Of a stretch of DNA of 64,000 nt, positions 1 to 64,000 are shown piece after piece. The stretch lies in contig NZ_JAJOMB010000029.1 in NCBI RefSeq assembly GCF_021129305.1, positions 1 to 64,000 on the forward strand, in the 5' to 3' direction. Below the pieces are notes generated by a model. That model was not told the origin of the DNA. It saw only the letters and a list, made by a program, of their open reading frames with translations, and did no database searches. Both the position numbers and the translations under genes were made by a program. This DNA is from Kineosporia babensis. Its GTDB lineage: Bacteria; Actinomycetota; Actinomycetes; Actinomycetales; Kineosporiaceae. Numbering within the stretch: the first letter of the stretch is position 1; each line of letters starts with the position of its first letter.

Positions 1-45
1 GTGCCCCTCGGTCACGGACTCAGAGGTGAACAAACGGTCAGACAC
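1..45 (-). CDS. metK: S-adenosylmethionine synthetase, N-terminal fragment
   Basis: Fifteen codons read leftwards from a GTG at 45-43 and run off the window edge. They spell (M)SDRLFTSESVTEGH, the conserved start of MetK, which makes S-adenosylmethionine from methionine and ATP in the cytoplasm. A GGGAG Shine-Dalgarno sits about 5 bases upstream of the GTG. The gene follows coaBC on the same strand, as in other actinobacteria. The roughly 200 bases between coaBC and this start hold no convincing gene. Only the first residues are visible, so integrity of the rest cannot be judged. Confidence 0.9.
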   Translation of the reverse strand, partial: MSDRLFTSESVTEGH

Positions 46-250
46 GGCACTCCCGAAGGGTGATGACGACGAAGGAGAAGGGCAAACTACCGGCGGCGTC
101 CCTTCGGACGGAGTCGGCGTCGATCTGTCGCCTTACTCTAACCATTCCGGTGGACAACCGATCCCAGGGTTGACGAAGTCGGTTCGGTCCGACGTCTCCT
201 CGACATGGGGTTCGCCGGTGATTCACCGTCGGTTCACCCGGCGACTGCGC

Positions 251-1528
251 TCAGCGAAGCAACGGGAGCACAGCGTCCCAGATCGCCTGGGACACCTGGC
301 TCTTGCTTCCGGCCGGAACCGGGCTGACGGTGCCGTCCGCGGCCAGAACCGTGACCTCGGTCTCGTCCTGGCCGAACACCTTCCCGGCCGACACGTCGTT
401 CAGCACCAGAAGGTCGCACCCCTTGCGCGCCAGCTTGGCGGTGGCGTGCTCGAGAGCGCTGCCGGACTCGTCCCCGGTCTCGGCGGCGAAGCCGACCACG
501 ACCTGACCGGGACGCCGGCGCTCGACCAGACCGGCCAGGATGTCGGGGTTACGCACCAGAGTGACCACCGGCGCGTCGTCCGCGTCGGCGGACTTCTTGA
601 TCTTGTGCTCGGCGACCTGGGCCGGGCGGAAGTCCGCCACCGCGGCAGCCATCACCACTACGTCCGCACTTTCGGCGGCGGCATTCATCGCCTCGCGCAT
701 CTGCAGGGCGGTCTCCACCTGCACGACCTCGGCGCCTGGGGGCACCGCGACCTCGATTGCACCGGCGACCAGGGTGACCTTGGCGCCGCGATCCAGGGCG
801 GCCTGAGCCAGCGCGACTCCCTGCCGGCCCGACGAGCGATTGCCCAGGTAACGGACCGGGTCGAGCGGCTCACGGGTACCGCCCGCGGAGATCACGACCT
901 GGCGACCCGAGAGATCGAACCCAGCAACTGGGGACGTTTGCGGCCCGGTGGCGACGTCGGGCACCGAGGTGCCCACCGACGTCCGTTGCTGCTCCGGTTC
1001 AGGCAGAAGCATCAGCGCGGCGGCAAAGATCTCGTCCGGCTCAGGCAGGCGCCCCGGGCCGGTATCGGCGCCAGTCAGCCGCCCGCTGGCCGGATCCAGC
1101 ACGCTGACTCCCCGCTCGCGCAGCACAGCCACGTTCGCGACGGTGGCCGGATGCGTCCACATCTCGGTGTGCATGGCCGGGGCCAGCAGCACCGGGCAGC
1201 GCGCGGTGAGCAGGACGTTGGTGAGCAGGTCGTCGGCCAGCCCGTGCGCGGCCTTGGCCAGCAGGTCGGCGGTGGCCGGGGCCACCACGACCAGGTCGGC
1301 CTGCTGGCCGATCCGGACGTGCGGCACCTCGTGCACCTCGTCCCACACCGAGGCCGAGACCGGGTGCCCGGACAGAGCCGCCCAGGTGGGAGCAGCGACG
1401 AAGGTCAGCGCAGCCTGGGTCGGCACCACCCGGACGTCATGTCCGGCCTCCTTGAACAGGCGCAGCAACAGGCACGCCTTGTACGCGGCGATCCCGCCGC
1501 CGACCCCCAGGACGATGCGAAGGCCCAC
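251..1528 (-). CDS. coaBC: Bifunctional phosphopantothenoylcysteine decarboxylase / phosphopantothenate-cysteine ligase
   Basis: A 425-residue coenzyme A biosynthesis enzyme of normal length. Residues 1 to about 175 form the flavin-dependent CoaC decarboxylase: a Rossmann start (VGGGIAAYK), a catalytic-type His near residue 70 (HVRIGQQAD) and PAMHTEMW at 117-124. Residues from about 205 form the CoaB ligase, with AGGTREPLDPVRYLGNRSSG and the HKIKK lysine motif. The start is a GTG just after the rpoZ stop. Two decarboxylase positions differ from the E. coli enzyme: PAMN is PAMH, and the flap that carries the catalytic Cys reads TGADTGPGRL. The gene is cotranscribed with rpoZ and gmk. Confidence 0.95.
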   Translation of the reverse strand: MGLRIVLGVGGGIAAYKACLLLRLFKEAGHDVRVVPTQAALTFVAAPTWAALSGHPVSASVWDEVHEVPHVRIGQQADLVVVAPATADLLAKAAHGLADDLLTNVLLTARCPVLLAPAMHTEMWTHPATVANVAVLRERGVSVLDPASGRLTGADTGPGRLPEPDEIFAAALMLLPEPEQQRTSVGTSVPDVATGPQTSPVAGFDLSGRQVVISAGGTREPLDPVRYLGNRSSGRQGVALAQAALDRGAKVTLVAGAIEVAVPPGAEVVQVETALQMREAMNAAAESADVVVMAAAVADFRPAQVAEHKIKKSADADDAPVVTLVRNPDILAGLVERRRPGQVVVGFAAETGDESGSALEHATAKLARKGCDLLVLNDVSAGKVFGQDETEVTVLAADGTVSPVPAGSKSQVSQAIWDAVLPLLR

Positions 1529-1541
1529 GGAGCTCAGAAAA

Positions 1542-1805
1542 TCAGTCGTGCTTCTCGGCGGTCAGCAGACCCTCGTTGATCTCGCGCATGGCGACCGAGA
1601 GCGGCTTCTCCTGGACGTGGGTCTCGACCAGCGGGCCGACGTACTCCAGCAGGCCCTCGCCCAGCTGGGAGTAGTACGCGTTGATCTGCCGCGCGCGCTT
1701 GGCGGCGAAGATGACCAGCGAGTACTTCGAGTCCACCGTCGAGAGCAGGTCGTCGATCGGCGGGTTGGTGATGCCTTCGGGGCTGGCAACGGTTCCGGAC
1801 AACAC
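1542..1805 (-). CDS. rpoZ: DNA-directed RNA polymerase omega subunit
   Basis: An 87-residue protein beginning at GTG with a GGAG ribosome site. It carries the omega core [10 protein letters not shown]...[20 protein letters not shown], followed by the actinobacterial C-terminal stretch with [15 protein letters not shown]. Omega binds the beta-prime subunit and helps RNA polymerase assemble. It lies between gmk (34 bases upstream) and coaBC (13 bases downstream), the usual actinobacterial order, so it is probably in the mihF-gmk-rpoZ-coaBC transcript. Confidence 0.96.
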
Positions 1806-1839
1806 AAACTCCAGGCGTAGGTGGTGCGGTGAAGCGGTT

Positions 1840-2439
1840 CTAGTGGCGTGACTCGACCGGGTCGGGCGAACCGCCGGCCGGGGTCAGGCCCATACATGAT
1901 ACGAGCTCGTCGGTGGCGCGCAGAACATCGTCGTTCACGATGCTGATGTCGAACTCCGACTCGGCGGCCATCTCGACCTCGGCCGTGCGCAGCCTACGCG
2001 CTCTTTCCTCGCTGTCCTCGGTACCGCGCCCGACCAGCCGGCGGACGAGTTCGTCCAGGCTGGGGGGCTTGAGGAAGACGAAGAACGCGCCCGGCATGGT
2101 CTGCCGGACCTGCCGGGCGCCCTGCAGATCGATCTCCAGCAGGGCGGGCCGGCCCTCCGCGAGAACCTTCTCCACCGCGGCGCGCGGGGTGCCGTACCGG
2201 TGCCGGCCGTGCACCACCGCCCACTCCAGGAGCTGGCCACTGGCGGCCAGCTCGTCGAACTCCGCGTCGTCCACGAAGTGGTAGTGGACGCCGTCCTCCT
2301 CACCCGGCCGGGGCGACCGGGTGGTGACCGAGACGGAAAGCCAGATCTGCTCGTAACGGCGGCGGATGTCGGCCGCAACCGTTCCCTTCCCCACCGCCGT
2401 CGGCCCTGCCAGTACCGTCAGCCGTCCTGGCCGAACCAT
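1840..2439 (-). CDS. gmk: Guanylate kinase
   Basis: A 199-residue protein counted from the ATG at 2439. It phosphorylates GMP to GDP with ATP. The P-loop [10 protein letters not shown] lies at residues 11-20. It is followed by the GMP-binding [20 protein letters not shown] segment and the [12 protein letters not shown] strand. The open frame continues upstream to 2589, but that would overlap mihF by about 100 bases. In-frame GTG codons at 2460 and 2478 are possible alternatives. The ATG is preceded by a G-rich ribosome-site-like run and gives the usual family length. Confidence 0.94.
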
Positions 2440-2485
2440 CCCGCCCCCCGACGGGTCCACGAGCTCCGTCCCGATCACCTGTGGT

Positions 2486-2809
2486 TCAGCTCCCGAAGCG
2501 CTTGACCAGCGCCGCAATCTGGTTGGAGCCGAGGCCACGCACACGCCGGGACTCGGAGATGCCGATCTCCTCCATGATCTGGCGGGCACGCACCTTGCCC
2601 ACGCCGGGCAGGGCCTCGAGAAGCGCCGACACCTTCATCTTGCCGATCACCTCGTTCTCCTGCCCCTCGTTGATCACTTCCCCGAGCGAGCCCTGCGAGT
2701 ACTTGAGCCTGTTCTTGATCTCGGCACGGGCACGCCGAGCCTCGGCCGCCTTCACCAGGGCGGCGGCCCGCTGCTCGGGAGTCAGGGGGGGCAGAGCCAC
2801 TTGAGTCAC
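2486..2809 (-). CDS. mihF: Actinobacterial integration host factor (mIHF)
   Basis: A 107-residue nucleoid-associated protein of the mIHF/sIHF family. The N-terminus is helical ([28 protein letters not shown]). The C-terminal DNA-binding part carries the helix-two-turn-helix-like segment [18 protein letters not shown] and ends [21 protein letters not shown]. It bends DNA and, in mycobacteria, supports phage integration and nucleoid organisation. It heads the gmk-rpoZ-coaBC group. The long untranslated stretch upstream contains a promoter candidate and a perfect palindrome. Confidence 0.95.
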
Positions 2810-3107
2810 CTCAGTTGTTCGTCGAACTCAGTAGGTAGTTGAGCGGTACCGGAGCAATTCCGGCCGTCCGGCCGATCGTCCATTTCTCCGATCGGCGCAG
2901 GCAGACCGCGAAATCTGGTCCGAACCTAGCGAGTCGGTATCCCGGAGGGCAACGCGGGGGGCCGTGTCGCCACGCCACCCTTGCCTTGGCCGTTCCGTTC
3001 GCCATTCCCGCCAGCTTCAGCACCGGGTTCCGGTCTTTACGGATACCCGATCGCTGACGACCGGTTCCGTCGAGAGCCGACACTAACGGCTAATCCAGAC
3101 ATACTGG

Positions 3108-3136
3108 TATTCATGTCCTGCGGGACGCGCCGTCAA
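3108..3136 (-). promoter_or_regulatory. Candidate sigma-70-type promoter for mihF
   Basis: Read on the minus strand, TTGACG (3136-3131) is separated by exactly 17 bases from TGAATA (3113-3108). It points towards mihF, about 300 bases downstream. The near-palindrome ATACTGGTAT overlaps the -10 side. The -10 is not canonical, so this is a sequence-based guess. Confidence 0.35.
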
Positions 3137-3140
3137 ACCG

Positions 3141-3154
3141 ACATCCGCGGATGT
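3141..3154. promoter_or_regulatory. Perfect 14-base palindrome upstream of the mihF promoter candidate
   Basis: ACATCCGCGGATGT is its own reverse complement. It lies four bases upstream of the TTGACG candidate -35, a position typical of an operator. The binding protein is unknown. Confidence 0.35.
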
Positions 3155-3441
3155 TTTCTCCGGCTTTTATCGCGTGATTGCCCAGGTCGATCCTGTCACG
3201 AAGGCCCGGACTTCTCTTCGCCGGGATCCACCGGACGCCTCCGGCCCGCCCGTCAGAAGCCTTTGAAGGCCCTCAGAACGCCTCGATCGGACGCTGGGAG
3301 GGCCGGGTACTCCCCCACCGCCGCCGAAGGCCTGCTCAGCCGGGCTGCCGCCGCAGCAGAAGCCGGAAAAATTTCCTCGGGAACGAGTCCGGCACCCGCC
3401 CCCAGGGGGACAGGTGCCGGTAGGTGCTGCGGATCTGCGGT

Positions 3442-4038
3442 TCAGGCCGGGGTGGCCGTGGCCATGGTGATCGCGTGCTCGGCCAGGGTGACCAGAAGTT
3501 CCTTGGCCGAGGCCCGCTGGCGCACGTCGGCCAGCACCACCGGCACCCGGTCGTCGATGTCCAGGGCCTCGCGGACCTCGTCCGGCTGGTACTCCTCGTC
3601 CCCGTCGAAGCAGTTCACCCCGATCACGAACGGGATGCCGCGACGCTCGAAGAAGTCGACGGCCGGGAAGCAGGACTCCAGCCGGCGGGTGTCGGCCAGC
3701 ACGACGGCGCCGATCGCGCCCTCGGCCAGCTCGTCCCACATGAACCAGAACCGGTCCTGGCCGGGCGTCCCGAACAGGTACAGCACCAGTTCGGGGCTGA
3801 TCGTGATCCGGCCGAAGTCGAGCGCGACCGTGGTGGTCTTCTTCGACTCCACGCCGGAGAGGTCGTCGACGCCCCGGCTGAGCTCGGTGATGAGCTCCTC
3901 GGTGCGCAGCGGCGGGATCTCACTGATGGTTCCCACCATGGTGGTCTTCCCGACTCCGAAGCCGCCCGCGATGAGCAGCTTCACCGCCGTTGCGCGCACC
4001 CCGGGCCGCTGGTTCGGGTCAGAGTCGGCGTATGCCAT
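3442..4038 (-). CDS. cvnD: Conservon GTP-binding protein (CvnD type)
   Basis: A 198-residue small GTPase of the family found in actinobacterial conservons, distantly similar to Mgl/Ras-like GTPases. The P-loop GGFGVGKTT is at residues 25-33. The switch segment reads LFGTPGQDRFWFMW (about 89-102), and VNCFDGDEE takes the place of the usual NKxD guanine motif. It overlaps the end of cvnC by 20 bases, indicating translational coupling. In Streptomyces, such GTPases work with a sensor kinase, a roadblock protein and a DUF742 protein in a membrane-associated, G-protein-like complex. Confidence 0.9.
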   Translation of the reverse strand: MAYADSDPNQRPGVRATAVKLLIAGGFGVGKTTMVGTISEIPPLRTEELITELSRGVDDLSGVESKKTTTVALDFGRITISPELVLYLFGTPGQDRFWFMWDELAEGAIGAVVLADTRRLESCFPAVDFFERRGIPFVIGVNCFDGDEEYQPDEVREALDIDDRVPVVLADVRQRASAKELLVTLAEHAITMATATPA

Positions 4039-4384
4039 TGATAACCGCCTGAAGGACGTTGATGTCGGGGGTGACCGCGGACCGGAACATCAGCAGCTGC
4101 CGGTCGATCAGGTCACCGATGAGGATCTTCACGACGCTGAGCGGCAGGCCCAGGTCGGCGGACACCTCGGCGATGGACTTGGGATGCTGGCACATGGTGA
4201 CGATCTGCAGCCCCTCGGGCTCCAGGCTGTCGGCCAGCTGCGGGGTGACCCGCTGCAGCGCCACCACCAGCGTGATCATCGCTAGATCACGCTGCTTGCT
4301 GGTGGTGCGGCCACGGGTCAGCGCGTACGGGCGGACCAGGGGCCCGGCCTCCTCGTCGAACCAGTGCTGATCCGCCGGTGTCAC
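4019..4384 (-). CDS. cvnC: DUF742 conservon protein (CvnC type)
   Basis: A 121-residue DUF742 protein. The N-terminal GPLVRPYALTRGRTTS motif is typical. A winged-helix-like region follows (EGLQIVTMCQHPKSIAEVSADLGLPLSVVKILIGDLI), ending in the usual hydrophobic NVLQAVINGIRRL. It starts in an ATGA overlap with cvnB and overlaps cvnD at its 3' end, so the three genes are translated together. It probably bridges the kinase or roadblock components and the GTPase; its biochemical activity is unknown. Confidence 0.9.
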   Translation of the reverse strand: MTPADQHWFDEEAGPLVRPYALTRGRTTSKQRDLAMITLVVALQRVTPQLADSLEPEGLQIVTMCQHPKSIAEVSADLGLPLSVVKILIGDLIDRQLLMFRSAVTPDINVLQAVINGIRRL

Positions 4385-4803
4385 GGTCTGGCAACCCCGG
4401 GGCCGGAGTCTTCCCGGGGTTGCGAGCTGAGGTAGGTGCCGACCTGCTTGACCAGCAGGTTCATCTCGTAGGCGACCATGCCCATGTCCGCGTTCACGTC
4501 GGCCAGCAGGGCCAGGCAGGCACCCTGCCCGGCGGCCGTGACCACCAGGAAGTAGTTGTCCATCTCGACGACGGTCTGCCGCACCCCGCCGCCGCCGAAG
4601 TGCCGGCCGGTGCCCCGGGCCAGGCTCTGGAAGCCGGAGGCGACCGCGGCCAGGTGCTCGCCGTCGTCACGGGTCAGGTTGCTGGACCGGCCGATGAGCA
4701 GGCCGTCGGACGAGAGCACGATCGCCCGGTCCGCCCCGGGCAGGCGGCGGAGCAGGTCCTCCACCAGCCAGTCCAGGCCACCCATCGCGCTGTTCTGCGT
4801 CAT
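4381..4803 (-). CDS. cvnB: Roadblock/LC7 domain protein (CvnB type)
   Basis: A 140-residue single-domain roadblock/LC7 protein (LDWLVEDLLRRLPGADRAIVLSSDGLLIGRS...). These proteins act as regulators of, or platforms for, small GTPases and usually dimerise. It is second in the conservon, 96 bases after the end of the large kinase gene, and shares an ATGA with cvnC. There is no signal peptide or membrane segment, so it is cytosolic. Confidence 0.92.
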   Translation of the reverse strand: MTQNSAMGGLDWLVEDLLRRLPGADRAIVLSSDGLLIGRSSNLTRDDGEHLAAVASGFQSLARGTGRHFGGGGVRQTVVEMDNYFLVVTAAGQGACLALLADVNADMGMVAYEMNLLVKQVGTYLSSQPREDSGPGVARP

Positions 4804-4899
4804 CTCGCCTTCCAGTCCGTGGTTCGCGAAAACAGTGTCTTCGCCCTTCTTCTCTGCGTGGTGCCGGTGCTGCCGACCGTGCCGGACGCGCCGGAGGGG

Positions 4900-7800
4900 T
4901 CAGGCATCCGGACGTTCTGTCCGGCCGCGCTGGGTGCCGCGCTGGAACGCCGCCATCCGGTTGCGGGCCACTTCGGGGTCGCCCTGCGGGCCTGCCTCGG
5001 CCCGGTCGGGGGTCGGCGGGGCGCTGGGCATCGGGGTGTTCTTGAGCCGGTCGGACAGGTGCGCCTGCCGGGTCCGCTTGGGCAGCCCGGGGCGGCCGTC
5101 GCGGCCGGCCGTGCGGGCCACCGGGCCCTGCGCGTTGCCCCGGACCCCGGCCGGCGGGGTGGGGGCGCCCTTGCCCAGGCCGGCCGGTGCCGCCCCGGGG
5201 GCCCGGACCGGCAGGCTGCCGGTGGCCGGGCCGTTGGGGCCCGGCTGGACTCCTCCGCCGTTGCCACGCGAGGCCAGGTAGTCGGCGCGGGCCTGGTGGT
5301 TCACCGACGGGCCGGGCTCACCGAAGCCGCCCTCCGGGCGGAACTGGCTGCTCGGGCCGGGCCGCTCGGCCCCGCCCCGGGCCGGGCCGGAGGGGAAGCT
5401 CGACTGCGCGTGCCGCATCGGGCCGGTCGGCGGCGGGCCGGACGTCCCGTTCTGGCCGTTCTGCCCGTTCGGGTAGGTCGGGCCGGCCGGGACCGGGGCC
5501 ATCGGGTGCAACGGGGTGGGCTGGGCCTCACCCCGGCGGCCGCCGATCCGCTCGACCGAGCCGGTGGGGGTGCTGCTGATCCGGGGCTCGCTGGGGGCCA
5601 CCGACAGGGCCGGAGCGCCCGGGCGGGCCGGCCGCTGCGGCGGGGTCTCCGACTGCGGCGGGATCACCGCGATCTCCCCGGTCATCTCGCCGGTGATCGC
5701 CATCCGCTCGTGCAGGGAGCGCGCCGACTGGCCCGCCTCCATCGCCGCGGCCTTCTCGTCGGCCCCGTCGATCGCCAGGGTCTGGGTGCCCCCGCCGATC
5801 GAGCCGGCGCCGGCGTCGAACAGCTCGGCCGGGATCAGCACCACGGCCTTGGTCCCGCCGTAGGCCGGCGAGGGGGTCAGGGTGACCCGGATGTTCTGGC
5901 CGGCGGCCAGCTGGGCCACCACGAACATGCCCAGGCGGGGCTCCTCGCGCAGGGTCAGCGCGTGGAAGTCCGGGGCCTCGTTGAGCATCTTGTTCAGCTC
6001 TTCGAGCTTGTCGGCCGGGATGCCCAGGCCCTGGTCCTCGATCTCCAGCACCAGGCCCTTGCCGACCAGGTTGCCGCGCACCTCGACCTTGGACATCGGC
6101 GGGGAGAACGAGGTGGCGTTGTCGACCAGCTCGGCCAGCAGGTGGATGACGTCGGCGACCGCGCCACCGTTGATCGACAGCCGGGGCAGGCGGCCGATCG
6201 AGACCCGGGCGTAGTCCTGCGCCTCGGAGATCGAGGAGCGCACCACCTGCAGCAGCTCGACCGAGTTGCGCCAGCGCCGGCCGGGCTGGCCGCCGCCCAG
6301 GATGACCAGGTTCTCGGCGTTGCGGCGGGCCCGGGTGGCCAGGTGGTCGAGCTCGAACAGCAGCTCGATCTGCTCCGGGTCCTCCTCGAAGCGCTCGGCC
6401 TTCTCCAGCACGCCCAGCTGCCGGTGCACGATGACCTGGCTGCGGTAGGCGATGTTGAGGAACACCTCGCGCAGGCCGGCCCGGGTCTCGGCCTCCTGCA
6501 CGGCGGCGCTGACGGCCACGCTCTGGGCCTGGTTGAAGGCGTCGGCCACCTCGCCGATCTCGTCCGCGCCGTAGCTGAGCTTCGGCATCGTGCGGTGTTC
6601 CTCGTCGACCTCACCGGCGCGCAGGCCCTGCACCAGGGTGGGCAGCCGGTTCTGGGCCAGGTCGAGGGTCTCGTCCCGCAGCCCGCGCAGCCGGCCGGCC
6701 AGCCGGTTCGACTCCCGGGTGGTGAGCAGGAAGATGATGATGCCGAAGAGGACGGCCGCGGCACCGCCGTAGACCGCGTAGTTCACGTCCCGCTCGGCCG
6801 CGTCCACGGCCAGCGTGGAGGAGTAGTCCAGGTGCAGCATGGCCATGTCGGTCAGCGCCTGGATGACCTCGTCGTTGGCCGCCTCCCACTCCTGGAGGGT
6901 GACCGGCAGCTGGGCCTTGGCCTTGCCGTTGGCCAGCTGGTCCTTGGTCGGCAGTTCGTCGCTGAGGCCGCCCAGCAGCTTGGCCTGCTCGGCCGACACG
7001 CCCGACGCGGCCTCACCGTCCCCGTCACCCGCCTCGGAGCCGTCGGAGGTCTCGGTGCCGTCGGTGCTGCTGCCGGTGCTGGACAGCGTCTGGCGTTCCT
7101 TGCGGGTCAGCTCGGCGGCGTTCAGCACCGCCTGCTCGACCTGGCCCTGGATCTTCCAGGCCTGGGACTCCATGATCGTCTTGAGCTGCTGCTGCTCGGA
7201 CGGCTGCAGCGAGGCGCTGAGCGCCTTCAGCTCGGCGCGGTAGGCGCCGCCGGTCCGCACGAAGGTCTGGTACTCGTCGCGGCTGAGGCCCTCGTTCGAG
7301 AAGGCCACGTAGGCCAGGCCGTTGCCGCGGGCCATCGAGGCCACGTTGTCGGCCAGGTCGGAGGAGATGACCTCCTCGGCCGAGGACTCACCGTTGGGGG
7401 CCAGCCGGGCCAGCACCCGCATGGTGTCGGCGGTGAGCACGATCATCGAGCCCCAGTACTCCGAGGCCTGCAGCACGGTGGCGTCGCCGTCCAGGATCGA
7501 CGCGCGGGTCTGCGGCATCGCGGCGCCGAACTCCGCCTGCCGGGCGTAGATCGGGTTCAGCTCGGGGATGGTGATCTCCTGCATCGCCGCGGCGTCCTCG
7601 GCGATCTCCCCCATCGCGGCGTCGGTCTTCGGCGACTGCTCCTGCAGCCGCTGCCGGTTCGCGTCACTGGGATCGGCCAGATAGGCCGCGCTGTACTGCA
7701 GTTCGCGCCGGACCTCGGGATACATGATCTGCGAGGAGCCCAGGCTCTCCTTGATCACGTTGTTGATCGAGCGCAGGTCCCAGGCGTTGTACGCCAGGAG

Positions 7801-7923
7801 CGAGGCGAGCACCACGCCGACGAGCAGCAGCGAGAGGCTGGGCACCCAGCCGATCATCAGGATGCGGGTCCGGATCGACCGGCCACCCAGTCGCTTCAGG
7901 GGACCGCTGGCCTTCGGAGCCAT
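4900..7923 (-). CDS. cvnA: Conservon sensor histidine kinase with nitrate/nitrite-sensing-type domain (CvnA type)
   Basis: A 1007-residue membrane kinase counted from the ATG at 7923, which has a GGAAGGA ribosome site 11 bases upstream; longer starts have none. Transmembrane helix 1 is at about 20-45. An extracytoplasmic NIT-like helical sensor follows to about 375, containing an acidic, Ser/Gly-rich insert (GSEAGDGDGEAASG). Helix 2 (AAAVLFGIIIFLLTT) is near 390, then a HAMP-like linker. The kinase core carries LDHLATRARRNAENLVILGG (candidate phospho-acceptor His), LLAELVDNATSFSPP (N box) and EIEDQGLGIP (G box). The last ~280 residues are Pro/Gly-rich and probably disordered. It heads the conservon; its ligand is unknown. 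Confidence 0.9.
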   Translation of the reverse strand: MAPKASGPLKRLGGRSIRTRILMIGWVPSLSLLLVGVVLASLLAYNAWDLRSINNVIKESLGSSQIMYPEVRRELQYSAAYLADPSDANRQRLQEQSPKTDAAMGEIAEDAAAMQEITIPELNPIYARQAEFGAAMPQTRASILDGDATVLQASEYWGSMIVLTADTMRVLARLAPNGESSAEEVISSDLADNVASMARGNGLAYVAFSNEGLSRDEYQTFVRTGGAYRAELKALSASLQPSEQQQLKTIMESQAWKIQGQVEQAVLNAAELTRKERQTLSSTGSSTDGTETSDGSEAGDGDGEAASGVSAEQAKLLGGLSDELPTKDQLANGKAKAQLPVTLQEWEAANDEVIQALTDMAMLHLDYSSTLAVDAAERDVNYAVYGGAAAVLFGIIIFLLTTRESNRLAGRLRGLRDETLDLAQNRLPTLVQGLRAGEVDEEHRTMPKLSYGADEIGEVADAFNQAQSVAVSAAVQEAETRAGLREVFLNIAYRSQVIVHRQLGVLEKAERFEEDPEQIELLFELDHLATRARRNAENLVILGGGQPGRRWRNSVELLQVVRSSISEAQDYARVSIGRLPRLSINGGAVADVIHLLAELVDNATSFSPPMSKVEVRGNLVGKGLVLEIEDQGLGIPADKLEELNKMLNEAPDFHALTLREEPRLGMFVVAQLAAGQNIRVTLTPSPAYGGTKAVVLIPAELFDAGAGSIGGGTQTLAIDGADEKAAAMEAGQSARSLHERMAITGEMTGEIAVIPPQSETPPQRPARPGAPALSVAPSEPRISSTPTGSVERIGGRRGEAQPTPLHPMAPVPAGPTYPNGQNGQNGTSGPPPTGPMRHAQSSFPSGPARGGAERPGPSSQFRPEGGFGEPGPSVNHQARADYLASRGNGGGVQPGPNGPATGSLPVRAPGAAPAGLGKGAPTPPAGVRGNAQGPVARTAGRDGRPGLPKRTRQAHLSDRLKNTPMPSAPPTPDRAEAGPQGDPEVARNRMAAFQRGTQRGRTERPDA

Positions 7924-8449
7924 CGAGACGGCATTCCTTCCCGAATCCGTGACCCGGAAAAGCCGCCTCAGGCCTGGGACTGCGAAACAACGGGCCGGGA
8001 ACGAGCCCGGCAAAATGATGCATGCCGAGGCAAGAGTTACCCAGCGTGCACCCTTGCTCGCACTTCCGTCAGGCTGTGACGATCTCCTGGAGTCCGGTTC
8101 CGTCTGTAACGTTTCCGGCTTGGTGACATGTGCGCGATCCCGCTGGCGACATCCGCACACCCGTTGCGCCACATCCGATTTGGTACGGAAATGGCCTTGA
8201 GGGGTGCAACATAAGCACTGTTCGGTTATGGGAGTCAAGTACGGATTGCGCTGTGTGCCCCCTCGGACACGTACGGGGTAAACCCCTAATCAACAAGGGT
8301 AGAAAATAGCCCTGCGCGGTCAGCGAATGACGCAGCGTGGCATTGCATCGTTATCGAACCGGACCAAAAGAACGCCCGGCCGCCGAGAGATCTCGGCGGC
8401 CGGGCGTCCATAGCTGTTGCGGTTGCGGTACTTACTCCCCGAAGACGGC
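7924..8449. other. Gene-free stretch between cvnA and pyrF
   Basis: About 525 bases with no supportable gene. Short frames here, such as a 75-codon minus-strand one at 8069-8296, look like chance. The stretch probably holds the conservon promoter. The cvnA leader contains a small hairpin, GCCGGG/CCCGGC with loop AACGAG (7994-8011). The right end holds the pyr operon terminator, listed separately. Confidence 0.6.
8360..8406 (-). terminator. Rho-independent-type terminator of the pyr operon
   Basis: A 16-base perfect stem (8373-8388 pairing with 8391-8406, CGCCCGGCCGCCGAGA and its complement) is followed on the minus strand by TTCTTTTGG. It lies about 45 bases after the pyrF stop, so it ends pyrR-to-pyrF transcription before the conservon. 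Confidence 0.85.
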
Positions 8450-9286
8450 TTACTCCCCGAGCACGCTGCGCACCGACTCGACGGTGCGGGCCGCGGCCTC
8501 GCGCAGTCCGCTCACCCCCGGGCCGGCGCCCAGCACCTCACGCGAGGAGTTGGGCAGGACGTTCCCGATCGCGTCACCGAAAACTGCCTTCAGGTCAGCC
8601 GCGGTGGCGCCCTGGGCGCCGATCCCCGGCGACAGGATCGGCCCGTTCAGCGCGGAAAGGTCGTGCTCACGGCCCAGACCGGTGACGGTCGCACCGACCA
8701 CCACGCCGACCGAGCCCAGGGGCTGGGCCCCGGCGTTCTCCGCCGCCGCGGCATCGATCATGCTCTGCGCCACAGTCTTGCCCTCGGCCCCACGCGCGTG
8801 CTGCACCTGCGCGCCCTCGGGGTTGGAGGTCAGGGCGAGCACGAACACTCCCCGCCCGTTGGCCGCGGCCAGATCCAGCAGCGGCCGTAGCGAACCGAAC
8901 CCCAGGAACGGTGAGACCGTCACCGCGTCCCCTGCCAGCGGCGAGTCCGCGCCCGCGAAGGCGTCGGCGTACGCCGCCATGGTCGAGCCGATGTCGCCCC
9001 GCTTGGCGTCCACCACGCTCAGTGCGCCACCTTCACGGATACCGGCCAGCGCCTGCTCCAGCACCGCCACGCCCTTGGAACCGAAGCGCTCGAAGAACGC
9101 CGCCTGGGGCTTGATCACCGCGACCGTGCCGGCCAGGGCCTCCACCGTGGTCAGGGTGAAGCGCTCCAGGCCGGCGATGTCGTCGGCCAGCCCCCACTTG
9201 GCCAGCAGGGCCGGATGCGGGTCGATCCCGACACACAGCGGACCCCGCTCGGCCACCAGCCGGGACAACCGCGAACCGAAGCTCAC
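8450..9286 (-). CDS. pyrF: Orotidine 5'-phosphate decarboxylase (subfamily 2)
   Basis: A 278-residue protein, the length of the longer actinobacterial/type 2 PyrF. It converts OMP to UMP, the last step of UMP synthesis. It carries the start [12 protein letters not shown], the catalytic [14 protein letters not shown] motif (Lys and Asp of the DxKxxD-type site) and the phosphate-binding [11 protein letters not shown] loop. It begins in an ATGA overlap with the carB stop and is the last gene of the pyr operon. Its stop region is locally duplicated: CTTACTCCCCGA occurs at 8431-8442 and again at 8449-8460. Confidence 0.96.
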
Positions 9287-12200
9287 AGCTTCTGCTCCGC
9301 CCGCAGCTCGCCCAGCCGCACGGCGTGCTCCTGCAGCGAGGCCACCCGAACCGGCTCGTTGCGCGCCGCCTCGATCGCCTGCACGGCGGCCGAGAACTGC
9401 TGGATGGTGGTGATGATCGGCTTGTCCACGGCGGTGGTGGTGGCCCGGATCTCGTAGCCGTCCATCCGCGCGGCCGGCCCGGACGGGGTGTTGACCACCA
9501 TGTCCACCTCACCGGCGGCGATCATGTCCACGATCGTCGGCTCTCTCGTCCCCTCGGGCCCAGGCTTGCTCAATCCAAGCTTGCGCACCCGGGTGGAGGC
9601 GATCCCGTTGCGGCGCAGCACATCGGCGGTGCCGTCGGTGGCCAGGACCGTGAAGCCGAGGTCGACCAGCCGCTTGACCGGGAAGATCATCGCCCGCTTG
9701 TCGGTGTCGGCGACCGAGACGAACACCGTGCCGGTGTCCGGCAGCCCACCGAACGCCGCGGCCTGCGACTTGGCGAAGGCGGTGGGGAAGTCGGTGTCGA
9801 TCCCCATCACCTCACCGGTCGAGCGCATCTCGGGCGAGAGCAGGGTGTCGACGATCTCGCCCGCCGCGGTCCGGAAGCGCTTGAACGGCAGCACCGCCTC
9901 CTTGACCGAGACCGGCGACTCGGCCGGCATCGTCCCGCCGTCTCCCTGCGCCGGGAGCATGCCCTCGGCCCGCAGGTCGGCGACGGTGGCGCCGAGCATG
10001 ATCCGGGCCGCGGCCTTGGCCAGCGGCACCGCGGTCGCCTTGGACACGAACGGCGCGGTCCGGCTGGCCCGCGGGTTCGCCTCCAGGACGTAGAGGACGC
10101 CCGCGGCCAGGGCGAACTGCACGTTCAGCAGCCCGCGGACCCCGACCCCCCGGGCGATGGCCTCCGTGCTCTCCCGGACGCGCTCGATGTCGCGGGAGCC
10201 CAGGGTGACCGGAGGGAGCACGCAGGCCGAGTCGCCGGAGTGGATCCCGGCCTCCTCGATGTGCTCCATCACGCCGCCCAGGTACATCTCGGTGCCGTCG
10301 AACAGCGCGTCCACGTCGATCTCGATCGCGTCGTCGAGGAACCGGTCGATGAGTACCGGACGGCCCGGGCCGACCTCGGTGGCCCGCTCCAGGTAGTCGG
10401 CCAGCTGGGTCTCGTCGTAGACGATCTCCATGCCACGCCCGCCCAGCACGTACGAGGGGCGGACCAGGACCGGGTAGCCGATCTCGGCGGCGATCTGCTT
10501 GGCCCGCGGGAAGCTGATCGCGGTGCCGTGCTTGGGCGCCAGCAGCCCGGCGTCGGCCAGCACCTGGCCGAACTCGCCGCGGTCCTCGGCCAGGTCGATG
10601 GCCTCCGGGCTGGTGCCCACGATCGGCACCCCGTTGGCCTTCAGCGCCGCCGCCAGGCCGAGCGGGGTCTGCCCGCCGAGCTGGACGATCACGCCGACCA
10701 GATCACCGGAACGGCGCTCGGCGTGGACGATCTCGAGGACGTCCTCGAGGGTCAGCGGCTCGAAGTAGAGCCGGTCGCTGGTGTCGTAGTCGGTGGAGAC
10801 CGTCTCCGGGTTGCAGTTGACCATCACGGTCTCGTACCCGGCCTCGCGCAGCGCGAACGAGGCGTGCACGCAGGAGTAGTCGAACTCCACGCCCTGGCCG
10901 ATCCGGTTCGGCCCGGAGCCCAGGATGATCACCTTGCGCCGGGTGGACGGGGTGACCTCGTCCTCGGAGTCGTAGCTGGAGTAGTAGTACGGGGTGCTGG
11001 CGGCGAACTCGGCCGCGCAGGTGTCCACCGTCTTGTACACCGGGCGCACCCCGAGGGCGTGCCGGACACCCCTCACGACATCCTCGGAAAGGCCCGAGAG
11101 CGCAGCCAGCTGGGCGTCGGAGAACCCGTGCCGCTTCGCCTCGCGCAGCAGGTCGGGGGTCAGCGCGTCGGCCTCCTGCACCGACTGGGCGATCTCCTGG
11201 ATCAGGAACAGCTGGTCCAGGAACCACGGGTCGATCTTCGTGGCCTCGTGCAGCTGCTCCAGCGTGGCCCCGGCCCGGATCGCCTGCTGCACCTGCAGCA
11301 ACCGGCTCTCGGTCGGTACCTTCGCAGCTTCCAGCAAGGGCTCGGGAGAAGGCACGGGACCGTCCCAGTGGAACGCCGCGCCCTTCTTCTCCAGCGAGCG
11401 CAGCGCCTTCTGCAGCGCCTCGGTGAAGTTGCGGCCGATCGCCATCGCCTCGCCGACCGACTTCATCGTGGTGGTCAGCGTCGGGTCGGCGGCCGGGAAC
11501 TTCTCGAACGCGAACCGCGGCACCTTGACCACGACGTAGTCGAGCGTGGGCTCGAAGCTGGCCGGGGTCTTCTCGGTGATGTCGTTCGGGATCTCGTCCA
11601 GCGAGTAGCCCACCGCCAGGCGGGCGGCGATCTTGGCGATCGGGAAGCCGGTCGCCTTGGAGGCCAGCGCCGAGGAGCGCGAGACCCGCGGGTTCATCTC
11701 GATCACCACGACCCGGCCGTCGGCCGGGTTCACCGCGAACTGGATGTTGCAGCCGCCGGTGTCCACGCCGACCTCGCGGATCACCGCGATGCTGATGTCC
11801 CGCAGCCGCTGGTACTCGCGGTCGGTCAGGGTCAGCGCCGGGGCCACGGTGATCGAGTCACCGGTGTGCACGCCCATCGGGTCGAGGTTCTCGATCGAGC
11901 AGACCACCACCACGTTGTCGTTGCGGTCGCGCATCAGCTCGAGCTCGTACTCCTTCCACCCGATGATCGACTCCTCCAGGAGGACCTCGGTGGTGGGTGA
12001 GTAGTGCAGGCCGGCGCCGGCGATCAGCTCCAGGTCCTCGGGGTTGTACGCGATCCCGGAGCCCAGGCCGCCCATGGTGAAGCTGGGCCGGACCACGACC
12101 GGGTAGCCGAGTTCCTCGGTGGCCTTGACGCAGTCATCCATCGAGTGGCAGATGAAGCTCCGGGCCACCGAGGCGTCCAGCTTGTGGACGTCCCGGACTC

Positions 12201-12612
12201 TGTCAACAACGCCCTTGAACAGCTGGCGGTCCTCGCCGGCCTCGATCGCCGCCACGTTGGCGCCGATCAGCTCGACGTTGTACTTCTCCAGGATCCCGGC
12301 CTCGTGCAGGGCCATCGCCGCGTTCAGCGCGGTCTGCCCGCCCAGGGTGGCCAGCAGCGCGTCGGGGCGCTCCTTGGCGATGATCGCCTCGATCACCTCG
12401 GAGGTGATCGGCTCCACGTAGGTGGCGTCGGCGAACTCCGGGTCGGTCATGATCGTGGCCGGGTTGGAGTTGACCAGGACGACCCGCAGGCCCTCCTCGC
12501 GCAGCACCCGGCAGGCCTGGGTGCCGGAGTAGTCGAACTCGCAGGCCTGGCCGATCACGATCGGGCCGGACCCGATCACCAGGACGCTCTTGAGATCAGT
12601 TCTTCTGGGCAT
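9283..12612 (-). CDS. carB: Carbamoyl-phosphate synthase large subunit
   Basis: A 1109-residue ammonia-dependent subunit that makes carbamoyl phosphate from bicarbonate, ammonia and two ATP. The two homologous ATP-grasp halves are visible. The first begins [20 protein letters not shown] and contains [10 protein letters not shown]. The second begins near residue 560 with [20 protein letters not shown] and contains [12 protein letters not shown]. The C-terminal allosteric MGS-like domain ([16 protein letters not shown]...) ends the protein. It overlaps carA by 17 bases and pyrF by 4, as expected for coupled translation. Confidence 0.97.
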
Positions 12613-13732
12613 CGGCGCTGTGCTCCCCCATCAGTTCGGCGAAGCGGTCGAAAAGGTAGCCGGCGTCGTGCGGTCCGGCTGCCGCCTCGGGGTGGTACTG
12701 CACCGAGAATGCAGGCCCGTCAACAAGATTGAGACCCTCCACGACATTGTCGTTGAGGTTGACATGGCTCACCTGAGCCTGCCCGAACGGTGTCGTGAAC
12801 GTGCCCTCCAGGGGCGCGTCGACGGCGAAACCGTGGTTGTGCGCGGTGACCTCGACCTTGCCGGTGGTGCGGTCCATGACCGGCTGGTTGATCCCGCGGT
12901 GGCCGTAGCCCAGCTTGTAGGTACCCAGGTCGAGGGCCTGGCCGAAGAGCTGGTTGCCGAAGCAGATCCCGAAGAACGGGATCCGGCGCTCCAGCACCTG
13001 CTTCAGCAGCTGGATCTGCGGCTGGGCGGTGGCCGGGTCGCCCGGGCCGTTCGAGAAGAACACGCCGTCCGGGTTCGTCGCCAGCACGTCGTCGATAGTG
13101 GCCAGGGCGGGGAGCACGTGCGACTCGATGCCGCGCTGAGCCATCCGGTGCGGCGTCATCGACTTGATGCCCAGGTCGATCGAGGCCACGGTGAAACGCT
13201 TCTCGCCCTGGGCCGGGACCACGTACGCCGAATCCGTGCTGACCTCGTCGGCCAGCGCGGCGCCGCTCATCTGCGGCGCCTCCTGGACCCGGGCCAGCAG
13301 TTCGGTGTCGGTGCCCAGCGAGGGGCCCGAGAAGATGCCCACCCGCATCGCCCCGCGCTCGCGCAGGTGCCGGGTGATCGCCCGGGTGTCCACGTGCGAG
13401 ATGCCGACCACGCCCTGCGCGGCCAGCTCGTCGGGCAGCTCACGCTGGGCGCGCCAGTTGGAGGCGCGGCGGGCCGGGTCACGGACCACGTAACCGGCCA
13501 CCCAGATCTTCGAGGACTCGTTGTCCTCGTCGTTCACACCGGTGTTCCCGACGTGCGGGACGGTCATCACCACGACCTGCCGGTGGTACGACGGGTCGGT
13601 CAGCGTCTCCTGGTAACCGGTCATCCCGGTGGAGAACACCGCCTCGCCGACCGTGCTGCCGACCGCGCCGTAGGCACGTCCGCGCCACGTCGTGCCGTCC
13701 TCCAGAACGAGCACCGCGGGGTTGTAGGTCAC
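12596..13732 (-). CDS. carA: Carbamoyl-phosphate synthase small subunit (glutaminase)
   Basis: A 378-residue glutamine amidotransferase that feeds ammonia to CarB. The N-terminal CarA domain starts [14 protein letters not shown]. The class I GATase domain carries [10 protein letters not shown], then [15 protein letters not shown] with the nucleophile Cys; this replaces the usual GICLGHQ with GICFGNQ. It closes with the catalytic His in [15 protein letters not shown]. The gene shares an ATGA with pyrC and overlaps carB. Confidence 0.97.
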
Positions 13733-15036
13733 AGGGGCACCTCCAGAAGAGCCTCGTTCAGCTTGCCGTCGAGCACGGTGGCCCGGCCGGCGTAGATCGT
13801 CGCCACGACACTGCCGTGCATCGTCCGGCCCCGCACCGGAGAATTACGGCCCATCGTGGTGTGAGCGGCAGGATCGCATTCCCAGCGGGCCGCCGGGTCC
13901 ACCAGTGTCAGGTGAGCCGGCTCACCGGCCGCGATCGGCCGGCCCTGACTGCCCACGCGGCCGATCCGGGCCGGCGCCACCGACATCCGGTCCGCCACCT
14001 GGGCCCAGGTCAGCAGGCCGGTGTCGACCATCGCCTCCTGCACGATCGGCAGCGCGGTCTCCAGGCCGGTCATGCCCATCGCGGCCACACCCCACTCGCA
14101 GTCCTTGGCCTCGACCGGGTGCGGTGCGTGGTCGGTGGCCACGATGTCGATCGTCCCGTCGGCCAGGGCCTCCCGGACCGCCTGGACGTCGGCCGCGGTG
14201 CGCAGCGGCGGGTTGACCTTGAAGACCGGGTCGTAGCTGCGCACCAGCTCGTCGGTCAGCAGCAGGTGGTGCGGGGTGACCTCGGCGGTGACGTCGATGC
14301 CGCGGCCCTTGGCCCAGCGCAGGATCTCCACCGAACCGGCGGTGGAGACGTGGCAGACGTGCAGGCGCGAGCCGACGTGCCCGGCCAGCAGCACGTCGCG
14401 GGCGATGATCGCCTCCTCGGCGACGGCCGGCCAGCCGGTCAGCCCGAGCTCGGCCGAGACCACGCCCTCGTGCATCTGCGCGCCCTCGGTCAGCCGCGGC
14501 TCCTGCGCGTGCTGGGCCACCACCCCGTCGAACGCCTTCACGTACTCCAGGGCCCGGCGCATCAGCGTCGGGTCCCACACGCAGTGCCCGTCGTCCGAGA
14601 ACACCCGCACGCCGGCCGCGGAGTCGGCCATCGCGCCGAGCTCGGCCAGCCGCTCGCCCTTCAGCCCGATGGTGACCGCGCCGACCGGGCGCACGTCCAC
14701 CCAGCCGTACTGCCGGCCCAGCCGCCAGACCTGCTCGACCACACCCGCGGTGTCGGCCACCGGGTCGGTGTTGGCCATCGCGTGCACCGCGGTCCAGCCG
14801 CCCTTGGCCGCCGCCCGGGTGCCGGTCTCGACCGTCTCAGCGTCTTCCCGGCCGGGCTCGCGCAGGTGGGTGTGCAGGTCGACCAGACCCGGCAGGGCGA
14901 TCAGCCCGTCCGCGTCGATCACCTGCGCCCCGCCCGAGACGGAGGTGCCCACCGCGGTGAGGACACCGTCCTCGATCAGGATGTTCGTCGGGTCGCCGCC
15001 GAGCGGGCGGGCACCCTTGATCAGGTAGGAGCTCAT
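13729..15036 (-). CDS. pyrC: Dihydroorotase
   Basis: A 435-residue amidohydrolase that interconverts carbamoyl aspartate and dihydroorotate. The zinc motif [10 protein letters not shown] places His55 and His57. Later metal-site elements are [10 protein letters not shown] and the catalytic [10 protein letters not shown]. The open frame extends further upstream, but the ATG at 15036 overlaps the pyrB stop as TGATG and gives the standard N-terminus [13 protein letters not shown]. It is the third gene of the pyr operon. Confidence 0.96.
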
Positions 15037-15998
15037 CAGGCGCCCTCTCCTTCGCTCTGTCCGGACAACAGCAGGTACAGCACGGCCATCCGCACGGCGA
15101 CCCCGTTGGCCACCTGCTCGACGATGGTGGAGCGCGGCGAGTCGGCCGCCTCCGCGGTGATCTCCAGGCCCCGGTTCATCGGGCCCGGGTGCATGACCAG
15201 GGCGTGCTCGGGCAGCTTGGCCATCCGGCGGGCGTCCAGGCCGTAGCGCCGCGAGTACTCCCGCGCGCTGGGGAAGAACGCCGCGTTCATCCGCTCGCGC
15301 TGCACCCGCAGCATCATCACCGCGTCCAGGTCGCCGTGGCCGCCGCCGACCACGTCGTCCAGATCGTACGAGGTCGAGCACGGCCAGTCGCCGATCCCCA
15401 CCGGTAGCAACGTGGGTGGCGCGACCAGCACCACCTCGGCGCCCAGGGTGGTCAGCAGCCGCACGTTGGAGCGCGCCACCCGGCTGTGCAGCACGTCCCC
15501 CACGATCGCCACCCGGCGGCCCTTCAGGTCCGCGCCCGGGGCGTCCTGCTCCAGCCGCGAGCGCAGCGTGTAGGCGTCCAGCAGGGCCTGGGTGGGGTGC
15601 TCGTGGGTGCCGTCGCCGGCGTTCACCACGGTGCCGTCGATCCAGCCGGCGTTGGCCAGCCGGTGCGGGGCCCCGGAGATCGGGTGCCGGACCACCACCG
15701 CGTCCGCGCCCATCGCCTTCAGGGTCAGCGCGGTGTCCTTCAGGCTCTCGCCCTTGGACACGCTGGAGCCCTTGGCCGAGAAGTTGATCACGTCGGCGGA
15801 CAGCCGCTTGGCCGCCGCCTCGAACGAGATCCGGGTCCGGGTGGAGTCCTCGTAGAACAGGTTGACCACGGTGCGCCCGCGCAGGGTGGGCAGCTTCTTG
15901 ATCTCGCGGCGCTGGGTGGCGGCCATCTGGCCGGCCACGTCCAGGATCGAGATCGCCTCGTCGCGGCTCAGGTCCGCGGTGGACAGCAGGTGCCTCAC
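15036..15998 (-). CDS. pyrB: Aspartate carbamoyltransferase catalytic subunit
   Basis: A 320-residue ATCase joining carbamoyl phosphate and aspartate. The carbamoyl-phosphate loop STRTRISFE is at 52-60, the [11 protein letters not shown] motif is near 132, and the SxxxSKGES loop is present as [11 protein letters not shown]. No regulatory subunit gene (pyrI) accompanies it, as is normal in actinobacteria. It shares 4 bases with pyrR and 1 with pyrC. Confidence 0.97.
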
Positions 15999-16621
15999 TT
16001 CGTCACCCCACCCACGATGCTGACGACGTCCTCGCCGCCGTCGATCTCGGACAGCCGGACCCGCACCCGTTCCCGGGCGGAGGTGGGCAGGTTCTTGCCC
16101 ACGTGGTCGGCGCGGATCGGCAGCTCGCGGTGGCCGCGGTCGACCAGCACGGCCAGGCGCACGGCGCGGGGGCGGCCGAACTCCGACAGGGCATCGAGCG
16201 CGGCGCGGATCGTGCGGCCGGAGTAGAGCACGTCGTCGACCAGGACCACGACCTTGTCGTCGACCCCGCCGTCGGGCAGCTCGGTCGCGGCGATCGTGCG
16301 GAAGGCCTGGCGGCGCAGGTCGTCGCGGTGCATCGTGACGTCCAGGGTGCCGACCGGCACGTGCGCGCCCTCGATCGCGGCCAGCCGGGCGGCCAGCCGG
16401 TGGGCCAGGGTGACACCGCGGGTCGGGATGCCCAGCAGCACCAGGTTCTCGGCGCCCTTGTTGTGCTCGAGCACCTCGTGCGCGATCCGGCTCAGGGCCC
16501 GGGCGATCTCGGCCGGTTCCAGCACGGCGCGAACGGCCTGCGGCGGTTCTTCCCCAGCCGTCACGCGGGGCGGATCTTCCGGTGCGTTCGGTGAGCTTGG
16601 ATCTTCTCGGGCAGGCGACAT
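15995..16621 (-). CDS. pyrR: Bifunctional pyr operon RNA-binding regulator / uracil phosphoribosyltransferase
   Basis: A 208-residue PyrR with the PRPP-binding motif [19 protein letters not shown] at 124-142. The first ~30 residues are a Pro/Glu-rich extension. PyrR senses UMP/PRPP and binds a hairpin in the pyr leader RNA. In mycobacteria this blocks translation of pyrR itself. A matching leader lies immediately upstream, overlapping the strong AAGGAGG ribosome site, so the same mechanism is likely. It is the first gene of the six-gene pyr operon. Confidence 0.96.
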
Positions 16622-16629
16622 GGAGTCGA

Positions 16630-16680
16630 CCTCCTTCTCCGCCTCACGGGACGGATCGTTAAAGGACTGGTCGTCGATGA
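16630..16680 (-). promoter_or_regulatory. PyrR-binding leader of the pyr operon
   Basis: On the minus strand the leader reads CCGTCCCGTGAGGC (16654-16641), then GGAGAAGGAGG just before the pyrR ATG. This resembles the PyrR RNA-loop consensus ARUCCNGNGAGGYU. The loop lies about 5 bases from the Shine-Dalgarno (16636-16630), so bound PyrR would occlude the ribosome. No terminator/antiterminator pair is visible, favouring translational rather than transcriptional attenuation. Confidence 0.75.
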
Positions 16681-16809
16681 CGTTTTCGAGCGTCTTTCGG
16701 CTCCCGGAGGCTACCAGCCGGTGACCGGGCGTGTAGCTCGGGGGCGCTTCGCCTACGCCGAGTGGCGAATTCCTCCGAGAAGTTTCCCGATGTGACTTGA
16801 CGGAGTCAG

Positions 16810-16822
16810 TGACTCTCCGTGA
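16810..16822. promoter_or_regulatory. BldD-box-like operator at the bldD start
   Basis: TGACTCTCCGTGA matches the BldD consensus TNACNC(A/T)GNGTNA at every fixed position except one. It lies 11 bases before the preferred ATG. Directly upstream is AGTCAGTGACT, a further palindrome. BldD represses its own gene in Streptomyces, so autoregulation is the likely role; the divergent pyrR promoter could also be affected. Confidence 0.55.
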
Positions 16823-16833
16823 CTATCATCGGC

Positions 16834-17331
16834 ATGGCATCTGATTACGCCAGGGCGCTCGGCGCCCGCCTGCGTGGGATCCGCACCCAGCAGGGGCTGT
16901 CCCTCCATGGGGTGGAAGAAAAGTCCGAAGGTCGCTGGAAAGCCGTCGTGGTCGGTTCGTACGAGCGCGGCGACCGTGCGGTGACCGTTCAGCGGCTCGC
17001 GGAGCTGGCTGATTTCTACGGCGTGCCGGTGCAGGCCCTCCTGCCCGACGCGGCTCCGACCGGCAGCAGCGAGCCGCCGCCGAAGCTGGTGCTCGACCTG
17101 GAGCGGCTGCAGTCCGTCCCGGCCGAGAAGGCGGGTCCGCTGGCCCGTTACGCAGCGACGATCCAGGGTCAGCGCGGCGACTACAACGGCAAGGTGCTGT
17201 CCATCCGGACCGACGACCTGCGCACGCTCGCGGTGATCTACGACGTTCCGCCGGCGGTCCTGGCCGAGCAGCTGATCACGTGGGGGGTCCTGAACGCGGA
17301 CGCCCGGCGGGCAGTGGCCCAGGAGGACTGA
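16834..17331 (+). CDS. bldD: Developmental master regulator BldD, c-di-GMP-responsive
   Basis: A 165-residue transcription factor from the ATG at 16834, matching the normal BldD N-terminus (MASDYARALGARLRGIRTQQGL is the closest form). An in-frame GTG at 16819 would add five residues. The XRE-type helix-turn-helix spans about 8-70 (LSLHGVEEKS...SYERGDRAVTV). The C-terminal domain has Arg114-Gly-Asp116 and Arg125-Thr-Asp-Asp128 separated by eight residues, exactly the RxD-X8-RxxD signature by which Streptomyces BldD binds tetrameric c-di-GMP. No Shine-Dalgarno is visible, so the mRNA may be leaderless. A diguanylate cyclase gene converges on it. Confidence 0.95.
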   Translation: MASDYARALGARLRGIRTQQGLSLHGVEEKSEGRWKAVVVGSYERGDRAVTVQRLAELADFYGVPVQALLPDAAPTGSSEPPPKLVLDLERLQSVPAEKAGPLARYAATIQGQRGDYNGKVLSIRTDDLRTLAVIYDVPPAVLAEQLITWGVLNADARRAVAQED

Positions 17332-17354
17332 CCAGCAGTTCGCGGTGGCTCCAC

Positions 17355-17383
17355 CTGCCTCCTGAGACCTGATCAGGAGGCAG
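17355..17383 (+). terminator. Hairpin after bldD (first of four)
   Basis: CTGCCTCCTGA (17355-17365) pairs perfectly with TCAGGAGGCAG (17373-17383) across a 7-base loop, 24 bases after the bldD stop. It is followed only by TTCGATCC. It is a plausible bldD terminator. Confidence 0.55.
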
Positions 17384-17395
17384 TTCGATCCAGCT

Positions 17396-17422
17396 GAGGA
17401 CGCCGGGGCGGCCGGCGTCCTC
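17396..17422. repeat. Perfect 11-base inverted repeat (second of four hairpins)
   Basis: GAGGACGCCGG (17396-17406) pairs with CCGGCGTCCTC (17412-17422) across a 5-base loop. It could act as a secondary terminator on either strand. No poly-T tract follows. Confidence 0.5.
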
Positions 17423-17486
17423 GAAGTCGCCCCTACGATCCGATCCAGCAAGTCCCGAAAGCAGCACGATGAGTACGGCGCCATCA

Positions 17487-17550
17487 GTGATGTGACGGTG
17501 CGAGCGGCCCCTGAGGTACAGGAGCGGCTGGCACCGTCACATCACGCTTT
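17487..17550 (+). terminator. Long hairpin with T-tract (third of four)
   Basis: GTGATGTGACGGTGC (17487-17501) pairs perfectly with GCACCGTCACATCAC (17531-17545) over a 29-base loop that can itself form a small CCTG/CAGG stem. It is followed on the plus strand by GCTTTTG, consistent with a terminator for rightward transcription from bldD. Confidence 0.55.
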
Positions 17551-17565
17551 TGCCCACTGAGAACT

Positions 17566-17603
17566 GGGGACGCGGTGGGCACCCGGGTGCCCACCGCGTC
17601 CCC
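17566..17603. terminator. 38-base perfect palindrome at the convergence point (fourth hairpin)
   Basis: The 38 bases from 17566 to 17603 are fully self-complementary, centred on CACCCGGGTG. It lies 9 bases beyond the stop of the diguanylate cyclase gene and is strand-symmetric. It can therefore terminate that gene and also block read-through from bldD. Confidence 0.65.
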
Positions 17604-17612
17604 GGTTGTGGT

Positions 17613-19334
17613 CTAGGAGGCCTCTTCGCCGATCCGGCCGGGATCCGCCTCCACCCGGTTGCGGCCCGAGCGCTTGGCCCGGTACAGCCGCTCGTCGGCG
17701 TGCTCGATCAGGTCGCGCACCTCGTCCCCGGCCTGCGCGCTGTACACACCGATGCTGATCGTCACGCGCAGTCCCGGCCGGATCGAGCTCCAGTCGTGGT
17801 CCTGCACACTGCGTCGCACCCGGTGGCACACCTCCACCGCCTCGGGCTCGGTCAGCCCGGGCAGCGCCAGCAGGAACTCCTCGCCACCGAACCGCCCGGT
17901 CAGGTCACCGGCCCGGCACGAGCGGCGCAGCAGCCCGGCCACCGCGACCAGCACCTCGTCCCCGGTCTGGTGGCCCCAGGTGTCGTTGATGTGCTTGAAG
18001 TGGTCCAGGTCGAGGACCGCCAGGCTGAGCGGCTGGCCGGTCGCCGCGGCCCCGGCCAGCAGCCGCGGCAGTTCCGCCTCGATGTGGTGCCGGTTGGACA
18101 GCCGGGTCAGCGCGTCCTCGTTGGCCCGCCGGTCCAGGTCGGCAGCCACCCGCTCGAGTGCCTGGACCTCGGCCTCCAGCTGCCGGCTGCGGGCCCGGTA
18201 CATCTGCGACTCGGTACGGGCGTCGGCGGCGTCCAGGCGGGCGTGGTCCACCTCGATCAGCTGTTCCAGCCGGCGGGCCCGGGTCGCCGCCACGGCCGAG
18301 CGCAGCTGCCGCTCCACCGCGGTGTGCTCCTTGTGGCTGCGCAGCGCGGCCTCGAACTGCCCGGTCAGCTCCAGCGCCCGGGTCAGCTCCAGGGCGATGT
18401 CCATCCGGATCGGCAGCTCGCCGGAGGCCGTGGCGCGTTCCAGCGCGACGGTCAGCTCCTCGGCCGCCTGCCGCGCGTCGCCGCGCTCGATCAGCGCACT
18501 GGCGCCGTGGTAGATGGTGGCCAGCTCCAGGGCCTGGAAGCCGTTCTCCCGGGCGATCCGGCGGGCCTGGAGAATGGACTCCAGCCCGGCCTCCAGGCGG
18601 CCCGCCAGGACCAGCAGCAGGCCGTGGTTGTCGTACGCCAGGGCCTGCCGGTAGGGCGTGCCGTCGGTGGGGTCCAGCGCCAGTTCCACCGCCCGCTCGG
18701 CGTAGCCCAGGGCCTGCTCGAGCACCGTGGCGGTGTCCGGGGCGTCCTCGGCCAGGCGCTGGCGGTACAGCCCGATCGAGTTGTCGGCGATGTTGTTGAC
18801 GATGCAGAATCGGGCGTCCGCGTCGAGGTCCTCGGCCAGCTCCAGGGCCCGCATCTGGAACTGCGCGGCCCGGGCGTGGTCCTGCATCCCGGCGTGCACC
18901 ACGGCGATCCGGTTGAGCACCCAGAACAGCAGCGGCCGGTCGTTCAGCCGGGCCGCGATCTCGCGGGCCACGGCCAGGCTGTCCAGGGCCTCCTCGGCCA
19001 GCCCGATCTCGTTCAGGGCGAGCGCCTGCACCACCAGGGTCTGGCCCAGGCCGGCCTGGTCGTCGAGCTCGGTCAGGACCTTGCCGGCCTGGTCGCAGAC
19101 CTGGCTGCAGTCCTCGTGCTGACCGGCCTGGCCGAGCAGCCGGGCCAGCAGCACCAGCGCGTCCGCCTGGGCGCGCTTGTCGCCCAGGTCGTCGGCCAGG
19201 GCGTAGGCCTCGCGGGCGAGCTCGATGCCCTGCTCGCAGTTGCCGGAGTCCAGGGCCGTGGCCGACTCGGCGAGCAGGTCCTTGAGCATGGCCGTGATCT
19301 GAGGATCCACGGGCATGACGCCGCACGTTTCCAC
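17613..19334 (-). CDS. TPR-GGDEF diguanylate cyclase
   Basis: A 573-residue soluble protein from the GTG at 19334, chosen because AAGGAG lies 5 bases upstream. Longer starts at up to 19463 have no ribosome site and cross the nusB terminator. Residues 1 to about 360 are helical TPR-like repeats (ELAREAYALADDLGDKRAQA and similar). A coiled coil at about 365-415 links to the GGDEF domain. The active-site motif GGEEF is at 483-487. A canonical inhibitory I-site RAGD lies five residues before it (Arg474, Asp477). LDLDHFKHINDTWGH, the nucleotide-binding segment, is intact. It should make c-di-GMP, the BldD ligand. There is no membrane segment, so the TPR part probably senses a protein partner. Confidence 0.93.
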   Translation of the reverse strand: METCGVMPVDPQITAMLKDLLAESATALDSGNCEQGIELAREAYALADDLGDKRAQADALVLLARLLGQAGQHEDCSQVCDQAGKVLTELDDQAGLGQTLVVQALALNEIGLAEEALDSLAVAREIAARLNDRPLLFWVLNRIAVVHAGMQDHARAAQFQMRALELAEDLDADARFCIVNNIADNSIGLYRQRLAEDAPDTATVLEQALGYAERAVELALDPTDGTPYRQALAYDNHGLLLVLAGRLEAGLESILQARRIARENGFQALELATIYHGASALIERGDARQAAEELTVALERATASGELPIRMDIALELTRALELTGQFEAALRSHKEHTAVERQLRSAVAATRARRLEQLIEVDHARLDAADARTESQMYRARSRQLEAEVQALERVAADLDRRANEDALTRLSNRHHIEAELPRLLAGAAATGQPLSLAVLDLDHFKHINDTWGHQTGDEVLVAVAGLLRRSCRAGDLTGRFGGEEFLLALPGLTEPEAVEVCHRVRRSVQDHDWSSIRPGLRVTISIGVYSAQAGDEVRDLIEHADERLYRAKRSGRNRVEADPGRIGEEAS

Positions 19335-19461
19335 CGCGTCTCCTTCGTGCCGCCCGCTTGCCGTCCTCTGCTTCATCGGCAGGGGCCCGGCGGGCTTGCA
19401 GGATTCGGGTGCGTGGATGTGGCTGCCTGTGCCCGGCGCGGGGCCCGATCGGGGCGGATCC

Positions 19462-19509
19462 ACCCGTCCGGCCCACCCTCCGGTGACGGAGGGTCGGGCC
19501 GTGACGGGT
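19462..19509 (-). terminator. Extended nested hairpin after nusB
   Basis: Three stem blocks pair in order: ACCCGTC with GACGGGT, GGCCC with GGGCC, and CCCTCCG with CGGAGGG around a GTGA loop. They are interrupted by small bulges. The structure begins directly beside the nusB stop at 19510. There is no T-tract. It probably ends the aroC-to-nusB transcript and insulates the diguanylate cyclase gene. Confidence 0.7.
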
Positions 19510-19920
19510 CTACGAGGAGGCCTTGACCTCGAGCAGCCGGGCCAGCAGGCCGTTCACGAAGTTCGGCGAGTCGTCGGTGGAGAGCGTGCGGGCCAGTTCC
19601 ACGGCCTCGTCGATCGCCACCGCGTCGGGCACGTCGTCGTTGAACAGCAGTTCCCAGGTGCCCAGCCGCAGGACCGCGCGGTCGACCGCGGGCATCCGCT
19701 CCACCGTCCAGCCGTGCGAGTAGGTCGACAGCAGCTCGTCGATCCGCTCGGTGCTGGCGGTGACTCCCTCGACCAGCTCGGCCGTGTAGGCCGGCAGCAG
19801 CCGGTTCGGGTCGTCGGTGCGACGGCGCTCGGCCATCAGGGTCAGCGGGTCGACCCCGCGCACGTCGGCCTCGAACAGGATGTCGAGGGCGCGCTTACGG
19901 GCCTTGCTGCGGGCTCCCAC
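19510..19920 (-). CDS. nusB: Transcription antitermination factor NusB
   Basis: A 136-residue all-helical protein that binds boxA RNA with NusE (S10) to prevent termination, chiefly in rRNA operons. The N-terminus SKARKRALDILFEADVRG and the C-terminal VDRAVLRLGTWELLF...AIDEAVELARTLSTDDSPNFVNGLL are diagnostic. It follows efp with a 4-base gap, the usual actinobacterial arrangement. Confidence 0.96.
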   Translation of the reverse strand: MGARSKARKRALDILFEADVRGVDPLTLMAERRRTDDPNRLLPAYTAELVEGVTASTERIDELLSTYSHGWTVERMPAVDRAVLRLGTWELLFNDDVPDAVAIDEAVELARTLSTDDSPNFVNGLLARLLEVKASS

Positions 19921-19924
19921 GAGA

Positions 19925-20485
19925 TCAGTTCACACGGCCGAGGTAGTCGCCCGTGCGGGTGTCCACCTTGACCTTGGTGTTGTTCTCGATGAACAGCGGG
20001 ACCTGGATCTCGTAGCCGGTCTCCAGGGTGGCCGGCTTGTTGCCACCGGTGGAGCGGTCGCCCTGCAGGCCCGGCTCGGTGTAGGTGATCTCCAGGACCA
20101 CGGAGGTGGGCAGCTCGACGTACAGCGGGGTGCCCTCGTGCAGCGCGACGATCACGTCGGTGCTCTCCAGCATGAAGTTGGCGGCGGTGCCCACGGTCGC
20201 GCCGGCCACCGGCAGCTGGTCGTAGGTCTCGCTGTCCATGAAGACGAAGTCCTCGCCGTCCTTGTACAGGTACTGCATGTCGCGCTTGTCGACGTTGGCG
20301 GTCTCGACCTTGGTGCCCGCGTTGAAGGTCTTGTCCACGACCTTGCCGGAGAGCACGTGCTTCAGCTTGGTCCGCACGAAGGCCGGGCCCTTGCCGGGCT
20401 TGACGTGCTGGAACTCGACCACCGACCAAAGCTGCTTGTCGAGGTTGAGCACCATGCCGTTCTTGAGTTCGTTGGTCGAAGCCAC
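19925..20485 (-). CDS. efp: Elongation factor P
   Basis: A 186-residue EF-P that rescues ribosomes stalled on polyproline. I chose the GTG at 20485, giving the standard N-terminus [14 protein letters not shown] with GAGAGAG upstream; the frame runs on to 20524. The tip of the first domain reads KPGKGPAF, with Lys32. This PGKGP form belongs to the actinobacterial EF-P subclass reported to work without lysine modification. No epmA- or epmB-like gene is in the window. It is cotranscribed with nusB. Confidence 0.96.
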
Positions 20486-20582
20486 GTGTGGATCTCTCTC
20501 GTCTGCATCGGGGAGCGCGGCCACCGGTCAGGGGCCTGCGCGAACGGTCTGGGGGTTCGGTGGAGTCTACCGGCTGGCCGGA

Positions 20583-21023
20583 TCAGGTTCGCGCGGCAAC
20601 GGCCCGCAGGGCCAGCAGGTACCCCTCGCGGCCCAGGCCCGCGATCGTGCCGGTGGAGACCCCGCCGACCACGCTGGTGTGCCGGAACACCTCCCGGGCG
20701 GCCGGGTTGGACAGGTGCACCTCGATCAGGGTGAGCCCGGCCTTGGTGACCATCGCGCAGGCGTCCCGCACGGCGTAGGAGTAGTGCGTGAAGGCCGCCG
20801 GGTTGAGCACCACGTGCGCACCCGCGTCCACCGCCTCGTGCAGCCAGCCGATCATCTGCGACTCGTCGTCGGTCTGGCGGACCTCCACCTCAAGACCTAG
20901 CTCCGTCCCGGCCTTGACGCACGCCCCGGCCAGGTCGGCCAGGGTGTCGCTGCCGTAGACGTCGGGCTCGCGGACGCCGAGACGCCCGAGATTGGGGCCG
21001 TTGAGGACAAGGACGGAGGTCAT
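20583..21023 (-). CDS. aroQ: 3-dehydroquinate dehydratase, type II
   Basis: A 146-residue type II dehydroquinase of the shikimate pathway. It carries the N-terminal [19 protein letters not shown] with the catalytic Tyr, [18 protein letters not shown], and the [17 protein letters not shown] loop with the catalytic His. It lies between aroB and efp, about 80 bases after the aroB stop. No pepP/pepQ gene separates it from efp, unlike in mycobacteria. Confidence 0.96.
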
Positions 21024-21058
21024 GCGGGCGAGATTACCGACTCACGGGAGCAGCACCC

Positions 21059-21078
21059 TCCCGGAACCGGATCCGGGA
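21059..21078 (-). terminator. Small hairpin between aroB and aroQ
   Basis: TCCCGGA (21059-21065) pairs with TCCGGGA (21072-21078) across ACCGGA. It lies about 28 bases beyond the aroB stop. It is short and has no T-tract, so it may only attenuate. Confidence 0.3.
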
Positions 21079-21105
21079 AGGCGCCGCGAACGTCTTCAGG
21101 TAGTG

Positions 21106-22179
21106 CTACTCGCTGATCAGCCGGTAGGCCTCTTCCAGCAGAGCCGGCTCGGGCCCTTCCAGCCGGCCCGGCTTCGCCAGACCGTCCAGCACCACGAACC
21201 GCATCAGGTCACCGCGGTTCTTCTTGTCCCGCCCCATCGCCGCGATCAGCGCGGGCCAGCGATCCCCCCGGTAGGTCCGCGGCAGGCCCAGGCTCGCCAG
21301 CGCCTCGGAGTGCCGGGCGACCAGCTCGGGCGGGGTGCGGCCGGCCAGCTCACCGAGCCGCGCCACGTACATCATCCCGACCGCGACCGCCTCGCCGTGC
21401 CGCCAGGTGTACTGCTCGACCTGCTCCACGCCGTGCGCGAAAGTGTGCCCGTAGTTGAGGAACTCGCGCTCCCCGGACTCCTTGAGGTCGTTCGTGACCA
21501 CCTTGGCCTTGACCGCGATGGCCCGCTCGACCAGCTCCCGCAGGGTGGCCGAGTCCCAGCTGGTGGCGGCCGCCGGGTCCGCCGCGACCAGGTCCAGGAT
21601 GACCGGGTCGGCGATGAAGCCACACTTGACCACCTCGGCCAGCCCGGCCACCAGATCGGCATGGGGCAGGGTGCGCAGCGCGTCCAGGTCGCAGATCACC
21701 GCGCGGGGCGGGTGGAAGGCCCCCACCAGGTTCTTGCCCTCGGCGGTGTTGATCCCGGTCTTACCCCCGACCGCGGCGTCGACCATGCCCAGCAGCGTGG
21801 TGGGTACCTGCACCACGCCCACGCCGCGCAGCCAGCTGGCGGCGACGAAACCGGCCAGGTCGGTGACGGCTCCCCCGCCCAGGCCGACCACCGCGTCGGA
21901 GCGGGTGAATCCGGCCTGCCCGAGCAGCGCCCAGCACATGGTCAGGGTCTCGGCGGTCTTGGCGCCCTCCCCGTCGGGCACCTCGATCAGCAGGGGGCGC
22001 AGCCCGAGGTCGGCCAGCTGCTGGCTGACCGTACGGCCCAGCGCCCGCAGCGTGCGCGGATGGACGACCGCCACCCGGGAGACCTTCTCGCCCAGGGCGG
22101 CGGGCAGCTGCGCGAGCACCCCGGAGCCGATCGTGACGTCGTACTGCTCGTCCGTGCCGACCGTGATCGTGGTGCTCAT
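21106..22179 (-). CDS. aroB: 3-dehydroquinate synthase
   Basis: A 357-residue NAD-dependent, metal-dependent cyclase converting DAHP to dehydroquinate. It has the NAD-binding EVPDGEGAKT, then VGLGGGAVTDLAGFVAASWLRG, the substrate-binding VPTTLLGMVDAAVGGKTGIN, and the metal ligands Glu (GLAEVVKCG) and His (FLNYGHTFAHGVE). It overlaps aroK by 4 bases. Confidence 0.97.
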   Translation of the reverse strand: MSTTITVGTDEQYDVTIGSGVLAQLPAALGEKVSRVAVVHPRTLRALGRTVSQQLADLGLRPLLIEVPDGEGAKTAETLTMCWALLGQAGFTRSDAVVGLGGGAVTDLAGFVAASWLRGVGVVQVPTTLLGMVDAAVGGKTGINTAEGKNLVGAFHPPRAVICDLDALRTLPHADLVAGLAEVVKCGFIADPVILDLVAADPAAATSWDSATLRELVERAIAVKAKVVTNDLKESGEREFLNYGHTFAHGVEQVEQYTWRHGEAVAVGMMYVARLGELAGRTPPELVARHSEALASLGLPRTYRGDRWPALIAAMGRDKKNRGDLMRFVVLDGLAKPGRLEGPEPALLEEAYRLISE

Positions 22180-22700
22180 ACCTGCTCCCTTGCCGCCTTA
22201 CCCAGGACCTTCAGCACCGCCTCGGTGACCTCCTCCGGGCTGAGCCCGTCGGTCGGCACCCGGTGGGTGGCGATCTCGGTGTAGATCGGCCTGCGGTGGT
22301 CCATCATGATCGTCCACTGCGCCCGGGGATTACCTAGAAGCAGAGGACGATTGGTGTTGAGTCCGACGCGCCGCGCAGCATCGGTGATCCGTACGTCGAG
22401 GAAGACCACGGTGTGCCGGCGCAGCTCTTCCTGGGTGCGGGGGTCGAGCACCGCTCCCCCGCCCAGGGCCAGGATGCCCTCGTGTTCCTGCAGGGCGGTG
22501 CTGACGGCGGTGTGCTCCAGCTCGCGGAAGTGCGGTTCGCCGTCCTCGACGAAGATGTCGGCGATCGTCTTGCCGGCGCTCGCCTCGATGTCCTCGTCGG
22601 TGTCCCGGACCGCCAGCCCCAGCCGTTCGGCCAGGGCGTGCGCGATGGTCGTCTTACCGGCCCCGGGCGGGCCGATCAGGACGGCCGCGGGCCCGCTCAC
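22176..22700 (-). CDS. aroK: Shikimate kinase
   Basis: A 174-residue P-loop kinase that phosphorylates shikimate at O3. The GTG start at 22700 overlaps the aroC stop as GTGA; the frame extends upstream within aroC but that part is not AroK-like. Motifs are GPPGAGKTT at 10-18, [18 protein letters not shown] with the substrate-binding Asp, LALGGGAVL and the lid segment TNRPLLLG. The order aroC-aroK-aroB is the classical actinobacterial shikimate group. Confidence 0.96.
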
Positions 22701-23923
22701 GAGATGTCCGAGCGCATCAGCTCGGGGATCGATTCCAGGTAGCTGCGCACGTTGCGGGCGGTCTCGCCCACGCTGTCGCCGCCGAACTTCTCGACCAGGG
22801 CCTCGGCCAGGACCAGGGCCACCATCGCCTCGGCCACCACGCCGGCGGCCGGGACCGCGCACACGTCCGAGCGCTGGTGGATCGCCACCGCCTTCTCTCC
22901 GCTGGCCACGTCGACCGTGTCCAGGGCCCGCGGCACCGTGGAGATCGGCTTCATCGCCGCGCGCACCCGCAGCACGTCACCGGTGCTCATGCCGCCCTCG
23001 ACGCCGCCGGCCCGGCCGGTCCGCCGGCGCAGCAGGCCGTCCTCGCCGCGCTCGATCTCGTCGTGCGCCACCGAGCCCCGCCGGGTGGCGGTGCGGAAGC
23101 CGTCGCCGACCTCGACGCCCTTGATCGCCTGGATGCCCATCAGCGCACCGGCCAGCCGGGAGTCCAGGCGGCGGTCCCAGTGCACGTGGCTGCCCAGGCC
23201 CGGCGGCAGGCCGTAGGCCAGCACCTCGACCACGCCTCCGAGGGTGTCCCCGGCCTTCTTGCAGTCGTCGATCTCGCTGATCATGGCCGCGCTGGTCGGG
23301 GCGTGGAAGCTGCGCACCGGGTCGGCGTCCAGGGCCGCGACGTCGTCCGGGCCGGGCAGCGTCGCGTCCTCGGGGGTGTCGACCGGCCCGATCGCCACGG
23401 TGTGACTGACCAGGCGAACGCCCGCCACCTGCTCCAGGAAGCTCGCGGCCACCTGGCCGAGGGCCACCCGGGCCGCGGTCTCCCGGGCCGAGGCGCGCTC
23501 CAGGACCGGGCGCGCGTCGTCGAAGCCGTACTTCTGCATCCCGACCAGATCGGCGTGACCGGGACGGGGCCGGGTCAGCGGGGCGCTGCGGCCCTGACCG
23601 TCCAGCGGCTTGTCGTTGGGGTCGTCGGTGATCTCCTCGACCGGCGGATCGGCCGACATCACCTTTTCCCACTTCGGCCATTCGGTGTTGCCGATCTGCA
23701 CCGCGAACGGCCCGCCCTGGCTCACCCCGTGCCGCAGACCCCCGGTGACGCGGACCTCGTCCAGTTCGAACTTCATCCGGGCGCCGCGGCCGTAGCCGAG
23801 CCGGCGCCGGGCCAGCGCGGTCTGGATCTCGCCGGTGGTGATCTGGACGCCGGCCGGCAGTCCCTCAAGGACGCCGATCAGCAGGGGGCCATGGGACTCG
23901 CCCGCAGTGAGCCAACGAAGCAT
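22697..23923 (-). CDS. aroC: Chorismate synthase
   Basis: A 408-residue FMN-dependent lyase making chorismate from EPSP. It carries the signature [18 protein letters not shown] at the N-terminus, [30 protein letters not shown], and the C-terminal [30 protein letters not shown]. It is the first gene of the aroC-K-B-Q-efp-nusB group and lies 66 bases after the pilus gene pilO on the same strand. Confidence 0.97.
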
Positions 23924-23989
23924 GGGTCTGATCCTGCCATGACGCAGGGTGCGCTCCGGAAACGCGTCCCTCTGGTGAGACGAGGTGGC

Positions 23990-24979
23990 TCAGTTGGTCT
24001 GGGTGTTCGGGTCCGTCGCGGCCACCGAACCGCCCGCGGTGGGGGTGTCCGTGGGTTCCGTCGTCACTTCGGTCCAGGTACCGCTGAGAGACGACTGGGC
24101 CGCGGTGGCGTCGCGCTTGATGTCCTCGAGGGTGGAGTCGTCGGACAGGAGCACGAACACCGTCCCGGTCAGGGAGAGGCTCCACGCGTCCTGCACGGTC
24201 CCGGTACCGCTTCCGTCGGTCCCGGTCCCGGTTCCGTCGGTACCTGTTCCGGCTCCGGTTCCGTCGGTCGAGGAGACCGTCGGTGTAGCAGCCGAGCCTT
24301 CCTGTCCCTTGCCGTCCGGGGTGGCGGTCGGTGCCGTGCCGGGGTCACCGTCGGCCCGCAGCGCACTGCGGTCGATCCGGGCCCCGACAAGGCCACCCGT
24401 GCCTTCGGCCCCGGCATTCGACGACAGCGCGAACGCACTCACCATGTACGAACGGGAAACCTTGCCCTGCAACGCCTTCAACCAGCTCGACAACTCGTAG
24501 TAGTCGCCGCTGAGTTCCACGTTCATCGGAAGAGAGACCAGATCTCCCGGAGAGCCCAGGCCGGTCGCCGCGGCCGGGTCGGCGACTGCCGAGGCATCGC
24601 CCGTGCCCGAGCCGGCCAGCGTCACCAGTACCGGCGTGCCCGGGGCGATGCTCTTCAGGTTCACCCCGGCCTCCGTGCTGATCGTGTCCAGCGTGCGCAG
24701 GTACTCCGGGATGTCCGCATCCGGCGGTAGTTCCTCCGCGATCTTCTTGAGCTCCTCCTTCTGCTGGGGCAGATCCGCCGCCTGGTCCTTCAGTTGGGTG
24801 AGCTTCATCTGGAGCATCGAGGCCTGGTCGTCCGAGGCGATCGCCTGCTCCCGCAACGCGATCGCATCGTCCCGCCGGGGCGAGATCAGCAGATACCAGG
24901 CACCGAGCATCAGCACCAGGCAGAGTGTCACCGCACCGAGCGACCAGCGGGCGGTCCGGCTGGCAAGTAAGGAGGACAC
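23990..24979 (-). CDS. pilO: Type IV pilus inner-membrane assembly protein PilO-like
   Basis: A 329-residue bitopic protein. A short cytoplasmic N-terminus and one transmembrane helix (about 15-33, LGAVTLCLVLMLGAWYLLI) lead into a coiled coil (LKDQAADLPQQKEELKKIAEEL). A ferredoxin-like PilO domain follows (YYELSSWLKALQGKVSRSYMV). The C-terminal part carries a low-complexity Gly/Thr/Asp spacer (repeats of GTGTDG, about 245-265). PilO pairs with PilN as part of the alignment complex linking PilM to the pilus. It is the last pilus gene before aroC. Confidence 0.85.
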   Translation of the reverse strand: MSSLLASRTARWSLGAVTLCLVLMLGAWYLLISPRRDDAIALREQAIASDDQASMLQMKLTQLKDQAADLPQQKEELKKIAEELPPDADIPEYLRTLDTISTEAGVNLKSIAPGTPVLVTLAGSGTGDASAVADPAAATGLGSPGDLVSLPMNVELSGDYYELSSWLKALQGKVSRSYMVSAFALSSNAGAEGTGGLVGARIDRSALRADGDPGTAPTATPDGKGQEGSAATPTVSSTDGTGAGTGTDGTGTGTDGSGTGTVQDAWSLSLTGTVFVLLSDDSTLEDIKRDATAAQSSLSGTWTEVTTEPTDTPTAGGSVAATDPNTQTN

Positions 24980-25027
24980 GAAAAGAGCTCCTTCGACGAC
25001 GGAGTGGTAGTGACGGGACGGCGCCGT

Positions 25028-25750
25028 TCAGTTTCCGGATCCCGGCTCGGTGCCGGGCTTCTGGTAGCGGCCGGACAACGAACTCGACCCGACGACGCCC
25101 GTGACGCTGAACGTCGTGTTACTGCTCTGCTCGTCCTTGGTTGCCGACTTGAGTTCCGAGGACTGGAAGCCGCGCAGTTCGTCGAAGGCGGCCATCCAGT
25201 CCGCGACACCCGTGTAACTGGATGTGCTGCCCTCGATCGCCAAGGTGGCCACCGCCGCCGGAGTGAGCGGATCGATCGGTGCCGCCGTCCCGGTCACCAA
25301 GGTCATCTGCACGCTCTGGTACTCCACCCCCGACGGGCGGGCCCGATCCAGTTGATTGATGTACCGCGACCAGGGCACGTCGCCGACGTACACCTGCTTG
25401 CGCGCCGCTGTCGCCGCCTCGACCTGCGCGTAGATCTTCGGCACCTCGCTGTACTCGGTCTGCTGCTGCTGCAACCGGATCACCCGGTTCGCCGCCGCAT
25501 CGGCCTCGGCCTGGGCGTTCTTCACCCCGTTCTGCGCCCACACGGTGCCGACCGCGATCGCGGCCAGCACCAGCACCACGCTCGCGGCCAGGCTGACCTG
25601 GGTGCGCCGGAACGAGCGGGTCTCCAGCACCTCCAGCGGAAGCAGGTTGACCTTCGCCACCGGCGCCCAGCTGACCGGCCGGGACCCGGCGTCGACGGCC
25701 GGCTGCACCTCGGTCGGGGCAACGGGCGAGGCGTGCTGGCCCTCGCTCAT
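25028..25750 (-). CDS. pilN: Type IV pilus assembly protein PilN-like
   Basis: A 240-residue bitopic protein starting at the ATG at 25750, which overlaps the pilM stop as TGATG. The cytoplasmic segment contains VAKVNLLPLEVLETR, the conserved PilN motif that docks on PilM. A transmembrane helix follows (about 50-73), then a coiled coil (AQAEADAAANRVIRLQQQQTEY) and the PilN fold. The open frame extends much further upstream but there it only shadows pilM. It acts with PilM and PilO. Confidence 0.88.
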   Translation of the reverse strand: MSEGQHASPVAPTEVQPAVDAGSRPVSWAPVAKVNLLPLEVLETRSFRRTQVSLAASVVLVLAAIAVGTVWAQNGVKNAQAEADAAANRVIRLQQQQTEYSEVPKIYAQVEAATAARKQVYVGDVPWSRYINQLDRARPSGVEYQSVQMTLVTGTAAPIDPLTPAAVATLAIEGSTSSYTGVADWMAAFDELRGFQSSELKSATKDEQSSNTTFSVTGVVGSSSLSGRYQKPGTEPGSGN

Positions 25751-26799
25751 CAGATCGCCCCCAGCGCCAGGCCGACCGGGACCGCGGCGAGCGGCTTGAT
25801 GAACTCGATCTGGTCGGCGTCCAGCCCGGTGCGCCCGAGCTTCAGCGGCCACAGCGGATCGCCGATCACCACCGGCATCCGGGTGCCCGCGGCCAGCCGC
25901 TCGGCCAGGCCTTCGAGCCGGGAACCGCCGCCGGAGATCACGATTCGCTCCACCGGGCGGCCCGCGGACGAGACGGCGTAGTAGTCGAGCGAGCCGCGGA
26001 TCTCGTCGACGAAGTCCTGGGCGGTGGTGGCCACGGTGCGCGAGACCATCTCCAGCTCGTCGCCCGAGGCGATCCGGGTGAAGTGCTGCTTCAGTCCCTC
26101 GGCGCGTTCCAGCGGCACGCCCAGCTGCTCGGACACCGCGTCGGTGACGTCCTGCCCGCCCATCAGCAGGATCCGGACGAACCGGGGGACGCCGGCGGAG
26201 TGGACGACGATGTTGGTCACCCGGGCGCCCACGTCGATCAGCGCCTCGGTGCCGACGGTCAGGTCGGTCTGGCGGCCCATCGCCCGCAGCACGGCGAACG
26301 AGGTCAGGTCCACGCTGTCGACCCGCAGACCGGCCTTCTCGGCGCACTGCACGTTGCGCAGCACCACGTCGCGCTGGGCCGCGACCAGCAGACCACGCAG
26401 CTGACGGGCGCCGTCGTCGTTGGTGAACTCCTCCAGCGGGTAGAAGTCCAGCACCGAGTCCTCCACCGAGATCGGCAGGAAGTCGGCCACGTGGAAGGCC
26501 AGGCTCTTGCGCAGCTCCCCCTGTTCCATCCAGGGCAGGTCCAGCTGGCGCACGATCACCCGCTGGTTGGCCACCCCCAGGACCACCTTCTTGGCCCCGA
26601 AATGGGTGGCGGACCAGAGTTCCTTGATCGCCGCGGTGACGGTCTCGACGTCCACGACCTCGCCGTCCCGGACCGCCCCGTCGGGCAGCACCACCTGTCC
26701 GAAGCGGTCCAGCGTGACCCCGTCGCGCCCGAACGACAGCTCGACGGCGCGGACGACGGAGGTGCCGATGTCCAGTCCGATGGCCGTTCGTCGTGCCAT
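25750..26799 (-). CDS. pilM: Type IV pilus assembly ATPase-like protein PilM
   Basis: A 349-residue actin-like (FtsA/PilM) cytoplasmic protein. The ATG at 26799 is preceded by GGAAGGGA. It carries the nucleotide-binding phosphate-1 motif IGLDIGTSVVRAVEL, LIDVGARVTNIVVHSAG and the adenosine motif IVISGGGSRLEGLAERLA. PilM binds the PilN N-terminus to couple the cytoplasmic motor to the membrane complex. It overlaps pilN and is separated from the prepilin peptidase gene by about 160 bases, so it may have its own promoter. Confidence 0.92.
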   Translation of the reverse strand: MARRTAIGLDIGTSVVRAVELSFGRDGVTLDRFGQVVLPDGAVRDGEVVDVETVTAAIKELWSATHFGAKKVVLGVANQRVIVRQLDLPWMEQGELRKSLAFHVADFLPISVEDSVLDFYPLEEFTNDDGARQLRGLLVAAQRDVVLRNVQCAEKAGLRVDSVDLTSFAVLRAMGRQTDLTVGTEALIDVGARVTNIVVHSAGVPRFVRILLMGGQDVTDAVSEQLGVPLERAEGLKQHFTRIASGDELEMVSRTVATTAQDFVDEIRGSLDYYAVSSAGRPVERIVISGGGSRLEGLAERLAAGTRMPVVIGDPLWPLKLGRTGLDADQIEFIKPLAAVPVGLALGAI

Positions 26800-26897
26800 G
26801 CCTGCGGTCCCTTCCCGTGGGGAGCGTGGTGCCTGCCGACGCGTCCCTTGCATCGATCGCCCAAAAGCGTGATCGGGAGGGCTTGCACAAGTCTTGA

Positions 26898-26922
26898 GCG
26901 TCCGGTTCAGAATTGAGGACGC
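26898..26922 (-). terminator. Weak hairpin after the prepilin peptidase gene
   Basis: GCGTCC (26898-26903) pairs with GGACGC (26917-26922) about 35 bases beyond the pilD stop. The stem is only six pairs and has no T-tract. Confidence 0.25.
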
Positions 26923-26956
26923 CCGAACGCTCGCTCCCGGGTCGGGGCGGACCGGT

Positions 26957-27763
26957 TCAGCGCAGGCCGGAGAGCCCGAGGTACCAGTCCACCAGCGGGG
27001 TTCCGTAGACCAGGCCGAGCCCGGCCCCGGCCAGCATGAACGGCCCGAACGGGATCATGCTCTTGCGGGTGGCACCGGCGAACAGGATCGCCCCCAGCCC
27101 GACCACCGCGCCCAGCAGGAACGCCGCGAAACCCCCGACCACCGCCTCTTCCCAGCCGTACCAGCCCAGGTAAAGACCCAGCACGCCACCGAGTTTCACG
27201 TCGCCGAAGCCCATCCCGCTGGGGTAGACGAACATCAGCACGAAGTAGAAGACGTACATCGCCACGCCGCCGATCGCGGCCCCGGCCAGGGCCCCGGGAA
27301 CGCCTTCACCGAGCGCGGCCACCACCAGCAGCACGGCCGTGATCGGGTAGGAGGGCAGCACGATGGCGTTCGGCAGCCGGTGCACGTCGAAGTCGATCAC
27401 CGCCAGCGCGATGCCGATCGCGGCCAGGTAGAGCAGCCCGGGCACCTCCCAGGACCAGCCTTTCCAGAGCGCCACCGCGGCGAACGCCACCCCGGTGAGG
27501 ATCTCGATCACCGGGTAGCGCAGGCTGATCCGCTCCTGGCAGCACCGCGAGCGCCCGCGCAGCAGCAGCCAGGACAGCACCGGGACGTTGTCGAACCCGC
27601 TGATCAGCTCGCCGCAGGTAGGGCAGGCGCTGCGCGGGGTGACCACCGAGCGGTCCTGCGGCACCCGCACGATCACCACGTTCAGGAACGAGCCGATCAG
27701 CAGGCCGAACCCGGCCAGCCCGGCCACAAGAATTGCTACCGGAGGGAACTCTGCACCAAGCAC
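26957..27763 (-). CDS. pilD: Prepilin peptidase / N-methyltransferase
   Basis: A 268-residue polytopic aspartic protease that cleaves and methylates prepilins. The cytoplasmic N-terminal loop has the first zinc pair CPTC (Cys47, Cys50). The second pair, normally CxxC, reads SRCC (Cys74, Cys75). The catalytic aspartates lie in AVIDFDVHRLPN and GMGFGDVKLGG. About eight hydrophobic segments are visible. It is the only peptidase in the window and should process the four prepilin-like products upstream. In mycobacteria a lone homologue occupies this position between aroE and aroC. Confidence 0.93.
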   Translation of the reverse strand: MLGAEFPPVAILVAGLAGFGLLIGSFLNVVIVRVPQDRSVVTPRSACPTCGELISGFDNVPVLSWLLLRGRSRCCQERISLRYPVIEILTGVAFAAVALWKGWSWEVPGLLYLAAIGIALAVIDFDVHRLPNAIVLPSYPITAVLLVVAALGEGVPGALAGAAIGGVAMYVFYFVLMFVYPSGMGFGDVKLGGVLGLYLGWYGWEEAVVGGFAAFLLGAVVGLGAILFAGATRKSMIPFGPFMLAGAGLGLVYGTPLVDWYLGLSGLR

Positions 27764-27835
27764 CCAGTGACCGTACCGTTCACCGAACGTTTCAGTCGGG
27801 CGTTCGTGCCCCTGGCATTCCGGCCGGGCCGGATC

Positions 27836-29416
27836 TCAGTTCTCGATCAGCTTGACCAAGGTAAAGGGATTGCCGTCCGGCCTGAGGAAATACGGAGGCT
27901 GCGTACGGATGTACCGCCGGTCGTACTTGTAATTCTTTGCGTAGCCGGTCGACATCACTGCGCCCTTGCCGGTCCCGACCGGTCCTCGGAACTTCTGCGC
28001 AATGACGCCGTTGACGTTGAGCGTTCCCAAAGTGGCCCCGAATCCCCAGTTCTGCACAACGAAACTGTGCCCCAGCGCAAGCATGGCCGCATCGATGTTG
28101 TTCACCGAGGGGAGGAGATTGAGGTTCGAGTTACTTCCCGAGCGGAGCGGGTGGTAGACCCAGACACAGTTTCCGGCGATGAGGCCGATCATGTTGTTTC
28201 CGTCAGTCGACGAAACCTTGAGGTCGCCGACCAGCACCACGTCGTCCTGACCGGAGATGGTAACCGCCGCGTCGGCGGTTCCGGAGATGAAGAGCGTCCC
28301 CCTGGTGCAGGCGTAATTGGTGGTCGTGCCCCAGGACACCGCCGAAGAACTTCCGACCGTGTATTTCTCGTTCGCCGCCGGGTAGCCGACCTGACCAATC
28401 AGGCACGCGTCATCGTTCGAACGCGCTACATAGATGACCGGCGGGATGTCAACGACCTGCTCCGTCCCAGCATTCTTCACATTGTAACATTTCGAGGGAA
28501 TGTCGGCCCGCTTGGTCGAAGGACTGAGAACCTTCATTTTCGTTCCCTGCAGAACGATACGAGTGGCTCCGGTGTAATAGCACCCGGGGCCCGTCTGACC
28601 GTCTCCGTCGACATCGGGCGAAACATTTTCCAGAAGTGAGTCGTTTCTTTTCGGAAGGTTGACCAATTCATGCCACACCGGATTCTTGTCCTTGAGTGGG
28701 TAGTCCGCGTCCCCCCACCAGGTCTTACCGTTCACGACTCCCTTGGCCGCCGGATAGCTCGTTGTCGCTTCGCCCCGGAAATCTGATTTCCCGTTGATCT
28801 GCAAGGCATCGTTGGAGTGCAACGGACCTTCGACGATGTCGCTGGCGCTCCACTGGATCTCGGAACATCCGGTCCGTGGGCGCGCCGAAGTACCGTAATA
28901 GTAGTTGGCGCAGGAAGCAGGCTGCCCCAGGAGCTCGGGGTCCACGACCTCGATGTCGCTCAGATAGAGGTAATCAAGAAGATTGTTCCTCTTCAGCTCG
29001 ACTGTGAAGCTCCGGGTGACCGGAGGCGTGCCGGTCGTTCCGGTCACCTTGAGCTTGATGAGACCGGTGTTATAGGTGTCTTCGATCGTGTTGAGCCGCT
29101 GGTAGGTGAAATCACTCCCGGAGCCACCCAGTTTGAAAGATTTGACGTCGCTGAAGCCCGCGTCCGACTGGGACCAGTAACTGTCGTTCGCATTGAGCAG
29201 GGAGACGAATTCGTCGATACTGGCGCGCGCAGCCTGCTGGGCCGCCTTGTCGTCCTGGAAATTGCGGGCCGGCGCCATTCCCCTCAAGGCAAATCCCAGG
29301 GCAACCATCAGGAACAGCGTCAGCACGGCCAGGGACAGAACGACGGTGACCAAGGCGAATCCTCGTTCCTCCGATCGAACGGCAACCGGCCATGGAGCAT
29401 CATTTTTCCCGGGCAT
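27836..29416 (-). CDS. Large minor pilin-like protein (PilX/GspK-like)
   Basis: A 526-residue protein with a prepilin-like start: a basic/acidic leader, cleavage-type G19/F20, then the hydrophobic helix ALVTVVLSLAVLTLFLMVAL. The +5 residue is Thr instead of the usual Glu, as in PilX/GspK-type tip pilins. The ~480-residue exported domain is unusual in size. It holds several Cys, a calcium-type loop DVDGDGQTG and beta-strand-rich stretches (TLFISGTADAAVTISGQDDVVLVGDL) suggesting a beta-helix. Base composition is clearly less G+C-rich than its neighbours. The adhesin/tip role is an inference. Confidence 0.75.
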   Translation of the reverse strand: MPGKNDAPWPVAVRSEERGFALVTVVLSLAVLTLFLMVALGFALRGMAPARNFQDDKAAQQAARASIDEFVSLLNANDSYWSQSDAGFSDVKSFKLGGSGSDFTYQRLNTIEDTYNTGLIKLKVTGTTGTPPVTRSFTVELKRNNLLDYLYLSDIEVVDPELLGQPASCANYYYGTSARPRTGCSEIQWSASDIVEGPLHSNDALQINGKSDFRGEATTSYPAAKGVVNGKTWWGDADYPLKDKNPVWHELVNLPKRNDSLLENVSPDVDGDGQTGPGCYYTGATRIVLQGTKMKVLSPSTKRADIPSKCYNVKNAGTEQVVDIPPVIYVARSNDDACLIGQVGYPAANEKYTVGSSSAVSWGTTTNYACTRGTLFISGTADAAVTISGQDDVVLVGDLKVSSTDGNNMIGLIAGNCVWVYHPLRSGSNSNLNLLPSVNNIDAAMLALGHSFVVQNWGFGATLGTLNVNGVIAQKFRGPVGTGKGAVMSTGYAKNYKYDRRYIRTQPPYFLRPDGNPFTLVKLIEN

Positions 29417-29437
29417 GTCAATTTCCCGCTTTCGCCA

Positions 29438-30097
29438 TTACGTGCTCGAATCCCGGATATTGTCCAGGAAGACGAAGTCCTTCAGACCGGCCAGGACTTT
29501 ACTGGGGTTCTTGGGATCCATGATTCGCACCTCGACCGAAACGCCGGCGATGCGCTGCCGGTCGGACAGCGACACGACTGGATCTGGTATCGCTACATTC
29601 TGGCTTGTGAAGTACTTGAAGGTCAGCGGATTTTCCGCAGTTTTTGCCATCTTCGCCAGACAGGCCGGCGGGCCGAAAGACGTCCCAGTCGGTGCCTTGA
29701 ATTCTTGGATGCAACCAGTATCCGAGTTCCACGAGTAGGCAAGCTTCATCAGACCAATGCCGCCACGCTGGATCTGAGAGGTGAACTCCACGCTCTGAGC
29801 CTGAGCCTTGGTGAAAGCAGCGACCGGTGGAGCAGAAACTGGCGTGTCTTCGGGATAGGCGACCCGAAGACTGCGGGTGATCGAATCGTTCACCACGCGT
29901 GCATCGGCGACTGCCGCCGTCCGGGCATTCATGGCGTCGACTCCGCGGATCACGTTCAGAAACATCGAACCCAGGGCCAGCAGAAGAACGGAACCCACGC
30001 TCATCGTCACGACCAGTTCCGCCAGCGATACCCCGCGGTCCTCGATCAACGCATTACGTCGTCGCCAAGTCCCACACCACGAAGTAAGTATCATCAT
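29438..30097 (-). CDS. Minor pilin-like protein (PilW/PulJ-like)
   Basis: A 219-residue prepilin with cleavage motif RG22/V23SLAELVVTM; the +5 Glu is present. A hydrophobic helix and a compact exported domain with a Cys pair (TGCIQEF, PPACLAK) follow. It overlaps the PilV-like gene by 4 bases. Minor pilins of this kind prime pilus assembly with the PilV- and PilX-like partners encoded on each side. Confidence 0.8.
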   Translation of the reverse strand: MMILTSWCGTWRRRNALIEDRGVSLAELVVTMSVGSVLLLALGSMFLNVIRGVDAMNARTAAVADARVVNDSITRSLRVAYPEDTPVSAPPVAAFTKAQAQSVEFTSQIQRGGIGLMKLAYSWNSDTGCIQEFKAPTGTSFGPPACLAKMAKTAENPLTFKYFTSQNVAIPDPVVSLSDRQRIAGVSVEVRIMDPKNPSKVLAGLKDFVFLDNIRDSST

Positions 30098-31512
30098 TCC
30101 GCCACCGTCAACTGAGCCGAAGCCGTAGGCGAGCTTTTGGATACTGTGACGCTCCTACTGGTCACCGGAGTCTGCGGTACCGGTGGGGTTGCTGTCGCAG
30201 AAGCGCTCGGCGTGGCCGTTGCCGAAGGTGATGGGGTTGCGGTCGCCGAGTTCGTGGGCGACGAGGTCATCGCCGGTGTCGGCGTGGCAGTAGCCGGCGA
30301 TGTCGAACCGGCCACCGAGACAGTCCAGACTCCAAAGGGCAACAGCACTGTCGTCTGGGGGGAGCTTGAAGTTAACGAGTACTCTTCGGCCGTTGGACAC
30401 CCACCACCGGCCTCCTGACGAAACTTCAGAAGGCGCCCCGAGACACCTTGCCCGGTTTTGAGACTTGAAACCGCCACAGTGACTGCCGCCATCGGAATTT
30501 TCACCGTCGGGACGTCACCCGGCGAGCCAACGACATCGACGCCTGCTTCAGATGTTCCTGTCGTTCCCGAATTGGAGCAGATACCGGCCTTCAGCCGATA
30601 ATTTCCCGGGAACAAGTTGCGGATGGTTCCCGGGAAAGCGTCGTAACACATGGCCGAGCTGTCGTTGGCGCACAACCTGGACAAGCCGACCTCGCTGTAC
30701 GCCCCCCAACTGACCCTCAGTGGAATTTGAGGGGGCATGACATAATTCGCAGTGGGAGCGTCTAGCTCTACCTTCAACGACCGGGCCGGCTCGTAGACGA
30801 AGGAAGCCTCTGGCACATTAGGGCTGCTCGCCAAGACGCTGACGTCCTGAGACTGGATCTGATTGTTGTCCGATCCAACATACGATTCTCGTCTGATTTC
30901 CGTTTTATAGCTTCCGTCCGGGATCGAGAATATCGTGCAGCCGCCGTCATCGGTCTCCTGATTGAGCCCCGGCGAGGCGTTCTTCACTGCCACCTTGACA
31001 TTGCCGACACCGACTCCGGACTGATCCTTGACCTGGACCCGGAACGCTCCGCTGACCCTCGAGCTGATCCCGGACTCAACATAAGTCCTGCCCTGCACCG
31101 GCTTCGTTCTTCCCATATTAGGCCACGAGACCGATATGTCGACATAAGCTTTCCCCAGCCGGGCGGAATTCGGTCCGCTCGAGGTGCACAGGTCGGAGCC
31201 GCCCGCATTGAACAGGCGAACGTTCTGCACGAGCGAATATTCGACGTTGTTGACCGTCTGAGTGGGCAGCGACGTCCGGCCGATGATCAGCCGGCTCAGC
31301 TGTTCCTTCGTCATCGTCCGGTATTCTTCGAGTTTCTGATTCATCAACGCCGCCGCCGCCGTACGCCGGATGTTGTCGCGCACCACGCCAGTAGTGTTCA
31401 GAAAAAGTCCTAGCACCGCCGTCACGCCGATGGAAAAGATCGCCATGGCAATCACGACCTCAAGCAGTGATACGCCGGCGTCACATTCCGCTGCACGCGT
31501 ACCTGGCTTCAC
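30094..31512 (-). CDS. Large minor pilin-like protein (PilV-like) with carboxypeptidase-regulatory-like domain
   Basis: A 472-residue protein from the GTG at 31512, which has AAGGGAAGG about 8 bases upstream; an in-frame TTG lies at 31539. The prepilin motif is AG13/V14SLLEVVIAM with +5 Glu. The exported part contains a Cna-B/carboxypeptidase-regulatory-like fold (GAFRVQVKDQSGVGVGNVKV...GGCTIFSIPDGSYKTEI), further beta-rich sections, and a C-terminal Thr/Pro/Ser/Ala-rich spacer (about 405-450). It is much longer than classical PilV. Base composition is relatively low in G+C. A surface-binding role is inferred. Confidence 0.78.
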   Translation of the reverse strand: MKPGTRAAECDAGVSLLEVVIAMAIFSIGVTAVLGLFLNTTGVVRDNIRRTAAAALMNQKLEEYRTMTKEQLSRLIIGRTSLPTQTVNNVEYSLVQNVRLFNAGGSDLCTSSGPNSARLGKAYVDISVSWPNMGRTKPVQGRTYVESGISSRVSGAFRVQVKDQSGVGVGNVKVAVKNASPGLNQETDDGGCTIFSIPDGSYKTEIRRESYVGSDNNQIQSQDVSVLASSPNVPEASFVYEPARSLKVELDAPTANYVMPPQIPLRVSWGAYSEVGLSRLCANDSSAMCYDAFPGTIRNLFPGNYRLKAGICSNSGTTGTSEAGVDVVGSPGDVPTVKIPMAAVTVAVSSLKTGQGVSGRLLKFRQEAGGGCPTAEEYSLTSSSPQTTVLLPFGVWTVSVAGSTSPATATPTPAMTSSPTNSATATPSPSATATPSASATATPPVPQTPVTSRSVTVSKSSPTASAQLTVAE

Positions 31513-31589
31513 CAGCGCACCTTCCCTTAGCCAGCACAAACATGCGTTTACCTGTCCCGACGGACCGATTCCTGCGCAAACCTTGTAAT

Positions 31590-31624
31590 CGGGAAGAGCC
31601 GACCGATCTGGCCGGCTCTTCCCG
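31590..31624 (-). terminator. Strong terminator hairpin after the major pilin gene
   Basis: CGGGAAGAGCCG (31590-31601) pairs perfectly with CGGCTCTTCCCG (31613-31624) across 11 bases, 18 bases after the pilin stop. It would let the pilin be expressed above the genes downstream, as is usual for major pilins. Confidence 0.75.
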
Positions 31625-31641
31625 CGCAGAGTTACAGCTGA

Positions 31642-32151
31642 TCAGGGTGCGGTCGCGCTGCTGCAGTTGCCTGACTCAAGTCCGTTCAAGGACGAGTACT
31701 TCCACAGCTTCGTGCTGCCGGCGTCGATGTAGACCGCGATGCACCAGCCCGAGGATGTCCAGCCGGCCGGGGTGTAGGAGGCTACGCCATCCTTCTGCGC
31801 AGTCGACAGGCTTGACACGGTAGCCCCGTACGAGCCGGTCCCCAGGATGACGACGCCCTTGCTCTGACGACCGACATCGGCTCCGTTCATGGTGTACTTC
31901 GTGGGCGTGCCTGCCGTGCCCTGGGTGATGGTCGGGGCAGCAGAACTGTCCACGAAATAGGTGGCCAGTTCCTTGCCCAGCACCGCGACGTCCGACTTGG
32001 CGGCACTGTCCTGGGCCTTCGCCCGCTGGCTGAGGAAGACCGGCACGGCGATGGCAGCCAGGATGCCGATGATGATCATGACGACCAGAAGTTCGATCAG
32101 GGTGAAGCCCTGGTCCCGGTCCTTCATCGACCTACGGATGCGTGCGAGCAT
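31642..32151 (-). CDS. pilA: Type IV major pilin
   Basis: A 169-residue prepilin from the ATG at 32151 with AAGGAG 7 bases upstream. The short leader MLARIRRSMKDRDQG ends at Gly15 and is followed by FTLIELLVVMIIIGILAAIA, the classical class III signal with Glu at +5 (Glu20). The globular domain has two Cys near the C-terminus (SGWCIAVYI and ESGNCSS) that can form the usual D-loop disulfide. It has its own terminator. It lies between pilC and the minor pilins. Confidence 0.93.
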   Translation of the reverse strand: MLARIRRSMKDRDQGFTLIELLVVMIIIGILAAIAVPVFLSQRAKAQDSAAKSDVAVLGKELATYFVDSSAAPTITQGTAGTPTKYTMNGADVGRQSKGVVILGTGSYGATVSSLSTAQKDGVASYTPAGWTSSGWCIAVYIDAGSTKLWKYSSLNGLESGNCSSATAP

Positions 32152-32284
32152 CGAGTGCTCCTTCTGGGATCTGACTGTGCGGCTTGCTGAGTGCATTGCC
32201 CGGCCGGATGACCTGGCGCGACTCGATGACACCTCTGATATCGAATCGACCTGAGCCGAACTTGAGGCCCGGCAGGCCTTCAGG

Positions 32285-33514
32285 TCACTGAATAAGGTTG
32301 AACACCGAGAAGATCGGCATGTAGAGGGCGACGATCATCGCGCCGATCAACGAGCCCAGCACGGCGATCATCAAGGGCTCGATGATGCTGGTCAGTGCCT
32401 CGGTGGTGGCCTCTACCTCCTGGTCGTAGAACTCGGAGATCTTCTGCAGCATGCTGTCCATCGCGCCGGTGTCCTCACCGACGGCCAACATCTGCACGAC
32501 CATCGGGGGAAAGACCTTGTGCTCGGCCAGTGGCCCAGCGAGAGTCCGGCCCTGCCGCACGCTTTCCTCGACCGCCTTCGAGGCGTCCCGGATCACCACG
32601 TTGCCGGCTGCTTCGCCCACGATCTCCAGGCTGCGCAGGATCGGGACACCGGCAGCCAGCATGGTGCCCAGGTTCCGGGAGAAGCGGCTGATCGCGACCT
32701 TACGGAACAGATCTCCGAAGACGGGCACCTTGAGCTTCATCGGATCGACCACTCGCCGTACGCCTTCGGTGTTCTTGTACCTGCCCCAGACGATCCCGGC
32801 CGGGACAGCGAGCACGAGGGCGATCGGGACGAAGATCTTCATCCCGTCCGAGATGAGTACCAAAGCCTTGGTCGGGGCCGGCAGTTCGCCGCCGAGGTCG
32901 GTGAACATTTTCGAGAACACCGGGACGATGAACAACAGCATGCCGACCACCGCGATGATCGCCATCACGAAAACCACCACCGGGTAGGTCATCGCGGACT
33001 TGATCTTGGCCCGGAGCTTGACCTCCGACTCCATGTTCTCGGCGATTTGCAGCAGCACCCGGTCCAGGAAACCGCCGACCTCACCGGCCCGGCACATGTT
33101 GACCATCAGCGGCGGGAAGACCTTGGCGTGCTTGGCCATCGCCGAGGAGAGCGAGCCGCCGCCCTCCACGTCCACCCGGACCTCGTTGAGCACCTTGGCC
33201 AGCGGCGCGCTCTCGGTCTGCTCGGCCAGGATGCTCAGCGCCTTCAGCAGCGACAGGCCGGAGTCGATCATCGTGGCGAACTGGCGGCTCATGATCGCCA
33301 GGTCCTTGAGGTCGACCTTGTTGCTGCCCGGGAGCTTGATCTCCATGTTCAGGCCGGTGTTGGCCTGCTTCACGTCCAGCGGCGCGAAGCCCTGCTGGCG
33401 CAGCTTCTGGATCAGCACGTCCTCGCTGGGCGCGTCCAGCTTGCCCTTGACCAGCTTGCCGCGCTTGTCCCGGTAGGAGTACTCGAACGTCTTGGGTGCG
33501 GTCGCGGTCGCCAT
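32285..33514 (-). CDS. pilC: Type IV pilus inner-membrane platform protein PilC
   Basis: A 409-residue GspF/PilC family protein with two homologous T2SSF domains: DLAIMSRQFATMIDSGLSLLKALSIL...PPLMVNMCRAGEVGG, and ISRFSRNLGTMLAAGVPILRSLEIV...PPMVVQMLAVGEDTGAMD. Three transmembrane helices are visible, including VVVFVMAIIAVVGMLLFIVPVF and the C-terminal LIGAMIVALYMPIFSVF. It anchors the motor ATPases at the membrane. It begins 4 bases after the pilT stop. Confidence 0.95.
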   Translation of the reverse strand: MATATAPKTFEYSYRDKRGKLVKGKLDAPSEDVLIQKLRQQGFAPLDVKQANTGLNMEIKLPGSNKVDLKDLAIMSRQFATMIDSGLSLLKALSILAEQTESAPLAKVLNEVRVDVEGGGSLSSAMAKHAKVFPPLMVNMCRAGEVGGFLDRVLLQIAENMESEVKLRAKIKSAMTYPVVVFVMAIIAVVGMLLFIVPVFSKMFTDLGGELPAPTKALVLISDGMKIFVPIALVLAVPAGIVWGRYKNTEGVRRVVDPMKLKVPVFGDLFRKVAISRFSRNLGTMLAAGVPILRSLEIVGEAAGNVVIRDASKAVEESVRQGRTLAGPLAEHKVFPPMVVQMLAVGEDTGAMDSMLQKISEFYDQEVEATTEALTSIIEPLMIAVLGSLIGAMIVALYMPIFSVFNLIQ

Positions 33515-33517
33515 CGC

Positions 33518-35071
33518 TCAGCCCCGCCCGGTCAGTCGCCGGAAGTCGTCGGCGTGGTGCGCCTTCTCCAGCGCGTGCTCGAACAGCACCCGCTGCTGCT
33601 TCACCAGCTCAGCCAGGTTCTGGTCCATGGTCTGCATGCCCTGCTGGGCACCGGCCTGCATGGCCGAGTAGATCTGGTGAGTCTTGCCCTCGCGGATCAG
33701 GTTCCGGATCGCGCCGGTGGCGAACATGATCTCGGTAGCGGCAGCCCGGCCTTTGCCGTCGGCCGAGCGCACCAGCACCTGGCAGATCACCCCCTGCAGG
33801 GCTCCGGCCAGCTGTACCCGCACCTGTTGCTGCTGTTCGGGCGGGAAGACGTCGATGATCCGGTCGACGGTCTGGGCGGCGTCCTGGGTGTGCAGGGTGC
33901 CGAAGACCAGGTGGCCGGTCTCGGCCGCGGTCAGGGCCACCGAAATCGTTTCCAGGTCACGGAGTTCGCCGACCAGGATGATGTCCGGGTCCTGGCGCAG
34001 AACGCTCTTCAGGGCGTGGCCGAAGGAGTGCGTGTCCTCGCCGACCTCGCGCTGGTTGACCAGGCAGTTCTTGTTCTGGTGGAGGAACTCGATGGGGTCT
34101 TCCACGGTCATGATGTGGTCGTGCCGGGTCCGGTTGGCCAGGTCGATCAGGGCCGCCAGGGTGGTCGACTTACCGGAACCGGTGGGTCCGGTGACCAGCA
34201 CCATGCCCCGGGGCAGGCCGGCGAACTCGGCCACCCGCGGGTTGATCTGCAGCTGCTCGAGCGACTTGATCTCGTAGGGGATCACCCGCAGGACGGCGCC
34301 CATCGACTCGCGCTGCCGGTACACGTTCACGCGGAACCGGGAGGCGCCGGGGACGGCGTAGGCGAAGTCGAGTTCCAGGTTCTCCTCGAAGCGTTCGCGC
34401 TGCTTCTGGGTGAGGATCGCGTAGATCGTCGACATGATCGAGTTGGGCGTCAACGGTGGGTGGTTGGGGATCGGGGCGAGGTGTCCGCGGATCCGGACCA
34501 GGGGCGGGGCGCCGTTGGACAGGTGGAGGTCCGAGCCGCCCTGCTGGACCAGGAACTGCAGGACGCCGTGCAGGTCGAAGCCCATCGACTCGACGCCCCG
34601 GGTGGCCGGCGGGGGTGGGGCCGACTGGGTGGGTTGGGGTACCCCGGGCGAATTGGGGACGGGGCGGCTGGCTGGTTGCTGACCGGCACCGGGTGCGGGT
34701 GGCTGGGGAGGTAGCAGTGCCGGCTGCCTCTGCTGACCGGTTTGCGGCGCGGGCGGCTGAAGCGCAGGGGCAGGCTGGCCCGGATACGGCTGGGTGGGTT
34801 GTTGCTGGGTTGGGTGTTGCTGGGTTGGTTGTTGCTGGGCCGGGACCTGCTGGCGGGGCTGAGTCTGCTGGTACCCGCCGGGAGGCTGGAGCCCTGGCTG
34901 TCCCGGGTGCTGTCCTGGTTGCTGTCCCGGTTGCTGTGCCTGGGCCAACTGCGGCTGGGCCGGCTGGGCTGCGTACTGCCCCGACGGTGCGGAGGCAGTA
35001 CCCGGGCCAAAACCCGGCTGGGCCGCGGCCTGCGAGCCCTCCCCGGCACGACGTTCAGCGCTGCTTTCCAC
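33518..35071 (-). CDS. pilT: Type IV pilus retraction-type ATPase PilT with long Pro/Gln-rich N-terminal extension
   Basis: A 517-residue protein from the GTG at 35071 with AAGGAGG 5 bases upstream. Residues 1-163 are a low-complexity Gln/Pro-rich tail absent from classical PilT (about 350 residues). The core then begins GFDLHGVLQFLVQQGGSDLHLS. Motifs are Walker A GPTGSGKST, the Asp box ELDFAYAVPG, Walker B-region DPDIILVGELRDLETI, His box HLVFGTLHTQDA, and the retraction-ATPase signature AIRNLIREGK. That last motif argues for PilT rather than PilB. It is the only secretion-type ATPase in the window. Confidence 0.93.
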   Translation of the reverse strand: MESSAERRAGEGSQAAAQPGFGPGTASAPSGQYAAQPAQPQLAQAQQPGQQPGQHPGQPGLQPPGGYQQTQPRQQVPAQQQPTQQHPTQQQPTQPYPGQPAPALQPPAPQTGQQRQPALLPPQPPAPGAGQQPASRPVPNSPGVPQPTQSAPPPPATRGVESMGFDLHGVLQFLVQQGGSDLHLSNGAPPLVRIRGHLAPIPNHPPLTPNSIMSTIYAILTQKQRERFEENLELDFAYAVPGASRFRVNVYRQRESMGAVLRVIPYEIKSLEQLQINPRVAEFAGLPRGMVLVTGPTGSGKSTTLAALIDLANRTRHDHIMTVEDPIEFLHQNKNCLVNQREVGEDTHSFGHALKSVLRQDPDIILVGELRDLETISVALTAAETGHLVFGTLHTQDAAQTVDRIIDVFPPEQQQQVRVQLAGALQGVICQVLVRSADGKGRAAATEIMFATGAIRNLIREGKTHQIYSAMQAGAQQGMQTMDQNLAELVKQQRVLFEHALEKAHHADDFRRLTGRG

Positions 35072-35197
35072 CGGATCCTCCTTGGCAGCGTGCCGGGGCG
35101 CTCCGCGGTCACGGCCGGTGGGCAGGCGTGGCCATCCCTGATCGCCGACCACCGGTCCGTAGGCATTTCGGCGCCAGGAGGGGCGTGCTTGAGAGGC

Positions 35198-35674
35198 TCA
35201 GGAAGGCAGCGACTGGAAGATCGGGCTGATCACCTTCATGTCCGTGGTTCCGGTGACCCGGATGACCCAGTTTCCGCCCACGCCGCTTGCCCCGGTCTCC
35301 TCCAGACGCCCGGACTGTCCGCTGGCTCCGTCGTGCCAGGCGTAGGCCTCACTGGTGGTGGCAAAGGTGCGGAACTCGATGTGTGCGCCATTGGCCAGAT
35401 CGCACTCGCCGGAAGTGAGACTGGTGCCGGGCAGGTGTGCGGGACGGAACGTGTCCAGGCAGCCCACATGCTGAGCCATGAACCGAGAGGACGGGTAGTA
35501 GAGCCCGGCATCGTCTGCTGTGACGTTGCGGTACCAGTCCCGGGCATCGTCCTGGTAGAAGAGCACACCCATGCTCGCGAGTCCGAGCACGAACGCTGCG
35601 ACCACCACCCGTTTGCGAAGCTTCCGAGGCACAGGCGCCTGCATCGGTGGTGTTTCCGGGGGCGCGATGCTCAC
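35198..35674 (-). CDS. Membrane-anchored protein of unknown function next to pilT
   Basis: A 158-residue protein (GTG start; an ATG ten codons in is an alternative). It has a Pro-rich cytoplasmic N-terminus with KLRKR, one helix at about 22-40 (VVVAAFVLGLASMGVLFY), and an exported domain of about 115 residues with two Cys (HVGCLDTF, SGECDLANG). I recognise no family. It is first in the pilus gene order, between aroE and pilT on the same strand, so a pilus-related role is possible but unproven. Confidence 0.7.
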   Translation of the reverse strand: MSIAPPETPPMQAPVPRKLRKRVVVAAFVLGLASMGVLFYQDDARDWYRNVTADDAGLYYPSSRFMAQHVGCLDTFRPAHLPGTSLTSGECDLANGAHIEFRTFATTSEAYAWHDGASGQSGRLEETGASGVGGNWVIRVTGTTDMKVISPIFQSLPS

Positions 35675-35712
35675 GCCTGCCCTGTCGGACGGCCCCAGCG
35701 GTTCTCAAGCCA

Positions 35713-36558
35713 TCAGCGGGAAGCGAGTACTTTCTCCCCCGCCACCCGCATGTCCTCGACCGGAGCGGTCAGGCCGGTCATCAGCCGCACCTGCTCGGCC
35801 GCCTGGTGAAGCAGCATCTCGAAACCACCCACCGAAGCCGCACCCACCGACGTCCACAATTGGGCTGCTCTGGTGGGCCACGGATGGTAGGAGACATCGA
35901 GCATCGGCCCAGTGGGCTGCTGTCCCGCCGCGGCCGGACGCAAAGCGTCTGCCCACGCTCCCGCTGCGTCGCCGGGGAGCGTGACCACCACAGCTTCTGC
36001 TGACAGGACAGTGTCGTGCTCGTCCAACGCGCCGACCCGGGCGGTCAGCCCCAACTCGGACGCCAGCGCGAGCAACTGCGCAGCCCGGGAGGCCGAGCGG
36101 GCCAGCACCACCACGTCCTGGCAACCCAGTTCGGCCAGGGCCGCCACAGCGGAAGACGCCGTGGCGCCGGCGCCGACGATGCACGCGGATTTCACCGGGG
36201 CTACCACTCCGACCGAACGCAACGCCTGAACCAAGCCGTAGACGTCCGTGTTTGTACCCACCGGCTCACCCGCGGGCGTCCAGGTCACCGTGTTCACCGA
36301 CCCCACCGCCGCGGCCAGCGGCGTGACCTCGGCCAGGAACGGCACCACCACCCGCTTCAGCGGCATGGTCAGCGAAAGACCGGACCACTCCGGCCCGAGC
36401 TGCGTGAACCAGGCCCCGAACGTCTCCTCGTTCAGCTCGAAGGCGTCGTAACGCCAGTCGTCCAGGCCCAGCGCGTCATAGGCGGCGCGGTGCAGTGCCG
36501 GGGAGATCGAGTGCGCGATCGGGCTGCCCAGCACTGCCGCACGGCGAAGTTCACCCAC
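35713..36558 (-). CDS. aroE: Shikimate dehydrogenase
   Basis: A 281-residue NADPH-dependent dehydrogenase reducing dehydroshikimate. It has the substrate-site AVLGSPIAHSISPALHRAAY, the catalytic Lys in LSLTMPLKRVV (in place of the common VTxPxK), GSVNTV, NTDVYG and the nucleotide loop IVGAGATASSAV. The GTG start lies 2 bases after the mltG stop. It is separated from aroC, aroK, aroB and aroQ by the whole pilus locus. Confidence 0.95.
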   Translation of the reverse strand: MGELRRAAVLGSPIAHSISPALHRAAYDALGLDDWRYDAFELNEETFGAWFTQLGPEWSGLSLTMPLKRVVVPFLAEVTPLAAAVGSVNTVTWTPAGEPVGTNTDVYGLVQALRSVGVVAPVKSACIVGAGATASSAVAALAELGCQDVVVLARSASRAAQLLALASELGLTARVGALDEHDTVLSAEAVVVTLPGDAAGAWADALRPAAAGQQPTGPMLDVSYHPWPTRAAQLWTSVGAASVGGFEMLLHQAAEQVRLMTGLTAPVEDMRVAGEKVLASR

Positions 36559-36560
36559 GG

Positions 36561-37700
36561 TCAGTTGCCCGGGTTCGCCTGCAACCAGGCCTGGAACTCC
36601 TTCACGTACACCTGGTGCTGGGCGAAGTCGTTGGCGAACTTCGTCTCACCGGTGTCGGGGTTGGTGGTGACGAAGAACTTCCACTTGCCCGGAGTCGGGT
36701 TCAGCGCGGCTGCGAGCGCGGCCTCACCCGGGTTGCTGATCGGCCCGGCCGGCAGGCCCGGGAACTTGTAGGTGTTGTACGGGCTGTTGCTCTCCCGGTC
36801 CTGGGGCGTGGTGGTCACGTTGAACTTGCCGGTGGCGTAGCTGACGGTGGAGTCGAACTGCAGGTTCATGCCCGACTGCACCCGGTTCTCGATGACCCGG
36901 GCCACCTTGCCCATGTACTGCTCGGTGCCGGCCTCGGCCTCCAGCAGGCTGGCCTCGATCACGACCTTGCGCAGCTTGTTGTCCGGGATCCCGAGCTTGT
37001 CGTAGGTCTGCTGCCCGCGCTTGACCATCTGCGCGAGGGCCGACTCGGCCGTCACGTCCGGGCCGAACTCGTAGGTGGCCGGGTACAGGAAACCCTCGAG
37101 GTTGCCCTTGGCCGCCTTGGGCAGGCCGATGTCGCCGGACTCGGCGGCCGCGCGCAACTCCTTCGGGTCCAGGTCGAGTTTCTTGGCGATCACGTTGAGC
37201 GCGTCGGCCAGCCGCGTGCCCTCCGGAATGGTTACCTTGGCGACGATGCGGTTGGCCGGGTCGGCCAGGATGTCCAGGGCGCCGGCGGCCGACATCTCGA
37301 GCTTCAGGTTGTAGTTGCCCGGCTGGATACCGGCCCCGCGCTTGTCCGCCGCGACCGCGTCGATGAAGGCCACCGGGGTCTTCACCACACCCTTGTCGGC
37401 CAGTTCCTGAGCCATCACCCGGCCCGAGGCACCCTCCGGGATGACCACCAGGACCTCACCGGATCCGGGTCCCGCGTAGTCCTTCGGCTCGGTCAGCCGC
37501 TCGACGATCGGTGAGATCGCCAGGTAGGCCCCGTAGACCCCGCCCCCGGCGACCACCAGCGACACCAGCAGGACCGTGGTGGTCCGGCGACGACGCTGCT
37601 TACGACGCTTACGCTGCTGCCGGCCGGCCCGGCGGCGGCCGGGCGGTGCCCCGGAGAAACCCCCGGGGAGCACGTCATGCAGCGACGAGGTATCGCTCAC
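36561..37700 (-). CDS. mltG: Endolytic murein transglycosylase MltG
   Basis: A 379-residue YceG-like enzyme that cleaves nascent glycan strands and helps set their length. The first ~40 residues are a very basic cytoplasmic tail (QQRKRRKQRRRR). One helix follows (about 41-62), then a LysM-like region. The catalytic domain holds the Glu motif VVIEASLLEAEAG, and NRVQSGMNLQFDSTVSYA and PYNTYKFPGLPAGPISNPG are conserved. It is located between ruvX and aroE as in most actinobacteria. Confidence 0.95.
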   Translation of the reverse strand: MSDTSSLHDVLPGGFSGAPPGRRRAGRQQRKRRKQRRRRTTTVLLVSLVVAGGGVYGAYLAISPIVERLTEPKDYAGPGSGEVLVVIPEGASGRVMAQELADKGVVKTPVAFIDAVAADKRGAGIQPGNYNLKLEMSAAGALDILADPANRIVAKVTIPEGTRLADALNVIAKKLDLDPKELRAAAESGDIGLPKAAKGNLEGFLYPATYEFGPDVTAESALAQMVKRGQQTYDKLGIPDNKLRKVVIEASLLEAEAGTEQYMGKVARVIENRVQSGMNLQFDSTVSYATGKFNVTTTPQDRESNSPYNTYKFPGLPAGPISNPGEAALAAALNPTPGKWKFFVTTNPDTGETKFANDFAQHQVYVKEFQAWLQANPGN

Positions 37701-37713
37701 GCCGCAGCCTCGC

Positions 37714-38223
37714 TCACGTCAGTGCCTCTCCATGGCCAGGACCCGGACCATCCGGGTCTGCTTCCAGGACGACCGGTGTCCCGGGCGGCCGGCCGGACGC
37801 GCGCTCGCTGTCCAGGGCCGACTGCAGGATCACCACCGCCGCCGCCTGATCGACGACCGGGCGGCGCTTGCGTCCTTTCACACCAGCCTGCCGAAGCTGC
37901 TGATGTGCGGTCACGGTGCTCAGCCGCTCGTCGACGAGGCGCACCGGGACCGGGGCCACTCGACGGGCGACTTCGACAGAGTACGCGCGCGCAAGCCCGG
38001 CCGCTGCCCCCTCAGCACCGGAAAGTGAGCGCGGCAGCCCGACGATTACCTCACAGACCGCTAGTTCGGTGACTATCTGTGCTATCCGACCGTAGTGAGA
38101 GTCATCACCGTCGACCCGCTGCACGGTCTCCAACGGGGTGGCCAGGAGGCCGGAGACGTCCGAGCGGGACAGGCCCACCCGGACGCTTCCGACGTCCACG
38201 CCGAGGCGTACCCCGGAGCGCAT
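37714..38223 (-). CDS. ruvX: Putative pre-16S rRNA nuclease / Holliday junction resolvase-like RuvX (YqgF)
   Basis: A 169-residue RNase H-like protein from the ATG at 38223, 8 bases after the alaS stop. The catalytic-type motif LGVDVGSVRVGLSRSD opens the protein, EVIVGLPRSLSG follows, and LVDERLSTVTAHQQLR and VDQAAAVVILQSALD complete the family signature. YqgF proteins finish 16S rRNA 5' ends. It lies between alaS and mltG in the conserved order; the longer upstream frame shadows alaS. Confidence 0.94.
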   Translation of the reverse strand: MRSGVRLGVDVGSVRVGLSRSDVSGLLATPLETVQRVDGDDSHYGRIAQIVTELAVCEVIVGLPRSLSGAEGAAAGLARAYSVEVARRVAPVPVRLVDERLSTVTAHQQLRQAGVKGRKRRPVVDQAAAVVILQSALDSERASGRPPGTPVVLEADPDGPGPGHGEALT

Positions 38224-38231
38224 CTCGTGGT

Positions 38232-40904
38232 TCAGCTGCCGGCCGATCGCTCGGCGACGACGGCCTGGATCCGCTGCAGGGCCTCGGCGATCTTGGTCGC
38301 GTCGGTCCCACCGCCCTGCGCCACGTCGTCCTTGCCGCCACCGCCGCCACCGAGCACCTTGGCCGCCTCGCGGACCAGCTCGCCGGCCTTGACCCCACGG
38401 GCCCGGGCCTCCTCGTTGGTGGCGACGACCACGACCGGGCGCTCCTTGGCGACCGCCGCGACGGCGACCACACCGGCCCGGGAAGCAGCGATCCGGCCGC
38501 GCACGTCCAGCGCCAGCGCCCGGGCGTCGGCCGGGTCGACCGGGCCCGCGTCGTGCGCCACGACAGACACGCCGTTGACATCCGCAGCCGCCTCGACCAG
38601 GGCTCCGGCCGAGTTGAGAAGCGCCTGACGACGGCCCTTCTCGAGCTCCTTCTCGGCCTCGCGCAGCCGGGCCACCAGCGTGCTGACCCGCTCCGGCAGC
38701 TCCTCCGGGCGCACCTTCAGCGCCTCGGTGAGCTGGCTGACCAGGGCCCGCTCGCGACCCAGGAAGCGCAGCGCGTCCAGGCCGACGTAAGCCTCCAGGC
38801 GGCGCGTGCCGGAGCCGATCGAGGACTCCCCGATCAGCGTGACCGCGCCGATCTGCGAGCTGTGCTCGACGTGCGTGCCACCGCACAGCTCCCGCGACCA
38901 GGCCCCGCCCATCTCGACGACGCGGACCTCCTCGTCGTAGGTCTCGCCGAACAGCGCCAGGGCGCCGATCTCGCGGGCCTTGGCGATCGGCATGTAGGTG
39001 GCCGAGACCGGGTAGTCGTAGCGCAGCGCCAGGTTGGCGACCTGCTCCAGCTCCTCCCGGACGGCCGCGTCGAGCGCCGAGGTCCAGGCGAAGTCCAGCC
39101 GCAGGTAGCCGGGCCGGTTGTACGAACCGCTCTGCAGCGCCGTGGGGCCGAGCACCTGGCGCAGCGCGGCGTGCACCACGTGCGTGCCGGAGTGCGCCTG
39201 GCAGGCCGACAGCCGCCACTCGCGATCCACGCTGGCCAGCACGTCGGAGCCGGAGCGGATGGTGCCCTCGGCGACCTCGACGGTGTGCACGATCAGGCCC
39301 TTGACCGGGCGCTGGACGTCGAGCACCCGCAGCTTGGCGCCGTCCGCGGTGATCTCGCCCTCGTCGGCGATCTGGCCACCGGACTCGGCGTAGAACGGGG
39401 TGCGCTCCAGCACGACCTGGATGGTCTGGCCCTTGTCGGCCGTCTCCACCCGGGTGCCGTCCAGGATCAGGCCGCGCACGGTGGAGTCGGTGGACAGCTC
39501 GCGGTAACCGGTGAACTCGGTGATCCCGGGCTCACGCAGCTCGCGGTACACCGAGGTGTCCGCGTGGCCGACCTTCTTGGCCTTGGCGTCGGCCTTGGCC
39601 CGGTTGCGCTGCTCGGCCATCAGCCGGCGGAAGCCGTCGTGGTCGACGCTCAGGCCCTGCTCGGAGGCCATCTCCAGGGTCAGGTCGATCGGGAAGCCGT
39701 AGGTGTCGTGCAGCTGGAACGCCCGCTCACCGGACAGCGTCTTCTCACCGGCCGTCTTCGCGGTCGCCACCGCGGTGTCCAGGATCGTGGTGCCGGCGCT
39801 GAGCGTGCGGGTGAACGCCTGCTCCTCGGCCTGGGCGATCTGGCTGATCCGGGCGAAGTTGGTCTCCAGCTCGGGGTACGACTGGGCCATCCGGTCCTTG
39901 GACACGGTCAGCAGGTCGGTCATCGAGGCGTCCTGCACGCCCAGCAGCCGGACCGAGCGGATCACCCGGCGCAGCAGCCGGCGCAGCACGTAGCCGCGCG
40001 CCTCGTTGGAGGGGGTGACGCCGTCGCCGATCAGCATCAGGCCGCTGCGCACGTGGTCGGCGATCACCCGCATCCGGACGTCGTCCTGGGCGTTCGCGCC
40101 GTAGCGCTTGCCGGTGATCTCCTCGACCCGGGCGATCACCGGGAAGACCTCGTCGATCTCGTAGAGGTTGTCCACGCCCTGCAGCAGCGAGGCCATCCGC
40201 TCCAGGCCCATGCCGGTGTCGATGTTCTTCGACGGCAGCGGGGCCTCGACGTCGAAGTCGACCTTGGTCCGGACCTCGCTCAGCATCTCCTGCATGAAGA
40301 CGAGGTTCCAGATCTCCAGGTAGCGGTCCTCGTCCGCCTCCGGGCCGCCGTCCGGGCCGAACTCCGCGCCCCGGTCGAAGTAGATCTCGCTGCACGGGCC
40401 GCCCGGGCCGGGAACGCCCATGTGCCAGTAGTTGTCGGCCAGGCCGCGCTGCACGATCCGCTCGTCCGGCAGGCCGGCGATCCGCTTCCAGAGGCCGCGC
40501 GACTCATCGTCGCCCTGCAGCACGGTCACCCACAGCCGGGACTCGTCCAGGCCGTAACCGCCGTCGGACTGGTCCCGGGTGATCAGCTCCCAGGCCAGCT
40601 CGATCGCCTTCTCCTTGAAGTAGTCGCCGAAGGAGAAGTTGCCGTTCATCTGGAAGAACGTGCCGTGCCGGCTGGTCTTGCCGACCTCGTCGATGTCGAG
40701 GGTGCGGATGCACTTCTGGACACTGGTGGCGCGCTCGTACGGCGGTGTCTCCTGGCCCAGCATGTAGGGCTTGAAGGGGACCATGCCGGCGTTCACGAAC
40801 AGCAGGGTCGGGTCGTCGTACAGCAGCGGAGCACTCGGCACGACCGTGTGCCCACGCGTCGAGAAGTACCGCAGCCAGCGGCGGCGGATCTCTGCCGTCT
40901 CCAT
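38232..40904 (-). CDS. alaS: Alanyl-tRNA synthetase
   Basis: An 890-residue class II synthetase from the ATG at 40904 (GAAAGG 8 bases upstream). The order is: aminoacylation domain (ETAEIRRRWLRYFSTRGHTVVPSAPL, motif 2 and motif 3 regions), tRNA-recognition domain, editing domain with the zinc motifs QAHSGTHVVHAAL and CGGTHVEHSSQIG, coiled coil (LREAEKELEKGRRQALL) and a C-Ala domain ending with a Gly-rich segment (LGGGGGGKDDV). It charges tRNA-Ala and hydrolyses Ser/Gly mischarged tRNA. It is followed closely by ruvX. Confidence 0.97.
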   Translation of the reverse strand: METAEIRRRWLRYFSTRGHTVVPSAPLLYDDPTLLFVNAGMVPFKPYMLGQETPPYERATSVQKCIRTLDIDEVGKTSRHGTFFQMNGNFSFGDYFKEKAIELAWELITRDQSDGGYGLDESRLWVTVLQGDDESRGLWKRIAGLPDERIVQRGLADNYWHMGVPGPGGPCSEIYFDRGAEFGPDGGPEADEDRYLEIWNLVFMQEMLSEVRTKVDFDVEAPLPSKNIDTGMGLERMASLLQGVDNLYEIDEVFPVIARVEEITGKRYGANAQDDVRMRVIADHVRSGLMLIGDGVTPSNEARGYVLRRLLRRVIRSVRLLGVQDASMTDLLTVSKDRMAQSYPELETNFARISQIAQAEEQAFTRTLSAGTTILDTAVATAKTAGEKTLSGERAFQLHDTYGFPIDLTLEMASEQGLSVDHDGFRRLMAEQRNRAKADAKAKKVGHADTSVYRELREPGITEFTGYRELSTDSTVRGLILDGTRVETADKGQTIQVVLERTPFYAESGGQIADEGEITADGAKLRVLDVQRPVKGLIVHTVEVAEGTIRSGSDVLASVDREWRLSACQAHSGTHVVHAALRQVLGPTALQSGSYNRPGYLRLDFAWTSALDAAVREELEQVANLALRYDYPVSATYMPIAKAREIGALALFGETYDEEVRVVEMGGAWSRELCGGTHVEHSSQIGAVTLIGESSIGSGTRRLEAYVGLDALRFLGRERALVSQLTEALKVRPEELPERVSTLVARLREAEKELEKGRRQALLNSAGALVEAAADVNGVSVVAHDAGPVDPADARALALDVRGRIAASRAGVVAVAAVAKERPVVVVATNEEARARGVKAGELVREAAKVLGGGGGGKDDVAQGGGTDATKIAEALQRIQAVVAERSAGS

Positions 40905-41016
40905 GGATCTGACCTTTCGCGTCACAGTGCGATTCGCATCGCGGTTCCCGGATGGTGCCTGAGAAGTTCACCGTGCCCGGCGGGCGCCGGTCCCGGCCAG
41001 GGGTTTTCCGGGATGC

Positions 41017-41391
41017 TCAGTAGTTTCTGGGGTTGCCCGGCTGGTCGAAGCCGAACTCGTCCTCGTCGTCGTACCGGGGGTACGCGCCGGGGCGGGCGCC
41101 GCGCGACGGCCCGGTCGGGTCGTCCATCAGCGATTGTGCAGTCCGCGGGTCCATCGCCGGAGCACCTGAGGCGTCGACACCCAGGGCGGAACGCAACTCC
41201 TGCTCCCGCTCGGCCATGCCCTCGCGGATCACCTCGGCCACCTCGCGCAGGCCGTCGCCGAACGAGGCCAGCGAGGAGGAGAACGAGTCGCTCATCCCGG
41301 CCGGGGAGTACTGCTCGACCGTCTTGGTCAGCTTGCGCACCGCGTAGACGCCGGCACCGGCGCCGACCGCGATCCAGAAGAGCCTGGCCAT
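41017..41391 (-). CDS. Small membrane-associated protein (DUF6167-like)
   Basis: A 124-residue protein with an N-terminal hydrophobic segment (FWIAVGAGAGVYAVRKL), an amphipathic helical middle (LREVAEVIREGMAEREQELRSAL) and an acidic/aromatic tail (PRYDDEDEFGFDQPG). It resembles the small DUF6167-type proteins that sit beside a DUF948 gene next to alaS in other actinobacteria. Its function is unknown. It starts 8 bases after the DUF948 gene stop. Confidence 0.75.
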   Translation of the reverse strand: MARLFWIAVGAGAGVYAVRKLTKTVEQYSPAGMSDSFSSSLASFGDGLREVAEVIREGMAEREQELRSALGVDASGAPAMDPRTAQSLMDDPTGPSRGARPGAYPRYDDEDEFGFDQPGNPRNY

Positions 41392-41399
41392 CGTTCAGC

Positions 41400-41762
41400 T
41401 CACCTCCGCTTGCCGGCGGCCTTGCGGCCCCCGATCGCCTGACGCACGCCGTAGGTGAACGCGGCGACCTTGACCACGGGCGAGCCGAGCGTGGCCGCGA
41501 ACAGGGCGGTCAGCGCGGAGACGTTGGTGGACACCTGGGCCACGTTGTTCGTGATCGTGTCGACCTTGCCCAGCTGCTGGTTGGTCGAGGCCACGGTGGT
41601 GGTGACCTCGGACAGCAGCGGCAGGGCGCCGTCGGAGAGGCTGCGCACCGTGTTGCGCGTCTCGTCCAGCACCTTGCCCAGCTTGATCAGGGGGATCGCG
41701 ATCACGCCGACCAGGAGGACGAAGGCTATGGCTGCGATCAGCCCGGCGATGTCGCCCACCAT
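41400..41762 (-). CDS. DUF948 family membrane protein
   Basis: A 120-residue protein with one N-terminal transmembrane helix (about 5-25, IAGLIAAIAFVLLVGVIAI), followed by a long helix (LGKVLDETRNTVRSLSDGALPLLSEVTTTV...) and a basic end (GGRKAAGKRR). This layout is typical of DUF948 proteins. Its conserved place between rarA/rpsD-type genes and alaS suggests an envelope or general role, but no activity is known. Confidence 0.85.
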   Translation of the reverse strand: MVGDIAGLIAAIAFVLLVGVIAIPLIKLGKVLDETRNTVRSLSDGALPLLSEVTTTVASTNQQLGKVDTITNNVAQVSTNVSALTALFAATLGSPVVKVAAFTYGVRQAIGGRKAAGKRR

Positions 41763-41891
41763 GAGTTATCCCTTTCATCGCCCGCTGAGGATTCGCAGTC
41801 GGCGGGGAGCACGGAAAACCGGACAGATCCCGGCCGAACGGGGTTGACCCTATCGTGGACCGGCGGTACCGCCGTCCCGGTGGTTGCGCGA

Positions 41892-41914
41892 CACCCGTGT
41901 CCCGCGAACGGGTG
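41892..41914 (-). terminator. Hairpin after rarA
   Basis: CACCCGT (41892-41898) pairs with ACGGGTG (41908-41914) across nine bases, 7 bases after the rarA stop. There is no T-tract. Confidence 0.4.
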
Positions 41915-41921
41915 ACGGGGG

Positions 41922-43361
41922 TCAGCGCCGCCGGCCGCCTCCTCGCAGCATCGATCTCAGCCGGGCCAGACGTTCGGCCATACCCCGTTCTCCTCCCCGG
42001 TCGGTGGGCGCGTAGTACTCCCGGCCGGCCAGGTCGTCCGGCAGGTACTGCTGCGCCACCACCCCGTGCGGATGGTCGTGCGCGTACTTGTACCCCCGCC
42101 CGTGGCCGAGTTTCTTGGCCCCGGTGTAGTGCGCGTCGCGCAGATCGGGCGGCACCGGCCCGCCGAGCCCGGCCCGCACGTCCTGGGTGGCCGCGTTCAG
42201 CGCCATGTACGAGGCGTTCGACTTCGGCGCCATGGCCAGGTGCACGGTGGCCTGGGCCAGCACGATCCGGCCCTCGGGCATCCCGATCATCTGCACCGCC
42301 TGGGCCGCCGCCACCGCCACCTGCAGGGCGCTCGGGTCGGCCATCGCGATCTCCTCGGAGGCCGCGATCATCAGCCGCCGGGCGATGAACCGCGGATCCT
42401 CCCCGGCCTCGACCATCCGGGCCAGGTAGTGCAGCGCCGCGTCCACGTCGGACCCGCGGATGCTCTTGATCAGCGCACTGGTGATGTCGTAGTGCTGATC
42501 GCCCTCCCGGTCGTAGCGGACCATCGCCTTGTCCACGGCCTGCTCGACATCCGTCACCGTTATCTCGGGGATCTCGGCCACCTCGCCGTCGGCGTTGACC
42601 CGCTCCCGGCTGAGCGCACTGCCCGCGGCGGCCTCCAGCGAGGTCAGCGCCCGGCGGGCGTCTCCGGTGGCCAGCCGGACCAGGGCGGCCGCCGCCTCCT
42701 CGCCGAGCCGGACCGTGCCGTTCAGCCCGCGCTCGTCCTGCACCGCCCGCTGCAGCAGCGCCTCGATGTCCTGGTCCTCGAGCTGGCGCAGGGTCAGCAG
42801 CAGCGAGCGCGACAGCAGCGGCGAGATGATGCTGAACGAGGGGTTCTCGGTGGTGGCGGCCACCAGGATCACCCAGCGGTTCTCCACCCCCGGCAGCAGA
42901 CCGTCCTGCTGGGACTTGGTGAACCGGTGGATCTCGTCCAGGAAGAGAACGGTGCGGGTCTCGGACCGGTCGCGCAGCTCACGCGCCTCCTCCATCACCC
43001 GCCGCACGTCCTTCACTCCGGCCGTGACCGCCGACAGCTCGACGAACCGGCGGCCACCGGTGTTGGAGACGACGTGGGCAAGGGTGGTCTTCCCGGCACC
43101 GGGTGGACCCCAGAGAATGACGGACGCGGGGCCCGCCAGCCCGTCGGCACCCTCGGCAAGGCGGCGCAGAGGCGAACCAGGACCGAGCAGATGCCCCTGC
43201 CCCACCAGTTCGTCGAGTGCGCGGGGACGCATCCGCACCGCGAGCGGAGGACGGTCACCGGAACCGGCGTGGCCGAGGCTGCCGGGGCGGACAGGGTTGA
43301 ACGCCGCGGAGGCCCCAGGTTCGGGAGCCGCCGCGTTGTCGGAAGTGAACAGATCGGCCAT
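41922..43361 (-). CDS. rarA: Replication-associated recombination protein A (RarA/MgsA, clamp-loader-like AAA+ ATPase)
   Basis: A 479-residue protein from the ATG at 43361. The N-terminal ~35 residues are a linker. The AAA+ core has [16 protein letters not shown], Walker [14 protein letters not shown], Walker [21 protein letters not shown], sensor 1 AATTENPSF and sensor 2 [12 protein letters not shown]. The C-terminal tetramerisation region has [19 protein letters not shown] and [19 protein letters not shown]. It acts at stalled replication forks. It is followed by the DUF948 gene. Confidence 0.95.
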
Positions 43362-43483
43362 CGATCGCAGATTATCCGCCGCCACCGACAGAACCCGAAC
43401 GGCGGGAGCGGGTCCGGATGCCTCACGTCGATTCAGGCGACTCGAGCCAGTCCAGAACGGGGCCCTGGTTCAGGGTTGGGTCC

Positions 43484-43504
43484 GGTTCAGGGTTCAGGGT
43501 TCAG
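43484..43504. repeat. Three exact tandem heptamers GGTTCAG
   Basis: GGTTCAG is repeated three times without interruption, with an earlier copy at 43467-43473 and near-copies either side. The block lies just upstream of rarA on its strand. Confidence 0.7.
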
Positions 43505-43733
43505 GGCTGGGCCCGGCTCAGAACGAAGTCGGTTCAGAGTTGGCTGGTGCGGCGACCACGAACCTTGACCGGTTCCACGCCAGGCCATTCAGTCCAGCAG
43601 TGGGGGAACAAAGAGCGCTGGGGCAACACCAAGTTCACCCGGTACCGGATCCGGCCCGCGCAACCGGTCACCCGGTGAACGTTCGTGGCCGTCGCACCAG
43701 GTTCAGAAGCAGCCTGACTCGAAACCGGCCTGG

Positions 43734-43818
43734 CTCAGCACTCGGCCTAGATCAGCACTCGGCCCGGCTCAGCACTCGGCCCGGCTCAGTGCTCGGCCTG
43801 GCTCAGTGCTCGGCCTGG
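43734..43818. repeat. Five tandem copies of a 17-base repeat
   Basis: Units start at 43734, 43751, 43768, 43785 and 43802. The consensus is CTCAGCACTCGGCCCGG; the last two units share CTCAGTGCTCGGCCTGG. The block is directly downstream (minus strand) of the Gly/Tyr-repeat protein gene. Confidence 0.8.
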
Positions 43819-43929
43819 TTGAGAAACTGGGCCGCCCAGAGCGGACCGGTTCAGAACTGGCCAGGCTCGAACCGGCCCGGCTCGGAAGCAACCCTGACCC
43901 GACCCCGGCCAGGCTCAGACCGGTCTGGC

Positions 43930-44793
43930 TCAGAACCGGCCCTGCGACTCGTCCCGCCGCCGACCACGCGCGCCACGCCGGCCCTGCTCGCCTGCCCCGT
44001 CGTGCCCGTAAGGCCCGTCGTGCCCATGAGGCTGGCTGGGCTCGCCGGATTCGCTGTTTCGGGACACCCTGCCGTACCCACCGGACCTGGTGTTCTGGGG
44101 AGTCTCGCTGTACCCGCCAGGCTGGCCACTGCCGTACTCGCCAGGCCTGGTGTCCTCGCCAGTCACGTCGTACCCGCCACTTCCGTACTGCCCGCTGTAC
44201 TCACCGGACCTAGCGCCCTCGTCAGTCACGCCGTACCCGCCGGGCCCGCCACTTCCGTACGCCCTGCCGTACTCACCGGACCTGGCGCCCTCGTCAGTCG
44301 CGCCGTGCCCGCCGGGCCCGCCACTTCCGTACGGCCCGCCGTACTCACCGCGCTTGGCGTCCTCGTCAGTCACGTCGGACGCGCCAGGCTCGCTGCTTCC
44401 GTACGCCCTGCCGTACTCACCGGGCCTGGCGTTCTCGTAAGGCGTGCTGGACTCCCCCGGTTCGCCGGGCCCGTAAGACTCGTTGTCCCCGCTTTGCCCG
44501 GAAGGCCTGTTGTCCGCCTCAGGCCGAACACCGTCGTCACCTCGGCCGCGCTGGTCCGGCCGAACGTTCTCATCGGGCCGGGTGCGCTGATCAACTCGCC
44601 CGCGCCCGTCGGGCCGGGTGTTCTCGTCACGCCGGTTGTTCAGGAGCCACTCGATCCCGAACGAGAGCCCGCCCGCGACCACCCCGAGGACCAGGCCGGG
44701 AACGATGCCGTTGCCGAGCAGCAGGTTGACCACCACCACGAGGACCAGGACGGCCACCGCGACGATCAGGCAGCGACGCAGCCGCGCGCTCAC
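43930..44793 (-). CDS. Two-helix membrane protein with Tyr/Gly-rich 24-residue tandem repeats
   Basis: A 287-residue protein from a GTG with AGGAG 7 bases upstream. Two closely spaced hydrophobic helices (about 9-27 and 30-51) form a hairpin. A charged Arg/Asp/Pro-rich linker (to about 100) follows, then tandem repeats at 122-240 of the type ARSGEYGRAYGSGGPGGYG followed by VTDEG. The end is basic (RRGARGRRRDESQGRF). Both flanks of the hairpin are basic, so the tail is probably cytoplasmic. I know no family for it. It is the last of four adjacent genes with hairpin plus Gly-rich tail. Confidence 0.75.
   Translation of the reverse strand: MSARLRRCLIVAVAVLVLVVVVNLLLGNGIVPGLVLGVVAGGLSFGIEWLLNNRRDENTRPDGRGRVDQRTRPDENVRPDQRGRGDDGVRPEADNRPSGQSGDNESYGPGEPGESSTPYENARPGEYGRAYGSSEPGASDVTDEDAKRGEYGGPYGSGGPGGHGATDEGARSGEYGRAYGSGGPGGYGVTDEGARSGEYSGQYGSGGYDVTGEDTRPGEYGSGQPGGYSETPQNTRSGGYGRVSRNSESGEPSQPHGHDGPYGHDGAGEQGRRGARGRRRDESQGRF
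44092..44430 (-). repeat. Coding tandem repeats, mostly 72 bases per unit
   Basis: The codons for residues 122-234 of the preceding gene form repeats: three full 24-codon units (122-145, 146-169, 170-193), then shortened units of about 21 and 20 codons. Conserved positions are GEYG, YGSG, PGG and TDE. Units 3 and 4 are most alike, suggesting recent duplication. Confidence 0.75.
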
Positions 44794-44957
44794 CGCGAAC
44801 TCCTGGGGCAGACGTGTCTCATGAGCATCACCCTAGAGGCCCGAAGAGGGGACAGTGCGAGCAGTCGCCGCCACCCCGAACGGTGCGGTCACCCAGTCAG
44901 GCGACCACACCTTGGGGGTAACTCCCGGCCCCTAGGGGCTGGGGGACCTCAGTTGAA

Positions 44958-45224
44958 TTACTCGCCGCCGCCCCCACCGCTGTCGCCGCCACCATCCCAA
45001 CCGCCGTCGCTGTCGGAACCACCGTTACCGCCGTTGGCGGTGGACGGGTTGCCGCGCCGGGAGGACCTGCGGGCCGACGGGAAGACCGTGAGCCCGAGCA
45101 GGTAGGCGGCGATCCCCACCACCATGGCCACGCCTACATGCACGCCGGCAGCTACGGCGGCGATTCCGACCGCCAGAGCGAGGATGAACGGGACCGGGCT
45201 GTTCCTGCGTCGTGTGCGAGCCAT
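44958..45224 (-). CDS. Small two-helix membrane protein with Gly-rich tail
   Basis: An 88-residue protein from an ATG preceded by AGGAGGAG. The N-terminus is basic (ARTRRRN). Two helices with almost no loop (about 11-29 and 32-49) are followed by a basic patch (SARRSSRRGN) and an acidic Gly-rich tail (GGNGGSDSDGGWDGGGDSGG). Charge distribution places both ends in the cytoplasm. I do not recognise the family. It has the same layout as the genes on each side. Confidence 0.75.
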   Translation of the reverse strand: MARTRRRNSPVPFILALAVGIAAVAAGVHVGVAMVVGIAAYLLGLTVFPSARRSSRRGNPSTANGGNGGSDSDGGWDGGGDSGGGGGE

Positions 45225-45324
45225 CTCTACTCCTCCTGAGCGCCGTCGGGCTTCCTGCCCGGTTTCTCTCTACCTCTACTGAGATGCAGAGGGGATCGAG
45301 AAAGTTCGGCGCAATCAGAACGAA

Positions 45325-45720
45325 TTACCAGGAACCGCCGCCCCCACCGCCGTCTCCTCCCCCACCGCTGCTGCCACCGGCGTCGCCACCCGAGCTGTGC
45401 CCACCACCGCTGGAACTGTGGCCGCCCCCGCCGTCGTACCCACCGACGTCCCCAGTTGTAGTGCTGGCGATCCCCGTACTGCCCGTGACCCCGGTAGAAC
45501 CCGAGCTTCCCCGCGAACCCGACGACCGACGTCCGCCGGTGGGCCCAGGGGCGCGAGTGGACTGCCGCTCCCAGATCGAGCCGACCACGAACGCGCTCAC
45601 GAAGGCGACCGCCGTGATCAGCACCGCCACTTCGGGCTCGGCGCCGACCACCACGCTGGTCAGGCCGGCCAGGACGGCGAAGATCACTTCTAGGATCAGC
45701 ACCTGCGTCTTACGGTCCAT
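45325..45720 (-). CDS. Two-helix membrane protein with long Gly/Ser-rich tail
   Basis: A 131-residue protein from an ATG preceded by GAGGGGGAG. Helix 1 is about 7-25 (LILEVIFAVLAGLTSVVVG) and helix 2 about 31-49 (AVLITAVAFVSAFVVGSIW). A basic stretch with RRSSGSR follows, then about 65 residues of Gly/Ser/Thr/His low complexity ending GGGGGGSW. No enzyme motif is present and I do not recognise the family. It is third in transcription-order relation to the cluster's downstream genes and shares their layout. Confidence 0.72.
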   Translation of the reverse strand: MDRKTQVLILEVIFAVLAGLTSVVVGAEPEVAVLITAVAFVSAFVVGSIWERQSTRAPGPTGGRRSSGSRGSSGSTGVTGSTGIASTTTGDVGGYDGGGGHSSSGGGHSSGGDAGGSSGGGGDGGGGGGSW

Positions 45721-45799
45721 CGCTCCCCCTCTGCCGAGAACTGCCCAAAGAACCTACGGGCGCAGTACGCGTTCCGATCCCCCAAGGGCAGCACCGAGG

Positions 45800-45843
45800 C
45801 AGCAAAGCCAGAAAGTCCCGGCCCGCATTGTGCGGGCCGGGAC
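45800..45843 (-). terminator. Rho-independent-type terminator within the Gly-rich cluster
   Basis: GTCCCGGCCCGC (45815-45826) pairs perfectly with GCGGGCCGGGAC (45832-45843) around ATTGT and is followed on the minus strand by TTTCTGGCTTT. It starts 14 bases after the stop of the first Gly-rich-cluster gene, so that gene is probably transcribed separately from the next. Confidence 0.85.
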
Positions 45844-45857
45844 CTCATCGATCCTGA

Positions 45858-46178
45858 TCAGTTGCTGGAGCCCCCTCCGTCGGCGCCCCCGCTCAGGCCG
45901 TCGGAGTACACCGGGACATTGTGGATCACCCCGTTTCCCGGCTGGTACATCTGATCCCGACGGCTACCGGCCGCCGGGGATCCCGGCCGGGCCACCCGAC
46001 GCGACGGTCCGCGGCCGGCCGACCGGTCCCGGCACAGGATCGCCCCGCCCATCAGCACTGCGGTTCCCACCAGACCGGGCAGCAGTTCCCCACCGGCCGC
46101 GCACCAGGCCCAGACCGCCAGCGCGCCGACCAGACCGAAGCCCAGCACCCGCAGCGCCCACTTCCGGATCGTGTTCAT
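45858..46178 (-). CDS. Small two-helix membrane protein with Gly-containing C-terminus
   Basis: A 106-residue protein from the ATG at 46178 (GGGGGT just upstream; a GTG four codons earlier is possible). Two helices (about 7-24 and 31-47, with a CAAGGE turn) are followed by a basic segment (RDRSAGRGPSRRVARPGS) and a tail ending LSGGADGGGSSN. It is the first of the four similar genes in transcription order and lies about 140 bases after aspS, with its own terminator. The function is unknown. Confidence 0.7.
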   Translation of the reverse strand: MNTIRKWALRVLGFGLVGALAVWAWCAAGGELLPGLVGTAVLMGGAILCRDRSAGRGPSRRVARPGSPAAGSRRDQMYQPGNGVIHNVPVYSDGLSGGADGGGSSN

Positions 46179-46261
46179 GCCTACCCCCACTTCGTGAACC
46201 TGTGAGCCCCCTCACATCAGGATCGGGCAATGATCGCCCCCGGAAGAAGGGGCAAACGGGT

Positions 46262-46295
46262 GAGTCCGGCCCGCAACCATCTGCGAGCCGGACTC
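46262..46295 (-). terminator. Terminator hairpin after aspS
   Basis: GAGTCCGGC (46262-46270) pairs with GCCGGACTC (46287-46295). An inner CGCA/TGCG pairing extends the stem. It is 23 bases after the aspS stop, with TTTG about 12 bases further along the minus strand. Confidence 0.65.
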
Positions 46296-46317
46296 AACCG
46301 GGCTGTCTGGAGGTAAC

Positions 46318-48126
46318 TCAGGCCTTCGCGGCCGGCTCACCCTGATCAGCAGCGCCCTCGGCCTTCGGCTTCGACGGCACGAAGTCCACCCCGGCCTCCT
46401 TGCGCTGGGCCTTGGTGATCGGCGCCGGGGCGGCGGTCAGCGGGTCGTAGCCGCCGCCGCTCTTCGGGAAGGCGATCACCTCACGCAGCGACTCGGCACC
46501 GGCCAGCAGCATCACGATCCGGTCCCAGCCGAAGGCGATACCGCCGTGCGGCGGGGCGCCGAACTTGAAGGCGTCGAGCAGGAAGCCGAACTTCTCCTGC
46601 GCGTCCTCCTCGCTCAGGCCCATCATCTTGAACACCCGCTCCTGCACCGAGCGCTGGTGGATACGGATCGACCCACCGCCGATCTCGTTGCCGTTGCAGA
46701 CGATGTCGTAGGCGTAGGCCAGGGCGTTGCCCGGGTCGGACTCGAACTTCTCGATCCACTCCGGCTTGGGCGAGGTGAAGGCGTGGTGCACGGCCGTCCA
46801 GGCGCCCGAGCCGACCGCCACGTCACCGCTGGCCACCGCGGCCGAGGCCGGCTCGAACAGCGGGGCGTCGACGATCCAGACGAACTCCCAGCGGTTCTCG
46901 TCGATCAGGCCGCAGCGCTTGCCGATCTCCAGCCGGGCGGCGCCGAGCAGGGCCCGGGCCTCGGAGGTGATGCCGGCGCCGAAGAAGACGCAGTCGCCCG
47001 GCTGGGCGCCGACCGCCTCGGCCAGGCCCGCGCGCTCGGCCTCGGAGATGTTCTTGGCCACCGGGCCGGACAGCGTGCCGTCCTCGGCGATCAGCACGTA
47101 GGCCAGACCGCGGGCGCCGCGCTGCTTGGCCCACTCCTGCCAGGCGTCCAGCTGACGGCGGGGCTGCGAGCCGCCACCGGGCATCACGACCGCGCCCACG
47201 TACTCGGACTGGAACACCCGGAACGGCGTGCCGGCGAAGTACTTGGTCATGTCGACCAGCTCGTTGCCGAAGCGAAGGTCGGGCTTGTCCGAGCCGTAGC
47301 GGGCCATCGCGTCGGCGTAGGTCATCCGCGGGATCGGCGCGGTGATCTCGTGGCCGATCAGCTTCCACAGCGCGGTGACGATCTGCTCGCCGACCGCGAT
47401 CACGTCGTCCTGCTCGACGAACGACATCTCGATGTCGAGCTGGGTGAACTCGGGCTGGCGGTCGGCCCGGAAGTCCTCGTCGCGGTAGCAGCGGGCGATC
47501 TGGAAGTAGCGCTCCATCCCGCCGACCATGAGCAGCTGCTTGAACAGCTGCGGGCTCTGCGGCAGGGCGTACCAGGAACCCGGCTTCAGCCGGGCCGGCA
47601 CCACGAAGTCGCGGGCGCCCTCGGGGGTGGAACGGGTCAGGGTCGGCGTCTCGATCTCGACGAAGTCCTGGTCCAGCAGCACGTTGCGGGCGGCCTGGTT
47701 GACCTTGCTGCGCAGCCGGATGGCCGCGGCCGGGCCGCTGCGGCGCAGGTCGAGGTAGCGGTACTTGAGCCGGGTCTCCTCGCCGACCTCGATGTGGTCG
47801 TCGAGCTGGAACGGCAGCGGGGCGGACTCGTTGAGCACCTCGACCTGGCTGGCGATCACCTCGATCGCACCGGTGGCCAGGGCCGGGTTCTCGTTGCCCT
47901 CGGGCCGCGGCGAGACCTCACCGGTGACCCGCAGGCAGAACTCCGAGCGCAGGCCGTGGGCCACGGACTCGTCGCGGACGACCACCTGGGCCACGCCGGA
48001 GGCATCCCGCAGGTCGACGAACGCCACCCCGCCGTGATCCCGGCGGGAGGCGACCCATCCGGTGAGGATGACGGTTTCGCCGACGTGGCCGGACCGCAGG
48101 GATCCGGCCGTATGGGTGCGCAGCAC
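46318..48126 (-). CDS. aspS: Aspartyl-tRNA synthetase
   Basis: A 602-residue bacterial-type class IIb synthetase from the GTG at 48126 (GAGAGG 8 bases upstream). The anticodon-binding OB fold comes first ([31 protein letters not shown]). Motif 2 follows ([29 protein letters not shown]), then the bacterial GAD insertion and motif 3 ([27 protein letters not shown]). A ~30-residue charged tail is added at the C-terminus. hisS, often adjacent in other actinobacteria, is not upstream here; a divergent radical SAM gene is. Confidence 0.97.
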
Positions 48127-48240
48127 GGTGAGGCCTCTCGAAAGTAAGTCTGATCCTGATTGGACGCACGCGATTCTACGGACGCACGCGGCCGGGTTCA
48201 CGCGGGTTACCGCCCGCGCGCGCCGCGCTTGCTCTTTGCT

Positions 48241-48256
48241 TCGAACATATGTTCGA
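48241..48256. promoter_or_regulatory. Perfect LexA (SOS) box
   Basis: TCGAACATATGTTCGA is a perfect 16-base palindrome identical to the actinobacterial LexA consensus TCGAAC-N4-GTTCGA. It lies 8 bases before the ATG of the radical SAM gene, so LexA binding would block its transcription. The divergent aspS start is about 115 bases away. Confidence 0.9.
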
Positions 48257-48264
48257 ATGCGGGC

Positions 48265-49440
48265 ATGCGCTGGGACGGACAGCGGGTCGGCGGTGCCGTC
48301 CCCGGACCGATCGGAGGGACCGGTCCGGGGGCGGCTCCGGCGCTGCCCGACGCTTCAGCGCTACCTGGCCTGGACGCTCCGGCAATGCGGGCGATCAGTG
48401 GATTGCTGCGCACCGTCACCACGCCGGAGTTCACGGGCATCACGTTCCACGAGGTGGCCGCCCGCAGCGCGCTGAACCAGGTTCCGCCCGGCTCACCCAT
48501 GCCGTTCCGGTACACGCTCAACCCCTATCGCGGGTGCTCTCATGCCTGCGTGTACTGCTTCGCCCGAGGCACGCACTCCTACCTGGAGCTGGACACCGGG
48601 GCCGGGTTCGACAGCGAGATCGTGGTCAAGCTCAACCTGGCCGAGGTGCTGCGGCGCGAGCTGGCCCGGCCGTCCTGGTCGCGCGAGCACGTGGCCATGG
48701 GCACCAACACCGATCCGTACCAGCGCGCCGAGGGCCGCTACCGGCTGATGCCCGGGGTGATCCGGGCGCTGGCCGAGTCGGGCACCCCGTTCTCCATCCT
48801 GACCAAGGGCGGTCTGCTGCGCCGCGATCTGCCGCTGCTGCAGGAGGTCTCGGCCGCGGTGCCGGTCGGGCTGGGCCTGTCCATCGCGATCTGGGACGAG
48901 TCGCTGCACCGCAGTCTGGAACCGGGCACTCCCAGTCCCAGGGCCCGGCTGGAAGTGGTCCGCGCCGCCCGGGCCGCCGGGCTGCCGTGCGGGGTGTTCC
49001 TGGCGCCGGTCCTGCCCTGGCTCACCGATTCCGAGGAGCATCTCGACGAGGCGATCGGCCGGCTGGCGGGGGCCGGAGCCACCGGAGTCACGGTGGTGCC
49101 GCTGCACCTTCGGCCCGGCGCCCGCGAGTGGTTCTTCACCTGGCTGCAGCGCGAGCACCCCAAGCTGGTCCGGCGCTATCGCGAGCTGTACGGCAAGGGT
49201 GCCTACGCGTCCAAGGAGTACCGCCAGTGGCTGGGCGGCCGGGTGCAGCCGTTGCTCCGCCGGCACGGGATCAGCAACAGCGGGCCCACCTCCGGCATCG
49301 ACCGGGCAACTTCGGCCGGCCGAGGCGCCGGTATGGACGGCATCCCGGGAGACCCCGAAAGCCGTTTTCCCACCGGCAGTCTGCCCGCCGCCGCAAACTC
49401 CTCCGGCACCCCGGCCCGCGAACAACTCACACTGCTGTAG
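48265..49440 (+). CDS. Rv2578c-family radical SAM protein, LexA-controlled
   Basis: A 391-residue SPL-like radical SAM protein from the ATG at 48265; the frame runs further upstream but would cross the LexA box. The cluster-binding motif is Cys91-x3-Cys95-x2-Cys98 ([17 protein letters not shown]), followed by [18 protein letters not shown] and the barrel strands. The C-terminal ~60 residues are low complexity. The family is related to spore photoproduct lyase-type enzymes but its substrate is unknown. A perfect SOS box implies induction by DNA damage. As I recall, the mycobacterial homologue Rv2578c is in the LexA regulon. A leaderless mRNA is likely. Confidence 0.9.
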
Positions 49441-49464
49441 AGCGTCCTCAGCCGGAAACCCCGT

Positions 49465-50163
49465 CTACATCACGGCCCGCAGGAACTCGTTGTCCCGGCG
49501 CTCGCGCCCGATCGTCGTCGGCCCGCCGTGCCCGGGCAGCACCAGCGTCGCGTCGTCCAACGGCAGCACCCGCTCCCGCAGCGAACGGTTCATCGCCTCC
49601 GGGTCCCCACCCGGCAGATCCGTCCGGCCGACCGAGCCCGCGAACAGCACGTCGCCGCTCAGCATCGTCGAGGTCAGCCCGGCCTCGGCCGCCATCCCCT
49701 CGGGCAGCCCGTCCAGGCTGAACATCACCGAACCCTCGGTGTGCCCGGGCGCATGCACCACACCCAGGTCCAACCCGGCCAGCGACAGCCGTTCCCCGTC
49801 GGCGATGGTGCGGATGTCGTCCGGTTCTTTCCAGCCGGTCTTGCCGTACTGCTGGCGCAGCATGTCGCCGAACGCCTCGGGCAGCGAACTGAGCGGATCC
49901 CGCAGCCGGTACCGGTCGTCCCCGTGCACGCTCAGCGCCACCCCGTGCGCCCCGCAGACCGGGGTCACCGAGAACACGTGGTCGATGTGGCCGTGCGTGA
50001 CCAGGACCGACGCCGGTTTCAGCCGGTACTCGCGCAGGACCTCGGAGAGCTGCTCGAGCACCGCAACCCCGGGATCGACGATCACGCACTCCTCACCCGC
50101 CGCCGGGGCGAGGATGTAGCAGTTGGTACCGAACACCTCTGAGGGGAACCCGAGCACGAGCAT
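49465..50163 (-). CDS. MBL-fold metallohydrolase, hydroxyacylglutathione hydrolase-like
   Basis: A 232-residue metallo-beta-lactamase-fold enzyme. The metal motif THGHIDH is at 56-62, further ligands lie in VHAPGHTEGSV and LSGDVLFAGSVGRTD, and the final His in LVLPGHGGPTTIGRE. This pattern is that of glyoxalase II-like thioester hydrolases; the actinobacterial substrate (a mycothiol or other thiol adduct) is not known. It is divergent from the cyclophilin gene, as in mycobacteria (Rv2581c/Rv2582). Confidence 0.9.
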   Translation of the reverse strand: MLVLGFPSEVFGTNCYILAPAAGEECVIVDPGVAVLEQLSEVLREYRLKPASVLVTHGHIDHVFSVTPVCGAHGVALSVHGDDRYRLRDPLSSLPEAFGDMLRQQYGKTGWKEPDDIRTIADGERLSLAGLDLGVVHAPGHTEGSVMFSLDGLPEGMAAEAGLTSTMLSGDVLFAGSVGRTDLPGGDPEAMNRSLRERVLPLDDATLVLPGHGGPTTIGRERRDNEFLRAVM

Positions 50164-50333
50164 TCTCCGAGCCTACTGGCCACCCGATTCGGCCCCGATC
50201 AGGGCGGCAGATGCGCTACCGTCCACCGCTCGGCACGTCGTGGCAGCTCACTGCGCCGATCGCACACCCTGTACCCCCTAGACTGCCTAACGGGTGACCC
50301 GCGGCAGGGGCTACAACAGCTGGAGGGAAGCAC

Positions 50334-51218
50334 GTGACCCCGAAGAATCGGGAGCGCGCGTACGAGAAGCGTCGTTACGAGGAGTGGCAGGAACGACAGG
50401 CTTCGAGACATGCGCACACCCGGCAGGTCCGGCAGAGACTGGCCGTCGGGGGCGGTGCGCTGCTCGTCGTGGTCGTGATGGTCGTGGCGTTCCTGCTGAT
50501 GAACGAGAGCTCCGACGACGAGACGGCGCCACAGGCCGGCAGCACTCCCGCCGCCTCGCAGCCGGCCTCGTCCGGTCCGGATGCCTCGGCTCAGAGCACG
50601 GCGAAGTCCACGTGCCCGGCGGTGGAGGTCAAGGCCCCGGACAGCCCGAAGCAGTTCGACGCCGTACCGGACCAGAGCCTGGCCGAGGGCAAGGACTGGA
50701 CGCTGGAGATGAAGACCACCTGCGGCGACATCCAGATCACGCTGGACGGCAAGGCCGCGCCGCAGGCCGTCTCCTCGATGATCCAGCTGGCCCGGGACGG
50801 GTTCTACGACGGCTCGCCCTGCCACCGGCTGACCACGGCCGAGCGGTTCGAGGTGCTGCAGTGCGGTGACCCGACCGGGACCGGCACCGGCAGCCCGGGC
50901 TACAGCTACGGGCCGATCGAGAACGAGCCGAGCAAGACCTTCGAGTCCGGCGGCACCAAGTTCCACACGTACGAGAGCGCAACGGTGGCGATGGCCCGGG
51001 CCGGTGGCGACGGTGAAAGCATGGGCAGCCAGTTCTTCCTGGTCTACGGCGACACCGACATCCCGGACGACGCCGCGGGCGGCTACACCGTGCTGGGCAA
51101 GATCACCAAGGGCCTGGACGTGGTGCAGCAGGTCGCCGAGGGCGGGGAGAGCACGGGCACCGGGGACGGCGCACCGGTGTCGGCCGTGTCGATCGTCTCG
51201 ACCAAGGTGTCCGGATGA
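50334..51218 (+). CDS. Membrane-anchored cyclophilin-type peptidyl-prolyl isomerase
   Basis: A 294-residue protein from a GTG with GGAGGGAA upstream. The basic N-terminus (RERAYEKRRYEEWQERQASRH) is followed by one helix (about 38-57) and a Ser/Pro/Ala spacer. The cyclophilin domain spans about 115-290: DGFYDGSPCHRLT, GSQFFLVYGDTDIPDDAAGGYTVLG and KGLDVVQQVAEGG. Three Cys in the exported part (STCPAVEV, TTCGDIQI, QCGDPTG) could form disulfides. It probably assists folding outside the membrane. The DUF349 gene follows on the same strand. Confidence 0.92.
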   Translation: MTPKNRERAYEKRRYEEWQERQASRHAHTRQVRQRLAVGGGALLVVVVMVVAFLLMNESSDDETAPQAGSTPAASQPASSGPDASAQSTAKSTCPAVEVKAPDSPKQFDAVPDQSLAEGKDWTLEMKTTCGDIQITLDGKAAPQAVSSMIQLARDGFYDGSPCHRLTTAERFEVLQCGDPTGTGTGSPGYSYGPIENEPSKTFESGGTKFHTYESATVAMARAGGDGESMGSQFFLVYGDTDIPDDAAGGYTVLGKITKGLDVVQQVAEGGESTGTGDGAPVSAVSIVSTKVSG

Positions 51219-51303
51219 GACGAAAGGCAAGGCCGGGCAGCATTCACGGGGCTAGCAAGGCATACGGGTTTTACATGGGTGGCGAAGCAGAAGGCGTGAG
51301 ATC

Positions 51304-52554
51304 GTGACCGGACAAGTATGGGGCCGCGCGGACGAGGACGGCACCGTCTGGGTGCGGACGGCCGACGGGGAGCGCAAGGTCGGCCAGTACCCGGGTGTCA
51401 GCCAGGACGAGGCGCTGGCCTACTTCGTGCGCAAGTACGAGGACCTGGCCGCGCAGGTGAGCCTGCTGGAGCAGCGGGTCAAGGCCGGGCAGGTCTCCCC
51501 CGCGGACTCCGAGACCACCATCAAGCGGCTCGAGCCGTCCATCAAGGACGCCAACGCCGTGGGTGACCTGGACGGGCTGCTCACCCGGCTGACCGGGCTG
51601 GCCCCGGCGGTGGAGCACCTGCGCGAGGAGACCCAGCGGGCCAAGCAGGAGGCGCGGGCGGCGATCGTCGCCGAGCGCACCAAGCTGGTCGAGGAGGCCG
51701 AGGGACTGGCCGGGGCCGACCCGCAGCGGATTCCCTGGAAGAGCTCGGGTGACCGGCTGCGGGAGCTGTTCGACGAGTGGCGCCGCCTGCAGAAGGAGTC
51801 GCGCCTCGACAAGCACACCGAGGACGAGCTGTGGAAGCGGTTCAGCCACGCCCGCACCACCTTCGACCGTAAGCGCCGGCACTACTTCGGCGCGCTGGAC
51901 GAGGAGCGGCACGCGGCCAAGGCGGTCAAGGAGGAGCTGATCTCCGAGGCCGAGGCGCTGAGCACCTCCACCGACTGGGGCAACACGGCGGCCGCCTACC
52001 GCGACCTGATGGCGCGCTGGAAGTCGGCCGGCCGGGCCGCGAAGAAGGACGACGACGCCCTGTGGTCGCGGTTCCGGGCCGCGCAGGACGCGTTCTTCTC
52101 GGCCCGGCAGAACGCGAACTCCGCGCTGGACGCCGAGTTCGCGGGCAACCTGCAGGTCAAGGAGCAGCTGGCCGAGGAGGCCGAGCGGATCCTGCCGGTG
52201 AAGGACATCACCGCCGCCAAGGCCGCGCTGCGGGAGATCCAGGTGCGCTGGGACGAGGCGGGCAAGGTGCCCCGCAACGACATGCAGCGGATCGAGGGCC
52301 GGCTGCGCCGGGTCGAGCAGGCCGTGCGGGACGCCGAGCAGGACAAGTGGAAGCGCACCAACCCCGAGGCCAAGGCCCGGGCGAGCGACATGGTCACCCA
52401 GCTCGAGCGCACCATCTCCGACGCCGAGGCCGACCTGGCCAAGGCCCAGGCCTCGGGTAACGCGCGCAAGATCAAGGAACTCGAGCAGTCGCTGGCCTCC
52501 CGGCGCGCCTGGCTCGAGCAGGCTCAGCAGGCGATGAGCGAGTTCACCGACTGA
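51304..52554 (+). CDS. DUF349 coiled-coil protein
   Basis: A 416-residue highly charged helical protein. It starts VWGRADEDGTVWVRTADGERKVGQYPGVS, an actinobacterial cap. Repeated DUF349 helical units follow (RLRELFDEWRRLQKESRLDKHTEDELWKRF..., AYRDLMARWKSAGRAAKKDDDALWSRFRAAQDAF and a third). A final coiled coil includes KARASDMVTQLERTISDAEADLAKAQ. The function is not established. In Streptomyces it also lies between the cyclophilin and rel genes. It has its own terminator. Confidence 0.9.
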   Translation: MTGQVWGRADEDGTVWVRTADGERKVGQYPGVSQDEALAYFVRKYEDLAAQVSLLEQRVKAGQVSPADSETTIKRLEPSIKDANAVGDLDGLLTRLTGLAPAVEHLREETQRAKQEARAAIVAERTKLVEEAEGLAGADPQRIPWKSSGDRLRELFDEWRRLQKESRLDKHTEDELWKRFSHARTTFDRKRRHYFGALDEERHAAKAVKEELISEAEALSTSTDWGNTAAAYRDLMARWKSAGRAAKKDDDALWSRFRAAQDAFFSARQNANSALDAEFAGNLQVKEQLAEEAERILPVKDITAAKAALREIQVRWDEAGKVPRNDMQRIEGRLRRVEQAVRDAEQDKWKRTNPEAKARASDMVTQLERTISDAEADLAKAQASGNARKIKELEQSLASRRAWLEQAQQAMSEFTD

Positions 52555-52570
52555 GCACTCCCACCGAAAC

Positions 52571-52619
52571 GGCGTCCGTCCGGAGCGAAAAGCTCTGGGG
52601 CGGGCGCCGTTCGCGTTTT
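52571..52619 (+). terminator. Rho-independent-type terminator after the DUF349 gene
   Basis: GGCGTCCGTCCGGAGC (from 52571) folds back on GCTCTGGGGCGGGCGCC (to 52608) across GAAAA with G-U pairs, then GTTCGCGTTTTC. It lies 16 bases after the stop. Confidence 0.75.
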
Positions 52620-52711
52620 CCACAGTGCCCGGGTCGGCGAGACCAGCCACTCATCCACAGGCCCGCTTGGCAACACGCGAGTAGGGTCTGCGACCAGGCA
52701 GCCTTGCTCAG

Positions 52712-53287
52712 GTGGAAATGCGTGACGCTGAAGGACCTTTGCTGGTCTCCGGGCTGGACGAGCGCGATGCGCTGCTGCGCGACGGGCTGGCCCGGGAAGT
52801 GCTTGATCTGGTGGTGGTCTCGCCGCTGACCCCGGTCACCCCGGAGATCAGGGCTCTGGCGGTGCGGGAGAAACTCGGCGAGTGGGAGACTGCGGCCCAT
52901 CGCGGCCGGGCGGTCGGGTTCGCTACTGCAGCATGGATTCTCACCGGCTCGTGGGCGGATCCGGTAGCCGGCCCGCAGAGGCTGGACCTGATCATCGGCC
53001 GCAATCGCCGCTCCCCGCGCCTGAAAACGGCTCGGGCGCGGCAGATCGACGTACCTACCGAGCATTTGCAGACCATCGAGACCCTGCAGGTGACCCGCCC
53101 GGTGCGGACCGCGGCGGACGTCGCCCGTGATCTCCCCTGCGATCAGGCGCTTGCCCTGCTGCGGCTGCTCCAGGAACTGCACGACGTGCATCCGCCCCAG
53201 GTCCTCGACCTGCTGTCGTTCATGCCCTACGCGCGGGGCGCCGCGGTGGCCCGGGAAGTGGTGCGGGAGTGGTCAGAACTGCGCTGA
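52712..53287 (+). CDS. Orphan protein, weakly AbiEi-antitoxin-like C-terminal half
   Basis: A 191-residue soluble protein (GTG start; an ATG two codons later is equally possible, with AGGTGGAA overlapping). The middle AHRGRAVGFATAAWILTGSWADPV and QRLDLIIGRN, then IETLQVTRPVRTAADVARDLP and a helical end, are reminiscent of the layout of actinobacterial AbiEi-type/transcriptional-regulator-like antitoxins. The N-terminal winged helix of that family is not evident, and no partner toxin gene is adjacent. It is convergent with rel. The assignment is tentative. Confidence 0.55.
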   Translation: MEMRDAEGPLLVSGLDERDALLRDGLAREVLDLVVVSPLTPVTPEIRALAVREKLGEWETAAHRGRAVGFATAAWILTGSWADPVAGPQRLDLIIGRNRRSPRLKTARARQIDVPTEHLQTIETLQVTRPVRTAADVARDLPCDQALALLRLLQELHDVHPPQVLDLLSFMPYARGAAVAREVVREWSELR

Positions 53288-53394
53288 GTTTCTTGCTTTG
53301 AGGACGCTCGAACTGGCCTGGGTGGCCAGCGCCGGGTTGCGTACTTACGGACGTCCGGAGCCGGCCGAACTGCCGACTCCGGTTTCGTGCTGGT

Positions 53395-55890
53395 TCAGTC
53401 CAGGTCGGTGTCGCTGCGGCGCCCGGTGATCCGGTACGCGTCGAACACCCCGTCCACCCGGCGCACCGCCGCGATGACATGGCCCAGGTGAGCCGGGTCG
53501 GCCATCTCGAAGGTGAAGCGGGAGATCGCCATCCGCTCCCGCGAGGTGGTCACGTTCGCCGACAGGATGTTCACGTGCTCGTCCGAGAGCGTGCTGGTCA
53601 CGTCGGACAGCAGCCGGTTGCGGTCGAGCGCCTCGACCTGGATCTGGACCAGGAACACGCTGGCCTGGTTCGGCGCCCACTCGACCTGGACGATCCGGTC
53701 GGGTTCCTCGCGCAGCCCGGTGACGTTGTTGCAGTCCTCCCGGTGCACCGAGACCCCGGACCCCCGGGTGACGAAGCCGATGATCGGGTCGCCCGGCACC
53801 GGGGTGCAACATCGGGCCAGCTTGACCCAGACGTCCTCGACGTCCTTCACCACCACGCCCGGGTCGCCCATCCGCGGCCGGCGCGGGCGCATCGGGGTGA
53901 CCGTCTCGGCCAGGTCCTCCTCGGTCCCGGCCTCGCCGCCGGCCGAGTCGACCAGCTTCTGCACCACGTGCCCGGCCGAGATCTGCCCCTCGCCGACCGC
54001 CGCGTACAGGCCCGACACGTCCTGGAAGCGCAGTTCGGTGGCCAGGCCCATCAGCGCCTCATGGGTGAGCAGGCGGCGCATCGGCAGGTTCTGCTTGCGC
54101 ATCGCCTTGGTGATCGCGTCCTTGCCGGACTCGATCGCCTCTTCCCGGCGCTCCTTGGAGAACCACTGGCGGATCTTGTTCTTGGCCCGCGGGCTGTGCA
54201 CGAAGTTCAGCCAGTCGCGGCTGGGGCCCGCGGCGTCCGTCTTGGAGGTGAACACCTCGACCACGTCGCCGTTGTCGAGCGCGCTCTCCAGCGGCACCAG
54301 GCGGCCGTTGACCCTGGCCCCCATGCACCGGTGCCCCACCTCGGTGTGCACCGCGTAGGCGAAGTCCACCGGGGTGGATCCGGCCGGCAACGCCACCACG
54401 TCGCCCTTCGGCGTGAAGACGTACACCTCCTGGGCCTGGATCTCGAACTGCAGCGACTCCAGGAACTCGCCCGGGTCGGTGGTCTCGCGCTGCCAGTCCA
54501 GCAGCTGGCGCAGCCAGGTCATGTCGGTGGCGTTGCCGGTCCCGGTGCCGGTCATGCCGTTCGCGTCGTCCTTGTACTTCCAGTGCGCGGCCACGCCGTA
54601 CTCGGCCCGGCGGTGCATCTGGTGGGTCCGGATCTGGATCTCGACCGGCTTGCCCTCGGGACCGATCACCGTGGTGTGCAGCGACTGGTACATGTTGAAC
54701 TTGGGCATCGCGATGTAGTCCTTGAACCGGCCGGGGACCGGGTTCCAGCGCGCGTGCAGCGCGCCCAGGACGGCATAGCAGTCGCGCACCGAGTCGACCA
54801 GGACCCGGATGCCCACCAGGTCGTAGATGTCGGCGAAGTCGCGGCCGCGCACGATCATCTTCTGGTACACGGAGTAGTAGTGCTTGGGCCGGCCGGAGAC
54901 GACCGCCTTGATCTTGCCGGCCCGCAGGTCGGCCGAGACCTGCTCGCGGACCTGGGCCAGGTAGTCCTCCCGGGCCGGGGCGCGCTCGGCCACCAGGCGC
55001 ACGATCTCGTCGAACACCTTGGGCCAGAGCGTGGCGAAGCTGAGGTCCTCCAGCTCCCACTTGATCGTGTTCATCCCCAGCCGGTGCGCCAGCGGGGCGT
55101 AGATCTCCAGGGTCTCGCGGGCCTTCTTCTCGGCCTTGTGCGCGGGGACGTAGCGCCAGGTGCGGGCGTTGTGCAGGCGGTCGGCGAGCTTGATCACCAG
55201 CACCCGGATGTCCTTGGACATCGCCACGACCATCTTGCGCACGGTCTCGGCCTGGGCCGCATCCCCGTACTTGACCTTGTCGAGCTTGGTGACGCCGTCC
55301 ACCAGCATGGCGATCTCGTCGCCGAAGTCGGCCCGCAGGTCGGCCAGCGCGTAGTCGGTGTCCTCCACCGTGTCGTGCAGCAGCGCGGCGGCCAGGGTGG
55401 CCGGGGTCATCCCCAGCTCGGCGAGGATCTGGGCGACCGCCACCGGGTGCGTGATGTACGGGTCACCGCTCTTGCGCTTCTGCCCCGAGTGCGCCTTCTC
55501 GGCCACCTGGAAGGCCTTCTCGATGACCGTGACGTCGGCCTTCGGGTGCGCGTTGCGCACGCTGCGCAGCAACGGCTCCAGCAGCGGCGAGCTGGGGTTG
55601 CGGGAGGCGGCGCCGAGCCGGGCGATCCGGGAGAACACCCGGACCGGCGAGACCAGCGGTTCGCTGGAACGCGGACGCGGTTCGACGGCGCGCGGGGCGG
55701 TGGCCGAACGCTGCGGTTCGGCGGAACTGCCGGTGGAGTCGGGGCGAGCGGCCGGAGCCGGTACCGAAGGGCTCTGCCCAGCCGTCTCGGTGGTGCTCTC
55801 TTGGTCCTTCACGGTCGACAGCACAGGGCGGCCCTCCCGCCCTTCGGGGCGCGCCTGACGCGCAACCCTCGCTGCGACCTCTTCGGACAC
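53395..55890 (-). CDS. rel: Bifunctional (p)ppGpp synthetase/hydrolase
   Basis: An 831-residue long RSH protein from the GTG at 55890 with GGGAGGA 5 bases upstream. An N-terminal low-complexity extension of about 100 residues is followed by the HD hydrolase ([31 protein letters not shown]). The synthetase follows ([49 protein letters not shown]). RFKD is the motif of bifunctional Rel rather than RelA. TGS ([27 protein letters not shown]), a helical/zinc-finger region with [12 protein letters not shown], and an ACT domain complete the protein. It controls the stringent response; apt lies upstream on the same strand. Confidence 0.96.
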
Positions 55891-56059
55891 CCGATCCTCC
55901 CGACGTCGTACGTCTCGCGTGGAGACTCTTGCTGGACGAGTGTAGGGCCCGTGAAGCTCCCGTGCCTCGCCTCTCGGCAAGCTCAGAGCCTGCCTTGAGC
56001 TTGCCTCGCAGCCACTACCAGCGGTACCGGAGACCGATTCATTCCCGATTCTGCGGGTA

Positions 56060-56143
56060 ACGGTCCCTTTCGTTCTTGACTAACCGCCCGACTCGAGCAT
56101 TACGTGTTGAATACATCACGCTAGGTTAAACAAAAGGGACCGT
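56060..56143. repeat. Perfect 11-base inverted repeats flanking an AT-richer 62-base core
   Basis: ACGGTCCCTTT (56060-56070) is the exact complement of AAAGGGACCGT (56133-56143). The core between them is visibly less G+C-rich than its surroundings. It lies between apt and rel, probably within the rel leader or promoter region. Confidence 0.6.
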
Positions 56144-56152
56144 ACGCCCGAA

Positions 56153-56172
56153 AGGGCAGAAAAGCCTGCCCT
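56153..56172 (-). terminator. Terminator hairpin overlapping the apt stop
   Basis: AGGGCAG (56153-56159) pairs with CTGCCCT (56166-56172) around AAAAGC; on the minus strand TTTCGGGC follows. The stem begins within the apt stop codon. Confidence 0.55.
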
Positions 56173-56717
56173 CAGTAATGCAGCAAAGAATTCACCTGAC
56201 GGCCGGCCAGCCGGTCCCGCCCGCCCAGGAATCCCAGCTCGACGAGGAACGACAGGGCCACCACCTCGGCCCCGACCTGCTCCAGCAGACCGGCCGCGGC
56301 TTCGGCGGTGCCACCGGTGGCCAGCACGTCGTCCAGCAGCAGGACGCGCTGGCCGGGTCGCACCGCGTCTTCGTGCACCTCGATCACCGCCGTGCCGTAC
56401 TCCAGCGTGTACTCGGCCGAGACGGTGGCGTACGGCAGTTTGCCCTTCTTGCGGATCGGCACGAAGCCCACCCCCAGCGCCAGGGCCACCCCGGCGCCGA
56501 AGATGAAGCCCCGGGCCTCGACCCCGGCCACCACGTCGACCTCGGCCCCGCTGCCCGGCCGGTGCGCCGCCGCGAGGGCGTCGACCGCCTTCGCGAACAG
56601 CGCCGGGTCGGCCAGCAGCGGGGTGATGTCCTTGAACAGGATCCCCGGGGACGGGTAGTCCGGGATGTCCCGGATACCCGTCTCCAGTGTCTTCAGGAGG
56701 GTCTGGTCCCCGGTCAC
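56172..56717 (-). CDS. apt: Adenine phosphoribosyltransferase
   Basis: A 181-residue purine-salvage enzyme making AMP from adenine and PRPP. It has IRDIPDYPSPGILFKDITPLL at the N-terminus, VAGVEARGFIFGAGVAL, and the PRPP motif VLLLDDVLATGGTAEAA. The GTG start overlaps the secF stop as GTGA. secF-apt-rel is the conserved actinobacterial order. Confidence 0.96.
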   Translation of the reverse strand: MTGDQTLLKTLETGIRDIPDYPSPGILFKDITPLLADPALFAKAVDALAAAHRPGSGAEVDVVAGVEARGFIFGAGVALALGVGFVPIRKKGKLPYATVSAEYTLEYGTAVIEVHEDAVRPGQRVLLLDDVLATGGTAEAAAGLLEQVGAEVVALSFLVELGFLGGRDRLAGRQVNSLLHY

Positions 56718-57892
56718 CGGCGCTTGCCCCGCTTCGGCTGGGCCCGCTGACCGGACGATTCCTTCCGGGTGGCCGGCCCCCGCCGCGAAGGTGCGGGTGT
56801 GGCGTTGACGACCGCGCTCCCACCGCCGACTCCGGCCCCGACCGCGGGACGGTCCTCGTCCTCGTCCGCGTCGTCCGGGGTACCGAAGTCCGGCACCGAG
56901 CCGGCCGCCGGGGCGGTGCCCTCGGCGCGCTTCTTCAGCAGCTTGCGGGTGTGCGCGACGATCTCCGGCTCACGCCGGCGCAGGTCGACCAGCAGCGGGG
57001 TGGCGATGAAGATCGAGGAGTAGGTACCGGCCGCGATCCCGATGAACAGCGCCAGCGAGATGTCCTTCAGGGTGCCCGCGCCGAGCACGAAGGCGCCGAT
57101 GAACAGGATCGAGGCGACCGGCAGGAGCGCCACCACCGAGGTGTTCACCGAGCGCACCAGGGTCTGGTTGACCGCCAGGTTGGCGGCCTCCTCGAAGGTG
57201 CGCCGGGTGGAGGCGGTGACCCGTTCCGTGTTCTCCCGGACCTTGTCGAAGACCACCACGGTGTCGTACAGCGAGTAGCCGAGGATGGTGAGGAACCCGA
57301 TCACCGAGGCCGGGGTGACCTCGAAACCGGTCAGCGCGTACAGGCCGGCGGTGATGATCAGGTCGTGGAACAGCGCGATCAGCGCGGCCACCGACATCTT
57401 CCAGGTGCGGAAGTACCCGGCGATGATCACCCCGACCAGGACCACGAAGATCAGCAGACCCTGGACGGCCTTCTTGGTGACGTCGCTGCCCCAGCTGGCC
57501 CCCACGAAGCTGGAGGTGATGTCGCCCTCCGGCACGTCGTAGGCCTCGGCCAGCGCGGCCCGGACCTCCTCGGTCTCGGCCGGGGTGAGCTTCTCGGTCT
57601 GCACCCGGACCCCGGAGTCACCGACCACGGTGACCCGGGCCTCGGCGCCGTCGACGACCGAGCTGACCGCGTCGGAACCGGTGATGGTGCTGGTGTCGGC
57701 GACCGAGGAGAGCTGGAACTCCGAGCCCCCGCGGAACTCGATGCCGGGGTTCAGCCGGATCAGGGCCAGCGACAGGATCGAGCCGACGACCATGGCGACG
57801 GCGATCGCGTACCAGATCTTGCGCTTGGCGACGAAGTCGAACGAGCGCTTGCCGGAGTGCAGGTCGTTACCGAAGGCGGCGAAGCTGAACAT
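56714..57892 (-). CDS. secF: Protein translocase subunit SecF
   Basis: A 392-residue, six-helix RND-type subunit that uses proton-motive force to help SecYEG translocation. Helix 1 (WYAIAVAMVVGSILSLALI) is followed by the signature GIEFRGGSEFQL. The C-terminal helices include VIGFLTILGYSLYDTVVVFDKVREN. A charged tail of about 70 residues (ending SGQRAQPKRGKRR) is cytoplasmic. It starts one base into the secD stop (TGATG). Confidence 0.95.
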   Translation of the reverse strand: MFSFAAFGNDLHSGKRSFDFVAKRKIWYAIAVAMVVGSILSLALIRLNPGIEFRGGSEFQLSSVADTSTITGSDAVSSVVDGAEARVTVVGDSGVRVQTEKLTPAETEEVRAALAEAYDVPEGDITSSFVGASWGSDVTKKAVQGLLIFVVLVGVIIAGYFRTWKMSVAALIALFHDLIITAGLYALTGFEVTPASVIGFLTILGYSLYDTVVVFDKVRENTERVTASTRRTFEEAANLAVNQTLVRSVNTSVVALLPVASILFIGAFVLGAGTLKDISLALFIGIAAGTYSSIFIATPLLVDLRRREPEIVAHTRKLLKKRAEGTAPAAGSVPDFGTPDDADEDEDRPAVGAGVGGGSAVVNATPAPSRRGPATRKESSGQRAQPKRGKRR

Positions 57893-59844
57893 CAGGAGTT
57901 CCTCCCCGAGCCCGAAGTGGTGACGTGGTCCTGGCTGGACGAGCCTCCGGGATCGCCGGGCTCTGGTTCGGCGGCATCACCTCGGGCCGCGGCGGCCCGG
58001 CGGGCGGCGATGCTGTCGGAACCCCCACTGACGGCGGGGGCGGTGCGGGTGCGGCCTCGGCCGGCGTAGGCGCTGGGCCGGCCGAGCTGCTTGGCGCTGA
58101 AGCCGGACAGCGCGTGGCCGCCGGCGAAGAAGTGCGTGCGGGCCAGCAGCGTGACCGCGGGCTTGGTGAACAGGAACACGATGATGACGTCGATCAGCGT
58201 GGTCAGGCCGAGGGTGAAGGCGAAACCGCGGACCCCGCCGACGGCGACCAGGTACAGCACGATCGCGGCGACGAAGTTGACCGCGTCGGAGGCCAGGATG
58301 GTGCGCCGGGCGCGCTTCCAGCCGGCCTCGACCGCGGACTGCAGCGGCCGGCCCTCGCGGACCTCGTCGCGGACCCGTTCGAAGTACACGATGAACGAGT
58401 CGGCGGTGATACCGATGGCCACGATCAGACCGGTGACCCCGGCCAGACTCAGCCGGTAGCCCTCGGTCTCGCCGAGCAGCACCACCAGGCCGTAGGTCAG
58501 CGCCCCGGCCATGCCGAGGCTGAAGATGGTGACCAGACCCAGGGCCCGGTACTGCAGCAGCGAGTAGATCACCACCAGGACCAGGCCGATCAGGCCGGCC
58601 AGCAGGCCGCGCTGCAGCTGCTCACCACCCAGCAGGGCGGAGATCTGGTTCTCGGTCTGCACCTGGAACGAGACCGGCAGCGAGCCGAACTTCAGCTGCT
58701 GGGCCAGCAGCTGAGCGCTGTCCTGGTTGAAGTTGCCGGAGATCTCGGCGTTGCCGTCCCGGATCACCGCATTGGACTGCGGCGCGGAGACCACCAGTTG
58801 GTCGAGCACGATGGCGAACTGGTTCTGAGCGCCGGACAGGTTGAACAGTCGCTCGGTGACCTCACCGAACTTGTCGGCCCCCTCGGAGTTGAACTCCAGC
58901 TTCACCACCCAGGCACCGGTGCTGACACCGCTCTGGCTCGTCCCCAGGCCTGCCGAAGCGGTCTTGATGTCCGAGCCGGGCACCTCGACCGGGCCGAGGA
59001 TGTACTTGAACGAGGCGTCCTGCTCGCAGGTGACCATCGGCTTGGCCGGGTCGACGTCGGTGCTCTGGATCTTGGTCAGGTCCTGGCAGGTCTCGGCCTC
59101 GAACTGCTGCTGCAGTTCGGGCGTGATCTGGGCCAGGTCGGAGGCGGTCCCGGTGGACGGGTCGGCGGTGGCCGGCGTCTCGGTGGCCGGGGTCTCGGTG
59201 TCGGCCGAGGCGGAAGCCGAGCCAGTCGGCTCGGTGGTGGGGGTGGCAGCGGCCTTCAGCCCCTGGGGGACCACCCTGTTGTTCTCGTCGGACTCCTCGG
59301 ACTTCTCGTCCGTCTTCTCGGCCTTGTCCTTGTCGGCCTGGTCGGCCCCGTCGGCCTTGGGAGTGGCCGAGGCCGACGGGGTGGCGCCGGTCTCCGCGTC
59401 CTCGTCACCGGCCGACTCCGTCGGCGTGGTGGTGGGCATGCCCACGGCCGCGGCGATCAGCACCGGCCGGAAGTTCATCTGGGCCGACTGCTTGACCAGG
59501 TTCCGGGTCTCCTCGTCCGGGTTCCCGGGCAGCGACACGACGATGTTCTTGCCGCTCTGCGTGGTGATCTCGGCCTCGGAGACCCCAGAGCCGTCGACCC
59601 GCTGGCGGATCACGTTCACGGCCTCGTTGAGCTGCTCACTGGTCGGGGTGATGTTCTCCCCGTTCAGCGGCCTGGGCTCGAGGATGATCTCGGTCCCGCC
59701 CTCGAGGTCGAGGGCCAGGGCCGGGGTCCAGCCACCGTCCGAGGTCACCGTGCGGATGCCGACCACGGCATACACGACGGCCAGGATTGCGACCATGAAC
59801 AGCAGAGCCCGACCTGGTCGGGAGGCGTTGCCGGATCGTGCCAC
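57892..59844 (-). CDS. secD: Protein translocase subunit SecD with low-complexity insert
   Basis: A 650-residue partner of SecF. Helix 1 (LLFMVAILAVVYAVVGI) leads to ALDLEGGTEIILEP and the P1 base domain. An insert of about 100 residues (roughly 143-240) is almost entirely Thr/Ala/Ser/Pro/Glu/Asp low complexity. The P1 head and five further helices follow (GVTGLIVAIGITADSFIVYFERV is the conserved helix). The C-terminal tail is Arg/Ser/Gly-rich. yajC-secD-secF form one operon. Confidence 0.94.
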   Translation of the reverse strand: MARSGNASRPGRALLFMVAILAVVYAVVGIRTVTSDGGWTPALALDLEGGTEIILEPRPLNGENITPTSEQLNEAVNVIRQRVDGSGVSEAEITTQSGKNIVVSLPGNPDEETRNLVKQSAQMNFRPVLIAAAVGMPTTTPTESAGDEDAETGATPSASATPKADGADQADKDKAEKTDEKSEESDENNRVVPQGLKAAATPTTEPTGSASASADTETPATETPATADPSTGTASDLAQITPELQQQFEAETCQDLTKIQSTDVDPAKPMVTCEQDASFKYILGPVEVPGSDIKTASAGLGTSQSGVSTGAWVVKLEFNSEGADKFGEVTERLFNLSGAQNQFAIVLDQLVVSAPQSNAVIRDGNAEISGNFNQDSAQLLAQQLKFGSLPVSFQVQTENQISALLGGEQLQRGLLAGLIGLVLVVIYSLLQYRALGLVTIFSLGMAGALTYGLVVLLGETEGYRLSLAGVTGLIVAIGITADSFIVYFERVRDEVREGRPLQSAVEAGWKRARRTILASDAVNFVAAIVLYLVAVGGVRGFAFTLGLTTLIDVIIVFLFTKPAVTLLARTHFFAGGHALSGFSAKQLGRPSAYAGRGRTRTAPAVSGGSDSIAARRAAAARGDAAEPEPGDPGGSSSQDHVTTSGSGRNS

Positions 59845-59910
59845 GGTTGCGGCTCTCTTCTCGTCTTGTCTGTCGGTGAACGGCGGGTGCGCCGTCGCCG
59901 GTTGGGCCGG

Positions 59911-60279
59911 TCAGCGGCTGGTGGGGCCGCCGTCGGCGTCGGTGTTCTCAGGTGCGGCGTAGCCGGCCTCGGAGCGCACGTCCTCGGCCCGGACGTCCTC
60001 GTCGGCGTCTGCGGATTCTGCGGCCTCGGGCACCGGCGTGGAGACGACCTGCCCGATCGCGCGCTTGGTCCAGCGGGTGCGCACCCCGGGTGCGATCTCG
60101 AGGACGATCGCCTCACCGTCGACCTCGACCACCTCGGCGTACAGCCCGGAGGTGGTCATGATCTGGGTGCCGGGCGTGACCGAGTCCTGCGTCGCGAGCA
60201 TCTCGCGTTGCTGCTTGCGGCCCCGGCTCACCATCAGCCAGAGCAGCACCAGGGGGATCGCCAGGATGATCAGTTCCAC
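59911..60279 (-). CDS. yajC: Preprotein translocase accessory subunit YajC
   Basis: A 122-residue protein with one N-terminal helix (LIILAIPLVLLWLMVSRGRKQQ), then the YajC beta domain (TQDSVTPGTQIMTTSGLYAEVVEVDGEAIVLEIAPGVRTRWTKRAIGQVV) and an acidic tail (SADADEDVRAEDVRSE). It associates with SecDF. It is 66 bases upstream of secD and about 240 bases after ruvB, in which I see no gene. Confidence 0.93.
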   Translation of the reverse strand: MELIILAIPLVLLWLMVSRGRKQQREMLATQDSVTPGTQIMTTSGLYAEVVEVDGEAIVLEIAPGVRTRWTKRAIGQVVSTPVPEAAESADADEDVRAEDVRSEAGYAAPENTDADGGPTSR

Positions 60280-60519
60280 GTCGTCCCCCGCTCAGTCACA
60301 GCTGTCCTCATCGTTGTTCAACCTCTTCGTCCGCCGGTACCGGGAATGCGTTCCGCGACCCCAGGCCGGCCGGACTGCGGGTGGTTGCCTTTGGCACCAA
60401 CCGACCATCATGCCCGACCTCGGGCCGCTCGTGCGCACGCATGCTTTCACAACGGGCTGAGGTCACCGTTCAGACGAGGCCTGGCCTGGGCTTTCGATCG
60501 AGAACTTCAGGCCGCAAGG

Positions 60520-61638
60520 TCAGGTCCCCGGGTCGGGCAACGGATCCTGCGCCATCCCCGCCCGCGAGGTGAGCGTGCCGCCGCCGGTACTCGCGCCGAC
60601 CCAGGAATAGCCCGGGGGCGGGGTCAGGCCCAGGTGCTCCCAGGTGGCCGGGGTGGCGATACGCCCGCGCGGCGTGCGGCCCAGCAGACCTTCGCGCACC
60701 AGGAAGGGCTCGGCCACCGTCTCCACGGTCTCCGGCTCCTCCCCCACCGAAACGGCAAGGGTGGAGAGCCCGACCGGGCCACCGCCGAAACGGCGGCAAA
60801 GCGCTTCCAGCACCGAGCGGTCGAGCCGGTCCAGTCCTCGTTCGTCCACGGCGTACACCTCGAGCGCGGCCCGGGACGCGTCGAGGTCGAGCACCCCGTC
60901 GCCGCGTACCTGCGCCCAGTCCCGCACCCGCCGCAGCAGCCGGTTGGCGATCCGGGGCGTGCCCCGCGAGCGCCCGGCGATCTCGGCGCCGCCTTCCTCG
61001 GTGAGCTCGACCCCGAGCAGCTCGGCCGAGCGCCGCAGCACCCGCTCCAGCTCGGCCGGGGCGTAGAAGTCCAGGTGCCCGGTGAAGCCGAACCGGTCGC
61101 GCAGCGGACCCGGCAGCATGCCGGCCCGGGTGGTGGCGCCGACCAGGGTGAAAGGCGGCAGCTCGAGCGGGATCGCGGTGGCACCGGGCCCCTTGCCGAC
61201 GATCACGTCGACCCGGAAGTCCTCCATCGCCACATAGAGCATCTCCTCGGCCGGGCGGGCCATCCGGTGGATCTCGTCCAGGAAGAGCACCTCGCCCTCG
61301 GTCAGCGAGGACAGGATGGCTGCCAGGTCACCGGCGTGCTGGATGGCCGGGCCGGAGGTGACCCGCAGCGGGGCGTTCAGCTCGTGGGCCACGATCATCG
61401 ACAGCGTGGTCTTGCCCAGGCCGGGCGGGCCGGACAGCAGGATGTGGTCGGGGGTGGCGCTGCGGGCCTTGGCCGCGTCCAGCACCAGGCTCAGCTGCTC
61501 GCGCACCACCTGCTGACCCACGAAGTCAGCCAGCAACTGCGGCCGCAGAGCGCCCTCGATGACCCGCTCGTCCACGCTCGCGCCGGCCGCCAGCAGCTCG
61601 AGCGACTCGTCCGCCGCCGCCCGCGCGTCCTCACTCAC
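60520..61638 (-). CDS. ruvB: Holliday junction branch migration ATPase RuvB
   Basis: A 372-residue AAA+ helicase motor. It carries [21 protein letters not shown], Walker [16 protein letters not shown], Walker [14 protein letters not shown], sensor 1 [21 protein letters not shown], and the C-terminal winged helix ([48 protein letters not shown]). A ~20-residue tail follows. It is cotranscribed with ruvA, 47 bases upstream. Confidence 0.97.
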
Positions 61639-61685
61639 CGCTGCACCGTCCCGCCTGGAGCCTGCGCCTCACGCCCATCACCGGA

Positions 61686-62324
61686 TCAGCCCGTCCGGCC
61701 GAGCTGGCGCAGCGCGGCCCGCAGCACCTGGGCCATGTCCGGCGGGGTGCCGTTCTCGTCCACCGCCACGCCGGACTCCGGCGCCGCCACCACCTTGTCG
61801 ACCGCGTCCGAGGCGGCCTTGGCCGGCCAGCCCAGACCGGTGAGCGCATCGAGCACCTGGTCCCGCCAGGCGCCCTGGGCAGCGGGTTTCACCGGCTGCG
61901 CCGCAGCGGTGGCGCCCCCGCTGGGGGCACCCAGCTTGTCGGTCAGCTCCAGCACGATGCGCTGAGCTCCCTTGCGGCCGATGCCCGGCACCTTGGTCAG
62001 CGCGGTCAGGTCCTGCTGGGCCACCGCCAGCCGCAGTCCTTCGGGGGTGTGCACCGCGAGCATGGCCAGGGCCAGCCGGGTCCCGATCCCGGAGACGGTC
62101 TGGACGATCTCGAACACGTCGCGCTCGTCCGGATCGGCGAAGCCGAAGAGGGTCAGCGAGTCTTCCCGGACCACCAGGCTGGTGGCCAACTCGGCCTCCT
62201 GCCCAGGCCGCAACTCGGCCACCGTGGCCGGGGTGGCCAGCAACTTCAGCCCGACCCCACCGACCTCGATCACCACCGAGTCCAGCCGGACGGCCGCCAC
62301 CCGTCCCCGCACCGACGCGATCAC
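61686..62324 (-). CDS. ruvA: Holliday junction branch migration protein RuvA
   Basis: A 212-residue DNA-junction-binding protein from the GTG at 62324 (GGAGG and GGGAG upstream). The OB domain is IASVRGRVAAVRLDSVVIEVGGVGL..., the HhH domain contains VSGIGTRLALAML and KVPGIGRKGAQRIVLEL, and the C-terminal RuvB-interacting domain has VLDALTGLGWPAKAASDAVD. The linker is extended. About 240 bases separate it from ruvC, and a degenerate LexA box lies just upstream. Confidence 0.96.
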   Translation of the reverse strand: MIASVRGRVAAVRLDSVVIEVGGVGLKLLATPATVAELRPGQEAELATSLVVREDSLTLFGFADPDERDVFEIVQTVSGIGTRLALAMLAVHTPEGLRLAVAQQDLTALTKVPGIGRKGAQRIVLELTDKLGAPSGGATAAAQPVKPAAQGAWRDQVLDALTGLGWPAKAASDAVDKVVAAPESGVAVDENGTPPDMAQVLRAALRQLGRTG

Positions 62325-62341
62325 CGCGACTCCCTCAACCT

Positions 62342-62357
62342 CCGAACATCTGTACGA
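62342..62357. promoter_or_regulatory. Degenerate LexA-like box upstream of ruvA
   Basis: CCGAACATCTGTACGA matches 10 of the 12 fixed bases of TCGAAC-N4-GTTCGA. It lies 18 bases before the ruvA start. The ruv genes are SOS-induced in many bacteria, which supports but does not prove the call. Confidence 0.4.
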
Positions 62358-62514
62358 GAAGGAAATGTAGCCGCAGCCACCGACAGTCTCGGACAAGCCG
62401 CCACCCCCGGCGCGTCCGGGCCGCTCCACCCGCCGCATGTGTACACCGTGTACCAGGTGTGCCAGGTTTACACATCGCGACCCGGCCCGCCGGGAGGGGT
62501 GACCCAGAGTCGCC

Positions 62515-62559
62515 ATCGAAGCGCGCAGTATCGAAGCATGCAGTATCGAAGCAGTGCCC
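62515..62559. repeat. 15-base tandem repeat between ruvA and ruvC
   Basis: ATCGAAGCGCGCAGT, ATCGAAGCATGCAGT and a partial third unit ATCGAAGCAGTG run head to tail, ending a few bases from the ruvC stop. Confidence 0.65.
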
Positions 62560-62563
62560 GGAG

Positions 62564-63148
62564 TCAGCGGGCCCGCGAGCCCTTCTTGGAAGCCTCGATC
62601 GCCGCCACCCAGGCCTGCTGCGCCGCCGTGGCCCCGCCCCCAGAACCCGCAGCAGAAGCCGGCATCACCGCAGCCGTCCCGTCCCGCCACAGGTGACAGA
62701 TCGCCAGGGCCAGCGCATCCGCCGCGTCCGCCGGCCGAGGCGCCTCGGACAGTTGCAGAATCCGCTGCACCATCGCCGTGACCTGAGCCTTGTCGGCCCG
62801 GCCGGAGCCGGTCACCGCCGCCTTCACCTCCGAAGGCGTGTGCATCACCACGGGGATGTTCCGCCGCGCCGCGGCCAGCACCGTCACACCGGCCGCCTGG
62901 GCCGTGCCCATCACCGTGGACAGGTTGTTCTGGCTGAAAACCCGCTCCACCGCGACCACGTCGGGCCGCACCTGGTCCATCCAGCCCTCGACCGCGTCGC
63001 TGATCCCCAGCAGCCGCGAGCCCAGTTCGCTGCCGGCCGGGGTGCGGATCACGTCCACCGCCACCATCCGGGCCCGCCGCCCGGGCAGACCGTCCACCAC
63101 ACCCAGCCCGCACCGGGTCAGCCCCGGGTCGACCCCTAGAACACGCAT
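62564..63148 (-). CDS. ruvC: Crossover junction endodeoxyribonuclease RuvC
   Basis: A 194-residue RNase H-fold resolvase. The catalytic acidic residues lie in [14 protein letters not shown] (Asp7-type) and [13 protein letters not shown] (Glu). Further along are [21 protein letters not shown] and [15 protein letters not shown], with the last catalytic aspartates. A Gly/Ala-rich tail ends with KKGSRAR. It acts on junctions held by RuvAB. It lies downstream of yebC, separated by a terminator. Confidence 0.96.
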
Positions 63149-63166
63149 CAGGCCACCATCACCGGC

Positions 63167-63201
63167 AAAACGGAACCGGGCCGGTAACGACCCGGCCCGG
63201 T
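63167..63201 (-). terminator. Rho-independent-type terminator after yebC
   Basis: ACCGGGCCGG (63175-63184) pairs perfectly with CCGGCCCGGT (63192-63201) around TAACGAC and is followed on the minus strand by TCCGTTTTGCC. It lies 25 bases after the yebC stop and would separate yebC from the ruv genes. Confidence 0.8.
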
Positions 63202-63225
63202 ATCCAGAAAATCACGAGAAACGCG

Positions 63226-63984
63226 TCACTCGGCGTTGACGAGTTCCATGACCTCGTCGGACACGTCGAAGTTGGCGTAGACGTTCTGCACGTCGTCGCA
63301 GTCCTCGAGGGCGTCGATCAGCTTGAAGATCTTGCGCGCGCCCTCCTCCTCCAGCGGCACGTTCATCGACGGCACGAACTGGGCCTCGGCCGAGTCGTAG
63401 TCGATCGAGGCGTCGACCAGCGCGGTGCGCACCGCGACCAGGTCGGTCGGCTCGCTGACCACCTCGAAGACCTCGCCCTGGTCGTTGACCTCCTCGGCGC
63501 CGGCCTCCAGCACCGCCTCGAGCACGGTGTCCTCGGTCAGGCCGTCGGCCTTCGGGACGATCACCACACCCTTGCGGTTGAACAGGTAGGCCACGCTGCC
63601 CGGGTCGGCCATCGTGCCGTTGTTCCGGCTCATCGCGGTGCGGACCTCCATGGCGGCCCGGTTGCGGTTGTCCGAGAGGCACTCGACGAGCATGGCGACG
63701 CCGTTCGGGCCGTACCCCTCGTACATGATCGTCACGTACTCGGCACCACCGGTGTCGGCGCCGGAGCCGCGCTTGACCGCGCTGTCGATGTTGTTGTTCG
63801 GCACCGACGACTTCTTGGCCTTCTGGATGGCGTCGTACAGCGTCGGGTTACCGGCCGGGTCACCACCACCCGTGCGGGCCGCGACCTCGATGTTCTTGAT
63901 CAGCTTGGCGAACATCTTGCCGCGCTTGGCATCGATGACGGCCTTCTTGTGCTTGGTGGTGGCCCACTTGGAATGGCCCGACAT
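63226..63984 (-). CDS. yebC: YebC/PmpR family protein
   Basis: A 252-residue TACO1/YebC family protein. It has the N-terminal [36 protein letters not shown], the middle [13 protein letters not shown]-type segment (here [16 protein letters not shown]), [26 protein letters not shown] and the acidic end. GGGAGGCG precedes the ATG at 63984. Members act as transcriptional regulators or, as shown more recently, help translation of polyproline stretches. It commonly precedes ruvC in actinobacteria. Confidence 0.96.
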
Positions 63985-64000
63985 CGGGTCGCCTCCCGTT

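What the first reader, a model, noticed from the sequence alone, without database searches (positions are those of the whole stretch)
43930..46178. Four consecutive genes, each a two-helix membrane hairpin with a glycine-rich cytoplasmic tail
Four same-strand genes (43930-44793, 44958-45224, 45325-45720, 45858-46178) lie between rarA and aspS. Each encodes two adjacent transmembrane helices with a very short loop, a basic patch, then a Gly-rich low-complexity tail. Good ribosome sites precede at least three. Charge placement puts both ends inside the cell. They share no obvious residue-level identity but a common architecture, suggesting an ancient paralogous set. I know of no described system with this make-up. 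A membrane-tethered condensate or scaffold is one possible role; this is speculation.
Basis: partly seen in the sequence, partly recalled or inferred. Interest (0 to 1): 0.75.

Follow-up and report, generated by a model that had tools for sequence, protein, structure and literature searches.

The report
Genus-restricted small membrane-hairpin genes
Between two housekeeping genes of an actinobacterium lie small, fast-changing genes for two-helix membrane proteins with floppy tails; they look real and were found only in this genus, but they do not look like one set of duplicates and their role is unknown.

Summary
Confirmed: four minus-strand ORFs between aspS and rarA, each a predicted two-helix hairpin followed by a polar tail. 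The shared design is uneven. P1 (43930-44793) has a 62-residue hairpin core, single copy beside rarA in 6 of 6 genomes of the window's genus; the other five end at 61-75 aa without a Gly-rich tail, so its 225-aa tail is a species-specific extension with 24-aa repeats. P2 and P3 belong to a hairpin + Gly/Ser/Asp-tail class found in 6 of 6, one or two copies (7 sequences, all ending in five or more Gly plus D, E, SW or SY). P4 is an orphan with a weakly Gly-rich tail. Profile comparison hints at kinship of P2 with P3-like groups, but not of all four. No known family reaches its cut-off. New: in 6 of 6, P1 follows a leaderless-type 8-14-codon uORF whose TGA overlaps P1's start. None of 37 aspS-rarA intervals outside the genus holds a two-helix ORF. 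Best reading: a genus-restricted, repeat-prone locus of small membrane proteins whose Gly tails probably act as flexible cytoplasmic tethers (inferred, untested).

The parts
44608..44793 (-). P1 core: 62-aa two-helix hairpin (NLxxGNGxxxG); single copy beside rarA in 6 of 6 genomes of the genus
43930..44607 (-). P1 tail: 225-aa low-complexity extension, partly 24-aa (72-bp) repeats; absent from the 5 orthologues
44790..44822 (-). uORF MRHVCPRSSR*, its TGA overlapping P1's GTG start (GTGA); same layout in 6 of 6 genomes
44830..44835 (-). -10-like TAGGGT 7 nt before the uORF ATG (leaderless-type spacing); no -35 shown
   Evidence: consensus scan found no full sigma-70 site
44958..45224 (-). P2: 88-aa hairpin + Gly/Ser/Asp tail ending GGGGGE; relatives at the same place in G003 and G004
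45325..45720 (-). P3: 131-aa hairpin + Gly/Ser tail ending DGGGGGGSW; orthologue in K. rhizophila ends DGGGGGGSY
45858..46178 (-). P4: 106-aa hairpin with a weakly Gly-rich tail; no clear relative in 12 other family genomes
45812..45846 (-). strong stem-loop after P4 (terminator-like but with a poor T-run), separating P4 from P3
   Evidence: z -5.1; not listed by the rule
46257..46300 (-). strong stem-loop after aspS (terminator-like but with a poor T-run), before P4
   Evidence: z -3.8; not listed by the rule
43369..43374 (-). TAATCT -10-like box just upstream of the conserved rarA ATG (43361); present in 6 of 6 genomes
43726..43818 (-). 17-bp tandem repeats in the P1-rarA spacer

Best explanation
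The aspS-rarA interval of this genus is a repeat-prone locus carrying small two-helix membrane proteins of at least two kinds. (1) P1 core: a ~61-residue hairpin, probably translated by termination-reinitiation from a short leaderless uORF and placed just upstream of a separate, probably leaderless rarA. (2) One or two hairpins per genome (P2, P3 and relatives) with their own ribosome sites and a disordered Gly/Ser/Asp tail ending in oligoglycine plus a terminal acid or aromatic residue. Most likely mechanism: N-in/C-in hairpins pack in the membrane through small residues and display the tail in the cytoplasm as a flexible, weakly acidic tether; composition and C-terminal tip are kept while sequence drifts. 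P1 has recently gained a long tail in this species. Shown: gene content, conservation, uORF layout, hairpin prediction, tail composition. Inferred: topology, leaderless start, coupling, helix packing, tether role.
For: Interval read in the window and 5 sister genomes: P1 core and at least one Gly-tailed hairpin in 6 of 6. P1 core in 6 of 13 family genomes, all of one genus. The Gly-tailed hairpin profile finds this locus in 6 of 6 (7 matches, E 9.1e-16 or better); the next match is 0.007. No two-helix ORF in 37 of 37 other-genus intervals and 6 of 6 family intervals, by a rule that recovers 13 of 16 known genes. dN < dS for the P2 group (3 pairs, ratio about 0.3-0.5), X (0.13/0.56) and P3 (0.51/1.12). 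Five or more terminal Gly plus D/E/SW/SY in 7 of 7. Coupled uORF in 6 of 6 P1 genes against 0 of 226 control ORFs. Hairpin + low-confidence tail in models.
Against: P1 core shows little purifying selection: dN is often close to dS and exceeds it in G000-G003 (0.52/0.43). P1 repeat units vary about equally at the three codon positions (85, 80, 72), so nothing shows the tail is selected as protein. The promoter scan found no full sigma-70 site in 43300-46500. The rule used misses 3 of 16 known genes, among them the X hairpin of G002, whose second helix is weak. No expression data. The same tail ending occurs on unrelated proteins, so the tail alone says little about function.
Confidence: 0.45

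Rival explanations
1. One reading: an ancient paralogous set of four hairpins whose Gly-rich tails build a membrane-tethered condensate or scaffold.
For: Shared topology at one locus; tails modelled with low confidence; P2, P3 and X share a tail type, and P2 scores slightly above between-group reversed controls with X, Y and P3.
Against: P1 and P4 scores stay within reversed controls. P1 orthologues lack a Gly-rich tail in 5 of 5 and P4's is weak. Expression signals differ.
Confidence: 0.1
2. Small cell-envelope or division assembly factors, like the MreB-associated actinobacterial protein SCO2097, recruiting cytoplasmic partners through the tail.
For: P2 and P3 give weak matches to NF058603 SCO2097_fam (16.3 and 13.5 bits); P2 gives 20.2 bits to DUF2530. 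[quoted passage not shown]
Against: Cut-offs are 110 and 25.5 bits; weak scores of this size arose for many membrane families in the same scans. No division or wall gene among the neighbours that were scanned.
Confidence: 0.2
3. Products of a repeat-expanding spacer: young or neutral ORFs with no settled function, kept open by high GC.
For: Tandem repeats in spacers of G000, G004 and G002; P4 orphan; P1 tail without codon-position bias; long ORFs also run antisense here.
Against: Syntenic presence in 6 of 6, dN<dS in P2/P3/X, conserved C-terminal tips, ribosome sites and a conserved uORF layout. Fits P4 and the P1 tail best.
Confidence: 0.17
4. Membrane-disrupting small proteins (holin- or toxin-like).
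For: Two-helix size and topology; one weak match of P1 to a holin family (phrog_9752, E 0.023).
Against: Nothing in PADLOC; no lysis or antitoxin partner among the neighbours scanned; P1 core and a tailed hairpin are present in 6 of 6 genus members at a housekeeping locus.
Confidence: 0.06
5. Membrane recruiter of RarA: the Gly-rich tail imitates the SSB linker and tip that RarA-type proteins bind (that binding is recalled, not looked up).
For: Adjacency to rarA; one SSB of this genome has a Gly-rich linker (L210).
Against: That SSB ends EEPPF; none of the 7 hairpin tails has such a tip; rarA has its own -10-like box and follows aspS without two-helix ORFs in 37 of 37 other-genus intervals.
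Confidence: 0.05

Closest known systems
Coupled small ORFs on leaderless mycobacterial transcripts (Shell et al. 2015, PMC4633059)
   Same: Short ORF with RTG at the mRNA 5' end and TGA overlapping the next start (RTGA); layout can be kept while the peptide is not (abstract and section 12 read; layout here in 6 of 6)
   Different: The downstream gene is an undescribed hairpin gene; the transcript start is inferred from -10 spacing, not mapped
SCO2097 family (NF058603)
   Same: Small actinobacterial protein; weak match to P2 and P3
   Different: 16.3 and 13.5 bits against a cut-off of 110
DUF2530 (PF10745)
   Same: Weak match to P2 over residues 13-65 (E 7e-4)
   Different: 20.2 bits against a cut-off of 25.5; no match listed for the four P2/P3-class relatives scanned
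Gly-rich C-terminal tails on other actinobacterial proteins
   Same: Same oligoglycine-acid ending on a 246-aa protein (GPP34-like, recalled), a penicillin-binding-like protein (recalled), a multi-helix membrane protein and a one-helix protein
   Different: The carriers do not look like the hairpins; the tail looks convergent (inference)

Membership tests
   hhalign: P1 and P4 within reversed controls; P2 with X, Y and P3 (24.8, 22.6, 22.2) just above the best between-group reversed score (21.2) but below self-reversed scores (up to 32.6)
   P1 orthologues 5 of 5 without a Gly-rich tail; P4 tail 21% Gly
SCO2097 family (NF058603) | Score above curated cut-off | tested here: not met
   16.3 (P2) and 13.5 (P3) against 110 bits
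DUF2530 | Score above Pfam gathering score | tested here: not met
   20.2 against 25.5 bits
Leaderless coupled small ORF | TGA of the short ORF overlaps the next start codon (RTGA) | tested here: met
   6 of 6 P1 genes; 0 of 10 other hairpin genes of the locus; 0 of 226 control ORFs under the full rule
Leaderless coupled small ORF | Transcript starts at the ATG | not testable with these tools
   TANNNT 6-7 nt before the ATG in 6 of 6; no TSS data
SSB-type acidic tip | C-terminal acidic residues followed by PPF or IPF (motif partly recalled) | tested here: not met
   own SSB ends EEPPF; 7 hairpin tails end in D, E, SW or SY after glycines
Holin | Match to a holin family and a lysis neighbour | tested here: inconclusive
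   P1 E 0.023 to phrog_9752 only; no lysis gene among neighbours scanned, but not every ORF was scanned

The most novel reading that the evidence does not exclude
The aspS-rarA interval of this genus is a nursery for membrane-hairpin genes: spacer repeats expand, new hairpins and disordered tails arise and turn over between species, and those kept converge on N-in/C-in anchors with an oligoglycine-tipped cytoplasmic tail, an undescribed kind of membrane tether.
Probability: 0.17. Interest if true: 0.55.

Novelty: new member of a known kind. Interest (0 to 1): 0.33.

Why it matters
It adds undescribed, genus-restricted small membrane protein families with a testable expression layout, and shows a tail present in one species only, partly built of in-frame repeats. 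If the tether reading holds, it is a simple natural system for asking what an oligoglycine-tipped disordered tail on a minimal membrane anchor does. It also warns that shared topology plus low-complexity tails is not evidence of shared descent.

Tried and rejected
Family libraries: Pfam and NCBIfam gave no hit over a cut-off for P1-P4; PHROGs and PADLOC show no cut-off, best E 0.023 and no match respectively. Pfam for eight relatives: none over cut-off. Rfam: 0 matches at gathering score in 41300-48300. PDB by sequence, P3 only: 4 matches, all kinesin constructs over the start of the tail, best E 0.0037.

A full-length P3 search of 58 genomes found only the own genome. That is a false negative: G001 has an orthologue. 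Gly-rich candidates probably crowd the first look, so most later searches used hairpins only.

Class-wide searches: P1 profile, 14 of 394 genomes at E<=0.01, one of them the own; Gly-tail hairpin profile, 26 of 394, one of them the own. Only 16 candidates per genome were scored, so sensitivity is limited. Of the 13 outside P1 matches I read one ORF (L071). Of the 25 outside matches I read 19 (minus-strand loci were first read on the wrong strand and re-read): two (L226, L227) are short frames ending in a hairpin-like pair of hydrophobic stretches, and none carries a Gly-rich tail after it. L071 scored well against P1 (76%, score 28.4), but that same profile had chosen it.

My first scan of six family intervals asked for GC3 of at least 0.85, which would have missed P1, P2 and P3; the first other-genus scan covered 23 of 37 loci. 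One search repeated both with a looser rule and a positive control.

The RarA/SSB-mimic idea fails on the tail tip. P4 and Y (same position in G003, G004) were tested as relatives and not supported. The P1 repeat was found nowhere else in the own genome. The sister-group place of G000 and G001 has low support (0.26), so I draw no order of gains and losses.

Literature: searches on small or two-helix membrane proteins with Gly-rich tails listed nothing that describes such a system (0, 49, 23 and 7 papers held enough terms; 0, 12, 10 and 7 were listed; titles and abstract starts only). Searches covered RarA with small membrane proteins and SCO2097; 49 and 85 leaderless coupling and orphan small proteins; 50 Kineosporia genomes. 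The library is open-access only, so absence is weak evidence.
Full report
What is there. Four ORFs lie on the minus strand between rarA and aspS, at the stated places: P1 287 aa, P2 88, P3 131, P4 106. All have two hydrophobic segments within the first ~50 residues. AlphaFold models of P3 and P1 show a helical hairpin with a low-confidence tail (mean pLDDT 55 and 51, alignments of two and three sequences, so modest models). GC by codon position follows the coding pattern in the P1 core (0.77/0.39/0.95), P2 (0.70/0.64/0.82) and P4 (0.73/0.61/0.86); in the Gly-rich P3 tail second-position GC exceeds third (0.66/0.87/0.71), as GGN codons would give.

Is the grouping more than chance? From 464 kb of this genome (the window plus 20 stretches of 20 kb) my filter kept 400 coding-like ORFs; 6 have exactly two early membrane segments, and P1, P2 and P4 are three of them. 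P3 missed the filter (GC3 0.79). Of the six, only P2 passed the strict tail rule, at least 25 residues with at least 25% Gly. So the clustering of hairpins is unusual, while a Gly-rich tail is clear for P2 and P3 only.

Which organisms. The window's genus, as held and grouped by the tool (g1), has six genomes. So the claim is for g1, not for every strain called Kineosporia.

Comparison with relatives. The interval was read in the window and five sisters. From aspS to rarA: G000 P4-P3-P2-P1; G001 P3-like and P1 core; G002 and G005 an X hairpin and P1 core; G003 and G004 a Y hairpin, a P2-like hairpin and P1 core. P1 core is in 6 of 6 genus and 0 of 7 other family genomes. A profile of the Gly-tailed hairpins finds this locus in 6 of 6 and nothing comparable elsewhere in those genomes (best other E 0.007). 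The aspS-rarA neighbourhood is wider than the genus: 39 of 80 fetched loci carry both genes. With a rule that recovers 13 of the 16 hairpin genes known from the six genus genomes, 0 of 37 other-genus intervals and 0 of 6 family intervals contain a two-helix ORF; one family stretch did not reach rarA, one reached only part of it, and one of the 37 (L113) is the same place as one of the six.

P1. The core is 43-57% identical to its five relatives, with ten invariant positions, among them N23, L24, G27, N28, G29, G33 and G37. The relatives end at 61-75 aa, so the 225-aa tail is particular to this genome. It contains 72-bp repeats found nowhere else in the genome. Differences among five repeat units fall about equally on the three codon positions (85, 80, 72), so nothing shows selection on the tail as protein. 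Across 15 pairs of cores dN is often close to dS (one pair 0.52 against 0.43), so selection on the core is weak by this simple method on ~60 codons.

P1 expression signals. In 6 of 6 genomes a short ORF starts 6-7 nt after a TANNNT box, runs 8, 10 or 14 codons, and ends in a TGA that overlaps the P1 start. Lengths differ only by whole codons while the peptides differ (MRHVCPRSSR, MRHNSHKVRS, MRRTGTPR, MSHAKIGAQR, MGHVSNSDPAGPRS, MSREGTGVDR). G002 and G005 are near relatives, so the six are not fully independent. The same rule is met by 0 of 226 other ORFs in 400 kb of this genome, with every ATG or GTG of the first 30 codons allowed as start, and by 0 of 10 other hairpin genes of the locus, most of which have purine-rich ribosome sites instead. 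This matches the coupled leaderless small ORFs described in mycobacteria, where layout but not peptide may be conserved (PMC4633059, abstract and section 12); termination-reinitiation at such an overlap is reported for uPPE2-PPE2 (PMC11260477, passages). rarA has TAATCT 7-9 nt before its ATG in 6 of 6; in G002, G003 and G005 the P1 stop codon TAA is part of that box. Against this, a consensus scan for full sigma-70 sites (both hexamers) found none in 43300-46500.

P2, P3 and their relatives. All 7 sequences end in at least five glycines followed by D, E, SW or SY, though tails differ in length and order. dN is below dS: P2 group 0.55/1.51, 0.67/1.28 and 0.35/1.09; X 0.13/0.56; P3 0.51/1.12; the Y pair 0.66/1.05 (tails included). 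In the own genome the ending GGGGG[DE] plus TAA or TGA occurs twice: P2 and a 246-aa protein that I recognise from memory as GPP34-like. In 58 relatives, own genome included, it occurs at 12 places in 9 genomes; the backwards control pattern gave 2. Of the 12, 8 end an ORF: 4 are hairpins of this locus and 4 are other proteins, so the tail recurs on other carriers. The other 4 gave no such ORF.

P4. It has no clear relative in 12 other family genomes (best outside E 0.0026, in a longer frame). It sits between two strong stem-loops, one after aspS and one after itself (z -3.8 and -5.1); G001 has one such stem-loop after aspS. I read the P4-P3 gap as a probable transcription boundary, but the T-runs are poor and the terminator rule lists neither.

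Are they one family? Profile comparison of six hairpin groups gave scores of 8.7-24.8. P2-X (24.8), P2-Y (22.6) and P2-P3 (22.2) are slightly above the best between-group reversed control (21.2) but below self-reversed scores (up to 32.6); every pair with P1 or P4 is at 17.8 or less, within controls. Unrelated hairpins scored up to 13.1, apart from L071, which the P1 profile had itself picked (up to 28.4). So a distant link among P2, X and P3, perhaps Y, is possible and agrees with the shared tail; common descent of all four is not supported, though with such short hydrophobic sequences it is not excluded.

Mechanism. The best-supported picture is small N-in/C-in anchors. In P2 and P3 they carry a disordered Gly/Ser/Asp tail whose composition and tip are kept. 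I infer a cytoplasmic tether or spacer; whether it recruits a partner, forms clusters or does little is open. The condensate idea has no direct support. Links to RarA and to SCO2097-like envelope factors each lack a defining feature; a holin role is not settled.

Repeats. Tandem repeats fill spacers upstream of P1 core in G004 and G002 and downstream of P1 in the window. This makes a repeat-prone locus that gains tails and small ORFs plausible and is the basis of the novel case.

Noticed in passing
window 43361-43374 and 5 sister genomes: rarA looks leaderless: TAATCT 7-9 nt before a conserved ATG that lies 8 codons inside the ORF called from GTG; in three genomes the stop codon of P1 is part of the box.
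   Followed up: partly
L057 781-1521 (own genome C8): A 246-aa protein (GPP34-like, recalled) with a C-terminal tail GGDGGGDGGGGGD like that of the hairpins.
   Followed up: no
L075 (G003 C3:212683-212703): A multi-helix membrane protein of 275 aa with a long Gly/Ser tail ending in nine glycines and D; the tail type recurs on other proteins.
   Followed up: no
L034 7338-7604; L035 3245-3521: Spacer tandem repeats of 17 bp and 22 bp upstream of P1 core in two sister genomes, with consensus units different from those of the window.
   Followed up: partly
L038 (G011, interval after aspS): A 382-aa transposase-like ORF (IS110-like, recalled) lies after aspS in a genome of another genus of the family.
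   Followed up: no
L226 and L227: Two short frames in other families of the class end in a hairpin-like pair of hydrophobic stretches without a Gly-rich tail and match the tailed-hairpin profile weakly (E about 0.005).
   Followed up: no
window 42529-45105 +: An 858-codon antisense ORF runs through much of the region, which shows that open frames here are weak evidence by themselves.
   Followed up: no
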